Positions 1-64,000 of a stretch of 64,000 nt of DNA are shown here, in pieces. Under the pieces are notes generated by a model. That model did no database searches. It saw only the letters and a program-made list of their open reading frames with translations, and was not told where the DNA came from. Each line of letters starts with the position of its first letter. Position 1 is the first letter of the stretch. The position numbers were made by a program, and so were the translations under genes. The stretch covers positions 13,716,844 through 13,780,843 of the forward strand of contig NC_049985.1 of the NCBI RefSeq assembly GCF_000003815.2. The letters run 5' to 3'. The DNA is from Branchiostoma floridae (lineage: Eukaryota; Chordata; Leptocardii; Amphioxiformes; Branchiostomatidae).

Positions 1-470
1 CTGTCAGTCACTTCATCTTTGAGATTTTGGGACTTCTTGTTGCTCTTCTCTAGATGTGTCTCCGAGTCTGGCGTTTCCTTTACTAGTGCAGGTTTGCCGG
101 CGTCCTCAGTATCACTCAAGACGTGCTTTTCATCAAGTGGTCTGGTAGCTTTCTTAAAGTTATCTCCCACACGGCTTTTCTCCGTCTTGTGTGATTCTCT
201 ATTCCTTGATGGCGTCACAGTTTCAACTGATGTTGACCCTTCTTCGCGTGCCGTTTGCGACGGGTGGTTTCTGAATCCAGCAGGTAACCCACGTTTCCAT
301 GTTGCGCCGCCAACAGGTGTTTTCTGTCGACCACATCGTGGCATCGCTTCGTGTATATCTTTTAACAACCACCGTGAAATGATCACAGCACGGCTTTTAC
401 AACTATGTTTTGGCGATGAGCCCTGGCCGCCACCGTATTTCCGGGATGTACAGTAGTCTTTGATGACACC
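1..470 (-). CDS. Internal coding exon of an unidentified gene, cut by the window edge
   Basis: Read on the minus strand, a pyrimidine-rich acceptor ending TTTCATCACAG (just above 470) opens an uninterrupted frame to the window edge, about 156 codons. It begins GVIKDYCTSRKYGGGQG, continues with ISRWLLKDIHEAMPRCGRQK, and becomes highly charged and polar (Ser, Lys, Glu, Thr rich), as in a disordered nuclear or cytoplasmic linker. The exon starts in phase 0. The acceptor, the length of the open frame and its composition argue for a real exon rather than an antisense shadow. I do not recognise the family and assign no function. The rest of the gene lies to the left. The preceding exon should be to the right; the only candidate I see is the short ORF at 775-909, which is uncertain. 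Confidence 0.5.
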
Positions 471-774
471 CTGTGATGAAAGAAAGCAGAAAGTTGTAGG
501 GAAGTAAATAAAAGATCGTAAGATTGATCATGCTTAAGTTCTGTCTATGTGATTGATCATGAAGTGTAAAAGCTTGAATCAGAGTTTCCCAAATGTGTGG
601 GAGTCAGGCATGTGGAACAACCAGGTCAATCACTTGCGATAGGCTTGTCGTTGAATCGCCCGTGCTGAACCTCCCTGTTGGTACTCCGAGTTCAGCCCAA
701 ATGAAAGTACTCGGGATCATCGGAGAGGACAGAAAACGGGACGTATGGTGAAAAAACGTCACAATCTTTCCCAT

Positions 775-909
775 CTACCCCTGCTTGGAGAGTGGCACAC
801 CCCACCGAAACCAAGACACGTCACGGGTCAGGTATGTGGCCTGCCCGCTACCGGAAGTGTCTGGGTTTTCCCCGCCTCGAGCTGAGGAGAACTCCAACGT
901 TGACACCAT
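775..909 (-). CDS. Short GC-rich ORF, possible upstream exon of the edge gene
   Basis: A 44-codon ATG-initiated frame with polar, non-repetitive composition (starts MVSTLEFSSARGGENPD, later YLTRDVSWFRWG) in a local GC-rich island on the same strand as the exon at 1-470. No strong donor in the right phase is visible; a weak GAC|GTGTCT would join in phase 0. It could instead be conserved non-coding or promoter sequence. No homology is recognised. Confidence 0.15.
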   Translation of the reverse strand: MVSTLEFSSARGGENPDTSGSGQATYLTRDVSWFRWGVPLSKQG

Positions 910-1619
910 GTGCCATCGATAAAACATCATCGATTACACAAACACAGAAATGGCAGATATTACTATAATTTGAAGCATAGATCTAGTGACGAGTTTACTT
1001 GAGGTACCTTTCCTAGCGTTACAGTTTGACATCTTCTCAACCAGTTCCCCAAAACCATTGAAAGCACGTACATTTGTCACCATAAGGTAGAAACACAGGC
1101 CAAACACAAGATCGATCACACAAGCTTGACCAAGCACAACAAAACCTTTGTTGAATCGCTGAAGTTGTCAACATCTCAGGCTGTCCTCTGAAGAAATGCT
1201 GGACACTGAATGTACTGGTTATAGTCACAGATTAATCGCTTTTCTATAGAGTCTATAGATACGCCTGACAAAATTTGAAAACTAAAAAAAAATACCGCCG
1301 GGCTTTAATACGGCTTTGAAACGGGATCTGGACACAAGATTTGCTGCGAATTCAAGAGAAACAAAACTCACCACTTTAGTGTCCTCTTCTGAAACACTAG
1401 TTTTGACGCCTGTCTTCAAAGCATGCGTACATACTACAAACGTTGTGGAGCCTTCGTCAAGAACACCTTACTAGCACTTTCATTTATCAGACGAAGTCTA
1501 TGACGTCACAGCTTTGACCTACTCGACTCCCATTGGCCACCAGGTGCCGTGCTGGATTATGAAACTAAAAGCCTAAAGCTGCATTGATCCATTAAGGAAA
1601 TTGAGGTTTAGTTTTTGGT

Positions 1620-1730
1620 GTGTCTGCCTGTATGTTTGTCTGTCTGTGTGTGTGTGTGTCTGTCTATCTCTCTCTCTGTATCTCTCTCTCTCCCTCTCTT
1701 TCTGTCCGTGTGTGTGTGTGTGTGTTAGCG
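1620..1730. repeat. TG/TC/TCTA-rich microsatellite
   Basis: Compound simple repeat: runs of TGTC, (TG)n, TCTATC, (TC)n and again (TG)n. It lies inside a degenerate copy of a dispersed repeat family and has no coding content. Confidence 0.8.
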
Positions 1731-2774
1731 TGTGCTTCGGACAATTGTTGATCTTGATGGATTATAATGATATTTGGTAGGTGGGTAGGTGTTGGGTTGG
1801 GAAGACGAAGATCAGGATCAACTTTGGGCCCGCAGGTACACGACCTCGGTACTGCAGCAGAACGTCTGTGTTTTTGTGTCTTTTGACCTGGACAGGTTAT
1901 GGTCTTGACATTTTGGTGCCAGGAAGCTTGTAATATAAGGAAGAAGTGGCGTACATGTAGGTTTGGGCCCCCTAGCAGCTTACTCTGGAACTGTAAGGGC
2001 GTGTTGTAAAAATATGATAAGAAGGATAACCCAACAAAGGAACAACTCCCATGATATTCGGTATGCAGGTAGTTACGCACAATGACGTAACGTTACAAAG
2101 TAGAACTTGCTTTGTAACGTTAATGAGGAGAACTCAGTCTGACTTGCAATGAAACTCAACTGTGGCTCATTTACACACGCAGCTGTGGCTATATGTACAG
2201 GTACATGTAGTAAACTATCAGGACGATAAAACTCGTACCGTTTACAAAAGAAACGGACACAGACATGTTATGGCCAGGTGTGTTTGTAAGACTTGTAGAA
2301 GGGAGGTCGGAGGTAGTGCCAGTGTTCCTTAAAACGTGCCCCGTCCGGGACAACTTTTATGGAAGTCGTGGCGTTTAAAAGCGCCACACGACGGCCACTA
2401 GAACCTCTTGCCTTTCCTTATATATAGATTAACAGTCACAAAGAAGTATTTCAAGGACGTTAAAACACACAAACAACGCGTCCGTAATTTATCAAGTACA
2501 TCGTGGGCATGCATATGGACACAAGTAAAGGTCAAGTAAACAGCCAAAGTTGTCATATAGCAAATCGGACAAACTCTCCAAGCAGATGTCAGTGTTAAAG
2601 CTCGTAACGTTTTGTGACGGACCGCGCTTCTCGGATAGTTCCATTTCCACATATTAGTAGGCGAACAATTTGGCAAAAGCCAATGATGTCCACGTATTCT
2701 TAACCTATTCAATACGTGCAGCATACTTGTATGTATGGGGCTTTTCGCGCGGCGTCTAAACTATGAACATAGGT

Positions 2775-3490
2775 ACACTTTTCTAGTATTGTATTTTGAA
2801 CGGTTTGTCTCTATCCTTATATCTGCTTGGATATTACGGAGAAAGTCTCCAAGCAGATGTTAGGGTGAAAGGTCGTGCTGTTTCCTAAGTGACCGTCGGG
2901 CTTCTCTGACAGTCCCTTACTCTAAATAAGCAGATGAACAGTTCAGTAATGGACAAAGCTGTTATTGTAAACCGGATAACGTCCACATATGGACTTAAAA
3001 TACTCATTCCGCACAAGATATGATATATACATGAATATAGGGGGAGCTTCGACGGGCTGACATCCTGTTACATGGGCTCCTCGCGCGGGGTCTACAAATC
3101 GATCATTTTTCGTGTCAACTAGTGTCTTAAAGGTCCTTAAAATTTATGTATAATGTAATGACCTATTTGGGGAAAGTTTTATTGAAGACAAGGCTAATTC
3201 CTTGTATATTTTCACAAGTTACAAGTCTGGATTATATCCCCTTTCAGAGCCTAATCTGCAGTACCGCTCCCGGCCGCCTCCTGAAAAGTGACAAAGGAGA
3301 CCGTCAAATTGCCAAATTTCTTTCTTTTCGGGACTGGGGAAATAGCGAAAGGCTCACAAAGGGTTTTGCATTTTTGAGGCTTAAATCGCTTTGTTTTCGA
3401 AAATGTGATCATTTAGAATTGAATTTGACATTATTTAAGATGTTTCAAAACAAAACCATGGGATTTTAGGTCTTAGAAGACACGTTTCCT
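2775..3490 (+). repeat. Left arm of a large inverted duplication
   Basis: Read as its reverse complement, this arm aligns along most of its length with 8745-9470. Shared landmarks include TCTCCAAGCAGATGTTRG, GCTTCGACGG, ACATGGGCT, GTGTCTTAAAGGTC, GACGGTCTCCTTTG and ACTTTTCAGGAGGCG. Several stretches look roughly 80-90% identical by eye, with indels. A more diverged partial third copy lies at about 2574-2770. No transposase frame is seen in the arms or spacer, so it is either a non-autonomous foldback element or a segmental inversion-duplication. Confidence 0.7.
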
Positions 3491-3967
3491 TCCAAGTTGA
3501 CCAATCGAAGTTGTCGAGTTTACAAGTCCTGTAAATTGTCGCGTTATAAAGGGCTACGGCTACCAAGTTTCCTCAAATATTTGTGAAACAAGAACACGCA
3601 CAACAATGCAAAAATGTTTCTATCTGTCTAGTCTGTTTATCAACATATCAGAATTTTCTTTCATAGTGACATGTAATGTAACCTTGATCGCCGGTAAGGA
3701 CGCCAACAAGCCGTTCATCAGGTAAGGGTTCTTTAAGATGGTAGTAAAAGGAACGTAATGCAACTGCAGTCTTTGTAATAGTTCCTTGTTCTCGTAGTTT
3801 GGCCGTTCTCCCATTACTTTATATGGGAAGATTCGATCATGAGTTTCAGTTTGCTGTTTGTCCCTCAACCTTTCCAGTATCTTTCTGTCACCAATCAACT
3901 GTCTGGTGGAAATTCGTCAATGAAGTATTGACAACCAAATCGTGTCTGTGAGTGCAGCTTGACTTGC

Positions 3968-3977
3968 GTATTTCCTA
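3968..3977. repeat. Target-site duplication (3' side) of the RTE-like LINE
   Basis: GTATTTCCTA, identical to 7120-7129. The two copies bracket the LINE exactly. Confidence 0.85.
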
Positions 3978-6900
3978 CTTACTTTACTTTACTTTATCCT
4001 TCCGCTTATGCCTGGGGGGGCGTCGCGGGGAGATGTAGGCATCTGTCTTGAGCCAGGTGTGTAGCCTCCAGAAGAGTCAGGCCATGTGCACGGACAGTCT
4101 CTGCCACTCCCTCTATCCACCTGCGGCGTGGTCTTCCTCTTGCCCTGACACCTGAGTGCCTGGTTGTGTAGGCTCGTAACGCTGGCTGCGTGGTTGGCAA
4201 TCTCATCAGGTGGCCAAACCACTGCACTCTCTGCTTGGCGATGAACTGTAAGACAGGTTTGGTTCCCACCAACTCTCTAACCACTTCATTCCTCACCCTG
4301 TCTCTCCTTGTTTTGCCAGCTGCTCTTCTCAGGACCCTCATCTCACAGCTTGTGAGTTTCCTCTCCTGTGCTCTGTTCAGGGTCCAGGTTTGACACTGGT
4401 ATGTGAGTGTCGGGACGAAGATGGCGTTGATGAGTCTGGCCTTGGTCTCCATAGGGATACTTGGGTGCTTTAGCAGAGGTGCTAGCTGGTAGTTGACAGA
4501 GTTTGCTTTCTGTATTCTTGTCTCAATCTCCCTGTCTAATTTCCCATCCTCTGTAAAAATGCTCCCCAGGTATTTGAACTCTGTGGCCTGTTTGAGGAGT
4601 TGTCCATTGACTGTGATCTCCAGTTTCTCTGGGCAGCGGCCAACTGACATCGATTCTGTTTTTCCTATGCTGATCTTCATATCATAACGATCGCATGCAC
4701 TGTTTAGTTCATCTGTGTGATGCTGGAGTTCCTCCTTGCTCTCATTCAGAATGCCTTGATCGTCAGCAAAAAGCAGTTCGTTCAAGTCCTCAGGATCTGG
4801 GTTGGCTTCCTTTGTTATCTTGTCCATGTACACTATGAACAGTAGAGGTGACAGTACACATCCTTGTCTCACTCCGGACCTTATCTGGAACCAGCTAGAG
4901 AGACCACTTGGTGTCTGTACTGCACTCTTGCTGTTATGGTAAAGTGCTCTTATATTCTCCAGAAGTTGGCCCTTTACACCGTACTGTTCCAAGATCTGCC
5001 AGAGTCGGTTCCTGTTTACCCGGTCGAAAGCTTTCTCCTGGTCGACAAAAACAAGGCGGAGATGCTTTTGGTACTCACAAGCCTTCTCACAGAGCTGTCT
5101 GAGTGCGAAGATTGCATCGGTGCAGCCTCTCCCTTTCCGGAAGCCAAACTGAGCTTCACTGAGCAAAGGGTCTACAATTGCTCTTGTGCGTTGCTCCAGT
5201 ATTTTTGCGAATATTTTCCCCGTGTGACTAATGAGTGAGATGCCTCTGTATGTGCTGCATTCTTTCTTGTCCCCTTTCTTCTTCCATATCGGAATCACAA
5301 CTGATTTCCTCCAGTCCTCCGGCACACACTGCTCCGCCCAAACTTTCTGGAAGATATTGGTTAGCCATCTGATGCCAGTCTCGCCACACGCTGTGATGGC
5401 CTCTACAGGAATCCCGTCGACCCCCGCCGCCTTATTCTTTGGACTGGTCTTCACTGCTCTCCGCACTTCTTCCTCTAGTATGTTGGGTTCCGTGTGCTCT
5501 GGGTAGCTGGGATTGAACCTGACGTGACTACTGTTCTCATCGACTGGGTTGAGGAGATCTCTGAAGTATTGTTCCCATCGCTGTTTAATCTTATCCTCCT
5601 CATATATGGGGTTTCCATCCTGGTCGTTTATCACAGGGGTTGGGTTGTAGGGTTCGTCCCTGAGTCTCATGGCTTTGACACTCCTGTAAAACTCCCGTGG
5701 TGACCGTTTGCAGAGCTCACTCAGTTCCTGTCCGTAGGTCTTCCACGAGGCGTCCTTTGCATGTTTCACCTCTCTCTTGCTCTTCCTTCTGGCTAGTCTG
5801 TATTTCACATAGTCTTCTTGTGTCTGTGATTTCACCCATACTTTGTAGAGTCTCTTCTTTTCCCGTACTGCCTCTTTTACCTCGTCATTCCACCACTTGG
5901 TGGCTTTCCTCTGACCTTTTCCATGTCTCTTCTTCCCGCATGTGTTCTTCAGGCAGTCTAGGAGTGTGTCTCTAAAGATGCACCATGTTTCTTCTGCACT
6001 CTTGTCTCGTGTGTCTTCTTGCTCTAGTCTCTCTGTGATTTTCCGTTTTATCTCTTCTTGTATGTCCATGTTCTTCCTGAGTTTGTTTAGGTTGATTTGT
6101 GGCTCGTGTGTCAGCTTTCGTCTACGGTTCCAGTTTGTCTTCCCTGTCATACTCATCAGCACTGGCCTGTGGTCTGTGTCCAGCCCGGCGTTTGGTACCG
6201 CCCGTGCATCTTGGACAGTGGTTCTCCTGGATGCCCTGGTGAGGATGAAGTCTATCTGAGATGAGACTGTCATGTCACTCCACCGGTACCAGGTCTGGGT
6301 GTGGCTGGGCCGATGTTGAAAGAGTGTGTTGGTGATGACCAGATCGAACTCTGCACACAGACTCAGGAGTTGGTGTCCATTATAGTTGCACTCTGTGCCT
6401 CTGTCACTGTGGGGGCCAAGGTATGCTGTCCATGGGTCTCTCCTTTTTCCAACTCTTCCATTGAAGTCTCCCATGACAACTATTTCCTCCTCATCAGCCA
6501 CTAGAGAGATACTGTCAGAGAGTTGTTCGAAGAACCTGTCCTTTTCTTCCTCTGTGTAGGAGTCATTGCAAGGTGCATACACTTGGAAGTAATTAGTTGT
6601 GTTGTCCTTATCCCTGATCGTGATTTTGATGATCCTCTCTGAGATGCAGACTGTGTCTGTAAGGTTCTTTGCTGTGTCGGGGTGTAGGATGAAGCCTACT
6701 CCATGGGTTGCCCTTTGGTTCTGCTCCACTCCACTCCACACTAGGACGTAGTTGAGGTGGATTTCCTTGCATCCTTTCCCCTTCCTTCTGCTGTCAGATA
6801 TACCCATGACCGAGATGTTTCGTCTCTCCATAAACTCTACAATCTCAGGTTCCTTGTCCCTAAGACCACATACATTCCATGTTCCTAACTTCGTCAAAGC

Positions 6901-7119
6901 CTGTCCGTTCCGGGTCTTTCCATTTTGATCCGTCCGATTACATCTCCTTTTGTTTCTTCGAGCAATATTATCCACTGCCGGCTTGCTGGGCCTGTCGCAG
7001 CTTCACCAGAGCCCCGTTAGCCAGATGGGTTGGTGTGCCGATGGTGTGGGCTATCCAGACTCCATCTGTTACCGTCTCCCACGACGAGGACGAGGGGTTG
7101 GACTTTGGGAGACAATTTT
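3978..7119 (-). mobile_element. Full-length RTE-like non-LTR retrotransposon
   Basis: A 3142 bp element on the minus strand, flanked by the perfect 10 bp direct repeat GTATTTCCTA. It has a ~140 bp 5' leader, one open frame encoding endonuclease plus reverse transcriptase, a 3' UTR of only 28 bp, and a short microsatellite tail of TAAAG units at the 3' end. Size, single ORF, minimal 3' UTR and microsatellite tail match the RTE/BovB clade; clade assignment is from this layout and the look of the protein, not a tree. The intact frame and undecayed target-site duplication point to a young insertion. It sits in the spacer of the 2775-9470 inverted duplication and so is younger than it. Confidence 0.9.
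4006..6975 (-). CDS. LINE endonuclease-reverse transcriptase polyprotein
   Basis: An open frame of 989 codons with no internal stop. Residues ~29-275 are an APE-type endonuclease: GTWNV (31-35), GDFNGRVG (169-176), QIDFIL (240-245) and TDHRPV with the catalytic His (267-272). The usual metal-binding Glu of the ETR motif is replaced by Asp (GISDSRRKG, residue 61). Residues ~555-790 are reverse transcriptase: FGFRKGRGCTDA, LVFVDQEKAFDRV (Asp 645), SGVRQGCVLSPLLF and the catalytic FADD (736-739). The C-terminus carries the RVQWFGHLMR and RGRPRRRW stretches common in RTE-type ORFs. The frame opens after an in-frame TGA near 7003; its first near-cognate start is GTG at 6973-6975. The first in-frame ATG is about residue 49, inside the endonuclease, so the start used is unclear. 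Confidence 0.92.
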   Translation of the reverse strand: MDNIARRNKRRCNRTDQNGKTRNGQALTKLGTWNVCGLRDKEPEIVEFMERRNISVMGISDSRRKGKGCKEIHLNYVLVWSGVEQNQRATHGVGFILHPDTAKNLTDTVCISERIIKITIRDKDNTTNYFQVYAPCNDSYTEEEKDRFFEQLSDSISLVADEEEIVVMGDFNGRVGKRRDPWTAYLGPHSDRGTECNYNGHQLLSLCAEFDLVITNTLFQHRPSHTQTWYRWSDMTVSSQIDFILTRASRRTTVQDARAVPNAGLDTDHRPVLMSMTGKTNWNRRRKLTHEPQINLNKLRKNMDIQEEIKRKITERLEQEDTRDKSAEETWCIFRDTLLDCLKNTCGKKRHGKGQRKATKWWNDEVKEAVREKKRLYKVWVKSQTQEDYVKYRLARRKSKREVKHAKDASWKTYGQELSELCKRSPREFYRSVKAMRLRDEPYNPTPVINDQDGNPIYEEDKIKQRWEQYFRDLLNPVDENSSHVRFNPSYPEHTEPNILEEEVRRAVKTSPKNKAAGVDGIPVEAITACGETGIRWLTNIFQKVWAEQCVPEDWRKSVVIPIWKKKGDKKECSTYRGISLISHTGKIFAKILEQRTRAIVDPLLSEAQFGFRKGRGCTDAIFALRQLCEKACEYQKHLRLVFVDQEKAFDRVNRNRLWQILEQYGVKGQLLENIRALYHNSKSAVQTPSGLSSWFQIRSGVRQGCVLSPLLFIVYMDKITKEANPDPEDLNELLFADDQGILNESKEELQHHTDELNSACDRYDMKISIGKTESMSVGRCPEKLEITVNGQLLKQATEFKYLGSIFTEDGKLDREIETRIQKANSVNYQLAPLLKHPSIPMETKARLINAIFVPTLTYQCQTWTLNRAQERKLTSCEMRVLRRAAGKTRRDRVRNEVVRELVGTKPVLQFIAKQRVQWFGHLMRLPTTQPALRAYTTRHSGVRARGRPRRRWIEGVAETVRAHGLTLLEATHLAQDRCLHLPATPPQA

Positions 7120-7129
7120 GTATTTCCTA
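7120..7129. repeat. Target-site duplication (5' side) of the RTE-like LINE
   Basis: GTATTTCCTA, identical to 3968-3977, immediately abutting the 5' end of the element. Confidence 0.85.
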
Positions 7130-8744
7130 ATAGTACGTTAAAATAAAAATGTCAAGTTAGCTATTGTCAGAACTGCAGAAACTGTTTACGTATTGGATTA
7201 TCATAGAGGTATATATTTTTCAGACTCCCGACTTCTTAAATCTTTGTAGAATTATATCGTACTTTAAAAATTGTTTATGTCGATGAAGGTTCGACATCCA
7301 GGTAATGATAAAACGCAAAAAAAACGTATCTTTTTACATTTTATTACTTAAACATAGAATTGTTTATGGTGTTTTACAGTTACTGCAAACGTCCTTCCAG
7401 CACAACCACGAGGGACAATGTGCCGTCTTCACAGACAGGGGAAAGCTTTTGATGATGTTGACAACAAGAACCATATCATTGTTGTTTCTAAGAAGAAACA
7501 TTGGGAACACAAGGGACGAATTCAGAAATGAATACTTCTTTTCACCAAAGCTTTCTGTCATAGTGTGCGTAATTATAATTCGTGAACTTCGTACGAACAG
7601 TAAAAAGAACTATACTGCTTTTCTTAAGTGTATGCTTCCTACAACCGATATCTGATATAATGATATTGCCCAAACATTCATTTACAAGAAACATATGACG
7701 GTTCTGAATCGGGTCTCATATATTGTGAACTGAAACAAGTGCATTAAAACATCGAGTCAGCAACACCCAAGTCTCATCGTCTTTACTGTGTATCAGTTAC
7801 CATAGCAATTGATATATTCAGCTTAATTACACTCACCTGTGTTACAGGTGCATATGAACATAATTTACCCAAAAGGTCTTTTAATATCCAAAACCACAAG
7901 TGAAAGATGATTTCTGTGTAGGTACTGTAAAAATGGAGTGTCGGGAGGGGGGTGTCGGGTGACCACCAGAAAAACAAGTTTCTATTCAATATTAAACCTT
8001 GTATTGAGGGGAGGGCTAGAATAGTCTGATAAATTGTTGGTAAATGTACTTATAATGAGTAAATTTGACGATAGTTCTCTTTATTTGTCATAATTCTGAC
8101 ATCGTGTTACGTGGCGTCATGCGGCACAGCCTGGCGTGGCCAAACCTGCCTTGAGGGCACCGCGAAGTACCCTAGTGTTTTTGAGACACTAAACGGCCAG
8201 ACAGAGTGATCTCCTAAGCCATAGGACACCTTAGCTCAGGCTGACACCCATGGAACAAACCATGGAACGACATAACCACTTGTATTCATGCCTGTGTCCG
8301 GACTAGCCCTCTGCAAATTTTGTTCGTGGTCTCATGATGAAATATAGTTTTAACCAAACCAAATGTTAAACATCAGTATTCAGGCAACGAGAGTCTCTAA
8401 GCTACTTTGACAACTGTTCTTAATACAACAATAAGCAATGAAGTATAATATATTGCTTATAAGATGCCTTTTCCGTTAGAACTAACCTACATAGATAAAT
8501 TATGATGATGATCGATTCCACTGTTCGTTAGACGCAGCTGTAAGTAATTGAATAATTAGTCTGATTGAGACATACGAATTGAATCAACACACAGAGCAAA
8601 TCATCATAGAACTTTATCAAACAACAGTTGAAACCAGTACATTGTATTGTACTAAACTAAAAGTACAAACAGAGTTGTTGGTAAGCGTTTTACTTGCCAT
8701 ACTGAATGAGTGTACAGAATTTCGTCCATGTACCCATCAATTAA
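7130..8744. other. Spacer sequence without recognisable gene
   Basis: AT-rich sequence between the LINE and the right arm of the inverted duplication. Open frames are short and look random. A GC-richer patch at about 8100-8290 (GTGGCGTCATGCGGCACAGC, GAGGGCACCGCGAAG) is unlike its surroundings and may be an old repeat; it is not identified. Confidence 0.4.
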
Positions 8745-9470
8745 AATTGTAAAGGAAGTATGTAATTTATGACCTAGTATCTCATGGTTTTGTCTGTCAA
8801 ACGTTTCCAATATTGTTATTCTTAATTGTAAATAGCCAGTTTTTCGAAAACAAGCCTATAAAGCCATCAAAATGCAAACCCCTTTGCGAGCCTTTCGACA
8901 CTTCCCCATTCCCAAAAAGACGGCAATTTGGCAATTTGGCGGTCTCCTTTGCCACTTTTCAGGAGGCGACCGGAAGCGGTACTACAGATAAGGATATGAT
9001 AGGGGTTGCAGACTTATAAAATGCGAAATTATACACGAATTTAGTCTTAAATCAAGTAAAAACTTTTCTAAAAAGGTCAATACATTTTCACATACATATA
9101 GAATGACCTTTAAGACACAAGCAGACATACAAGGGATCGATTTGTATGCGTGGAGTGAGCAGCCCATGTCACACCATGTCCATCCGTCGAAGCGCCACGT
9201 ACATTTATGGAGACATCATATTTTGTACGTAGTGAATAGGTTAAGGATGTATGTGGACATGATCCGATTTGAATTAACATCTTTGGCCTTTTACTCAGCT
9301 TACAAGGGGTGATGAAATGCCAAAAAGGCCCCATTGCTACTCCGAAAACATCACCATCTTACACACCAACATCTGCTCGGAGACGTTATCCATAATCTCC
9401 AAGAAGATGTAAGGATCCGGCTCAGTCTCAGTTTTGATTTTATACAATATTGGTAATTTTTCCAGTCGGT
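8745..9470 (-). repeat. Right arm of a large inverted duplication
   Basis: Inverted counterpart of 2775-3490. The best-conserved block is 8838-8990 against 3252-3402, containing TTTTCGAAAACAA, GAGCCTTTCG, AATTTGGCAATTTG and CTTTTCAGGAGGCG in the same order. Outside the arms, homology fades. Confidence 0.7.
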
Positions 9471-11931
9471 TACATTTGTATTTGCTTCTAACGATTCGTC
9501 TCGTCCACGCGTTGTTTATATCGTTGTTTATATCGATAAATCGGGCGAAGGCTGGAAGTGTTCCTCTGAGAGTGTTCTACGTAAATCATACTAAATGTGG
9601 TAATCTTACTCTTACTTACAACGATGATGAAATATGCTAACACAGCATTTTGTCAAGCCTAGCAGCTATGGGAAGTATGATTCTTATTGTAATATGCAAC
9701 GGGAGCTTTTGGTTGCCCACGTACGATCTTCTGTGTGATAATACCTGCATTATGATAACTCGTCACCGGAGGGCGCTTTTTACACGCCGCCCGATGTCAA
9801 CGAAAGATCTGCACTTTGCATTGTGATCACTAGGGGTCACTGTGAGCAACCCAACTGAAACGGTGTCGTGAAAAAAGCTTCAGTGAGATATTTGGTGGTT
9901 TTAACCTTCCTGAAGTTTGTTGTTTATGTGGCACAGTTGGTGAATAGTATGGCATCTATTCTATTCTGACTCTCACATGCTCCTCTGACCGCTTCTGTCG
10001 CATTCAGAGTTAGAATTGGATCGATATCAGGGTTGCGGTAATTGGAGAGGGGAGGGGCACAACATGATGTGTCTACACCAGTCTTACTGTCGTGTTGACT
10101 GCTGCAGGCGTTTCCTCCTTATAATTGACACCGCCAGGTTTTTGAAGTAATTCCTGCATTCATTGTCTATATAAGGCAAATACACCTGTCCTTGGTGCTG
10201 AACACCGTCCACACAAAGGTAAACAAACTCGCCCCTGCACTGAACACTAACAGTTACACACCCATTGGGGAGCATACCTGTCCTTGGTGCTGAACACACA
10301 CACACAAGTAAACACACCTGCACATTGCATAGACATGGGGGGCTACAGCATAGCAAGTATCAATCCCTGGGTGCTAAAATCGTCAGTAGAAGTCATGATT
10401 CTTCAGTGTCCCTTCATACTTTTGTATGTCAGTTTTCTATGATTGCAGTTAGATTCTAAAACCAGCTTAGGACAAAGTAGGGCCTAGGTCCTAACAACTA
10501 TAAAAAAAATACAGTTACATAAAATATCCTTTTCATTACCGATGTAACACTCTGTGCAGCATTCTTGGAATGATGTTTCTTCGGGCATGATACTGCCATA
10601 ACCGATAGATATTGCCATAACCAATTGCAATAGATTCTGCCAGATTGCAATCCTGCCCTGATACATACTATTTCATTACACATTCTTCTCCTCCTCCCAT
10701 CTTCTCTTCTAGATCTCTCTTCTAGCAGGGCTGAGTTCGTACACCCTTGTAGCCAGGAGCCACCACTGCCATTCTTACCAGATCCAAATATACAAGAAAA
10801 TACCTGTGATATGAAGTCTTTTCCTTTGATATGGCCAAAACAAAGCAAAACAAGTTAAGTATATTCTTTCTCTTGTTCTTGACTTTGAGGCGTGTCCCAT
10901 CTGAATATCACAAATCTATCAGGAATAAACCATTTCAATCCTGTATTTGCTCATTTTGACACAAGCATCTCCAGAACTGCTGGTACAACTTGTTAAACAG
11001 GGAGATTTTTAGTCAATATTTGTGTTGAAGTCAATTATCCCTGAAAAAAGGTAACTTTCATAGAATATAAAACTACCATACTCCATGCAACTCCAGAAGT
11101 GTCACATTTCAACTAATTTCAGTTGCATATCAGACATTTTCAAATAAACTTGCAGCTTGAGTAGCTGTGAAACTATGCTCAATTGACTACGGATAGAAAT
11201 TCTGTCGTCCCATTGTTTCTAAACAAACTTGCACACACAAAAAGCACATCTCACAAAATAAACAGTCAATGGTGACTAACTTTACTTACTGTCTTTTTTT
11301 CCAATTCTTTTTTTCCCCAACAGGTCTCCCCACTATTTGAAACATTAATTTCATCAACTGGTTTCAGTTGTACCAGTATACATCATGCAATGCTATGAGC
11401 ATTAGTCATTTCTTATTCTACTAAATAGTCAGCCAATGCCCATGTGTCTCCTTGCTGAAACAATGAACTTTGATATCATATTTACAACATACATTGTTAC
11501 AAGTATATATCATAGTCTCATGCCCTTTTCAATACTTGAGATTTCCATCTGAAACATAACAGGCATCTGTTATATCTGGCATTTCGTCTTTTTCTTTACA
11601 AGCTTTACAGGGTTTTGAAGTGAAATCCACATTTCTATACAAAAGGCATTTTTGACAGATTTTCATCCTAATACAAGCTTCAATATCACTGTACCCTGGC
11701 GTCACTACTTCTATCTTCTTTTCATGAGAAAATAATATTTCAATTTTGATTGCTACATCTTTCTAATGTTTCTATGTAAGATCTCTCAATATTGATGTTA
11801 TGTTACAGTTCTCTAATTTGAACAGAATGACAAGCAGGCATGTTGTGTCCCTACTCTCCATCTTATAGATGTTACGTATGTATATACATGTATGTTTTAC
11901 AATTTAGATAGTGTGACATTTGTGGTAGATG
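9471..11931. other. Intergenic region downstream of TAF1
   Basis: No gene is recognised. It contains a short duplicated segment around CACCTGTCCTTGGTGCTGAACAC (10184 and 10277 regions) and otherwise AT-rich sequence. The last kilobase before 11932 should include the TAF1 3' UTR, but no canonical AATAAA or ATTAAA on the minus strand stands out, so the transcript end is not placed. Confidence 0.4.
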
Positions 11932-12290
11932 TTACACATCTGGGTCTGAGCTCTCCTCACTAAGGTCTCCTCCAACTGACACAAAGTCTTCTCCATCGCT
12001 CTCCTTGTTGTCGATTTCAGCCATGGCCTGTGCGACCAGGTCCCTGGTGTCCAACCCCTCTGTGGGCTGTAGGGAATCCCCTACGGCCGCTTGGTTCACC
12101 TCCTCGAAGAACTGGTCGCTGAACTGGAGCGAGCGCTGCGCGGCGGGCTGCTGCTGGAAGTACTGGTTACTCATGTCGGGGAACTGGGCGTTGTCGTCAG
12201 CATAGCGAGAGTCCTCCTCCTCATCGTCCTCCGACAGGTTCAGGTCGGTGGGGAGGTTGGAGTCCTCGTCGGGGAGACGGCTGTCTTCAT
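11932..12290 (-). CDS. TAF1: TAF1 exon 37 (last coding exon)
   Basis: 118 residues plus stop. An acidic and Gln-rich tail ending [12 protein letters not shown], similar in character to the vertebrate C-terminus (acidic, casein-kinase-like Ser sites). Acceptor CTCTTCAG|ATGAAG. Confidence 0.93.
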
Positions 12291-15200
12291 CTGAAGAGAC
12301 ATGAAGTTCATTAATACCTACGCATGCAAACAAATAGGTCTTCACACTAAGGATCTAGCAGAAATGAAGTTTAATGTTACATTCTACAAGAAACTAAGAT
12401 GTAAAAACAGTGGCTAACCTTCCACATCATAGCTGTAGTCAAAGTTGGAGTCTTCGTTCTGGTAACTCTCAAAGGCAGCGGACACAGGGCGGCTGCTACC
12501 ATTGTCTCCTGGGGGACGGGGGAAGGATGTGTTTTTTATATAATCCATGGTAACTTCTCACCATTCTCTTGTCAATAATTTTGTATGTACATACATACAT
12601 GCTTATATACATATATAGTATATTATATATATTACACAAATCATCTGACATATGGGACAAATGATACCTAATATTTAGCTATAAGATGAGACCATAACAG
12701 ATATACTCCTCCCCACCTTGGTCGTAGTAGTCTGAGAGATCACTGTCCTGTCTGGTGTAGGGAAGGTCGCTCTCAGCATCACTCTCACTCTCTGACACCA
12801 GCAGGTCTTCCATCAGGGTGTCCTCCTGCTTACCTGGAGATTGCGGAGGAAAACATCATGTACAAATATGTCTGCTTGGTGTATATATATAGAAAAAGAA
12901 GGTTTCCATTCTTCAATATTCAGATCATGTTCATATAAATAAAACTGCCCTGTCAGCTGCCTAATACATGCACAATTCAATTTTTGTTACCAGTTGGTCA
13001 TCCGTATGGAACTTGAATTTTGATATTGAAAATTCTCCTCTACAGTTCTCTGTTATCTAGGGAAAAAGCGATTCACTCCCAGCTGTAGGCTCATCAGAAG
13101 TCAGGATATAGCATCACAGGTATGCATAACATCTCAGGGTAATAGAAGAAGGTTTTTACAGCATACTACAGGATGGTACTAGTAACCCATAGGGGATTTT
13201 GAAGAAGACCTCCAAATATCAAAACTGAAACAGAACTCCAGCTTGTAAAAAAGCTATGAAAGACCTATTACAGTAGTGGTGAACCCTGTGTGTCCTACCT
13301 GTATCCTCCTCCCCCCTGCCACGTTTGGACCGGTCCATCTCCATGGCCTCCTCGTCTCCCACCACATCGATGAAGTCAGCGTCTCCCACAGACTCCCTGG
13401 AGGGGCCGGGCTGGGGCTCCGTGGGCGGGGCACTCTCCCAGCTCTCATCATGGGCTGTGGTGGTGTTATCCAGCAGACTGTCCTCCTCCATGTCTACATC
13501 ACCAGGCTGGGGAGTACAGGTGAAAACATCAGACTCTAAGTCTAACTCTCTTGTCTCTTTGGCCTGCTATTAAGACTTTAAATGCACTCAAAGTATTCAC
13601 TTATGTAGAATGCAAAGCAAGAAAGACATCATAAATCATTTGTACAAATTTAGCAAATTGTCAGTGGGGCTAAGGTTATATACTGTAAATGCAGAAATGT
13701 TTGCGGTGGATTAATGTTCGCGGTTTTCGCGGTGACCACTTCACCGCGAATTTAAAACTACCGCGAACATTTTTCTATTATGATATTAGATTGCAGTGTA
13801 TGGTGTTACCGCGAACTTAAATCCACAGCGAAAAGTCCTTTTTCCGGCTACCGCGAAATTAAATCCCCGCGAACTTAAATACATTTACAGTATTACACTG
13901 CTTATGGACTTATGTTGATGAAGGCTACACAACAGTGTAATAAGATACATGATACAAAAGTTACAATCCCATTGTTATAAACGTGTGTAGCAATGGTTTC
14001 TTGAGTTAACTGAGTTACCTGAGGACTGTTGGGGTTGGAGGGCAGGTTATATACAGATGAGTATAACAATGGTTTCTAGAGTTAACTGAGTTACCTGAGG
14101 ACTGTTGGGGTTGGACAGCAGGTTATATACAGATGAGTATAACAATGGTTTCTAGAGTTTAAAGCCTGTTTACCTGAGGACTGTTGGGGTTGGACAGCAG
14201 GTTATATACAGATGAGTATAACAATGGTTTCTAGAGTTAACTGAGTTACCCGAGGACTGTTGGGGTTGGAGGGCAGGTTATATACAGATGTGTATAACAA
14301 TGGTTTCTAGAGTTAACTGAGTTACCTGAGGACTGTTGGGGTTGGACAGCAGGTTATATACAGATGAGTATAACAATGGTTTCTAGAGTTAACTGAGTTA
14401 CCTGAGGACTGTTGGGGTTGGACAGCAGGTTATATACAGATGAGTATAACAATGGTTTCTAGAGTTTAAAGCCTGTTTACCTGAGGACTGTTGGGGTTGG
14501 ACAGCAGGTTATATACAGATGAGTATAACAATGGTTTCTAGAGTTAACTGAGTTACCTGAGGACTGTTGGGGTTGGACAGCAGGTTATATACAGATGAGT
14601 ATAACAATGGTTTCTAGAGTTTAAAGCCTGTTTACCTGAGGACTGTTGGGGTTGGACAGCAGGTTATATACAGATGAGTATAACAATGGTTTCTAGAGTT
14701 AACTGAGTTACCCGAGGACTGTTGGGGTTGGAGGGCAGGTTATATACAGATGTGTATAACAATGGTTTCTAGAGTTAACTGAGTTACCTGAGGACTGTTG
14801 GGGTTGGACAGCAGGTTATATACAGATGAGTATAACAATGGTTTCTAGAGTTAACTGAGTTACCTGAGGACTGTTGGGGTTGGACAGCAGGTTATATACA
14901 GATGTGTATAACAATGGTTTCTAGAGTTAAAAGCCTGTTTACCTGAGGACTGTTGGGGTTGGACAGCAGGTTATATACAGATGAGTATAACAATGGTTTC
15001 TAGAGTTTAAAGCCTGTTTACCTGAGGACTGTTGGGGTTGGAGGGCAGGTTATATACAGATGAGTATAACAATGGTTTCTAGAGTTAACTGAGTTACCTG
15101 AGGACTGTTGGGGTTGGAGGGCAGGTTGCTGCCATCTTGGTCCTCGTCCTGCATGGCGGCAGCGATGGCGGCCTCCTGAGCATGGCGGATATCGTTCTCC

Positions 15201-18200
15201 AGCTGGGTCAGGTGCTCGTCATACTGCACAAACAGACAAAACATTGAAGGTTTGCTAATCTCTTAACAGATCTTCCAGGGCAAAATCATTGTGTCGGCCA
15301 TGACAGTATCCATGGGCAAAAGGAAAACGGCCACTGCTAAGAACTGGGAGCTTGAAAAGGTCATGATTTTTGCCTTTCTACATCAGCTTGGAGAATAGGT
15401 ATTTGCTGACTTGATTATTAAGTGCCTGGAATCATCAAATAGGAATTTTGTGAGGACATCAAAGAGCCTGTAGGAAAGATTCAGTGTCATAATAGTTGTA
15501 ACATAACCATAAAGCAATATTCTTCCAGCAGAACAATGACAGGACTGTTAACACTAAATGACATTACAAGAGATGAAATAAAGCATTTAATCTAAATATC
15601 ACATATCACACATGAGAATGCACTTTTATTCACAGACATCTTAAGACAGTTAAGTAATTGTAGGTGATGGCAAATAAAAGAAAGAAGAAACTGTGGAAGA
15701 CAATGATGGCCTGCCTCTGTACTGTGGTAATAGTGGTGATGATGATAAATAAAAAAGTTTTACCTCATCCAGAGTTTCCTTACATGACCTGACGACCTCC
15801 TCAGCCGTACATGTGAAGGGGCTGTCTGCACCGTTGTACTTCACACTGTTCCTGTGGATCAGGTCTACGTCCTTCATGAAGGCATCACGGTTACGGTACT
15901 TGTGCGACTGCACATTCTATGGGATACACAGAAAAAAGACAAACTTCTGTAAGGATATTGGAGCACAATGTCATGTAATACTTACTATAACTTGTCATGT
16001 AATACTTACCATAACTTCCAAATATGGCTAATGGTCACTCTCACTCTTACACATGGAAACCCCATTGAAAAAGGCATTTAGTGACAACATATATAACATT
16101 TTACAATAATTTTTACAAGAGATTCTACTGGTATGTTTGCTAGCTGACTTATAATATGTGAAAATAGAGTGCAGAAACTTAACTTTATCTCAGAATACAG
16201 ATTCTCAAATCAAATTAAACAAATAAACAAAAGGAAAAGTAGGATATTCTAATCCCTTTTTTCCATGATCCCTGATTTGTTCTTGCATCATCTGTTACCT
16301 TCTTGAGTGTCTCCAAATCCATGGGCTGTGAGATGACCTTGAAGTAGTCAGGGACAAACTTCTTGTTGACTGGCTGGTGGAAGGGCCAAGACTAGAGAAA
16401 ACAAATATCATGTAGAAACATTTTTGGGTCTCCTTCATTACATACTCCTGCATGTGGCTTCACAACATTTTACAAACATAAACTGTTAGTAACACTAAGT
16501 CCTTCTGTGACAGTTGATATCCTTGAGGTCCTAGTACAAACAGGACACTGCATGTTACACTTAGGCAGGTGGAGACATAATTGGATGACATTTGTTCCAA
16601 GAAATAAAATCAAATATGCCCAAACAACATTTATTTATTTATTTATTGATGTCTGTAACTCAAAGTCTAAACAATTCTATGGTTAAATTCAATGAAGGTT
16701 ATTACTGTACGTACGGTATTGTTGTCTGTAACTCAAAGTCTAAACAATTCTATGGTTAAATTCAATGAAGGTTATTACTGTACGTACGGCTCCTCCAAGA
16801 GGTGTGACCAAAAAAAGAAATATAAGAGAAGCCTTACATTGGGAACGTTCATCATCTTCTGAGTGATGATGTTCTCCAGGATGAAGGAGAAGGCGACCTG
16901 GTCATCATCATCTAGGAGCGGGTTGATGGCCTTCTCCAGACGGGTGATCTTGTCCTCCTTCTCAGCTACTCTCTTCTCACACACGCCCAGCATGTCCTGT
17001 GCTATCTGGGTCAGTGGGCTCTTCGCACCTGGGTAAGGGAACAGATACATGTATATACACAACAACTTCTAAATAGTACATACATACCTGTACAGTGGGC
17101 TGGATGATACAGCAAAAATGTACATTAAGACTTCTAACACATACAGCAATTTTTTTGCACCTGGATAATGCATATACACCAAAACTTCTTCCTGGTTAGG
17201 AGTTGACTCTTGCACCTGAGTGCCATAAACATGTACACTAAAACCTTCTAACTGGTTAACATATGCAGGAATCTCAGAACAGTAATGCTTTTTTTTAACT
17301 ATATAAAATTTTGAATCAGCTAGAACTATCTGAAATTTGTAGGTGACAGTTATACATTATACATATCAATAACATGAACGAAGTACGGTAATGAAGTTAA
17401 TTCTTGATTTGTATTGTGAAGTGAAGGACTCACCATTATACAGGGTACTGTTGTGAACAATGAGTTTCACATCTTCCACAAAGTCCAGACGGGAGTGGTA
17501 CTGCCGCTGCCGCAGTTTCTGTAGGACAGAATTCACATTAGACTCAGTACAGCTGAAAAACCACAGCTTTTTCTGTGCACTCTGCTACTTCACAACGTCT
17601 AGTTCAAATTCTGTGGAGATAGTGGCCCAGGTTTGTCCTTTCAGAAGGGGACATAAAGCCAGTGGCAAATTGCATAACTTAACGGAAATTGTAGCATCAA
17701 ACCTCAAGAACCCAACATATTTATTGAGAATAGTAGGGGTGACCCGGTGTGCCTGGCTGAATATGCCGCATTGTACTGCTAGCTTAAGAAAAAATGTCAG
17801 GCTTCGTTATATTCTGAAGTAGCCTGCTTTACCTTTTTGTACTTAACAGCATGCCTTGTAAGATATTTTCCCTATACAAATGTACATGAGCACCACCTAG
17901 CAATACACATGGGAAGCACAGCATGACGTTTTCCTAGAGAAATGACTTTATAGGTATACTCTTGTGTAACTGACCTCTCTCATAGTTTGGAGATCCATTG
18001 GTCGGTGAACGATCTTGTAATAGTCCACGACCATGCGAGGGTTGACGGGCTGGTGGAAGGGGTAGGTGTTCGGCAAGTCTCGCATCTCGTTCAGGAAGTT
18101 CTCCAGGATGGACGACAGTGTCACCACGGGATCCGTACGGCGCCGGTTTGCCGACTTCTTGGGTCTCTGAAATTAACAAACAATTTGAGATATGTAGAGA

Positions 18201-21200
18201 ATGTTATAACTCCTGGTACAAACTGAACTGAAGATACCAATATCAAGAATACCTTTTCTTGAAGTAGAATAATACTGTTATTGCCTTCAAGAAATTGCAA
18301 CAGATACATGTAGGACTACATGAAATGATAAAATGAAAAAACAAAATTCAACAATGATTGACATTTTTTACAGTTCTTTATGACATTCAACATATACTTC
18401 TTGGAAACATTAAAGACAGAAAGTGCCTGCTCACCTTTAGGTAGTCACAGTGTGTGACTGTCCCCACCCTTCTTTTCTTCTTCTCATCCTTCTTGGGCTG
18501 CATGGCTTTGGGGAACTTGAGAATCAGGGACTCTCGACGGACTGCAGCAGCCCTGGATATGCACAGTTTACACATCAAATATATATTCTTTAACCTCCAT
18601 ACAATCCACACAGAATATGTTTAGGATGTTTTTGTCTCAAGGCAACATGATCTGAACTGTAACGCCAAAATTCAATATATCTATTTTGCATCGGGTACAA
18701 GGAAATAAGGAAGTCAGGTACCCATTTTTACACTTGAGTGAAGTGAGGAAGGTCGTGTTAAGTGCCTTTCCCAAATTTAGGGCACAGCGTCTGGGGCACA
18801 GCGAGTATTGAACTCAGGACCTCTAGTTTCCGAGCCGAACGCTCTAACAGTTATGCCAAACACAACGTAAGATGTCTAATACGTAGATGTAACTTCTTGT
18901 GTCGAAACAAAGCTAAAAATGTACAACAATGGATCCTACCAACACAGATAAGCTTCCACCCCAAAGATGTGACTTAGATAATTAGTTTGTAGAGCAGAAC
19001 TTACTGGTCCACGAGTGATTTCCCCAGGATGAGTTTGGTGCCCTCCACCTTGATGAGGTTCTCATCCTCCTTGATGGTGTACCTCTCCACCTCCTCCTCC
19101 TGCTCCTCTGTCATGGCAACCGGATGGGAGGGAGGGGCGTGGCTCCTCTCGTACAGGGGACACTCCTTATTGGTTCTCATGTGGCCGATCTGTCCACAGG
19201 CACCGCACTTCAACTGCAGGGACAAAGTCATCATTTTAAACCAAACAAAGTCATCATTTTAAACCAAACATTGCCAGTCATACATGGCTCATATCTGAAA
19301 ATATTGCATACAAAATTTCACATGCTTTTATACCTAGTACATAAGAAATTCATGCACATCTTCAATTTTACTTGTGCCTCTCACTAAACTATATAGTTTG
19401 GATATGCTGGTGGGATTTCTGGCCCTACTATAATCTTGATTCTAAAGTCCTTTTTTGTTTCTCAAGAAGACAAGCTCTAGTTACCTTGAGTGGGGGTTGG
19501 TCAGGCTTCTTCTTTTTCTTCTTGGGAGGAGGAGCCATCTTCTCCTTCTCCTGGTTCCTTTTGATGCGTCTGAGCTGCTCTTGAATTCTGTTCAAGGAAA
19601 ATAAAGAGTTTATTACTACAATTATTCATTCACCTGAAGTCCTCCAGTTAGCATTCAACACTTTCCACGTACACATAGGAAACACGGGTGTGAATGCATT
19701 TTTGAGTTAAACATAATGAATGTCTTCAGATATGTGCATGTTACAAAGAGGTTAAATTAAAAAAAAATACCCAACCATGAGTATTGCATAAAGACACGAG
19801 GAAAATAGCTACAACTATTCAAGTTTTAATATTTACACTGACATGTGACATATTTATTATTGTAGAATTCTTTGTTTCAATTGCCACAAACACAGACAGA
19901 ACACCAACCTTCTTCTTTCTCTTCTCATCTCCTCCTTGTGTTGTTCATCCTGGGCCAGCCAGTTCTTACTGCAAAGGAAAAGTACTTTGTTGAGGGGCGC
20001 ATAGTGCTGAGTCTCTATATCTAATGCTATTATGCATATGTTGTACATGTATCTTGTATCTTGGTCCCATAACTCAGTATTCCTGGGACGTGGGGGCACT
20101 GCATGGTTAATCAGCTTCCTCATTCGGTCCTTTGTAAGAGGGACAGATACTGCAAAGCTCTTTTAAGTCCATTCCTTGATGTTATTATGTATACAGTTTA
20201 AATAACATGTTCTGATACATTTCAACGATGCTCTCCCTTCTAACAGACTGTTAAACATGTATAAATTTTGAGTCACAGTGGTGTTTTGTCCGGATACAGG
20301 ACAAGCCATACTTACATGAAGTTCTCGTCTTTGGTGGTCCTGATGCGGACATAGGTGTCGATGACAGAGGGTTTGCGGACAGTCTCTGTTCTGACATATT
20401 CTTTCCCATCCTCATCCTTAAAGGTCCTGTAGATCTTCAGTCTTCGACCAGTCTGGAAAACAAATACTTGATTAATAACTTGTAATGCTCATGTCTCATT
20501 GCACATGGAAATATTGAGACAAAAGGCAGTTGACAATGAGACCTGATATCTTATACAGATAAAAATATATGTCTACTTCCTAATCAATTCTCAAATCTAA
20601 ATAAAAAGAACTTACGAAGGATGAGCCTATGCTCTCTAAGTCATCATCCTGACCACGTGCTCCAGGAATGGGGGTGCCCGTAGACGACGAGCGCTTACTT
20701 TCTCTCTTGTCATCTTTGTCTCTGTGCAGACAAGACATGGATACAATTAGCAAATACAATTGAAAAATAAATGCCTGAAAGATGTTACAAATTCACAAGG
20801 AACAACACATACAATAAAATACCAAAGATGTCTGGTCTGCCAAATATTGCTGTGTTGGTAAAAAATATCTTCCTCACCGGTCCTTGCTTGTGTCTTCCCC
20901 CATGATCATTCTCTGCAGCTCCTTCCTCTCTGCCTCTTCCCTCTCACGGGTGATCTGGTGAAGAAATAGTACACAATTTCTGAGACACTTTGGCGGACAG
21001 AATCTGTACAGCTTTGGTGGTATGAGGCAGTAACATTCAGATCCTTTGATACTTTGTCAATGTGATGCAGCCAACCAATTACTTTCATGATTCAAGTAAC
21101 TTCTCTACCATACCATTCACCTTGAATCTTTTGCAATCAAATGGTCATTAAACTATCACTTGTAGGTCTGGTTCATACACATGGCAAGCCAATAGAAACA

Positions 21201-24200
21201 CAAGTTCAACAAAGTCCACGACTGTGCAATACAAATAATCTGAGCCTGACTCCAGGCTCAGGATAGTATCGTTTAAAGAAATGTCAACAGACATGTGGTC
21301 AACGACCTTGGATTTCACTCCTGCAAAGTCCATGGCTGTGAAATAAAACGAAGCCGAGACAGACTCCACTACTCAGGCTAGAAGTTCAAGATGCTAGCTG
21401 TAATTACCTGTTGGCTGGTTTTCTTGTTAGCCAGCATGTTCTCAATGTTCTTGCCCATCTCTTCAAAGTCACTGTCATCTGCAGAACTGCTCTCCTCATC
21501 TGTGGACAGGACTTCAGCAGAGGAAAGGACCCTGTAGAAAAATTCAAAAAGGTTACCTTCAAAAAACTATAATCCTGAAATACAACAAGCTCCAAACTAT
21601 TCAGTCTTATCTTTGCCTGCCCCATAATTTTAAAAAATAGTACTTAACTAGAGTTCGGGGACCTCATACCTCCATGAAATATTTATTGCTTTTTTGTGGA
21701 TGGTATGTATGTTTATAGTCGGTTGTATTTGGGAGTAATGGTTATAAATGTTATGGGAAAGTAGTGGTGTATTTATTTAATGACACAGAAGATGTCCATC
21801 TGATTAGTAATTATTAAAATGTGACACTTAATTGTGTAATGTGCGTTTAAGAGGTCGACGGCATATGGTAGCGTGGTGTTCCTTAAGCTTGATGTTTGGC
21901 ATTTAAACTGTCTAAGGTTGTCAGCATTATTGAGGTTCGACTATGTGCCTCAGAGCGGTGTGGTGGGAGGAAGTTGGGAAACTCAGAAAGAAGAAGGGAT
22001 GTGGCCAACTTTAGTCAGATGGTAATTTGGTTTTCCACCAATATGTCATAACATCAGCTGTTCACACGGTACAAAAATGAGATGCACACTTTCCTCTGAT
22101 AGCCCTACATCAACTGTAAGATGAATACTTGGCGCCAACCCCGTCTGCTAAAAAAAAAGTACCATTGGCTACGAAAGAGACAACTAACAACTGTCCCTTA
22201 TCGTAACGAAATCAGAACATCTGTATCGCCCATAAAACTTCTGACACCCAACCGATCTAAGATGAGAGGACCTAATGGCATTTTAATCACCATGTCACTC
22301 AAATCAGCAGTACAGTATGTGAGACATCCATACCTGTTAAGCATTACCGTTAAATGTACCTCAACTTCTTACAATTATACTTACGCTTCACATCTCCATG
22401 ATATCCTAAGCAGACATAAATAAAACTAATTATCATATTCAAAAAACTCGGGGTTCCCCAAACAGCTGTCATACAAATCACCTCACTATCTGCTTGGAGC
22501 TAAGCCCATTAACAAATACTTAAAGCACGATGCCTGTTCCAATATATTGCAGATATAGGGGGATTTCTGATATTATTACATCGATTATAACGACAGATAC
22601 GGCGCCCAAAATCACATAGATTCGAGCTTTCATCACAGCCCACCAACACAACAAGTATGAAACCAATCCATCCAGCCGTTCTTGAGTAATCTTGTACACA
22701 GACAGAGACACATAACAGAAAATATAACCTCCATGACATTTCATGGAGGTAACTACTGTGCCAACTGTTACAAATATTTCAAACAGTCCTAAGCAGACAT
22801 AAATAAAACTACTGGGGGTTCCCCAAACAGCTGTCACCTCACTATCTGCTTGCAGCTAAGCCCATTAACAAACACATACAGCACGATGCCTGTACCAATA
22901 TATCTCAAATATAGGAGTGATTTTTGATATTATTACATCGATTATAACGACAGATACGGCGCCCAAGATCTCATCGATTCGAGCTTTCATCACACCCCAC
23001 CAACACAACAAGTATGAAACCAATCCATCCAGCCGTTCTTGAGTAATCATCTACACAGACAGAGACACATAACAGAAAATATAACCTCCATTCCATGACA
23101 TTTCATGGAGGTAATTAAATGGAAAAGGCTAAACTGACGGACATAACCTTCTTAAAATGCCTGAACCAATCATCCAAAGCACGATGAAGTAGTTTTTAGG
23201 CCAAACAGTTGTCTACAGTTTTCTATGAAAATACATTCAAACTGAACTTCTTTTTTCCTTCATACCAGGATTGTTTCCAGCTTTAAACTTTTTTCATCCC
23301 ACTCATTGTTTGGAAGCCTATGTTATTGATTTTCCTCATCATTTTAAGCTCATGAAAATAGTTTGCAATAGTTTCATGTCATGAATTATAGATTTCCGTC
23401 CCAACAAGTAAATTTCTGTCCTGGGACGGAGGAGCAGGTCCTGGACACAGCGGTGCTTCAGACTGAACTACTGATGAATACTAGTATGTGTAGTTAAAGG
23501 TACATGTATGTATGAAAAGACATATGGAGCATAGATCTGACAAAACCATCACAGTCTCTTAATGGGAAACCATCTCAACAAATTTTGCATACTTGTTCTG
23601 AAGGTCGAATATCCGCTGACACTCCTCCTTGTACTTCTCCTGGTGCTCTGCCACGGAGAACCGAGTCCCGCGAGCAAACTTACTCATCCCCGCCTCGCCT
23701 GACCTGGCCTGCTCTGTGGACATGGTTCTCACCACATCAATCACCTGGTGTGGGGGGACACAAGGTGTCAATATTTCACTTGCAATATAATTGATTCAGC
23801 TGGCCATTATTGGATATTGGACAACTTGGCAGACATATTGGTTGAATCTTTATAAACCCTGCATGTGTTATCAATATAATATGATTGTGTAAAAAAGGAC
23901 ACTCACAAGTAAAAAAAGGAAAAGTAATCTCAATCCAGTTTTAGCTCACAGAAGAGCTAGTCTTCCACCGATCGTGACAGAGAAAACGGACGTTATGTAC
24001 ACAGTATTTAATGTTTCATTGTACCAGGGAAATTCCCCTAGCCTTTTTTGACAAGCACAATGAACAGTGCACAACGGCTTAACGTCCCATCCTAAGGACA
24101 GCAACCGTGTGTGTATAAGTCAAATATTAAAGAGAAGAAAGTACATCATGGATTTCAGAGTAGTATCTTTTCCTAAACCATAGGATTTGTACTGAGACAC

Positions 24201-27200
24201 TTTTTTTGTTGCATTGACAAATTGCTAGAATAAGACATCAAGATTTATTAGCCCAGCTAGGACTTAAATATTGTGAGGAGGAATCTAGCTGTTAAAAAAG
24301 AGTATTTCTTGACATTTTTTATTCAGTGTACATACCTCCCATCTTGACAGTTTCTTGATCTCTTCCTCAGACACACCAAACTTCCTCAGCAGCTGCTTGG
24401 CATTCTTCAGGGACAGTCTACGCAGATCCGCGTCTGTTCCCGTTACCGTTCTCTTCACGGGCTGGGGCGAGTTGTCATCCTTGGAGGACTGGGGCTTGTT
24501 TGGAACCTGTGGAAATCATGCATTCTAGTCATGATCCTATCGTATTTTGGTACATCCTAACCCTGTAGTTGTTTTTAAATATCAAAGCATGTTAGCTGAA
24601 GTAAACTGACAGTCATATTGAACCTATCAAAACAGCAAATCCTTTCCTATTTATCTTTCTTAATTTCTCCATCAGTCCTTAGTAGTATCCAGTATTTGAC
24701 TGCTGCAGGGGTCCCTCACATGGGTTTAGGCAGCAGTTGGCTAGTTTTCACACACCGCTTCCGTGTAGCTCTGTCTCTAGCAGGCTCACTCTCACTCTAG
24801 TTAGACCACACATTTTGATGTCTCTATCTATCTGTCCATCCATCCATTGACTCATGAGCACCCTTTCAATCAATGCTTTTGTCATTCATTCATACTTTCA
24901 TCCCTTCCCTCCATCCCCCTGACCCACCTTGATGTAAGAGAAGCCCTCCCCACAGCCTGTCGGGTCAGCCACGCCCATCACGGCCAGCAGACACTTCCCC
25001 TTCATGGCGGAGATGAAGGCTCGGGTGGTGTTCCATGGAGCCGTGCGCACCTGCAGGAAGAGGAGCCACAATTAAAAATTGTACTAACCTTCAGTGCCAG
25101 ACAGGTGTAATTGTGCCTGCATCCCTCGATATCAGACAGACTAATGACTGTCACTGTGGGTCTAAGTGAACCTAACCACCCCCAAGTAGCCTCCATTTGG
25201 TAGCTCCCAATTGAAAGGTCACCCACAATTTCTTGTGGTGCATGCGCATCAGTCAGAGCGATCTGTAAACACCCCCAGGTGGTTTCCAGCTCCTTTGACG
25301 TGGTCTCAGCACGATAATACGCCTTCTGGGATGCCAATGCAGGCTTCTTCGAAGTCCTTATTTTACTTTCATTAGTCTGCCTGACAACCGAGAGGATGCA
25401 GGAGACAATGGCAAAAAGTGAATCCACAATCACCTACTTATTATCAGGTGTAAAATCTCCTCACTAGATCTCCAAAGACAAAGGAAAGGCAGTTGCTACT
25501 TTACCTCATCATCTATGTTTCTCTGGAACTCCTCCTCATTCTCCTCTTCTGGAGCAAACAGAGACTTCTCACCATACCCAGCATCCTGCAGACAAGGAAA
25601 TATAACAACGTAAGCCTTATAGGTACACAACAGGCAGGGATCATTGCAATACTGACATACCTGCACACAACAAATTACAATAAACCATCTACAGGCTACT
25701 TCCAGACTATACACATAGCTATACACAAGTAAATAAAAGTACTGTTATAAACCTTTTAAAATCAAAATAAAAAGCCACCATTTGTTGGCAAATGCAAAAT
25801 ATTTTACCGATAAGTCATAGATAATTTCTGACTCAAACATGCTTGTTTTATCATTACTCTAACATGCACTTCTATAGATAACAGGCAGGGGGCACATTTG
25901 CTACATACAAATGTAGTAAAGATAAGCCAACCGTACCTTGAGCCTCTGTTCCGCCTCCAGCATGCTGTAGTAAGCACAGCACTGTTCAGGAGACACCATG
26001 GCTCGGATCTCTTCCTCAGAGGGCAGGCGGAACTCTGGCTTCAGCACCCACCAGTTAGAGTCCATGCCTATAAACACAACATTCTTTTACTTACTTCCTA
26101 ACACAAGGCAAACATCAAAATAATATGGAGAACATACCAATGAAGAATACCCTTACACTACTATGATAATGTATAAATGTATGCATATAAAAATTTAAGG
26201 CTATTACGTTCTCTAAATTATGCTGTTACCTTGAAATACAGTTTTTGTAGGGACCTTTTCACAATAAATTTATAACACTATGAAAATGCATTTATAATGT
26301 ACTGCTGAATGAACTATTTCAGCTGCATATCTAAGACACAGAGAAAACTTCTACGTCCCTCCTTTTGCAACATAAAACCGCTGCAAAGTAAATGAATTTA
26401 CAGTAATTGACTGACATTTGAACTAAGCATAGAAAACGGGTAATTGAGAATCTCACCAGTTCTTTTGAAGTCAGCGCACAGCTTCAGCCTCTTGCGGATG
26501 CTGCTCTCCGAGTGTGTTGGGAAGGCCTTACGGATGTCCTCCATCTTGATTCTGCGTGGCTTGTCTTTGCTCTTCCAGAACAGTCTGTAGATGAAAACCT
26601 ACGAGAAAACCATCATGATAAATACACATTACTCCAAGATTGGCATACATTATAGAAATACAGCGACAGAAATATAAATCACGTTCTCAGAGTTCCATTT
26701 AACTTAAACATGTACGTCAGTATAATTATTTGTACCGGCTAAATAGGTAAAAGAAAGTGAAACCTGAGTTAAAGAAAACCACTATGCCATACCCCTGTAG
26801 ATAGTTATGGATGATTGTTACATTTTACATCCTCTGGAAAATCGTTTACCTCATGATTTGTACATGGAAAGATAAATGTTTTACATTCTCTGGAAAAATC
26901 GTTTTACCTCATGATTTGTACCTGGCACAAAAGAAGTTTAGGCTTCTCAGGAGTTATTCAAATCATGTAACCTACCGATGAAGAACTGCTTGTTACATGT
27001 GACACCTTACCTGGAGGAAGTCCCTAACATGGTTGTTGGCTCTCTTGGAGTTTGGCCCAGGCACCTCATACAGGGGACATTCTTGTCCAACACAGAACAG
27101 ACCTTGGAACTCACGGATGTAGTAACTGAAACACAAGACAAGAACGGCTCATGTGTATCCGAACTTTTTGGATAAAAAAACTATATCTTTGCATTCAATG

Positions 27201-30200
27201 CTATGTAACTATATGTACAGGATTGGACAAGGCTACTAGCCTGATTGTCCTGGGCAAGTAAAAGTACAGATTGGGCAAGTAACATTTTTTTCATGACTGA
27301 CATTTTGATATACTTGTTTCCTTTCAGTCATGGCAGCAGTCATTGGCTATACGCAAAGAAATAGAGCTAGTAATAAAAGAATGCCATTGTTGGAAGTGAA
27401 ATACGTACTTAGAAAAAATTTCATTCAAATTTCGGGCAAGTGAAAAGTTGGTCAGGGCTAGTAAATTTTTTACGTACTTGCCCGATAGGACAAGTGAATT
27501 TGAGAAAACTTGTCCAAGCATGATGTACATATGATACTAACTTCTTGTATTCAACATTATCATTCTATAGAGTACTGATGGAATGGTTGCATTATGACAT
27601 TGAAAACTCACTGCACTCTGGTGCGAATGACGAGGAAGTCAGTTTCGGGGATCTTGTGTTGGTAGATGGGTGCACGGAACAGGTTGTTCTCGAAGGCCTG
27701 TAGGGCCTGCCCGGGGTGCAGGGGGCCCAGGAAGGGGGAGGTGTGCGCGTACACCGTCTCTCCGTACTCAAACTTAGGGGGTCCGGTGGTGTGGCCAGCT
27801 TTCTGTGGAGTTCAATTTGAAAGAAAAATAAACTATACGTACTGTAAATATATACATTTTTACTGTAAATATTTACATTTTTGGCAGTTTTCACAGTGAC
27901 CTCTCCATTGCCATTTCATGACACTGTAACTCTGTCTCCCTTGTATTACTACTATAATACAGAATTGTTTTACAAAAAAATGCATTTTCCATTGAAACTT
28001 GACATCCACTAATACACAATATACCCCACTCATTACTCCATTCATTCCACCAATCCTGCCTTCATTTATCTATTCATCATTACCTGACAACTTTCATACT
28101 TTCTTTGCTCTTTATAAAACTTGAAAAAACTACTGGTGGAAAAAGACTTTTAGTTCCAGAATCTGAAATGATGTCTCAGTTTAGTAAGAAAAATAGCAAT
28201 TGCAACTGACCCTCTTGTAGAAGTTCTTGATCTTGGTTGCCATGCCGACCTGGCTGACGAGAGGAGCGTACTCTTCGCTGTACTCTGCCAGCAGGATCTC
28301 CCCGTCCATCCCCGTCAGGTCCTGGGGAGTCCTCATGAAGAACACCTCCCCACCTCCAGAGGCCTGTCTCTCCTGTTCTCTCAGCTACAGGGGAGATAGG
28401 TTACAGCTACATGCAAATACTGTCTGCAATGAATTTTGTCCTCATGTTGTGCCATACTACATGTACATTTTTTGTAGCCTCAATTTAGGGAACAACCATT
28501 GAAAGAAACATGTAGCCTCAATATTCTAAATTAGGGAATAACCATTGAAATATTTCAATGCAAAAATCTATCAAAACAGTAAGTCTCATTGTACTAACAA
28601 AACATACATACTTGAAATGTTATGCTTTAAATTTTGCTTGAATCTTAACCCAAATTAAGGCCAACACACCAAATATGACTTCAACCCTTTCAATGCTAAG
28701 TAAAAATAATCCCCATGGATGATTTATGAATCACATTGAGTCCATTAAATGGTTTTTAGGTCATTCCATCTGAAGAAAATTTAAAGTGTGTGAGTGGAAG
28801 TTTTCTTGTATTGGATCCAATGTTCCAACTCTAACTACACGTATCTACTATAATCTAGTTCCAGATGTCAGCTTTCTTGTATTGGATCCAATGCTCCAAC
28901 TCTATCTAGTCCCAGATGTCAGTTATATTTTACATCCTTACCTTAGCTTTCTTCTTGATCTGTTTGAGGAGAGGTAGGACACTGTGAGGCCCAGGCTGGG
29001 CCAGGGGTCCGTGGGAGAACTTCCTGAGGGGGGGTCGGTGGAGCTGTCTCAGCTTGATGGGTCCCATGTGGGTCGGGAAGAACGGCTGGCGCAGCTCAAT
29101 GGCTGGGGTTGAGTGCTGCATGAATGAAATATCCTATCATTAAAATTCAGGTTCAGGTCCGGCTCAGGTGAAGAGGATCAGGTCCGGGTCCAGACCTAAT
29201 TGTTTGTGAAAGCTTGTGAATGGGCGATACTAAAAACAATGGTCAATTTTGCCACAAAGGAATCTGTTTGATGGAATATCCTGTCTTCATATAGACAACA
29301 ATGACTGCATCAGTCCAACATCCAGTCACTAAGTTTTTTCATGTTCGGTATTTTCTGAACCTTTCCAACAGGAAAAATGGGTTGGTTATTGGTAGGGACA
29401 CATTCACAACTGAATAAAGTACTCCATGAATAGTTTCATCAGGTTGGTTTGTCACTAAACAAAACAGAGGCTCTTTTTATACAACTAAAGCTTTATTTTT
29501 ACTGACGTTTCAGTGACCATCCTCAGGGCAACTCTGACTGGTTCACATTGTACCACAGCAAAATGTGTCACTGCTTACAGATGCAGTCACAAACATATTG
29601 GATGAAGAACTGTTCCACACTGAAGACTGTTCTGCAACACATCTTGTAACAACTCTACCATTATAAAGTGAACATCCCTTAACTACTACATTGTACATGC
29701 TCATTTGGTTATCTAACTTGCATCTGATCACTAACTTAATCAGAAGTTATGCTAATTCAATGAGTTGTTGAATGAATCACTTAGTCTAGAAAGATGTGAC
29801 AGTCACCTGCACTAGGTTGCCACCCATGCTAGCCCTTAGTGTTGTCTCTTGCAGACTGTGTTTGGGGTCGTAGTATTCATCATTGGACAGGTTCCAGGGG
29901 TCTTTCTGCTCATTGTGGGACACGTTGGACTGCAAAGGAACAAAAAAGAAGTCTATTTTGAGTCAAAAGCTCTATAGATGTAACATAAACTACACTTTTG
30001 TTGTTATGTACTTAAGTGCAACATGTTCCATTGTTCTTACTCCGATAAGCAATTCGGCATGGAATAAGAATATTAGTGGATCATTCAATCTTTCTCAGCA
30101 CTGGGTTGATCCACGTATTTAGCACCAAGCAGCCAATTCAAACTCAGGATCAAGGGCTTCAATCAGGAAAATATTTTTGTTTCGTGTTTTGCTGAATCCT

Positions 30201-33200
30201 GAAAATATGATGTCAAATTCACTCAAAAGAAAAAGATGAAATGAATAATCAACACAACAATGGAACAGATAAGTTGTTAAGCAAATCGATACAGCAATAT
30301 TACATTACTGTACAGTATCAATTATGATCTGTGCATCTTTCAACAGCTATATGATGTGCTTTCTGTCTTATTCAAGGTGCCTTTTTCAATTCAAGAAGGA
30401 TAAAGCAACAAACAGAACAAACAGAGAAACAAACGTTCCAAATGTTTGTGACATCTCAGTCCATCCTATGGTGAAACCTTGCTCATCATTGCTGTCTTTT
30501 CTTTCTGTTCTTGGAAAAATATTAGATTTGTGCTAAATCTGTACATTTTGTAATCAATTGTAATCCCAAACGACGTCCAAAAGAAATACCATACAAACTT
30601 TACTTCTTGGTCTGTAATTTTGGTAACTTTTCAAAGAAACCACTTTGTGTAATGAATCGAAAAACAATGGCTAACAACTTAAACCATTTCTATGTTAACA
30701 TGGGGGATGTGTGGTGATATCAAGCAAGTAGCATATAAGGTTTCACATCAGAATGGAACAGATATGTCCTATTTTTCAATTTACCACATTTTTCTTTTTC
30801 TTCCCTGGTTCCGACAACTGCAGAAAAAACACATGCTTTGTTGGTCCAATTCCTCAAAAAAATCAAATCAACGGTCACTATGAAATGTACACGGACATTT
30901 GTAAACAATTTGTTGATGCACACTAAAACATAGTACTTTGAAATGAACTTAAACCCCTTCAGTATAAAATCACAAAACATCGTCTGGGTCTGTTTCAACA
31001 AAACTTACACAACTTATGATACTGTGAAACATGATGAAAATAATCTACTATAAATGATATATGGTAATATTACAAATGAGTACATATTTCTATAACATAC
31101 AAGCGGACCAACTCTTCATTTGGTTGACCATCCAGCCAACTGAAAACACACTGAAACCACTTGCAATGTAAGGAATAAAGATAAAAAAGTCATGAAATGA
31201 CAGAGTGAAGAGGGCAGACATGTGGTTAAAGCTGTGAAGGTTTCTGACAGTGTTAGTAACAGGAACAACCAAACCTGGTCGGACTCTGGCTTGGTCAAGC
31301 CTCTCTTTTTCAGCAGTAAGGTCGACTGGCGGACTTCCTTCTTGTCCTTGGAGGGCGTGTCGTCCGGAAGCGGGTCGGGGTCGTCCGGAATTCCGAAGAT
31401 GATGTTTTCGTCATTGGGGTCAAGTTTCATGACCTTGGGCTTCGGAATCTCCTTCATATTCTAGAAAATAATGAAGTGAGTCAGACGCATTTTTGGACAT
31501 GCAAATTACATTTATTAACCGATACTGTAATTTGATTGGCTGACATTAGGGTCATACAGTATCTTCTGATATGGCATGGTGATATAAAAATATGGCGTCA
31601 CCAAACATTGATTGACATCTCCTACTATGGTATGGCCACACAAAAAAGAAAGCACACAAAAAGGACCTCATTAAATGGCAAAGCCATCTATTGATACTTA
31701 AAAAAATGGTATCCAAACATCAAAAGATCATTAACTGATGATACTGCATTTGGACTTTTATCTCGGGTCATAGATCTTACATCCTCCTACGCACGGTCCC
31801 AACGGCTGACTGACCGTACAAGGGAAAGCTCCCTGATATCCCAACGGCCTGACTGCCCGTATAAGGGTAAGCTCATTAATATTTATAAGCAGGGCGGCGA
31901 GTTTGTGGCGACAATCATAATACCTGGGGGTAGGCATAGGAACATCCGGGTACACCCGATTGCCAAGGGCGGAAGGCGCTGATACCGGGCATCTCATTAA
32001 TATCCCAACGGCTGACTGCCCATATGAGGGTAAGCTCATTAATATTTATAAGCAGGACGGCGAGTTAGTGGCGACAATCCTGGTACCTGGGGCGTGGCGC
32101 CTGGGATAAGCAGGGCCCAGTAGGCTGAGCAGTCAGCTAGGCGTTGGGACCGTGCGTAGGAGGATGANNNNNNNNNNNNNNNNNNNNNNNNNNNNNNNNN
32201 NNNNNNNNNNNNNNNNNNNNNNNNNNNNNNNNNNNNNNNNNNNNNNNNNNNNNNNNNNNNNNNNNNNNNNNNNNNNNNNNNNNNNNNNNNNNNNNNNNNN
32301 NNNNNNNNNNNNNNNNNNNNNNNNNNNNNNNNNNNNNNNNNNNNNNNNNNNNNNNNNNNNNNNNNNNNNNNNNNNNNNNNNNNNNNNNNNNNNNNNNNNN
32401 NNNNNNNNNNNNNNNNNNNNNNNNNNNNNNNNNNNNNNNNNNCTACTTGGTATTAACGCGAACGGGCTCCCTCATTCAGGACTACACCCCAAGCCTCCTC
32501 GGGGCGCTTCTCCAAGGTTCACCGGGGGACAAACACAAGTCTGACTAGTGTCAGTAGTGAAATGTACTCAATAGGTGTGAAATAGTGAGTACTATCGTGG
32601 AACTCTACTTAATCTTTTGACATCTGTTTGACGACTTATCAGTTGTTCTTGTTCTTCCAGTTCTTCCAAAGCTGTGAAATTTGCATACTGACACATTGAT
32701 CGCCCGTTGGTGCCTTTCACACATTATAAGATTTTTGCCACTACTGTATCAGAAATTACTTTATCAGAAAACATACTCATTTACCATGAAAGTGATGCTA
32801 TATACTATAGTCTACCTTGAGTAAAGTTGAAGAAGAGACCCTATTGTGGTAGTCTTGAGTGAACATTGTAGACACAAGTAGGCTTGTGTGTAGTTGTTAA
32901 TGAGTTAGTAGATTTGCATTAATACTAAATAAAATCATTGTTTATCATAAAAAGTATTGCTGTTTCCTATATCTTAGTATCATTTGAGTTTGGATTGGAG
33001 CTGGTCCTAGGGCCAACTCCGATCGGGGTCTCTCCTAGTAGAATCGCCGATTCTCCTAGGAGAGATCCTGATTGCAGTCTGTTTCCAATATCTTAGCATC
33101 ATTTGAGTTTGGATCGGAGTTGGCCCTAGGAGAGACTCCGATCGCAATCTATACTAGTAGAATCGTCGATTCTCCTAGGAGAGATCCTGATTGCAGTCTG

Positions 33201-36200
33201 TTTCCAATATCTTAGCATCATTTGAGTTTGGATCGGAGTTGGCCCTAGGAGAGACTCCGATCGCAATCTATACTAGTAGAATCGTCGATTCTCCTAGGAG
33301 AGACCCCGATCGGAGCTGGCCCATGCAGAAAAAAGTATTTTGAGCGCTGGAAACTTAAGTTGTATCTTGTGAGATGTCAGTAAAATGCCCATACCTGTGG
33401 GTCCCAGATGATGTCATCTTCCCAGTTCCCATACACCAGCTCAGGGTTTTCCACAGGGAACAGTGAGTACCACAGCTGCTCATCATCTGGGTCTGAAGCC
33501 AACAAGGAACTTGCTGAGAATATATCAATATCTTAAAGACACAATCACACACTTGGTATTGAATGATAGATATTGAGACATAAGAGGGTTGGTTCAATAC
33601 TTATTGCAATGGGTGGTTCAGCAAAGGTTTTTTGAAGGCTCAAATATAACATGGATTGGCCCTAACATCACTCACCTTGCTGGTTCTTTCCAGACGATGT
33701 GGAGGGTATACTGTTTGGGAGAGTCACATTGATGTTCAAACCTGTAATGACAATGAAAAACAATACAGGCATGAAATAGTCACTTTCACATCAATCTGTC
33801 CCAATCTAGTGTTAACTTTGCAACTTTTATTATGCTCTTTAATTTATTTATCCATTCTTCTCAAAATGGGTGGGTAGCCCCTACAACTTTTGAAAGTACA
33901 AAGTGAATTTTTAACAAAGAGGATTTGCAATGTATTAATATCTGAATATATATGCCTCCTCAGAGGAGAGGTTTTTGAAGAAAACAAAACTTGGGATCAG
34001 TGGTTAGTCCAGCTGACTGTTATGATTTTCTCCCTTCAGAAAACAGTACATGTTTCATTAGTAAGATTAGTAAGGAGTTGTTTGGTATTTTTAAGACCTG
34101 CATATTCCCCTTCCGTACCTTGTTGCGAGCTGAAGGACTGAGCAGTCCTACTGGTACTAGTTGGGATCCATCCTGCCATAGCTGCAGATTTAGACTGCAG
34201 TACTTTATCCTTGATCTGTTCCCCGTCCCACACTATATCATCCTCCCAGGACCTCTGTGCCACCATGTAGAAATACTCCTCCTCTGGAAACTCAGACTTT
34301 GGGACCACCTCTGCTTCTTCAGAGGTCTCCATGTCTTCTGGCTGATCTTCTGTCTTCTCTGTGGGTTCTTCTTTCTGGGGTTCAGGTTCGGAGGGCTTGG
34401 GGGGTTCTTTGGACTCTTCTCTTTCATCATCACCTTCATTGCCACTGTCACTGTCAGAATTCTGAAATAGGTGCATAACATGTATGTGGCCTCTTTCTGT
34501 AAATATTGACCATTGTAAAATTCTAATTGATATAACACACTCACACACTACATCAATTCTGCAGAATTTTCTACACACAGCAATACTCTATTTTAGTTAC
34601 CTAGGTAAAAATGCATGTATGTTACAATTTCAGCTTAACTGACATAATTGTGCAAAGCAAAGTCAGTAATACTGTTTGAATTTGTACCAATTGATAACAA
34701 GTAGTTTTTAGTCTTTTTATTAGGATCTATAGAGAGTTACAAAAAACATGATTGGCAGCCCTTTATGTTCATATCCTAATTGGACAAGAGTCAGATGTCT
34801 GAGATAGCATTATCCATAATCTTCAGCGCCAACATTGACAAGGGGACGCGATAGTGAATCATAGGAGCCGATGCAACTTGATTGGAAGAGGCGTTTATTC
34901 CATGATGCTCATTCAAGTACAGCCATGATAGAAGAGAGCGAAGAGGATCATGGGATCCCTGACAGTGAAGGCAGTGACGTCACTAACTCATTAACATTAC
35001 CCAATGGCGTGATTTCTCTTTATCTTCTTATCTCTCTTTCTCCTTTTTACCAAGTTATCATGTACTAACAACTGTGGAGAACAATGGAATACAATGTCTA
35101 AAAAAAACAGAGCTTGTTGTCGTAATAAAATGGTATAAATACTATAAATCTGCAAGGTGGGCATTAACAATGGTGAGGTCCATGAAGTAATCCCCTTAAC
35201 AATACTTTGGAAATCTAGATCTAATGAAAAGACAGATATAACATTACAAAATACATGAAGAAAATTGTTGACTAATGAGGTAAGGTTTGTTAAACACAAT
35301 ATGAGAGATAACATGTAACATCAGATTGTGAATACATTACGGACAAATGAAGGTAACAGTTGAACTGAAATAGATTGTCAATGTTTTTCTGTGAGACAAT
35401 GTCTAGCTACCATAAAGGGAAAATACAATATCGATTATCTGCAGAAGAAAGAAAAAAAAATACTGGTAAAGCAGAGTTCTGTTTGGGCAAAGTTCGTGAC
35501 TGTCAAAGTTCTGTGACTCTCTTGGCCGGAGGTGTTAACAGTTACAGTTCGGCGTGAGCGATGTTCTTCTCGGCTGGAGCANNNNNNNNNNNNNNNNNNN
35601 NNNNNNNNNNNNNNNNNNNNNNNNNNNNNNNNNNNNNNNNNNNNNNNNNNNNNNNNNNNNNNNNNNNNNNNNNNNNNNNNNCCGTGGGCGGTCCGCGTCA
35701 AATCGGGTAGAACGTTACGTTGAAGGTTGAACGAAAGAAACATGGCGGTTGGTGAATTTTGACGTTGTACTCACACGGCCGGGGGACACTGGGAAGATGC
35801 GGGGTTTTGCCGGATAGGTAAGCCGAGTATTACTCCCTGCGACTTCTATGAGTCCTCTGGGGGTTGTTCAGCGAAGCTGGCACAGGGATGAGGTGTAGAC
35901 ACGCATAACTTCCGACCAAGGGCTCCGCCGAGGAGCTAAGACCAGATCCCCTCCTGCACATGTGATGGCGCCATTTGTTAACCTACATCCTCATTTGCTA
36001 GTGGCTTCCCGTCCACTCAGAGTGCGATCTCCCCTGCTCAAAGTTCGGGTTTGGGCCTGGGTATCGTTTCCCAGCCGCTGCACACCACGCCAACATTGAC
36101 AAGGGTGATAGTGAATCATAGGAGCCGATGCAACTTGATTGGAAGAGGCGTTTATTCCATGATGCTCATTCAAGTACAGCCATGATAGAAGAGAGCGAAG

Positions 36201-39200
36201 AGGATCATGGGATCCCTGACAGTGAAGGCAGTGACGTCACTAACTCATTAACATTACCCAATGGCGCAGTGACTAACTCACTCTCAATCACTGATGACAG
36301 ATACTGGATGCTACCTGACGTCTGCCTCTTTTGAGAAACCATCCAGTCGCTTGCTTTGTCACTTCGTTAAAAGTCACTTCGTTGAGAGTGAGAGAGTGAG
36401 CTTGCTTTGTTTTATATCAGTGGTCGAAATACTTTTTTTAGGTATTCTGCAATATTGCAGAAAGTCAAAATTTTGTTCTGCAATTTGGAAATATTTTCTG
36501 CAAACACACAGTCAAGGCTCAAGCCTCTATACAATCCTTCTCAACCTAATAATGCCTTGCATTTAAGCCTGTCTGAAGCGGCAGAAGCTGCAGTACTGTT
36601 GCCAACCACAACTATAACCAGAGTATTAAATCATATCTAGTTTTGCAATGCATAGCATTACTGTGGTTTTTATTCTCTTACTCTATTTTTAATTTCAGTC
36701 TTCAAAGATGATCCTTTTCTGCAGGAAAGTTACCATTCCCTGATACCACCATGGGTCTTTTATCCACCTCGCCATGACACTACGGGCTACTAGTACTATA
36801 GCTTGCAGTATACCAATCAATTCATAAATGTACTAGTTAGTATCTCACTCACTTCCACACAACATACAATGTACTAATAAAGGTACATTTTGTACACCAA
36901 ATAAGAAACTGGATATGATTTTTGGAAACAGATTTTCAGGCAGCATCCAACTTTTGTCAGTGACACTGAGCAGATCTATTGAAGAGCAGGTCTCATACCC
37001 TAAGTATCAATTGATATGCAAAGGAGGTGAAGACAGCTTTTAGATAGCCCAATAGGAATCCAAGGTAAGACATTTAGTCAAGACAAGATACATGTTGTCT
37101 TGTAGGGGTGAGAATGCCACTAGTTTGCCAACATATTAGATCCATTGAATCACAAGCCTGATTTTTTCATTCTGCAAAATTGCAGATTGTTAAATTTTTC
37201 TTCTGCAATCTTGAAAATCCTTCTGCAAATTGCAGATTGCAGATGGGTATTTCGAACACTGTATATTATGTAGTGCTTTACCTGAATGTCTAAACTTCAT
37301 TGACATAGATAATGACAAATTGACCAGGTGAAAAGTTGAGATTCACCTGCGCCAGTTTGAAGCCATAGTCGAAGCCCTCTCCAGTCTCGGGCACCCCCAG
37401 CATGTCGTACCAGTACCTGGCAGGGCCGTATCTCCACTCAGGGATCTCTGGTCTGTTGTCATCATTTGAAGCCTCTTTCCTCACACCTGTGTCAGGTAAA
37501 GCTTCCATGGGGCGCATCATCTTCTCCTAGGTAATAGGGAAAGTTTCATTCAGAAAAGAACATATAGTAGGCATAACCACCGTGGTTAGCAAGCGAAAGT
37601 CGTGAGCCAGCGGTCACTATGGAGGATGATACTCAGGCTAGTATTGAGGCATAGACATGTGTTGATATGTGCAGTCCAACACTTCTTGTCCCAACATCAC
37701 CGATGAAAGCCAATTTCAAGTTAAAATATGCACAAATATAGAAAAAGCTCTCTGCCAAGCTACTTAACTATTGTATTGTTTCTAGGTGTTATTTGTATGT
37801 GCACCCAGAGCCTCACTGAGAAGCAGGGCTAGTCACTGATGAGAGCATACCCTGACCATTAGTTAGTTAGTTAGTTAGTTAGTCCCATAGCCTTTTAATC
37901 AGCCGTAGGCTGATTAATCAGCCGTAGGGGCAGCACGACAACTGTCATGCTGACTCATCAGGCTTTTAGTCCCCTGGCGGCGCCTATCTCCTCTCCGGGG
38001 CAGAGGGCCTGGCCATAGGGCCTGGTAAAAGAATACTGAAATAAACAGTCTAATTTCCACTGTAGAGTCAACATGCTTGTTATCTCAAGGTCTAAACAGA
38101 AGCTGCAGTTTGAAAGAAAAAGCTAGGGGGCCCAAAATGTTCCCACCTCATCATCAGACATCCACTGGTCAGGAGGAGGAATGGGTGCGTAGTCAAACTC
38201 CCACTCGTAGGAATCCTCCAGAGGTTCTTCTCCCGTTGGCCTGCGCCGTTTTCTTCTGCGCTTGGCGCCTCTCCAAATCTGCGGCAAGGATGACGGTTTC
38301 CCTGGCCCNNNNNNNNNNNNNNNNNNNNNNNNNNNNNNNNNNNNNNNNNNNNNNNNNNNNNNNNNNNNNNNNNNNNNNNNNNNNNNNNNNNNNNNNNNNN
38401 NNNNNNNNCACATATCTGGACCCCTTCAGGCGCAACCTAATGTTTAGCTACAATAATGAAAGCCTTTTTGTTATTTGTAGTATTTTTTGACAGAGAATAA
38501 ACATTTGCACAAATATTTGATGCACAAACTTTGTGCTGCTGGAAATTTCATACTATTAACATTAGAAATTATACTTACCACTTGAGCTTGTCTGACTGTC
38601 CTGCTCATCATCTCCATTGTTATCGGTATCTGCTGTGATCTCCTGAACCAGGCTACCAAATCCTCCAAGGGAGTTCAACTGATTCAAGTGTCGCTTGGAT
38701 TCCTGTGGCACAATCATATATTTTACATCAACCAAAACTAAAAATTATAGTTACAGTGTATATGGCAAGTCTACGAAAACCTCGCCTTCCGCACTGGTGT
38801 TCCAGTGCTGATTCAATTGTCTGAACGGCCTCAGCACTGGTTTTCCAGTGCTGAATTTCTTTCAGCACTCGTTTTCCAGTGCTGATCGGCCTTGTTCCAG
38901 TGCTGAAACTCACTCAGCACTGGTTTTCCAGTGCTGAATTTCTTTCAGCACTCGTTTTCCAGTGCTGAACTTCTGTAGCACTCGTTTTCCAGTGCTGATT
39001 GCCGTCAGCACTCGGTTACCAGTGCTGAAATACGGGGATATCGGGGCCGGGTCAAGTCAAAGGTCATTCAGCACTGGTTACCCAGTGCTGAAACTGCCGT
39101 CAGCACTGGAACCGAGTGCTGATATACAAAAACCTCGCCTTCTGCACTGGATTTACCAGTGCTCGAGGACACTTCAGCATTGGAAAAACAGTGCTATGAA

Positions 39201-40316
39201 ATCTTCAGCACTGGAAAACGAGTGCCGACGTCTTTTAAGGACTGGAACGATGTGCGAACCAGTGCTGACGTCCTTCCAGCACTGGAATCTCCCAGTGCTG
39301 AGAGGGGTACAAGGCGTAAATTCGAAGGAAAAATAAGTTATTCCATGCAAAGAAAATTGTAGTTGTGCTATCCATTCGTTATGTAATTGAATATATGTAT
39401 ACTGTATAAGGGATATATATCATCTATAAAATGAATGAATGAATGAAGACCTTTATTGCACGTTTTTTTTAATAAAGTACTGATAGCGGTACTAGTAAAA
39501 GGACGCAAATTCGAATTAAAGTTACTTCGATACAATTGCATGCCGGGACAACTACCCAAGTAGAAAAAGCAAAGAGTATTTCCATACAGATAATGTTTTT
39601 TGTTCGGGAAATGAAATGAGTTGTAACATTACGTGCGTTTTTTAATAATTTCATAAATCTTGTAGGTTTTAGCTTTGAGATAGTAGATAGTGTAAGTTGC
39701 TAACGTTACATGCAAAATAAAGCATTTTGTTGTGAATGATATACAAATGTAGTTTCGTGTTTGTGATTTCTTTAACATAGTAGTAGAGCAAAGTACGTAT
39801 CGTAATTCCAAATTACTGTATAACTCAGAGTCTCCCGATCTCTCAGCACTCGGTTTCCAGTGCTGAATGTTCGTCAGCACTCGTTTTCCAGTGCTCAATG
39901 TTCGTCAGCACTGGAAATCCAGTGCTGAATGTTCGNNNNNNNNNNNNNNNNNNNNNNNNNNNNNNNNNNNNNNNNNNNNNNNNNNNNNNNNNNNNNNNNN
40001 NNNNNNNNNNNNNNNNNNNNNNNNNNNNNNNNNNNGATCTGGGTTCAGTGCTGAAAAGGAGGGCGAGGTTTTCGTAGTTTTGCGTGTATATGATTTGAAC
40101 TCGTCATCAAACATGAACTGCAAACAAGCTTAAAATGTCGTCATGAATCAATTTACTATAATTTACTAACAGTGTGTGGAAAGCAGAAAATAGACCAAAC
40201 CTAACCTGGTCCAAAATATCGTCATCTTCAAGTTGCCCCTTCTGATCGATGTTTCCAAACAGAAACCCGGTCAGAGACAGGGGCGGCTCACGGTCGTCTT
40301 CGTCACCAGAATCCAT
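11932..40316 (-). CDS. TAF1: TAF1, TFIID subunit 1 (gene span, 37 coding exons seen)
   Basis: TAF1 is the scaffold of the general transcription factor TFIID in the nucleus. It binds TBP, TAF7, promoter DNA and acetylated histones. In order the exons give the N-terminal TBP-inhibitory TAND segment ([10 protein letters not shown]), acidic linkers, the conserved central DUF3591/acetyltransferase-like block ([33 protein letters not shown]), the winged-helix region ([14 protein letters not shown]), a zinc knuckle CX2CX4HX6C ([16 protein letters not shown]), two bromodomains each with the YNG acetyl-lysine Asn, and a long acidic tail. All visible exons have GT-AG borders and compatible phases; they sum to 5395 coding bases, about 1800 residues. 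Vertebrate TAF1 is about 1870-1890, and the shortfall is explained by the gap at 38309-38408 between exons 2 and 3. The start ATG (40314-40316) follows an in-frame stop, so it is the first possible ATG. Stop is TAA at 11932-11934. Confidence 0.97.
12419..12508 (-). CDS. TAF1: TAF1 exon 36 (acidic tail)
   Basis: [29 protein letters not shown]; phase 1-1, a multiple of three, so it could be skipped without a frame change. Confidence 0.9.
12717..12833 (-). CDS. TAF1: TAF1 exon 35 (acidic tail)
   Basis: [20 protein letters not shown] matches the YEDLLMSEGE block of vertebrate TAF1. Acceptor CTCCAG|GTAAGC, donor CCAAG|GTGGGG. Confidence 0.92.
13299..13506 (-). CDS. TAF1: TAF1 exon 34 (acidic tail)
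   Basis: [60 protein letters not shown]. Acceptor TCCCCAG|CCTGGT, donor ATACAG|GTAGGA, phase 1. Confidence 0.9.
13681..13892. mobile_element. 212 bp palindromic MITE (TACTGTAAATG termini)
   Basis: Perfect 11 bp terminal inverted repeats TACTGTAAATG / CATTTACAGTA. The interior is built from inverted pieces of CGCGGT/ACCGCG (TTCGCGGTTTTCGCGGTG against ACCGCGAA). If the outer TA is the target, it fits a Tc1/mariner-type MITE. It lies in the intron between TAF1 exons 33 and 34. Confidence 0.75.
13991..15145 (-). repeat. Fifteen-copy tandem array of an exon-intron junction (76-79 bp unit)
   Basis: Copies start (by CAATGGTTTCT) at 13991, 14067, 14143, 14222, 14298, 14374, 14450, 14529, 14605, 14684, 14760, 14836, 14912, 14991 and 15070. 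Periods are 76 or 79 bp. On the minus strand each unit contains the last coding bases of TAF1 exon 33 (CCAACCCCAACAGTCCTCAG), its GT donor and intronic sequence. Two variants alternate: donor followed by GTAACTCAGTT or by GTAAACAGGC. Two copies have CTCGG instead of CTCAG before GT. Only the copy at 15070 is joined to the full exon. Confidence 0.95.
15098..15223 (-). CDS. TAF1: TAF1 exon 33, whose donor end is copied in the adjoining array
   Basis: [20 protein letters not shown], then an Asp/Asn/Pro-rich end [10 protein letters not shown]; donor CCTCAG|GTAACT. The last ~30 coding bases, the donor and ~45 intronic bases recur 14 more times in the following intron. I use the first donor because reading past it meets a stop within 18 codons. 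Confidence 0.93.
15764..15916 (-). CDS. TAF1: TAF1 exon 32 (bromodomain 2, Asn exon)
   Basis: [40 protein letters not shown]; the YNG Asn is intact. Phase 0-0. Confidence 0.97.
16299..16391 (-). CDS. TAF1: TAF1 exon 31 (bromodomain 2, WPF shelf)
   Basis: [31 protein letters not shown]. Phe replaces the second Tyr of the vertebrate PDYYK motif. Confidence 0.97.
16650..16789. repeat. 67 bp perfect direct duplication
   Basis: 16650-16716 and 16723-16789 are identical (TGTCTGTAACTCAAAG to GTACGTACGG), period 73, in the intron just downstream of TAF1 exon 30. A TTTA run lies next to it. Confidence 0.9.
16838..17028 (-). CDS. TAF1: TAF1 exon 30 (between bromodomains)
   Basis: Ends bromodomain 1 ([20 protein letters not shown]) and starts bromodomain 2 ([20 protein letters not shown]). 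Donor CCCAAT|GTAAGG. Confidence 0.97.
17434..17518 (-). CDS. TAF1: TAF1 exon 29 (bromodomain 1, Asn exon)
   Basis: [28 protein letters not shown] with the acetyl-lysine-binding Asn; donor AATG|GTGAGT, phase 1. Confidence 0.96.
17975..18166 (-). CDS. TAF1: TAF1 exon 28 (bromodomain 1, start)
   Basis: [57 protein letters not shown]. Holds the TYPF shelf and ZA loop of the first bromodomain. Confidence 0.97.
18435..18552 (-). CDS. TAF1: TAF1 exon 27
   Basis: [35 protein letters not shown]; a second basic nuclear-localisation-like stretch. Acceptor TATCCAG|GGCTGC. Confidence 0.95.
18650..18860 (-). mobile_element. tRNA-derived SINE
   Basis: On the minus strand: an A-box-like TGGCATAACTGTTAGAGCG, then a B-box-like GGTCCTGAGTTCAATACTC at tRNA spacing, then a non-tRNA body with GGGAAAGGCACTTAACACGA and CTTCCTCACTTCACTC. 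It lies in the TAF1 intron between exons 26 and 27. The tRNA part is too degenerate to be a working tRNA gene. Confidence 0.7.
19005..19213 (-). CDS. TAF1: TAF1 exon 26 (zinc knuckle)
   Basis: [20 protein letters not shown] has the intact CX2CX4HX6C knuckle used in promoter binding, then [12 protein letters not shown]-like [13 protein letters not shown] and [12 protein letters not shown]. Donor GACCA|GTAAGT. Confidence 0.97.
19485..19587 (-). CDS. TAF1: TAF1 exon 25
   Basis: [16 protein letters not shown] followed by a Pro/Lys run (PPPKKKKKK), a likely nuclear localisation signal. Confidence 0.95.
19909..19968 (-). CDS. TAF1: TAF1 exon 24 (60 bp)
   Basis: [19 protein letters not shown], basic coiled segment before the zinc knuckle; acceptor TTGCAG|TAAGAAC, donor AGAAG|GTTGGT. 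Confidence 0.95.
20316..20452 (-). CDS. TAF1: TAF1 exon 23
   Basis: [40 protein letters not shown]. Donor TTCAT|GTAAGT, phase 2. Confidence 0.96.
20616..20721 (-). CDS. TAF1: TAF1 exon 22
   Basis: A Ser/Asp/Arg-rich linker, [20 protein letters not shown] to IGSSF. Acceptor GCACAG|AGAC, donor TTC|GTAAGT. Confidence 0.93.
20878..20954 (-). CDS. TAF1: TAF1 exon 21
   Basis: [20 protein letters not shown]; acceptor CACCAG|ATCACC, donor GACCG|GTGAGG, phase 2. Confidence 0.95.
21408..21531 (-). CDS. TAF1: TAF1 exon 20
   Basis: [40 protein letters not shown]. Acceptor CTACAG|GGTCC restores the Lys codon split with exon 19; donor CAACAG|GTAATT. Confidence 0.97.
21640..23120. repeat. Repeat-filled part of TAF1 intron 19, with a tandem duplication
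   Basis: 22404-22747 and about 22787-23114 are near-identical copies, each from CCTAAGCAGACATAAATAAAAC to CATTTCATGGAGGTAA; the translated frame [16 protein letters not shown] occurs in both. The end is the CATGGAGGTTATATTTTC motif also found at about 55979. The flank 21640-22400 also holds CCTCCATGAAAT near 21669. Confidence 0.8.
23593..23744 (-). CDS. TAF1: TAF1 exon 19
   Basis: [50 protein letters not shown]. Donor AACAA|GTATGC, phase 2. Confidence 0.97.
24336..24506 (-). CDS. TAF1: TAF1 exon 18
   Basis: [38 protein letters not shown]; phase 0-0. Confidence 0.97.
24928..25050 (-). CDS. TAF1: TAF1 exon 17
   Basis: [34 protein letters not shown]. Acceptor CTGCAG|GTGCGC, donor ATCAAG|GTGGGT. 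Confidence 0.97.
25505..25585 (-). CDS. TAF1: TAF1 exon 16 (81 bp)
   Basis: 27 codons, [20 protein letters not shown] to IDDE; phase 0-0. Confidence 0.97.
25937..26067 (-). CDS. TAF1: TAF1 exon 15
   Basis: [20 protein letters not shown], then [20 protein letters not shown]. Acceptor TTATAG|GCATGG, donor CTCAAG|GTACGG. Confidence 0.97.
26457..26598 (-). CDS. TAF1: TAF1 exon 14 (winged-helix part 1)
   Basis: [40 protein letters not shown]. This is the winged-helix DNA-binding segment of TAF1. Donor ACTG|GTGAGA, phase 1. Confidence 0.97.
27011..27125 (-). CDS. TAF1: TAF1 exon 13
   Basis: [38 protein letters not shown]. Acceptor TTTCAG|TTACT, donor CTCCAG|GTAAGG. Confidence 0.97.
27223..27517. 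mobile_element. Foldback (inverted-repeat) element in a TAF1 intron
   Basis: TTGGACAAG at 27223-27231 and CTTGTCCAA at 27509-27517. Further in, TGTCCTGGGCAAGTA is answered by TACTTGCCCGATAGGACA. No coding capacity; a MITE-like remnant between exons 12 and 13. Confidence 0.55.
27612..27802 (-). CDS. TAF1: TAF1 exon 12
   Basis: Encodes [36 protein letters not shown] and [11 protein letters not shown]; acceptor CCACAG|AAAGCT, donor GTGCA|GTGAGT, phase 2. Confidence 0.96.
28211..28384 (-). CDS. TAF1: TAF1 exon 11
   Basis: 58 codons: [20 protein letters not shown], then [18 protein letters not shown] and [14 protein letters not shown]. Phase 0-0. Confidence 0.97.
28793..28925. repeat. Two-copy tandem repeat (~70 bp)
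   Basis: TTTCTTGTATTGGATCCAAT...CCAGATGTCAG occurs twice in a row, with a 15-20 bp difference in the middle, in the intron between TAF1 exons 10 and 11. Confidence 0.75.
28942..29115 (-). CDS. TAF1: TAF1 exon 10
   Basis: Begins [19 protein letters not shown] and continues through the near-invariant IKLRQ and PGPHSV blocks to KKKAK, the core of the conserved central domain. Confidence 0.97.
29807..29929 (-). CDS. TAF1: TAF1 exon 9
   Basis: 41 codons, [20 protein letters not shown] then GGNLVQ; acceptor TTTGCAG|TCC, donor GTGCAG|GTGACT. Confidence 0.96.
31275..31460 (-). CDS. TAF1: TAF1 exon 8
   Basis: 62 codons including [19 protein letters not shown] and a Lys-rich stretch; acceptor TTCTAG|AAT, donor GACCAG|GTTTGG, phase 0-0. 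Confidence 0.95.
31780..32166. mobile_element. 387 bp element with 25 bp perfect terminal inverted repeats
   Basis: 31780-31804 and 32142-32166 are exact inverse copies, starting CATCCTCCTACGCACGGTCC. The interior has two long direct repeats around TAAGCTCATTAATATTTATAAGCAG...CGGCGAGTT. No coding frame. The right end abuts the gap at 32168, so a target-site duplication cannot be checked. It lies in the TAF1 intron between exons 7 and 8. Confidence 0.85.
32168..32442. other. Assembly gap (275 N)
   Basis: Run of N directly next to the TIR element, in the TAF1 intron between exons 7 and 8. No TAF1 coding part appears to be missing here. Confidence 1.
32960..33321. repeat. Three-copy minisatellite, 119 bp unit
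   Basis: Units start at 32960, 33079 and 33198 with CTGTTTCC(A/T)ATATCTTAG. Each carries the palindromes CTCCTAGGAG and TCCGATCGGA-like pieces, so the unit itself can fold. It lies in a TAF1 intron just downstream of exon 7. Confidence 0.9.
33395..33492 (-). CDS. TAF1: TAF1 exon 7
   Basis: Encodes [20 protein letters not shown] and [12 protein letters not shown], strongly TAF1-like. Acceptor TTCAG|ACC, donor CACAG|GTATGG. Confidence 0.95.
33676..33741 (-). CDS. TAF1: TAF1 exon 6 (66 bp)
   Basis: A small phase 1-1 exon encoding [20 protein letters not shown]; acceptor TTACAG|GTTTGA, donor CAAG|GTGAGT. A multiple of three, so skipping would keep frame. Confidence 0.88.
34119..34461 (-). CDS. 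TAF1: TAF1 exon 5
   Basis: The longest internal exon: an acidic Glu/Pro/Ser-rich insert, then [18 protein letters not shown] and [16 protein letters not shown]. The acidic insert (~60 residues) is larger than in vertebrates. Acceptor TTTCAG|AATTCT, donor CAAG|GTACGG, phase 1. Confidence 0.94.
34827..36266 (+). repeat. Direct repeat pair of ~180 bp flanking 1.08 kb
   Basis: 34827-35009 and 36088-36266 are the same sequence apart from a 4 bp indel near the start. Both keep an ATG frame reading [20 protein letters not shown] and then [12 protein letters not shown]. The DNA between them contains the gap 35582-35681 and a GC-rich, promoter-like stretch (35680-36087) with AAACATGGCGG. It could be an LTR-like or captured-exon element or a duplication; it is inside the TAF1 intron between exons 4 and 5 on the opposite strand. 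Confidence 0.8.
35582..35681. other. Assembly gap (100 N)
   Basis: Round-number N run, probably a gap of unknown size, between the direct repeats in the exon 4-5 intron of TAF1. Confidence 1.
36418..37261. mobile_element. 844 bp non-autonomous DNA element with CAGTG termini
   Basis: CAGTGGTCGAAATAC (36418-36432) and its inverse GTATTTCGAACACTG (37247-37261) match at 14 of 15 positions. Subterminal TTCTGCAAT/ATTGCAGAA repeats sit inside both ends. TATAT flanks both sides (36413-36417, 37262-37266). The CAG start recalls hAT termini but an 8 bp duplication is not seen. Confidence 0.7.
37347..37526 (-). CDS. TAF1: TAF1 exon 4
   Basis: 60 codons with the hallmark [18 protein letters not shown] and GFDYGFKL; acceptor CCTAG|GAG, donor GCGCAG|GTGAAT, phase 0. 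Confidence 0.96.
37859..37882. repeat. (TTAG)n microsatellite
   Basis: Six tetranucleotide units in a TAF1 intron, followed by GC-rich sequence containing a repeated AATCAGCCGTAGG. Confidence 0.9.
38147..38308 (-). CDS. TAF1: TAF1 exon 3 (5' part lost in gap)
   Basis: 54 codons after the gap, [20 protein letters not shown] to [11 protein letters not shown], donor GAG|GTGGGA in phase 0. Corresponds to the FGPGK...VWR block of vertebrate TAF1. About 100 residues between exon 2 and here are not visible. Confidence 0.92.
38309..38408. other. Assembly gap (100 N) hiding TAF1 coding sequence
   Basis: Falls inside TAF1 exon 3. The region between exon 2 and the visible part of exon 3 corresponds to roughly 100 residues in vertebrates, so one or more exons or exon parts are lost here. 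Confidence 0.95.
38579..38702 (-). CDS. TAF1: TAF1 exon 2
   Basis: Acceptor CCACAG|GAATCC, donor AGTG|GTAAGT. Encodes [18 protein letters not shown], matching the second N-terminal element of TAF1. It ends in phase 1 and the continuation lies in the gap. Confidence 0.93.
39311..39837 (-). mobile_element. Insertion carrying a CR1-like LINE 3' tail
   Basis: On the minus strand the segment near 39429-39460 reads GTGCAATAAAGGTCTTCATT followed by three more CATT units, the AATAAA plus short-tandem tail typical of CR1/L2-type LINEs. The rest of the segment has no reverse transcriptase frame, so at most a 3' remnant is present. It splits the hairpin-module transposon. Confidence 0.5.
39936..40035. 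other. Assembly gap (100 N) in the hairpin array
   Basis: Lies within the hairpin-module element, most likely because the near-identical palindromes could not be assembled. The true number of modules is therefore unknown. Confidence 0.95.
40206..40316 (-). CDS. TAF1: TAF1 exon 1 (TAND segment)
   Basis: 37 codons from ATG ([12 protein letters not shown]) through [10 protein letters not shown] to ILDQ; donor CAG|GTTAG, phase 0. This is the TBP-contacting N-terminal domain. A longer frame starting at TTG (40328) is not needed. Confidence 0.95.
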
Positions 40317-40464
40317 CTCCAGAGACAAATCTTTCCTTCTGGATAGTTATAGAAGGTCTAGGATTTGTCTTAAACCATCCATTTCGTTGTAGGCTTTCAA
40401 TTATGCCTGTAAATCACAGAAATTAGTCATTTAGCCACAGACGATTTCTACTTTTTGACGACTA

Positions 40465-40477
40465 GCCGCCATGTTGG
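40465..40477 (-). promoter_or_regulatory. YY1-type motif in the TAF1 leader
   Basis: On the minus strand CCAACATGGCGGC fits the AANATGGCGGC YY1 consensus, which in housekeeping genes sits just downstream of the transcription start. It is ~150 bp upstream of the TAF1 start codon. Its ATG opens a 13-codon upstream ORF ending before the TAF1 frame. A possible 5' UTR acceptor, GATTTACAG, lies between them. Confidence 0.55.
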
Positions 40478-40679
40478 CTATTACGGTGAACATACATAGC
40501 TTACAATTTGAAACCATTATATCCCTAGTTTTAATATCTACAAGAAACCACTATATCAGCATAAATTTATCAATTAACAAATATAAATATTTGAATGAAA
40601 TTATCATCGATTAAGATTAGATTACTGTACTTTGCTGTAAATAACAAGACGTTTTTATTTGCACATCTCCATCGTATGT

Positions 40680-40800
40680 GCGGTCAGAAATTGCGCACTC
40701 TGTTTTTCAGTTCAAATTTGCAGAGAGGGAAAGAGAGAAAGGACATGCTGGAGACGTTGTCCAATTTTCCGAAGATTTTGTGGAAATTCTGACGGCAGAG
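40680..40800 (+). other. Candidate non-coding first exon of ANAPC15
   Basis: The ANAPC15 start codon sits 6 bases after an acceptor, so an upstream 5' UTR exon must exist. A donor GGCAGAG|GTAAAC at 40800/40801 follows a GC-moderate, purine-rich stretch about 300 bp from the TAF1 leader. Placement here is inference; other donors between 40.8 and 45.5 kb are possible. Confidence 0.25.
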
Positions 40801-41702
40801 GTAAACTAACAAGCAATGTTCCTAATCCCTGCAGTACATTGAATTGTGTGTGTGGCTATAAGTGTATGTGAAGGCCTGCATACTTTCCACGGTGCGAATT
40901 TTCTGGCGTATATTAGACTCTTGCATAGCACACAGTGCACGGGGAGGTGGGGTTTACCCAAGAAAAATGTCGGAAAAACATCGGTGCGTGCATGTGGGAA
41001 TATGATGGTTTTTCGTCGGAATTTACGGTGATCCGTCTTGCCCTTTGGATTTTCGTAGGAAAACCGTATTCCAATGTCGATTTTCCAATGATATACCGGC
41101 ACTTATCCGATGGACTTTTAACTTCCGACATTAATCTGATGGCCTTCCGACGACAGTTAATGGTTTCATGTCGTGTTTTTTTTCCTACAGAGTTCCGATG
41201 CAGGTCACCTAGACAACAAGTTAACAAACGTGGCAGATGGGATTTCTCCGCTTGGATGTTGCCATGGCAACGCCACTGAGTGACGAATAGCTTCTTTATT
41301 GGTTACCATGGCTACTGAATGATTGACATCCGTGATCGTCGCGATTTGTTTTGTTTTCTCAGCTGTGGCGTTAAGATTGAACCCAGAAAATGTGGGTTCG
41401 ACCCCTTGATGCGACATTATTTTTTAATGTTTTCCCGAAGGGCAAAACACATTGGTTTGACCAAGGAGTTTGTTGGGGTAGACAAACAAAACAAGTTCTA
41501 GAGTCAGTCTGAAGACAAGCTGGACAGCTCCCCGAAAGGTATATAGGGTAGGCCCGAAGGCTTCCCCTAGCAGAATGGCGATCCAGGCGACCAAGCCAAT
41601 ATAGAGCCAACATCACGCTTCAACATCACAACTTCATCAGCGTGAAGGACTGCTAATACTATGCGCTGCCCCAGGTGATGTGAAACACATAATTCATGCA
41701 GA

Positions 41703-42165
41703 CAGTTGTCTATGCTCGCATACTTTAGAATGTGGTTTATAAAATGGCCACATTATGTATTTTTCACAAAACTGTTCATAAAGAAACTGGTTTAAGTGAT
41801 TTTGCCAAGAACAATCCTGTATATTTCATGGTGCGTCAAACCCATTCACAAAACATGTTTATTATTAGAGGAATTCAATAAATAAAAACATTTAATAAAT
41901 TATGTTAATGAGGTCCTGAAAACTCAAGGATGTACACACCACTCATGTATTAAGTTGTCTACGCTTGCATACTTTGAATGTGGTTCTTAAAATAGCCATA
42001 TCATAACCTTTTCACAAAACTGTACAAAAAGAAACTGATTTAAGTGATTTTGACAAGAACAATTGCGTATATTTCATCCTGCGCCAAACCTGTTCACAAA
42101 TCATGTTTATTATCAGAGCAATTCAATGAATACAAACCTTTTGATAAATTATGTTAATGAGGTCC
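41703..42165. repeat. Two-copy tandem duplication (~213 bp unit)
   Basis: 41703-41916 and 41953-42165 align end to end (AGTTGTCTAYGCTYGCATAC to TATGTTAATGAGGTCC), with roughly 85% identity by eye. Confidence 0.85.
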
Positions 42166-42839
42166 AGTTAATGAGCATTTTCTATTGCTGAGCCGTCAAC
42201 CCAGTTGCTTATCATAGATAGATGGACCAAAAAATGAATACCACACTTTCTTGATTAAAGCACCTTTGTTTGGGAAATAAAAATGTTTTCTGACTGATCT
42301 GTTATGGACCTCCTACCTTCAACTACTATTGTACTATGTACATGTGCAACATATCTCTTGCGTTTGCGGAAACCTTCTGGCGTCTTTCATACAATTTTTG
42401 CAGATGATTGCGGGACGTCCAGAATTTTTTTTTTAACGTTACGTGTTCTAATTCTGCGGAAGATTGCAGGACGTATCGCGGAAGATGCAAAACGTCGGCA
42501 GAAACTTGAAGCGCATTTCATGGCCGTTACCGATGACACATCTTTTATAAAATCGTTATGTCATCCACTTACGTGAAAATATCTTCATGGCTTTCATGGA
42601 CCCATTTCGACGCACAGTATTTTTAAACTACGGTGATTCAGAAAAAATACTACCAATTATCGGACAGTGGTTATCTTTTTTTTTTATTTACTTAGGATTC
42701 ACCTGGGTAGATGGGGGGGGCGAAGGAGGCCATATGACCGAAGGAGGCCATATATATAGGATTCACCGCAAAGGCTCATGGAGCCACTCAAACGTTTGGG
42801 TTATAATACTGTATTGTGAAAGATGTCTGTTAACCCTTG

Positions 42840-43530
42840 ACTTAATCAATCAAACAATCAAAAATGGTTTATTAGTAAAACAAAGTACTGGCAGCCAGGG
42901 GCTGAATTGTGACTTGTTGTACATTAAAATCTCTGCTTACTTAATATAATTAACATACACAATCAATTTCTAGCACGTGATTGCACTTTAAAACAAATGA
43001 TCTCGGAGAGAATTGCTGTTTAAGTGGATAGTTCATTTAACATGAATAAAAGCATACATAGTTTACAGTTCATAAACATTGTCATTTTTTCTCGTTGAGA
43101 AGCCTTAGCATTGATGGTACAGGACTGTTGCGGAATCTTGTAGTGCAGAAGGTAGGTACGGTCAGTGTTTGTGAATTCCGCAGGTTACGGCCATGCGTCT
43201 GACCACGGGTTTGCGGTAATAGGTGTGCAGTTCTTTCTGACTTCTGCATACTGGATGCAAACCTTCGGCAGAGGTTGGTTCTTCTTTCCTCCAGTGTTTC
43301 AAGTCCGCACTGTTGCAGGGCTAATGAGTAGTCAGTGTAGTGACGCCCGAGGATTGTTCGGCAGGCGCGTCTCTGTACAAGTTCCAAGGTTGCGGTCTGT
43401 TTGCTTGTAAGACTGTTGTGGTACACTGGTGCACAATATTCCAGAATAGGACTGATAAATCCACAGTACACCGTTACCAAGTCAGCCACCAGTAGTCTGA
43501 ACGTCTTAAACAGTTTCAGATTTCAGTACC
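42840..43530 (-). mobile_element. 5'-truncated CR1/Jockey-type LINE fragment
   Basis: The minus-strand frame 43489-43082 encodes the C-terminus of a reverse transcriptase: VYCGFISPILEYCAPVYHNS, LELVQRRACRTILG, LETLEERRTNLCRRFA. Downstream is a 3' UTR ending AATAAACCATTTTTGATTG with TTGATTGA units near 42845, typical of the CR1/L2 group. The catalytic part is absent, so it is dead. Confidence 0.8.
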
Positions 43531-43625
43531 CATGGGGAAGCAAGTCCGAGGAAGCTTATTCCATAGCGATGTTAGGTTGATCCGTCTTCTACTCGTATGG
43601 TCTGGCCAATGCTTGACTTTGTCTT
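43516..43625 (-). mobile_element. Second LINE ORF tail fragment
   Basis: KHWPDHTSRRRINLTSLWNK, LPRTCFPMGTEI then stop, reading the same way as the CR1-like fragment just downstream. The SLWNKLP pattern is typical of the extreme C-terminus of CR1/Jockey ORF2. Probably a separate truncated insertion. Confidence 0.45.
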
Positions 43626-44430
43626 TTTATCAAGTGATAATATCCAGTCTATTATCTTGTTAATAACTATAGTCTGTGTGGACTGTCTTTGGCTGAGTTC
43701 ATGTTAACTTTCGAAACGTGTTAGTTCCTAGATTAGTGTTAGTATTAGAGAGTTAGTGTTAAAGTGACAAAACAAACTTTTGAGAAAAACAGTGAAACAT
43801 TAATAAATCAACAGGAAATCAAACTCAACAGGAACAAAACGGATAAATCAATAGATAATATAAGATAAATCGGTTCTTCCGTGACAGCACATCTCCATCC
43901 TCAAACTTTGACGGTATTGACAAACCTGAAGAATGGGAATACACGACATTAATCATGATCAACATAATGCACTGGTCAACTAGCCACCGAAAGTGACAGT
44001 GGTTTCAAAAAGTGGGCATCCTAAAAAAATTGTTAAATTACCCTAGTTAAAAAATGTAACATAAAAGGAAATATGTAATCAACAAAACAGTATCAACTCT
44101 GTAGCTCGTTTATTCATATCGAGATATTCCTACATTATCCTGTTAATCGGGGCCTGACGCCTGTCATGACCTCAACTGACCTCCAGTCGGTACGTTAAAA
44201 CCGACACATTTCCAACATCTATTGGGAACGCATCGGAAGACTGACGGAAAAACAATGGGCGGGCGCCATTGATTTGGCCTGATTTCTGGATTTCTGTCGG
44301 ATCCAACATCGGAAAATCTGAATGTGAAAATCCGACACAAATCTTACATAATTACGTTACCAACCCATTGACAATCCGACCTCCCCGTGCACTGTGTAGT
44401 ATGGACAACAAAGAAGAGGTCGGATTTTAC

Positions 44431-45090
44431 GGGTCAGTCTTTTTACCGGAAAACAGAGGAAAACACAGTTAAACACCGGAAAACACATGAAGGAGTGTAT
44501 AATCTACTGAAATACAGTATGTTTTGATGAGTAAACATGACAGGTCGCTATGTTTTGCCACAGAATAATCTACATATGGCCCTGGAATGAAGAAATCGTC
44601 AGAAAATGCATGAGACGACGGGCCGGACAGCCGCCGCCACCCGGCGGCCATGTTTGTTCTTATTGCAGAATACATGTTTGTTTAGCGGGGTCTGATACTT
44701 TCACAACAAGACAGCTGATACCTACCGAACTTCAGTGAAAAATCTGTTATATATTGGCATAAATATAATATATATGAATCTACTCGGATTGTGATAAGAA
44801 TCTGTTTTCTGTATTTCTTAATAAAGCTTGCAACGTTACATAATTTTGCACAATCAGCACGTCCAGTCCGCCGGGTGGCGGCGGCGGTCCGGCCCGTAGT
44901 CTCATGCATAATTTTTCTGACGATTTCTTCATTCCAGGGCCATATGTAGATTATTCTGTGACAAAACATAGCGACCTGTCATGTTTACTCATCAAAACAT
45001 ACTGTATTTCAGTAGATTATACACTCCTTCGTGTGTTTTCCGGTGTTTAACTGTGTTTTCCTCTGTTTTCCGGTAAAAAGGCTGACCGGG
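44431..45090. repeat. Long inverted repeat (217/223 bp arms, 220 bp loop)
   Basis: 44431-44647 and 44868-45090 are near-perfect inverse copies: TTTTACCGGAAAACAGAGGA, ACAGGTCGCTATGTTTTG, AGAATAATCTACATATGGCC and CCGCCGCCACCCGGCGG on one arm, their complements on the other. The loop is AT-rich. The frame MFCHRIIYIWPWNEEIVRK appears on both strands for this reason. A foldback element or recent palindromic duplication. Confidence 0.9.
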
Positions 45091-45284
45091 ATTTTACATA
45101 ACGTTAGTTAGGGGGTCGAGCAAATTTTGAATTTGGATTTTTTTAACGAAATGTCAAGATAAGTCTGGATTTGGGTTTGTCAAGAAAATTTGGATGTAGA
45201 TTCTTCTACTTCATTTTTACTTCCAAGGCCAAGACACTAGGATCAAGGAGGTTAAAAAGGACTTTTTAACCTCCTTGCTGGGAT

Positions 45285-45500
45285 GAAAATGAAGAGGGGC
45301 TAAGGTTAGTGGGATGAAAAAAGGGGGGGGGGGGTAAAGGCACATGGGACTCGGATGAAATAAGGGCATGAAGGGGGTGGGTCGAGCATTTGGATGAAAT
45401 TAGACTGGGGTCGAGGATAAAATTCAAAGGGGGGGGGGACTTGAAGCACTTGGATGAAATCCAAAAGGGGATTGAAGCAGTTGGAAAATCTTAACCCCCC
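45285..45500. repeat. Degenerate G-rich tandem repeat before ANAPC15
   Basis: TTGGATGAAAT/TCGGATGAAAT recurs about every 45-55 bp, separated by G runs of up to 12 (45323-45334). It is within ~100 bp of the first ANAPC15 coding exon and inside the inferred 5' intron. Confidence 0.7.
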
Positions 45501-45596
45501 CTCCACATTTATTTTTTTGGAACGGTCAGTCAATGGCATTTTGATGTTGTGATTTGCACTGGGCAGTCAAGTTTATATATCTACTTGCAGCACAAG

Positions 45597-45716
45597 ATGT
45601 CTACACCGTTCCCGAATCTCCTGCCTCGTGTGAACGACCCCCTGTGGTTCAGCTTGGACAAGCCTTGTGATGATGAGAGTGAACTACATCAGATGGAACA
45701 GGCTCACAAGTCTTGG
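45597..45716 (+). CDS. ANAPC15: ANAPC15 coding exon 1
   Basis: 40 codons; acceptor CTTGCAG|CACAAG then ATG; donor TCTTGG|GTATTA. Ends [10 protein letters not shown], the conserved helix of APC15. Confidence 0.94.
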
Positions 45717-46922
45717 GTATTATGAATACACATGATAAAGGGTTGCATGGGGGATCCTGTTTGGTTTAGGCCAGTAGATCTTTTGTGTACTTGCTCTATA
45801 GTATATAGGACAAGTGAATTTTTCAACTGGGCTGACAATGAATTCAGGATAACAAATTATGCAATTATTTTCATAGAGTGGCTAGTATGCTTCACAGAAA
45901 ATTTACTGACAAAGATTATGCTTAACGTTCAATTACAGTCTGCCAGCTACGATGAATTGAAATACTAGTACTAGTAGCTCACTATACCTCACAGAAGGTG
46001 TACTGACTATATAGTTGATCATTGAAATATACAGAGTGCAAAAATTGTTTCCAAACCATAGAATCGTTTTCGTAGTCACAAAAGCAAAAACATGATCACA
46101 TAAATGGTAAGAAAAAAATATTTATACTGTAAATAAGTTTTGTCATCAATGTGATCTTTTCCCTTTTATTCTCCACAGTTAGAAAGCATTGCAGAGAAGG
46201 ACAATGATATAGTTCCCATTGGGAAGACAGCATCAGAGGTAATAGTTTGATTTCAATTTCATTCGCATTTCAATAATAATTCAAATATGATAATTGAAAT
46301 ATAAAAATAAGTAACATGGTTACAACTTGCATTCATATAATTTTGAAAAGTTGCCGACCTTAGGACATATACAGCTAAAGTACCTCATGGCCACTACTAG
46401 TATGGTCAAAATCAGGACAGAAGGCCAACTTTGCACAAGCTGTGTGAAGTGCCAAAGACAGTAGTGGGTGTGGCATTCTCCATTGGAAAATTTTGCAACC
46501 ACTTTGCAAAACACATTTGTAACCACACATTGACTCAAGACAATATTACATGATGTACCGGAGGGACAGATTTTGTAAAGTAGAGTCTTTGTCCATTTCA
46601 GCCTTTTTTTGTAAAGCTAATTTTTAAACTTGATAAAAGTTATTCATGTAGCTGCTGGGTTCTTCCCAGAAAAAAACATCACTGTGCTGGCTTAAAAACA
46701 GTATAGGGGGGGCCTACTGGTATGTTCAAAATCTGCTGTTATATACATGTATGTTTTATTGTTCTTCAGACTCATGATGATGATGAAGATGATAACGAGG
46801 GAGATGATGATGACTATGAAGATTCTGATGATTATGATTCTGTGGATGACTTTGATGGACCGTTAGAAACAGACATGGGGGAGTCAGACTCGGATAATAT
46901 TGATGGACAGGCACACAACTGA
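45597..46922 (+). CDS. ANAPC15: ANAPC15, anaphase-promoting complex subunit 15 (gene span)
   Basis: Three coding exons give a 110-residue protein. The N-terminus [20 protein letters not shown] and the block [19 protein letters not shown] match vertebrate ANAPC15 (APC15, ~121 residues) closely; the rest is a long Asp/Glu-rich tail as in that family. APC15 is a small subunit of the APC/C ubiquitin ligase, needed for turnover of the mitotic checkpoint complex and Cdc20 in the nucleus and cytoplasm at mitosis. All introns are GT-AG and phase 0. The ATG lies 6 bases after an acceptor, so the first exon is non-coding. A polyadenylation signal AATAAA is at 47366-47371. It is divergent from TAF1. Confidence 0.95.
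46179..46238 (+). CDS. ANAPC15: ANAPC15 coding exon 2
   Basis: 20 codons, [20 protein letters not shown], the most conserved segment of the family; acceptor CTCCACAG|TTAG, donor TCAGAG|GTAATA. Confidence 0.96.
46770..46922 (+). CDS. ANAPC15: ANAPC15 coding exon 3 (acidic tail)
   Basis: 50 residues plus TGA, dominated by Asp and Glu; acceptor GTTCTTCAG|ACTCAT. Ends [11 protein letters not shown]. The tail is shorter than in vertebrates. Confidence 0.92.
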   Translation, partial: THDDDEDDNEGDDDDYEDSDDYDSVDDFDGPLETDMGESDSDNIDGQAHN

Positions 46923-47365
46923 CCAGCAGGTGGCTTCTTTCTGTTCAGTTCACGTTGGAGAAAACATTGATGTTCTGTTGGTTGGGTTGCTTCTTTTACC
47001 AAGTTTGGTCAAAAGTTGTTTCTTCAAGTTCAGTGTTGGATCATCGATGCCTTTCACATTTTGCATCATATATATAGAAGTGACCTATTAACATGGCAAC
47101 TACGGTTATGAAGCAATATATGTACATAATATAGTTATTGTATATGCACGTGTATGTATGTATAGGGATGGGACAGCAAGGAAGTATATTTGCAAATCTA
47201 TCATCTTTCCTCCATAACTTGGTATATCAATGGTGTACCACTAGTATCCAGTCTGAGCCTGAATGAATAACAAGACAGAGGACCAGAGGTCGTAAAACAC
47301 AATCAAGGACACCAATTGCAGAAGCCCATCTAGCTAGCTACTGAAGGAGTTATCATTAGAGTGTA

Positions 47366-47371
47366 AATAAA
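47366..47371 (+). terminator. Polyadenylation signal of ANAPC15
   Basis: AATAAA ~440 bp after the stop codon, the first canonical signal on this strand. Confidence 0.5.
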
Positions 47372-47399
47372 AGTATGGGCAGGATTTAACAGTAGCCCA

Positions 47400-50092
47400 A
47401 CTACACATGAATGCAGATATATCTTAGGTCGTAAAACATGTGCATACGCTGACCCAACTAGCTACCTTAATTGGGAGCAATTTTCTACGCCCCTGATAAC
47501 TATCTTTTTTATATGTTTCAACTGCTCATAAAGTGCACTCATTCTATTTTATGTCCTTGGAGTTGCTACTTAAACTGACTGTTGCATTAGAGCTATGTTG
47601 AAGTAATTCTCTTGCTCCATAAGCAGGCAATGCTTCAACGTGCTAAATAGGGGACCTCACATTTGGCAATGGTTCAATGGTAGTTAAGCACGTAAAAAAA
47701 GAACTTTGTACCACTTGAACTTGAGTGAAGAAGTTCAATGTCACATGTAACTTTGTGGTTTTTCATCCTGGTATGCAAGGCAGTCTGTCTACATTGTCTC
47801 GTATCAGACTAAAAATTTGGGTACCGTTGTATTTTGATGTAACACACACACTCACTCACTCTACGTTTAACGTCTGTTGTTCCCCATCCTGTGGGGGTTA
47901 GACGTGCTTGCAAGATAAGCAGATTTCATTGATAGTTGTGACTGAGTCTGATTGTGGGAGGCAGGTAATGTGTAGGATGTACATGTATTCTTAACAAGAA
48001 AATATTGCATTTATTGACTGCTTGTGCCAAATCTAATTTTCTGACAATTACAAGTTATATACTATAATATAGCACTGGCAAAATCAAAAGTGTATTGTTC
48101 TCTACTGCCTAGATATGGAAATACATATTTGCCTAAATTGCTATTTTTTAGTTTCGTGACATTTTCATTTGGGAAGCTGCAGGTCACTGGATGTATTCAA
48201 CTTTTCCTTTATCCAACCTCTGAAAACTTTTTTTGCTGATGCTTTATTCCTTGTATTCCATTGTGTTAACCAGTTGTCACTTGCCAAGTCTTCTCAGCTA
48301 CATATACATTAATGATAATCCTCACAGTTTGTCTCTGATTGACCTGCAATTAAAGGATAACCACCAGCATTGTTCCTCCAGGCATAATTGTGCCCTGCAC
48401 ACTCAGGTTTTGCAATTAGGCAGACACTAATGGCTCCCTGCTGTCTATTGCTTTTAAAGGGCCCATTACTGCAGCTCTTCAGAGTTCAGATGTGCAGATA
48501 CAATTGTAGAGTTCAGTGTCTAATGCAGCTACATGTATTATCAATGCCTGCATACTACTTATCTTTATTTTGACATTCTCTATCTATGTCTATCAAGCAT
48601 TTTCAACACTTGTGAAAGCTGTCTTAAGATGTGGTCTTTGGGTTTTTGCTAATTCATAGATTTATGGTATCTGTACATATCTGTTATGAATAATATTGCG
48701 AAGACCATAATAGGACATACTTAAGTGTAAAATTTGTTTTAGGACATTAACTGAAAAATCCCTGATTGGTATTTAAAGAAAGTTGACTTCAAGAAAGCAG
48801 TAAATACAGTAACAACTGAACAACTTGTCAGTAACTTCTCATTGACACGTCAACATCATCTGCAAAGAGATTTAATATTCTGTTCTCATTTTCTATTTAT
48901 AACGTACAATTAGAAGAAAGGAGGTGGGATTAATCAATACAATCTAGTGACATGTTATTTATATAATCATGTACTGTAAATAGAGATAAGATTGTAAGCG
49001 TACTGATTTATCTGGTACTTGTCATGAGTACCAAGAATTAATGAACTAGAAAGGCTGACATTTGCTTAAGAGCAAATACAGCATATTTCAGCCATACCCC
49101 TTCCCACGCAACATTGGACTGTTCCAAATCACCCCTGCGCAAAAATGGAACATCCTCTTAACAGTACATTATCCCCCAAAGTGGACTGGTATTGTGACTT
49201 GATTCCAGGTAAAGATAGAGCTTGCTTCTATTTTTCAGAAAATGACAATAATCACACCTTCCATTTAGAAAATTTTCATCATGACTGAAAATTGTTGAAT
49301 GACTTCATGTAATGTCATTAACAATTTTCAGTACGATAACTAGGTGTAAGTTTTAAAAAAGTACAAGCTCCTTGTGATGTGGGTACATTTATTATTGCAG
49401 TGAACTTTTTTTATTCAAGTAGGGCATACGATTTAATAATTATCAAGCAGGTGCAGGTACATGTACTGTAGGAGCGTTTGTTTTCTTCAAGCTGTAAAAC
49501 TGTTAAACTGTTTTACTTTGTATGCAATCAGCCATCGACCTATTCTTATTTTAGTTTAACAACTCAGTCCTGCCAGACCCGGAAGATACGATTGAACCTT
49601 GTTCGAGGATTTATTTTCGTCTGTCTGGTCAGTCTGTTCATACCCTGGCGCTGAGAGTGTTTTATTGGGCTGAAACTCTGGCAGTTTAAAGTTACTTACA
49701 ATTTAAATGTTCAAAGTTTATGTCAAACAACAACAGCACAAGGAACACATACATTTGCTCTGGAGAAAATACAGCAGTTTTCGCAAGTTCCAGTCCAGTG
49801 ATAGAAATGTGGCCACTATAGACAGGTGGTCACTATAGAGAAAAATGCTGATCTATTGACTAGGAGCCATACGTTACACATGATTTCAGTACACTGATCA
49901 TTAATCATATAAACATTGCACAGGTAAGCCAATTGTTTAGATGTACAATTAAGTTCAAATAATTCTGAAGAGAAATTTTGATGAGAAAATAATCATTCTC
50001 GCCACTGTCTAACTTATAATTACGTATCATAACTAAACGCAGATTTTCTAACTAACGCACCTTTCGCCGACTTCATCAAAGGACCGCCGGCT
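47400..50092. other. Intergenic, no gene recognised
   Basis: AT-rich, with only short random frames. Ends in a gap (50093-50194). Confidence 0.5.
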
Positions 50093-50194
50093 NNNNNNNN
50101 NNNNNNNNNNNNNNNNNNNNNNNNNNNNNNNNNNNNNNNNNNNNNNNNNNNNNNNNNNNNNNNNNNNNNNNNNNNNNNNNNNNNNNNNNNNNNN
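50093..50194. other. Assembly gap (102 N)
   Basis: N run just before the satellite-like block; likely caused by repeats. Confidence 1.
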
Positions 50195-50360
50195 TGGACC
50201 TTCTTTCTACGCGGTGCTTCTAAAAATATTTAGACTGTAACACTGAGTCCCACGTGTTTTATAGAATAGAATTTGACGCAGAACAGCGTTTTTTGCTGGG
50301 TATTTTTCTTGAAACATGTCCGTGGGAATATCAGCGAGGCGGCGACGTAGGGATTTCAGA

Positions 50361-51720
50361 CCGTCAACAAAAGTCGCACGGCGGCTAACGGCGCAGCGAA
50401 GATACTAGCGCTATAAATAAGCGCTTCAACTAAGGATGGCAACCCGTACAATATTTTTGTATACTGTTGAGCTAAGTAAAGTTTGTTGTTTATGAGGTTT
50501 TAGTTGTCTTTGAAGCTTTGACCCGAAATATTTTAGTCAAACTGAAGAGAAGAAAGTGACTGCTACGATTATCGTAGATATGGCCCTAAAAAAACTGATA
50601 AAAGAAGCCTTCTCAATAGTCTAAAATGCAAGAGCTTCGGGGGGGGGGGGGGGGGTTCCCCCACCTGGGTCCCCCCCACAGTGGCCCTGCCCCTGGACCC
50701 CGCCAGGGACATTCGGCGGCCCCCGGACCCCTGAAAAATTTGAAAAAATCCTGGCGAGAAGTCTGTACGGCCTGAGTCTTCAAGTTAACGTATTGTGTGG
50801 TCCCGCTTATGAATATTAATTAGCCTTCGCTTTCCTCTTCGCTGATTGGCTGAACCATTCATTGAATTAACTCTTCCTGCCGGCTAGACGCAGGTGCAGA
50901 TGTCGGCTCTGTGGGGTGAACGTCCGAAAGGTCATGGCATGGAGAACGAAAGAAAACCAATTTCCCCTAAAAAAAGTGCTGTAATTAAGCCTTTTACATT
51001 ACTTTATGCCAAAAATTTTACTTGGATCATTTTACCAACTATCTTATGCCTATCTATACCAAATGTTACTCATACCAGGGTACAGGGGTGCAAAATATAC
51101 CGTTATAAGACCGTCAACAACAGTCGCACGGAGCTAACAGTGCAGCGAAAATACCATCGCTAGCGTTTCAACTTCGGATAACAAGTTATAAGTACTGTTG
51201 AACTCAGTAATGTTTAAGTTTGTTTTTAGTTGCCTTTGACGGTTTGACCAGAAATAGTGTTACGCTAAACTCCTGAAGAGAAGTTAAGTGACTGCTGCGA
51301 TTATCATAGATATGCCCCTAAGAACTGATACAATATAAAGCCTTCTGAATAGTCTAAAATGCGAGAGCCTTAGGCGGGCTTCGCTCCCCCTGGCGGGAAC
51401 ACTGCTATATACGGGATCATGAGGCCCCGCTTATGAATATCAATTAGCCTTTGGCCTCCTCTTCGCTGATTGGCTAGGTCTTTGATTCAATTAACTCTCC
51501 GGCTGACGCGCACAGGTGTGGCTCTGTGTGGGGTCACGGAAGGTCACGTCAGGAGGCCAAAAGAACAAATTTCCCCTCAGAAAAGTGCCAAAATTAATCA
51601 TTTTAAAGTTGTTTATGTCAAAAATTTTACTTGAATCTTGTTACCACGTATCTAATGCCTATCTATACCAAATTTCAGGTCATTTAATTGTAATACCAGG
51701 GTACAGGAGCCAAAAGTGTG
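50361..51720. repeat. Tandem duplication with ~750 bp period
   Basis: 50361 onward and 51111 onward share a long ordered series: GACCGTCAACAA, GTGACTGCTRCGATTATC, AGTCTAAAATGC, CTTATGAATATYAATTAGCC, CCTCTTCGCTGATTGGCT, TACCAGGGTACAGG. They are moderately diverged. The first copy holds a 17-G run at 50639-50655 followed by C runs. Confidence 0.85.
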
Positions 51721-52340
51721 CTTTTTTGGTCAAAAATTGGCCAAAAATCGCAAAAATAAGCATTTTGTTGCACTGTACACCAAAAGTGTTATTGAATTTA
51801 TATGAAGGGATTATCAAGGCACATCTGTGTCAAATTTCAGCTCATTCGGTTGCAATACCAAGGTACAGGAGCCAAAAGTGTCCTCTTTTGGTCAAAAATT
51901 GGTCAAAAAATCGCAAAAATAAGCATTTTGATGTACTGTACACCAAAAGTGTTATTGAATTTATATGGGGGCATTATCAAGGCACATCTCTGTCAAATTT
52001 CAGCTCATTTGGTTGTAATACCAGGGTACAGGGGCCAAAAGTGTCCTTTTTTGGTCAAAAATTGGTCAAAAAATCGCAAAAATAAGCATTCTGTTGTACT
52101 GTACACCAAAAGTGTTATCGAATTTATATGGGAGCATTATCAAGGCACATCTCTGTCAAATTTCAACTCATTTGGTTGTAATACCAGGGTACAGGGGCCA
52201 AAATATACAGTTTTGGTCTAAAATTGACCGAAAAATCTCAATAAAATCATTTTAGAGGCAGATATGAAAAAAATGAGAAAAAAGCATCAAGGTATTGGCC
52301 CATTCTACCCCTGTGCCAAATTTCAGGTCATTCGGTCCAG
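51690..52340. repeat. Four-copy satellite, ~163 bp unit
   Basis: GGTACAGGRGCCAAAA recurs at about 51700, 51861, 52025 and 52188, with TTTTGGTCAAAAATTGG and TGTCAAATTTCAGCTCATT in each unit. Two overlapping open frames here are by-products of the repeat. The block ends in a hairpin-like ATTTCACCATAC...GTATGGCTGAAAT near 52420-52446. Confidence 0.9.
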
Positions 52341-53849
52341 GAACGGCGGAGATGAATCACTTTGAAGATTTGACAGGAGAAAGAAAGAAGAAGAAAGAAA
52401 CATTACGAATACAATATATTTCACCATACTATGTATGGCTGAAATATAATAAAACAGTGATACTTAAGCCTTGTTTTAATGCCTCTTCCTGGATTATGGT
52501 GAGGGGATTACAGGCAGGGATACAATCCTGTGATTTATGAGTCTGAGGGAGTAAAGGGCTGTTTGATTGATAGCAGGTAGGAAGACTTCCCAGAAATTTA
52601 GTCTATCTAGAACAAGAAAAGCTGCTGGGGGGCCAGACCTATTTTTCATATTTCCTTAATGTCAGAAGCTATAAGACATGCAAGAATTCAAAACCACGGG
52701 TTGTCCTTAACACGACACCAAAACCAGAAATCCTGCTGCAGGACCATGGAGACCGGAACCAAAATATGGATGGAACATCATGAAGATTCATCCATAACTT
52801 CTTGAGATGTGTTTTTTACAAACAGACAGGCATATAACCATAACCTTTGCAAGGAAGGTAAAAGTGACTTAGAATGCAGCAAGGGTTGCAGAGAACTTAG
52901 TATGCAGAGGAGAAGTTTGGGTTTCAGCTAAATCTGGTACTTGAGTACTTTGCCTGAATTCAAATGTGGAACTATGTAGGACCATGGGGCACTGAGGTCA
53001 TTAAATGCAATACAAGTCACTGATGTGCCAGAAAGTTTGATAGTTTTGAAGCTCTAATTCTTACAGCTGCAGTACTGGTAATAGTTACAAGGTGGTACTT
53101 GTATACAAAATGGTACAAATCAAATTCAGATGCATCCAGAGAAAGTTTCTGTAAAGGGTTGGCTGATGGTCTTCTCTCCAGTGTAAGGATTTTCCTCGTC
53201 TATCTTATACATTGTTGGTAACTGTCCAAGTGGCTGGTAAATTTGCTTGGATATTAGAAGCTAAAGGTGATTTACTTATTTTATTTAGGCCCGATCTATT
53301 CTAAGACTGCATGGCATGGAGTTTTAAAAAAAAAAGTTTACAAAAGTGAGGAAATTACTACTTATAAAAGCTTCTAAAAGCTCTTAATATAACATATGAT
53401 ACAAGTTTTGCATTTCTACCTTTAGAATATTGTGCACCATGGAATTTGACCAGGGGATATAGAGAGTGTATGTGAAATGTTCCTGTAAAAGCCAAAGTTG
53501 CTGTTACGCCATCAAACCAATACTTACAGAGGACTGCACTCTAGTGTGACAGTTATTACAGCAATTTCTCATGTAGATCAGATTTTTCCACCCCATGCAA
53601 TATATTATCAATCCATTAGTTGAAAGTGGGTGATAACTGCTCTAATCTGCTGTTTGGCCTGACCGCGTTGGACGCAAATAGAGTCATTATTCAAACATGG
53701 CACGCCGTCAATGGCTTTCCCATGCAAATATAAATGCACAGGGAATTGGGTTAATGAAAGAAAATGATGGGATAATATATTCCAAATGTGGGATTCCCCT
53801 TTGTCTGGGAGCACCCTACCATCTGGTGTTGCACAATAGGATGAACAGT

Positions 53850-54115
53850 AAGTAGGCGTAGCGTCCGACTCAATCCTGTCTCATTTATAATTCATGCCGC
53901 TCCTGACCAGACCATCAGAGTGTCGTCCTACTTGTCTTATAGGGAGGGAGGCTGAAGGGTCATGGAGGGGCATTAATAGTGGGACGTTCCGGCGCGTTAT
54001 ATGCCAGGACGAGGGAGTGGTTGGCAGTACGACGGTGTCTGCTGTGGAACATCGCGCTAGAAGCAGGCATAACAACACCGATAGGCAGACGACTTACAGC
54101 GTTGTGACAGTGAGG
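53850..54115 (+). other. GC-rich island ending in a donor-like site
   Basis: Distinctly GC-richer than its flanks; finishes CAGTGAG|GTAGGTAG. Could be an untranslated first exon or a conserved regulatory element. The frames inside look unconvincing as protein. Confidence 0.25.
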
Positions 54116-55977
54116 TAGGTAGAATTACTACTCCCAATGTATATACAATGTTCAAATTGTTTGTTTGATCCTTTATTTATTCATTGTCTTTTGTCTTTCA
54201 AATTGTCTTGAATATTGGCCAATATTTTGCCACTTAAGCTTACACTATTTTAATTTCTGTTTTAAAATATTTTTCATATTCCTTACAATAACACTTTTTG
54301 TCTACTTAATATGTGATATACTTTCTTTTTATTGCCCATAGACACAATAGAATTGAAGTCATTTTATACTTATCGTTTGAGTATATCTATGTCAACTGTA
54401 CATGAAGACAATTGACCTCTTGCCTGATATGGTGTAAGGATTTATACATTCTTTTGTTCGCGAGTGGTCACGGCGGATTTATATTTTCATTGTTGTCGGC
54501 TGGTTCACAACAATTATGAATAAAGAGATTATTCTGCTTTAAATTTACATTGCAAGGGCTCTAGAAATGTGGAAGTAGTGATTTTTGTCAAATTGAATGT
54601 TGTGCAACCTAGATTCTCATAGATTGTTTCATTAGTTGTTAAAATCATCCACGTTGTAAAAATCCAAGTACAGTAATCCAGGGTTTCCCTATCCAATTTT
54701 CCAGTAGCTGAACATAGTTTGTACTGTCAGATATTAATTCTTGAAAGATGTCATTTTCAAATGTCACCTTGTCCCATCTGAAAGCCAATGACTTGGACCA
54801 AGTGGGAAAATTCAACGTTATGTGAAAATTATTCCCTTTTATCTAAAGACAACATTGCCGAATATGAATCAATATCTAAGACGTAGTATTAAACAATTGT
54901 TTTGATTTGTGTGGCTTTATTACTGTTCCTTTGCAGTATTTCACATATTCGTCCTTGTTAACTGTCACGGTATAGCCCCCAAGACATAACAGAGCATCAA
55001 GGAAAGATAAAAAGAACAGTTTGAAAGTATCTGTCCGCACTCCGTCTCCAGACTGTAATAAAAGAGACTTAAAGGAGTCGAGGGTTTCGATAATTTCCCC
55101 TGAGCAATACAACAAGAGGGTCGTAAACCTTCAGTAGCTGGAGTTAATGGTAAATTTGCATGACCGCCAGGCTGTGTAGTGGAAGTCATGTAATGGGTTT
55201 ACAATGCGAGGTCCCTGGGGAGTTTAGCCAATGAATTTGCCCGTCGCTTTTGCCGCCACAGAGCGTATCATTCATGGCAGCCAAGAGGTAAAGGATCCTG
55301 TTATAGAAAGGTCATGAACATCAAAAAATGTTCTCTCCATATCGCTGTAGGTACTATTGGAAGATAGGTACTGCCTGGCAGGGTAAAAATTGAGTGCCTC
55401 TTGAAGATAAGTTACTGTCTGTTATTAGTGATAACTCCTTGTTATTAGTGATAACTGCCAAATAGAGAAGGTTTGAAATATAATTGCATATACATGTACA
55501 TGCATGTTGAGCCCACCAGACTGGCAACCCACTGTACTGTAATCACCCGTAGAATAGAAAGCTCATTTTCTGCCAGACTCTCTTAGGAAATAATACATAC
55601 AAGAAGTTGACTGGAAAGGGGGTGAATAATGCACCAGAGGTCCAGCTTGCACAGAAGGTCCTTCCACAATTTATAACATGTAAGCGCTGAGATCAGGGGA
55701 GTCTGCTTGTTACTAGGAATTGGCAGTAAAACCAGTGACACCACAACCAGGGCCAGTTACGATGCAGTAAACCTGCCATCTGTACTAGATACACTAAAAT
55801 GTGACTGTTAATCAGCATGCGAACGGGAAACTTGGGATTACTGTAATTGAAGTTTACGGTGCAGTATGGCAGAAGAATCTGCCAGCCATAGGAAATTGAT
55901 ATTCATAATAAAATGGTTTGTGCAGTCTTTCAATGAACCGAATCAAATGTCCAGGAGTTTTTGAGCGTATTGTGGAT

Positions 55978-56290
55978 TTCATGGAGGTTATATTTTCACT
56001 AGTGTTTGTGGGTGGGTGTCTTTCTACAAGATAATAAAACTAAAGAATGGCTGACTGGATTGTTTTCACACTTAGAGTATTATGTGATGAACACTGGAAA
56101 TTATTTCTGGGCCCCCTAGCGGCTTAGCTTGGTACTTAGCTTGTGTTCTGGGCATTTGGGGTGTTAGATAGCTCTTGTGCTCGGGATTAGAAGACTTCAA
56201 TAAGTGATACAAGTTTGGGCCCCCTAGTGGCTGGGTTTGGACATTTTTGTAAAAAAACATTCGGAAGAGGATCAAGATAGGAATAACAGA
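55978..56290 (+). repeat. Dispersed repeat copy (CATGGAGGTTATATTTTC family)
   Basis: CATGGAGGTTATATTTTC, then AAAGAATGGCTGACTGGATT, matches the inverse of about 22640-22740 and 23000-23110 (CAAGAACGGCTGGATGGATT). GGGCCCCCTAG occurs twice (56109 and 56217 regions), as at about 1965. Confidence 0.65.
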
Positions 56291-57982
56291 TTTTCATGAT
56301 TTTTGGTATGTCGGTAGATAAGACCAAAATGTACAAATTATGCAAATTAAGACATTCAGTATTTTTACCTCAGGGCGGAGTATTAATTACAGGTGTAAGA
56401 GGCCAGAATATACCACAGACAAATATGTATATGATGGCTAGGGCTATATCCTTTTCACATATTATACCAACTAAATTTCCTGCCGAACACTTGTGAACCA
56501 TAGATAAGAGTGGTTCGTCACGTTTTAGCACAGATGGTGATATATTATCCACCCCAAATGTCTGCTGGAAGGTTGACTGTAATATGCAGTCCCAGCATGC
56601 ATGGTATAAAGGATAACTAAGATAAGACTGCGACACGTTTTACGCTGTACCGGGCTTTCCCTTCAACCATTTGATAATATGCACGAATCGTTTTGGCAGT
56701 AGGAAGAGCAAGATGAAATTGATTGGGTACCATTGAATAATGTTATATGAAAGCAATGGTTCAGAAATTGTTACAAACTTGGTTATGTATAAAACTTTGC
56801 ATTCTACTTTTTTCAAATGCTAGCACTTGTAAAGTTTCTTTTAAAATGGGCTGATGTTTAAATAATGATTAATTCATTCACTGTCAACTCCTTCAGATTT
56901 GAGAACTTCAAGGTTTAAAATTGCTATTGCTGTCAGCCCACAAGGACTTTCAATTATCTCCGTCCAGAAGATGCTACAAACAGTCCAATACATATGAATG
57001 AGCACAAAATCTGTTAAGAAGATTATAAAAGACTCAATGGACCAAGCTCCACCATTGATCACCATGTGTGTGTGCAGTTTTACGATAGGATAGTGTACAG
57101 TCGCCTTTTATGGTGGTTCTTTTTAAGCCACCTCAGCATCAGGTGCCATTTTCCGTCCTACGCGTCGCCGTGAAAGATTACGAGATGTTGTCAGGTCTTG
57201 CAAAGCCGAACGAATTGCTCCGTTATCTTTCTGCATCTGCTGTAAAACTTGACAGAGAAATGTATCGGTCATGACTCCCAAACTTTGTCCCCCGTGCCAA
57301 CAAAACTTTTAATGAGAAAAGACAGTTGGATGCACTCCAAAGCATTCTGTATAAAGTTTCCAGTCCCTAAGAATATTGATTTTTTGTCCTGCTGTGCCCT
57401 GATAGAATTTCGTTACCCATAACTCAATTCACTACATTAGCCAATATTTCAGGATTCCTGCAACCTTGCCCTACATGCCCTGTTGGCAAAAACTCCAATT
57501 CTGCAGAAACAACAGATTTAAATCGTCTTAACTGCAGGCCGAATGACCTTCCCGTACATCTTGGCTTGATCTTCTCTTTTCTATTACGCCCAAAACTTGC
57601 TGGCTAAGTGCTTTGCAGAAGTGTCCCTGGAATAGTAAATTATGTAAAATGCAAGACTGATGATGACCATGAAAAAGAATTACCAGTATGTTCGGCTGTG
57701 TTATCACGAAGAGAATCACGTACTCAGCCATTGATTTTTTTCACTTCTCACAAAGCACAGCCACCAGTTGCTTAATACTTCTCTCCACCTATTCTATTTG
57801 GGAATTATGGGCTTGAACGGGAGATATGATCTGGAGGACAGGGTTGGGAACATCCAATCACACCGGCACACGTTTATGTCCCGATGCTTCACTGATCGGT
57901 AATCCTGGTGCCGTCAGATTCATAGGGTTATAAAAGGGTCTGATGAAAATCTGGGCACAAAGCTCGGGACGTGTGAAGCATG

Positions 57983-58201
57983 TTAGTGTCCTGGCTTGAT
58001 GACTTGGGAAAGGCTTTGACCACCATCGTTCTGGAAAGGGAAGCTGCATGATTTAGACTTTGGTTTAATTGATTTCATTGATTGGTCTTCAGAAGATTCA
58101 TTCTTGGACTTCACAGTTGAGCTCTTGGTTCTAATTAGTTGGTAACTGGGAGACCCCTGGTTAAATCCTGTGAAGCGCATCTTGGTCGGGGCTGCACCCA
58201 T
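57983..58201 (-). CDS. Short ORF starting MGAAPTKM, uncertain
   Basis: 72 codons with a true ATG, Ser/Lys-rich, GFNQGSPSYQLIRTKSS to SQVIKPGH. Gly2 would allow N-myristoylation. No splice context or homology is recognised; it lies in a local island of non-repetitive sequence, so it may equally be non-coding. Confidence 0.15.
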   Translation of the reverse strand: MGAAPTKMRFTGFNQGSPSYQLIRTKSSTVKSKNESSEDQSMKSIKPKSKSCSFPFQNDGGQSLSQVIKPGH

Positions 58202-61200
58202 CTTTCAGAAAATTGGGTCCTCTGTTTTGAGGTACCATAACAACATAAAGTAAAAATATACCCTGCTGCGGAAACAGTAAGAAAAGTTACAACTAGGCAC
58301 TATAACAGTACAAGGTGAACAACCAGTCTGTTGAAACTTCTACAACCAGTACGATGTACCAAACAAGCTGCTGCACAGTTTCCATTGGTGTTTATTGGTC
58401 TCTCCTTTAAATGTCTGCTGACAGCTACTCTTCCAGGAGAGGAGAACACATACAATACATTAGGAGACCCCTACCATCAACCCGGTTTTATGACAGCCAA
58501 ATGCTGTGATATTTTTGATGTGATCCAGTCATTGTCATAACCCAGAACATTTTCCCAGCCATCTTTACTACCTGAGGATTTCCCATCCCCATCAGCAGAC
58601 ATCTTGGAGGCACGACATCACCGATCATAAACCCCTGATGTGCACTGTGTGCCAGAACTGGCAAAGGACATTTTCTTTTATACGACCATTTGTTCTACCC
58701 CAAAGCTATCAGTGCCTTTTATATGGACCCTTTTTTTTTTGTAAGGCACTTCAGCTATGCGTAAAAACTCTGGGAGCAATAGGAAGAGCCTGGTAATGTA
58801 AAGTTAGACCATAGTGCGGCCATATTTTATTTTCCTCCGTGAAAATAGGACACATTATTGCCTCGATGTAGACTTGATGTTGACAATGTTATACTTGTCA
58901 GCCAAACATGCATACATAAATCTTACAGCAATATCATTGATTGCATTATTTCTTTCAAATTCATCCAATATCCAATACTGTAAAAGGAGAAAAGTTTGCA
59001 GTGATTTAATGTTCATGAACTTGACACCACCATGAACATAGTGTTCTGTCTTCTCCTGCCTTATCCCCTTGTTCCAACTGCAGACAAACTACCGCAAATT
59101 CTCCAATTTTCCTTTCCTGAAAATCTAATTCCTGTGAAAATGTTTCATTTCATTTCTAACATTTCCAACACCACAGGGACAACATATTTCAGTTAACAGT
59201 AATTTTGATGATCTCTTAGTTTTGATGATCTTTTAAGAAACGGAATAATAAAAGCTACAGTGTACAATGTCGCTGAAAATAAGCATCCAATTTTTTTTTC
59301 TATCACATTCAATAGCTCCCTGCACAATGACTCCTCTGAGTTATTGTCCATTCTCAGTGATTGATTTTCTGACATTTCCATGTGACATTTTTACAGAGAT
59401 GTATACTGGGGAACATATTGGAAATCCTGCCTCTAGGCAGCCAAATGTATAAAAAGTAATACAACAGACCTATAAAGAATGATACATATGGCCATACAGT
59501 GGGAAAATAATCCATTTATCACTATCTAAAAGGCCACTTCCATATAAATTTTGACATTTTTATGAGAATCTGGGATTTGTTTTTGTTTTATTTCAAATTA
59601 CAGTTTTTCTAAGGCTACAAATGCATATATTGCCTGGGGATAATTGTATCCAAAGTGTAATTTCCAATACTCGTATCTATAGTCCCCCAGTCTTTATAAT
59701 GTCAAATATGTATTGCTACAAATGTATTTATCAAAACTGATATTTTATAGTGTGGTTCAGACTTTAGTCATTATTTTTGCAGCATCAAATATTGTTTGTG
59801 CATGTAACATTTTGAGCACATTAAAAATCTTCCAATATACGTAAATAAAAATGACATTTGTCAGAGTCTTATGAGACATGAAATATCTAAACTAGCTTTA
59901 TGACTAGTATCAAAAATAAATGATTCTTACAGGTATGAGTCAGCAGATTATGGTTAAACATTTCCATTGGACTATATATAAAAGTATAATGTTGTCTTTT
60001 TGTCTTTAATCGTGTAGAAAAGAAAGTATATGTACATCTAAAATGAAATGTGAACATTATACATTAAAGATGACACATTCAAGTAATCATATCGGCAACA
60101 AAGACAAATCATTACAACTCAAACATTGTAGAAAATAGGATGCCTGAGCTCCTGTTAAAAGATGCATGAATTGTCCATGTTCGGTTTGCAATCTCTTCCA
60201 ATGGGGGAGGATCTACGCGGAATCACAAAAAGTGCATGAGAAATGTCACTGATAGTGTGTCGCCACCTCACCGCGACACTCCATTTACTTCTGATGACAT
60301 TTCCATGCCGCAGCGATCACATCAGCACCAAATCCCCGCCCTGACATTGGCACGCTGGTGTAGGACGTGCCGCAAGATTGATTCTGTTGACTGGGGAAAA
60401 CGATTGCAAATCACAGTCCTATTCCTCATCGCTTCCTGCAGCTAGGACTCTGTCATCAACAGCCACGGTCGACTGGACGTTATTGCGGTGGACAGGAAAA
60501 AAGTTTCTACGTTGGGAAAAGGGGAGATGAATCACATTAATAATATGCTTCTTCATGCCAAAATATCATTCCACTGTCATTGCATAATCTTTTTATCAGT
60601 TGACATACTGGTGCAGGGGATACAATATCGGCAGGCAAATTGGGTAAAAAAAGAATATTGTTTCCAGAGAGGGTATGACAAGATTAGATTATAACTGCCC
60701 CAGGTAGTACCTCCATCTGGAATTCAATTCCACTTCTGAGTATATTTTCTCATTACAAAGTGTGGTTTATGATCTCACCTTTGATGATCAGATGCCAGAA
60801 TACAGTGGTAAACATTGAATAAAACATCCCAATACAACAGTAGAAAGCTGCTAAACTTCATGTTTTCTACCGGTATATTGCACACAATCAATAAAAAAGA
60901 CACAATTTATGAACCTGGTTATTAAAATCTTTACTTCTTTTCACGCCATTCAGTGGCAAAAATGCATGATATGGTCATGACAGGAGAAAAGAATAGTTGA
61001 TATGATATACTGAAATACAATTTCACTTTTCACAGATGCCTCCATGCAGTATTCTTTCACATAAAGTTACTGTAATGTTATAAAACTAAAGTTGGTTTGA
61101 GAAGAACAAAGCAGAATGAGTATGAAGAATTGATTTAGGTGCAGGTCATGATATATTGCATCTAAGGTCTAAAATCTGTCTTATTGCCTCAGACATAGTT

Positions 61201-61794
61201 GTGAATGATGGGCCGTGGCTATCGCAATATCTCACCATGTAGGGATTGCTGAAGCTAGCCAAAAGTCCATGTCTTGATAAATTAGATTAGGGTTCTCCAA
61301 TCCCAAAGTGAAAGGTAATGTAATTTGTCTTTGCTACCTCTATAACTTAGTTACAAATGGCTGTGGCTGCCCTGTGAAATTTCAGCAAGGGTGGAAAATT
61401 GTTGAGGGTTTGAAAAAGAAACGTGTCCTGGCAAATTTAGGTCATGCTTTTTACGAGTTATTATTAATTCAGTGGCAATATTGACAAGTGACAGATCATT
61501 ATGTTGCTTTATGTATTAGTCAATATATACGGTTTTTGGGTAACCCATGCATAATGCATTGAACAATGGTAATATAACCCAGAGACGGAAACATAAAGAA
61601 ACCGGAAATCAGGTCTGAAATGTTAGAATCAATATCACATTTTTACGAGCAGAGAAAGAAGGAAAGTGCCACAGCAAGAGAAACTAAAGCAACAATAATA
61701 ACAACAAAATTTACTGTAATAAAGTACAACACAGGTCAACCAATATAAACAAGGTATTTTATAAAAATTAGTAAGAAACTAGTGTTTCCTAGCA

Positions 61795-62022
61795 ATGTAT
61801 AAGGTACGTATAAGTGAACCACTAAAAGGATCCAAGTATCAGAAGAGAAAGTCGAAAGAAATGGATGAACAAATAACACCAGTGGCCTTGAGTTACACCT
61901 TTCGTACATTCATGAACCCAGCAAACCGCTTGAAAGAGAATGGGTTACTACAAATGAAAAATAAAACCATTTTCCCCAAACCACGCCTCAAGCACATTAA
62001 GGAACCCATCACACTTTTCTAA
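61795..62022 (+). CDS. Short basic ORF, uncertain
   Basis: 75 codons from a true ATG, Lys-rich (KGSKYQKRKSKEMDEQ, PKPRLKHIKEP). No family recognised and no splice sites needed. Probably chance, listed for completeness. Confidence 0.1.
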   Translation: MYKVRISEPLKGSKYQKRKSKEMDEQITPVALSYTFRTFMNPANRLKENGLLQMKNKTIFPKPRLKHIKEPITLF

Positions 62023-64000
62023 AGGAGTAGGGATTCACGCGGTGTGAGCGGATAAAAAGCTTAGCCTCATGACTGGCCCCGGGGCAATTGCTGTCGTATT
62101 GGGGTCACCCCAGGGCCAAAAGCCAGCTGCTCCAGACCCTTGCGCAGCATCCTCATCAATTGTAAGCCCTCGCAATTCAGCCCCAGGCTGCAAGGAGAGT
62201 GGGTGTTCACGCAATTCAATTCAATATAAGATAGAGCTGTTCACTCACTTCAATGGGCACAATATTGGACAAATTCCCTTGGAACCACGGACGGCCCTTT
62301 CAGTGCAGCCATCTTCTTTGACTTGAAGAAGCTACTTTGAACAGGAGACACAAAGGCCAACATGGTCCATTTTTCTATTTCAGTGGAAAGCAGATCAGCA
62401 CCAAGGCTACAAGGTAAGATATCACTTCAGTGTGCTTCAGTGAGTGGAATGAATCTTGGTTAGCCATTTGATAGCATTGGAGAGTCTCTTACAACACCGT
62501 TGGTTTTCTAAGTATCACAGCAAATCATTTAGCACCAAGGATAGGAGGTAACGTACTTCTGCAGTATGCTTCAGTGAGTGGAAATAATCTAGGTAAGGCA
62601 AAGCCATTCAGTCAATAACATTGGGGGATACACAGTACTGGCTCTCAAATTTAAACACTACATCCGGCCATTCAGCACCATGGACAAAGACTAATGGAAA
62701 ATACAGATGTGAAAACAAATCTTATAGGGCCTTCACACTGAAACCGATATTAGCAGGAATCAAGCAGAACCAGACAGAATGGAGTAATTGCAAAATTTGT
62801 GCCACATTCGGGGCCATTTGAGTGGGAATTCTAAATGAACCTTATATCCCCTTCACACGAAAAGGAATGCGCCAAAATGCCTATTCTATTTCTATTCATG
62901 GGAATTCGTAGTGTATTCTAGAAATTCTCACTGCATTCCAGCAGGATTTTGTAGTACTGAAGGAAATATATAATAATAGGAAAGCACAGAAACTAAATAT
63001 TTTACTGAAACCTTGTTACAGGTTTTCCTTCCTCTAAAGCCCAATGTTCTTTCAGATTATAAAGGACTCATAGCTTGTATACTATAAAGGACTGAGTCTA
63101 TGTAGGCATGTTTATGTGTTACATTACTTCACACACTTTTCTATAACTCAGGTCTTTGGAAAGTATGAGATCTATCATTGATTAGCAGTGATTATGAGAT
63201 TTGTTGAACCAAGAGTAAATTGTCTCACAAGATGTAGCAGACCGACATTTTGATGACATTCCAAATGAGTTCTACTACTTCTACCAAAAGTTTTGTTTTA
63301 CTCCAACAAATGAATCATCATTGCAATGAATCAGAATGACTCCAGGGGGAGACATACATGGCTGATGTTTTTTTGTCACAGTGGATGCTGTAATTAACTG
63401 GTAGTTAAATTCCACAGAAATTCTTTGGGGGTGAAGGAAGCTTATACCATCAAATTCTCAAGGGACCATCTGATCTATTTGCATTGCCTGTATATTGTCA
63501 ACAAAGGGATCAGTGAAAGTACTTAATTCACATGCATCTCTCAATAATTATTGCTGGAGCCAAAACAAATTGCTTTAGTGCCTTTTGTAATAGCCATTGG
63601 CTACTTGGGCAGTCAGGGTGTATGTCTGTCATAGGAAAACCAATAGGCGAATAATAAATAAGATGCGGTTCAAGATATTCTCATCTTTTTGATTTTGACA
63701 TATGAATTTGGCTATGCCACATGCTGAGCAGAAACATTACAGTTGAGTCATAAGTGTGTATGTAATTATCTAATAAATAATAGACATAGTCACACCTGCA
63801 CCTGCCAGGCACTGATGCTTCCTCATCCGGAAAAATGGATCCAGGCGACTCCTGTGTGGTCTGTGCTTTTCCTGGTAAAATCAAAGATGATCCTTTTATT
63901 CAACTGTCGAATCAAGAAGCCATTGCTTGTATTGAGCATGCCATTAACTGCTTATTTATATATCATAGATTAGACAACTAAATCTGGTATGATTTTGATA

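What the first reader, a model, noticed from the sequence alone, without database searches (positions are those of the whole stretch)
38756..40092. Transposon made of ~19 palindromic hairpin modules with 9 bp target-site duplication
GTGTATATG flanks an element with 25 bp inverted termini. Inside is a chain of TCAGCACTSG...CCAGTGCTGA modules in two orientations with variable loops and 8-40 bp spacers. A third internal copy of the terminal motif suggests modular growth. Such a chain could form a multi-hairpin RNA in the TAF1 pre-mRNA or a ladder of cruciforms in DNA, or act as an array of protein-binding half-sites. It has no transposase, so needs a Mutator- or Merlin-like partner.
Basis: partly seen in the sequence, partly recalled or inferred. 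Interest (0 to 1): 0.75.

Follow-up and report, generated by a model that had tools for sequence, protein, structure and literature searches.

The report
Amphioxus transposon with phased palindrome arrays
A stretch in an early intron of the TAF1 gene of what is probably the Florida amphioxus is one of many copies of a small "jumping gene" that carries no enzyme of its own and is packed with regularly spaced palindromes that look like docking sites for a borrowed transposase.

Summary
Window 38765-40083 is a transposon flanked by an exact 9-bp duplication (GTGTATATG), with 26-bp inverted termini, 16 recognisable palindromic modules and an internal third copy of the terminal motif. A 100-N assembly gap cuts the right array. 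Of 31 copies delimited at both ends, 24 have an exact 9-bp duplication and 27 at most one mismatch; of 756 mispaired flanks, none.

Three subfamilies differ in an 8-bp block inside the terminus. Left and right ends agree in 60 of 60 pairs, the internal copy in 23 of 23 copies. Recurrent module spacings (about 21.5, 31, 42, 52, 63, 72 bp) are near multiples of the DNA helical turn. Variation inside modules is one-sided, not compensatory, so I read them as phased protein-binding dyads rather than selected hairpins.

Best reading: a non-autonomous, probably Mutator-like family with unusually regular subterminal arrays. No autonomous partner was found; the one transposase near an end lies in a nested insert. 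One 11.8-kb copy could not be read. My literature searches found no description; Repbase could not be checked.

The parts
38756..38764 (.). left copy of the 9-bp target-site duplication GTGTATATG
38765..38790 (+). left terminal inverted repeat, GCAAGTCTACGAAA + subfamily-A octamer ACCTCGCC + TTCC
   Evidence: (I25)
38788..39301 (+). left array: 13 palindromic modules (starts 38788, 38831, 38862, 38914, 38945, 38975, 39005, 39068, 39100, 39141, 39174, 39205, 39276) plus single half-sites
   Evidence: element positions converted to window coordinates; for half-sites
39125..39150 (+). internal third copy of the terminal motif, carrying the same subfamily octamer ACCTCGCC
   Evidence: (D8)
39312..39832 (.). 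middle without an open frame of 100 aa; its flanks are shared with other subfamily-A copies, while about 39530-39778 is not shared with 14 copies compared
39843..39928 (+). right array: 3 modules visible before the assembly gap
39936..40035 (.). assembly gap of 100 N inside the right array
40058..40083 (-). right terminal inverted repeat, GCAAAACTACGAAAACCTCGCCCTCC read on the minus strand
40084..40092 (.). right copy of the 9-bp target-site duplication GTGTATATG
40209..40316 (-). host gene: apparent first coding exon of TAF1 ([25 protein letters not shown]...); the element lies in the intron 3' of it
   Evidence: weak match to the TAF1 N terminus (E 5e-4); another TAF1 exon at E 5e-27

Best explanation
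The finding is one copy of a multi-copy, non-autonomous cut-and-paste DNA transposon family, most likely mobilised by a Mutator-type (MULE) transposase made elsewhere. SHOWN: the 9-bp duplications; the inverted termini; 143 left-end and 152 right-end matches; three subfamilies whose left, internal and right copies of the terminal motif change together; and arrays of a 10-bp half-site in dyads (TCAGCACTGG-N4-CCAGTGCTGA) whose recurrent spacings lie near multiples of one helical turn. INFERRED: the octamer within the terminus is the specificity contact of the cleaving transposase (three copies must match one protein); each dyad is bound by a dimer of the transposase or of an accessory protein that it encodes; and the helical phasing puts the dimers on one face of the DNA, so that they form a regular nucleoprotein scaffold that recruits transposase and helps pair the ends. 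Arrays grow and shrink by 31-bp modules, probably through replication slippage or unequal exchange. In TAF1 this copy lies in an intron and is probably tolerated passenger DNA.
For: Duplications: 21 of 28 copies exact over 9 bp and 24 of 28 with at most one mismatch, against 0 of 756 mispaired flanks; three more long copies are exact as well, so 24 of 31 exact; of the 28, only L062 matches over 8 bp and none over 10 bp. Copy number: 143 left-end and 152 right-end matches, 0 for the reversed patterns. Co-variation, octamers assigned to the nearest class: 60 of 60 left-right pairs alike; the internal copy agrees in 23 of 23 copies (21 A, 1 B, 1 C), with six more B or C loci agreeing by eye. Phasing: best period 10.4 bp, R 0.90, over all spacings under 120 bp; six merged spacing groups give V 0.964, p 7.5e-6 by simulation. 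Half-sites conserved, pairing not: 465 one-sided cells, 8 two-sided (26.4 expected if independent), 1 compensatory, in 447 modules. A Mutator-type source is plausible: PF20700 40 and PF10551 27 matches in this genome; animal MULEs with 8-9-bp duplications and subterminal tandem repeats are in print (PMC5225508, passages).
Against: No autonomous element was found. L069 and L070 (4.2 kb) are lengthened by nested reverse-transcriptase frames. L068 (9.9 kb) gave no Pfam match in 8 of its 9 frames of 100 aa or more. An 11.8-kb copy on C5 could not be read. Of 82 transposase matches, one (PF20700, C146) lies 2.9 kb from an end, inside what I read as a nested insert; the next nearest is 10.6 kb away and outside; end lists are capped at 100. 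Four short copies (125-405 bp: L028, L045, L051, L061) have few modules yet duplications with 0-1 mismatch, so long arrays may not be needed, unless these are deletions after insertion. All spacings derive from one ancestral layout and the classes were chosen after seeing the data; giving each of the 25 distinct rounded spacings one vote, R is only 0.33 at 10.4 bp, and spacings seen in 1-2 copies are hardly phased (V 0.24). Ten left ends had no right end in the stretch read. The module scan accepts at most 5 mismatches, which favours conserved modules. Binding was not measured.
Confidence: 0.65

Rival explanations
1. The same transposon, but mobilised by a non-Mutator transposase: Merlin (IS1595-like), a KDZ element or an undescribed superfamily with 9-bp duplications.
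For: A 9-bp duplication does not name a superfamily; Merlin-type (3 matches) and KDZ-type (12 partial matches) transposases are present in this genome. No family with termini GCAARTMTACRAAA was available for comparison here.
Against: Merlin matches are very few (3), KDZ matches are fragments (at most 94 of 217 model positions), and the nearest of them lie 336 kb (Merlin) and 30 kb (KDZ) from an end in the capped lists (2 of 3 and 2 of 12 lie on contigs without a listed end).
Confidence: 0.3
2. The palindromes are selected as hairpins or cruciforms (in DNA for replication-linked mobility, or in TAF1 intron RNA).
For: Single strands fold far better than dinucleotide shuffles: plus-strand DNA of the left array z -17.2, minus-strand RNA z -15.7.
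Against: Any chain of palindromes folds so. In 191 of 447 modules position 9 of the half-site is C on one side only, which breaks the pair, and only 1 of 473 variant cells is compensatory. No Rfam family reaches its threshold in the window. Hairpin-driven movement would not predict 9-bp duplications.
Confidence: 0.1
3. A tandem minisatellite that arose in place (for example a 'mirage' of amphioxus genes), with the flanking 9-bp match a coincidence.
For: A 31-bp tandem pattern is detected, and amphioxus genes are known for unstable intronic minisatellites (PMC3087553, passages).
Against: 143 left-end and 152 right-end matches genome-wide, and 21 of 28 exact duplications against 0 of 756 controls. 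The published mirages duplicate exon-intron boundaries; this element does not.
Confidence: 0.01

Closest known systems
Muta1 and relatives, Mutator-like elements of Aedes aegypti (PMC5225508, passages including part of the abstract)
   Same: 8-9-bp target-site duplications without sequence preference; subterminal repeats inside the ends; many non-autonomous derivatives with variable numbers of subterminal repeats.
   Different: Muta1 repeats are 12-bp tandem repeats with 3-4-bp spacers within a 145-bp TIR. Here they are about 24-bp palindromes mostly at 31-bp steps, with a short 26-bp TIR and an internal extra copy of the terminal motif. The transposase is known there and not here.
CACTA (En/Spm, Tgm) elements with subterminal repeats (PMC2613891, passages including part of the abstract)
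   Same: Arrays of direct and inverted short motifs near the ends that can form a series of stem-loops (12 on the right and 2 on the left in Tgmt*), described as binding sites for TNPA-like proteins; subfamilies differ in motifs.
   Different: CACTA ends and 3-bp duplications there; GCAA ends and 9-bp duplications here.
Plant MULEs with multiple or tandem TIRs (PMC3310237, passages including part of the abstract)
   Same: Extra internal copies of the terminal sequence in Mutator-like elements, a group described with 9-11-bp duplications; sequence conservation of both copies.
   Different: There the extra copies are whole TIRs, typically 100-500 bp; here it is a 26-bp motif about 0.35 kb inside the left end, which changes together with the ends between subfamilies.
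Rehavkus (outgroup of MULEs; PMC6446971, passages)
   Same: 9-bp duplications and a minisatellite inside the element before the 3' TIR.
   Different: Described from arthropods and annelids; no Rehavkus sequence could be compared here.

Membership tests
Mutator-like elements (MULE) | target-site duplication of 8-11 bp | tested here: met
   9 bp: 24 of 31 exact, 27 of 31 with at most 1 mismatch; 0 of 756 mispaired flanks
Mutator-like elements (MULE) | MULE-type DDE transposase encoded by an autonomous member with the same ends | tested here: inconclusive
   PF10551 27 and PF20700 40 matches in the genome; one PF20700 match lies in a nested insert at C146, the others on contigs with listed ends are 10.6 kb or more from those ends; end lists capped at 100 and one 11.8-kb copy unread
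Mutator-like elements (MULE) | TIRs, in many MULEs 100 bp or longer | tested here: inconclusive
   the alignable TIR is 26 bp; MULE groups with short or no TIRs are tabulated in PMC6446971 (passages), so this neither proves nor excludes
Merlin | IS1595-type transposase in an element with these ends and 8-9-bp duplications (duplication length of Merlin recalled) | tested here: inconclusive
   duplication length compatible; 3 PF12762 matches, the nearest 336 kb from a listed end, two on a contig without a listed end
CACTA / En-Spm | termini beginning CACTA and 3-bp duplications | tested here: not met
   termini GCAA..., duplications 9 bp
amphioxus mirage minisatellites | tandem duplication of an exon-intron boundary | tested here: not met
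   the element lies inside the intron with its own termini and target-site duplication

The most novel reading that the evidence does not exclude
A transposon lineage whose ends are built as a regular nucleoprotein scaffold: a terminal specificity octamer, repeated internally and changing in concert in all three places, attached to up to 23 palindromic dyads per copy spaced at whole helical turns, served by a transposase (or pair of proteins) of an undescribed lineage.
Probability: 0.25. Interest if true: 0.7.

Novelty: new variant of a known kind. Interest (0 to 1): 0.45.

Why it matters
Subterminal repeat arrays are known in several transposon groups; arrays as regular as these were not described in the papers that I saw. 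Natural variation supplies three matched sets of specificity octamers and copies from 76 bp to over 1.5 kb, so one can ask directly how many dyads, at what spacing and with which octamer, a transposase needs. A survey reported limited evidence of MULEs in chordates (PMC6446971, passages); this genome shows both Mutator-type transposase matches and a large non-autonomous family with Mutator-like duplications.

Tried and rejected
Autonomous partner: I paired listed left and right ends and looked at the long pairs. C6 (L069) and C2 (L070), 4.2 kb each, are lengthened by nested reverse-transcriptase frames. C7 (L068, 9.9 kb) has no frame over 139 aa, and 8 of its 9 frames of 100 aa or more gave no Pfam match. 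C5 (11.8 kb) could not be read. C146 (L064, L067) looked like an autonomous copy because a PF20700 transposase follows a left end, but the insert is bounded by AGAGTTAA...TTAACTCT with AT on both sides and splits the left array, so I read it as a nested element of another family.

Heterogeneous middle (Pack-MULE-like): suspected because about 250 bp of the window copy's middle is not shared, but 14 other copies share a middle with one another; the genome search with the window's middle did not complete.

Faults mended: a regex run kept only 143 modules and was replaced. The internal octamer was read one base off (22 of 23 concordant) and was corrected (23 of 23). One of 29 pairs (L058, minus) is an artefact, pairing with an internal copy; 28 were used afterwards. 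L015 and L026 also have both ends, by a looser reading, and were left out of the 28: by eye L015 matches 7 of 9, and L026 shows a 9-bp repeat only after 8 extra bases. In one search the last two of 100 listed left ends were left out (98 used) with all 100 listed right ends. In one search some transposase matches and right ends were left out of the distance list; one search repeats it with the full printed lists.

Literature: no description of this family was found. Searches: (9 of 10 allowed). Repbase could not be searched, so it may be named there.

Full report
What is there. Window 38756-40092 holds an exact 9-bp repeat, GTGTATATG, on both sides of a 1319-bp element. Its ends are inverted repeats of 26 nt, 88% complementary. 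Between them are a left array of 13 palindromic modules, an internal third copy of the terminal motif at 39125-39150, a middle without a frame of 100 aa, and a right array of which 3 modules are visible before a 100-N assembly gap. The strict module pattern occurs 13 times in the window (both strands) against none in 100 shuffles. The host gene is TAF1 on the minus strand: one exon fragment matches TFIID subunit 1 at E 5e-27, and the apparent first coding exon, 40209-40316, matches its N terminus weakly (E 5e-4). The element lies in the intron after that exon. The genome has 513,431,437 bases in 431 contigs; that this is the Florida amphioxus, Branchiostoma floridae, is my recall of the assembly size, not a tool result.

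It is a repeated mobile element. The module pattern has 1157 forward and 1238 reverse matches genome-wide and none for the reversed control (symmetric modules count on both strands). A left-end pattern with eight free internal bases has 143 matches and a right-end pattern has 152, again with no control matches. In one search my filter found both ends in 28 copies (after dropping one artefact) and a left end without a right end in 10. Of the 28, 21 have an identical 9-bp flank on both sides and 24 differ at one base at most; 756 mispaired flanks give none with fewer than two differences. Three longer copies, L068-L070, are exact too, though the flank of L068 is a simple CA-rich repeat; this makes 24 of 31. 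Of the four misfits, L009 and L066 show the 9-bp repeat with 5 or 2 extra bases at the left edge (by eye), L062 matches over 8 bp, and L033 does not match. The 24 good duplications show no clear sequence preference. Subfamily-A left arms differ from their majority sequence by 3.6% on average (22 copies, range 0.6-24.9%; the top value is probably L022, which aligned poorly).

The termini change in concert. Between GCAARTMTACRAAA and TCC lies an octamer that falls into three classes: ACCTCGCC (A, the window copy), GCTTCACC (B) and GTAACGGG (C). Pairing 98 of the 100 listed left ends with the 100 listed right ends within 20 kb gave 60 pairs; with each octamer assigned to its nearest class, all 60 agree. 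The internal third copy carries the class of its own element in 23 of 23 copies in which it was found (21 A, 1 B, 1 C), and in six more loci of classes B and C read by eye (L014, L016, L068, L069, L070, L071). Some left ends of class C carry the right-end version of the block (L071), which suggests conversion between ends. I infer that the octamer is a specificity contact of the transposase and that the internal copy is also bound.

The arrays are nearly helically phased. Module centres recur at 31, 42-43, 52, 63 and 72 bp, with 21.5 in three cases. Over all spacings under 120 bp in 28 copies the best period is 10.4 bp (R 0.90). Because copies share one ancestral layout, I also tested distinct distances: seven chosen classes give p 6.5e-5 at 10.4 bp, six merged groups p 7.5e-6. 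Against this: giving each of the 25 distinct rounded spacings one vote, rare ones included, R is only 0.33 at 10.4 and 0.36 at best, and the 22 classes seen in one or two copies have V 0.24. I read the rare ones as decay of single copies, but the choice of classes was made after seeing the data.

Binding dyads rather than hairpins. Among 447 modules in 28 copies the half-site core is nearly invariant, while position 9 carries C instead of G on one side only in 191 modules (147 left, 44 right). Of 473 variant cells, 465 are one-sided, 8 two-sided (26.4 expected if independent) and 1 compensatory (modules with more than 5 mismatches are not counted). Plus-strand DNA and minus-strand RNA of the left array fold much better than shuffles (z -17.2; z -15.7), but a chain of palindromes must do so. 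No RNA family reaches its threshold in the window.

The partner. Matches in this genome: PF20700 Mutator 40, PF10551 MULE 27, PF12762 Merlin-type 3, PF18758 KDZ 12. Against the ends printed, one PF20700 match lies 2.9 kb from an end (C146) and the next nearest 10.6 kb (C10), on the outer side of its end; for the other three models the nearest are 19, 336 and 30 kb (5 of the 82 matches lie on contigs without a listed end). The C146 case is a class-A left array split after its first module by an insert with its own ends, which carries the transposase. The lists of ends are capped at 100, and the longest paired copy (11.8 kb, C5) could not be fetched, so the autonomous element may still exist. 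Two 4.2-kb copies contain nested reverse-transcriptase frames; a 9.9-kb copy has no Pfam match in 8 of its 9 frames of 100 aa or more.

Comparison with known systems. The closest working analogues are animal MULEs with subterminal repeats (Muta1, PMC5225508), CACTA elements with subterminal inverted motifs bound by TNPA (PMC2613891) and plant MULEs with extra TIRs (PMC3310237); I saw passages of each. The 9-bp duplication fits MULEs and does not fit CACTA. Membership in MULE is likely but not proven, because no transposase is linked. A survey of MULEs (PMC6446971, passages) could not find MULE transposases in B. floridae; the profile matches here suggest that some exist, although matching a profile is not proof of an active element.

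Verdict. New here: the copy number, the subfamily concordance of all three terminal motifs, the near-helical spacing and the absence of pairing conservation. The kind of element is known; the regular palindrome arrays make it an unusual variant.

Noticed in passing
window 4006-7002, minus strand: A 998-codon open frame with reverse transcriptase and endonuclease domains, like a non-LTR retrotransposon.
   Followed up: partly
window 13991-15127: A tandem array of about 76-bp (and 155-bp and longer) units with 92-96% matches.
   Followed up: no
window 34791-34979 and 35991-36236: The same stretch of more than 100 bases (over 40 identical residues in one minus-strand frame) occurs twice, 1.2 kb apart, within the TAF1 gene.
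   Followed up: no
L067 and L064 (C146:194000-208400): A subfamily-A left array is split after its first module by an insert of about 6.5 kb with ends AGAGTTAA...TTAACTCT and AT on both sides (or TTAA inside), carrying a PF20700 Mutator-like transposase in two frames.
   Followed up: partly
L071 (C4:10743820-10747800) and several other left ends: Left ends of class C whose inner block reads like the right end (GTAACGGTCTCC), suggesting conversion between ends.
   Followed up: partly
whole genome G000: Matches to two Mutator-type, one Merlin-type and one KDZ transposase model, although a published MULE survey could not detect MULE transposases in B. floridae.
   Followed up: partly
window 39530-39778: The central 250 bases of the window copy are not shared with 14 other class-A copies, which share a different middle.
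   Followed up: partly
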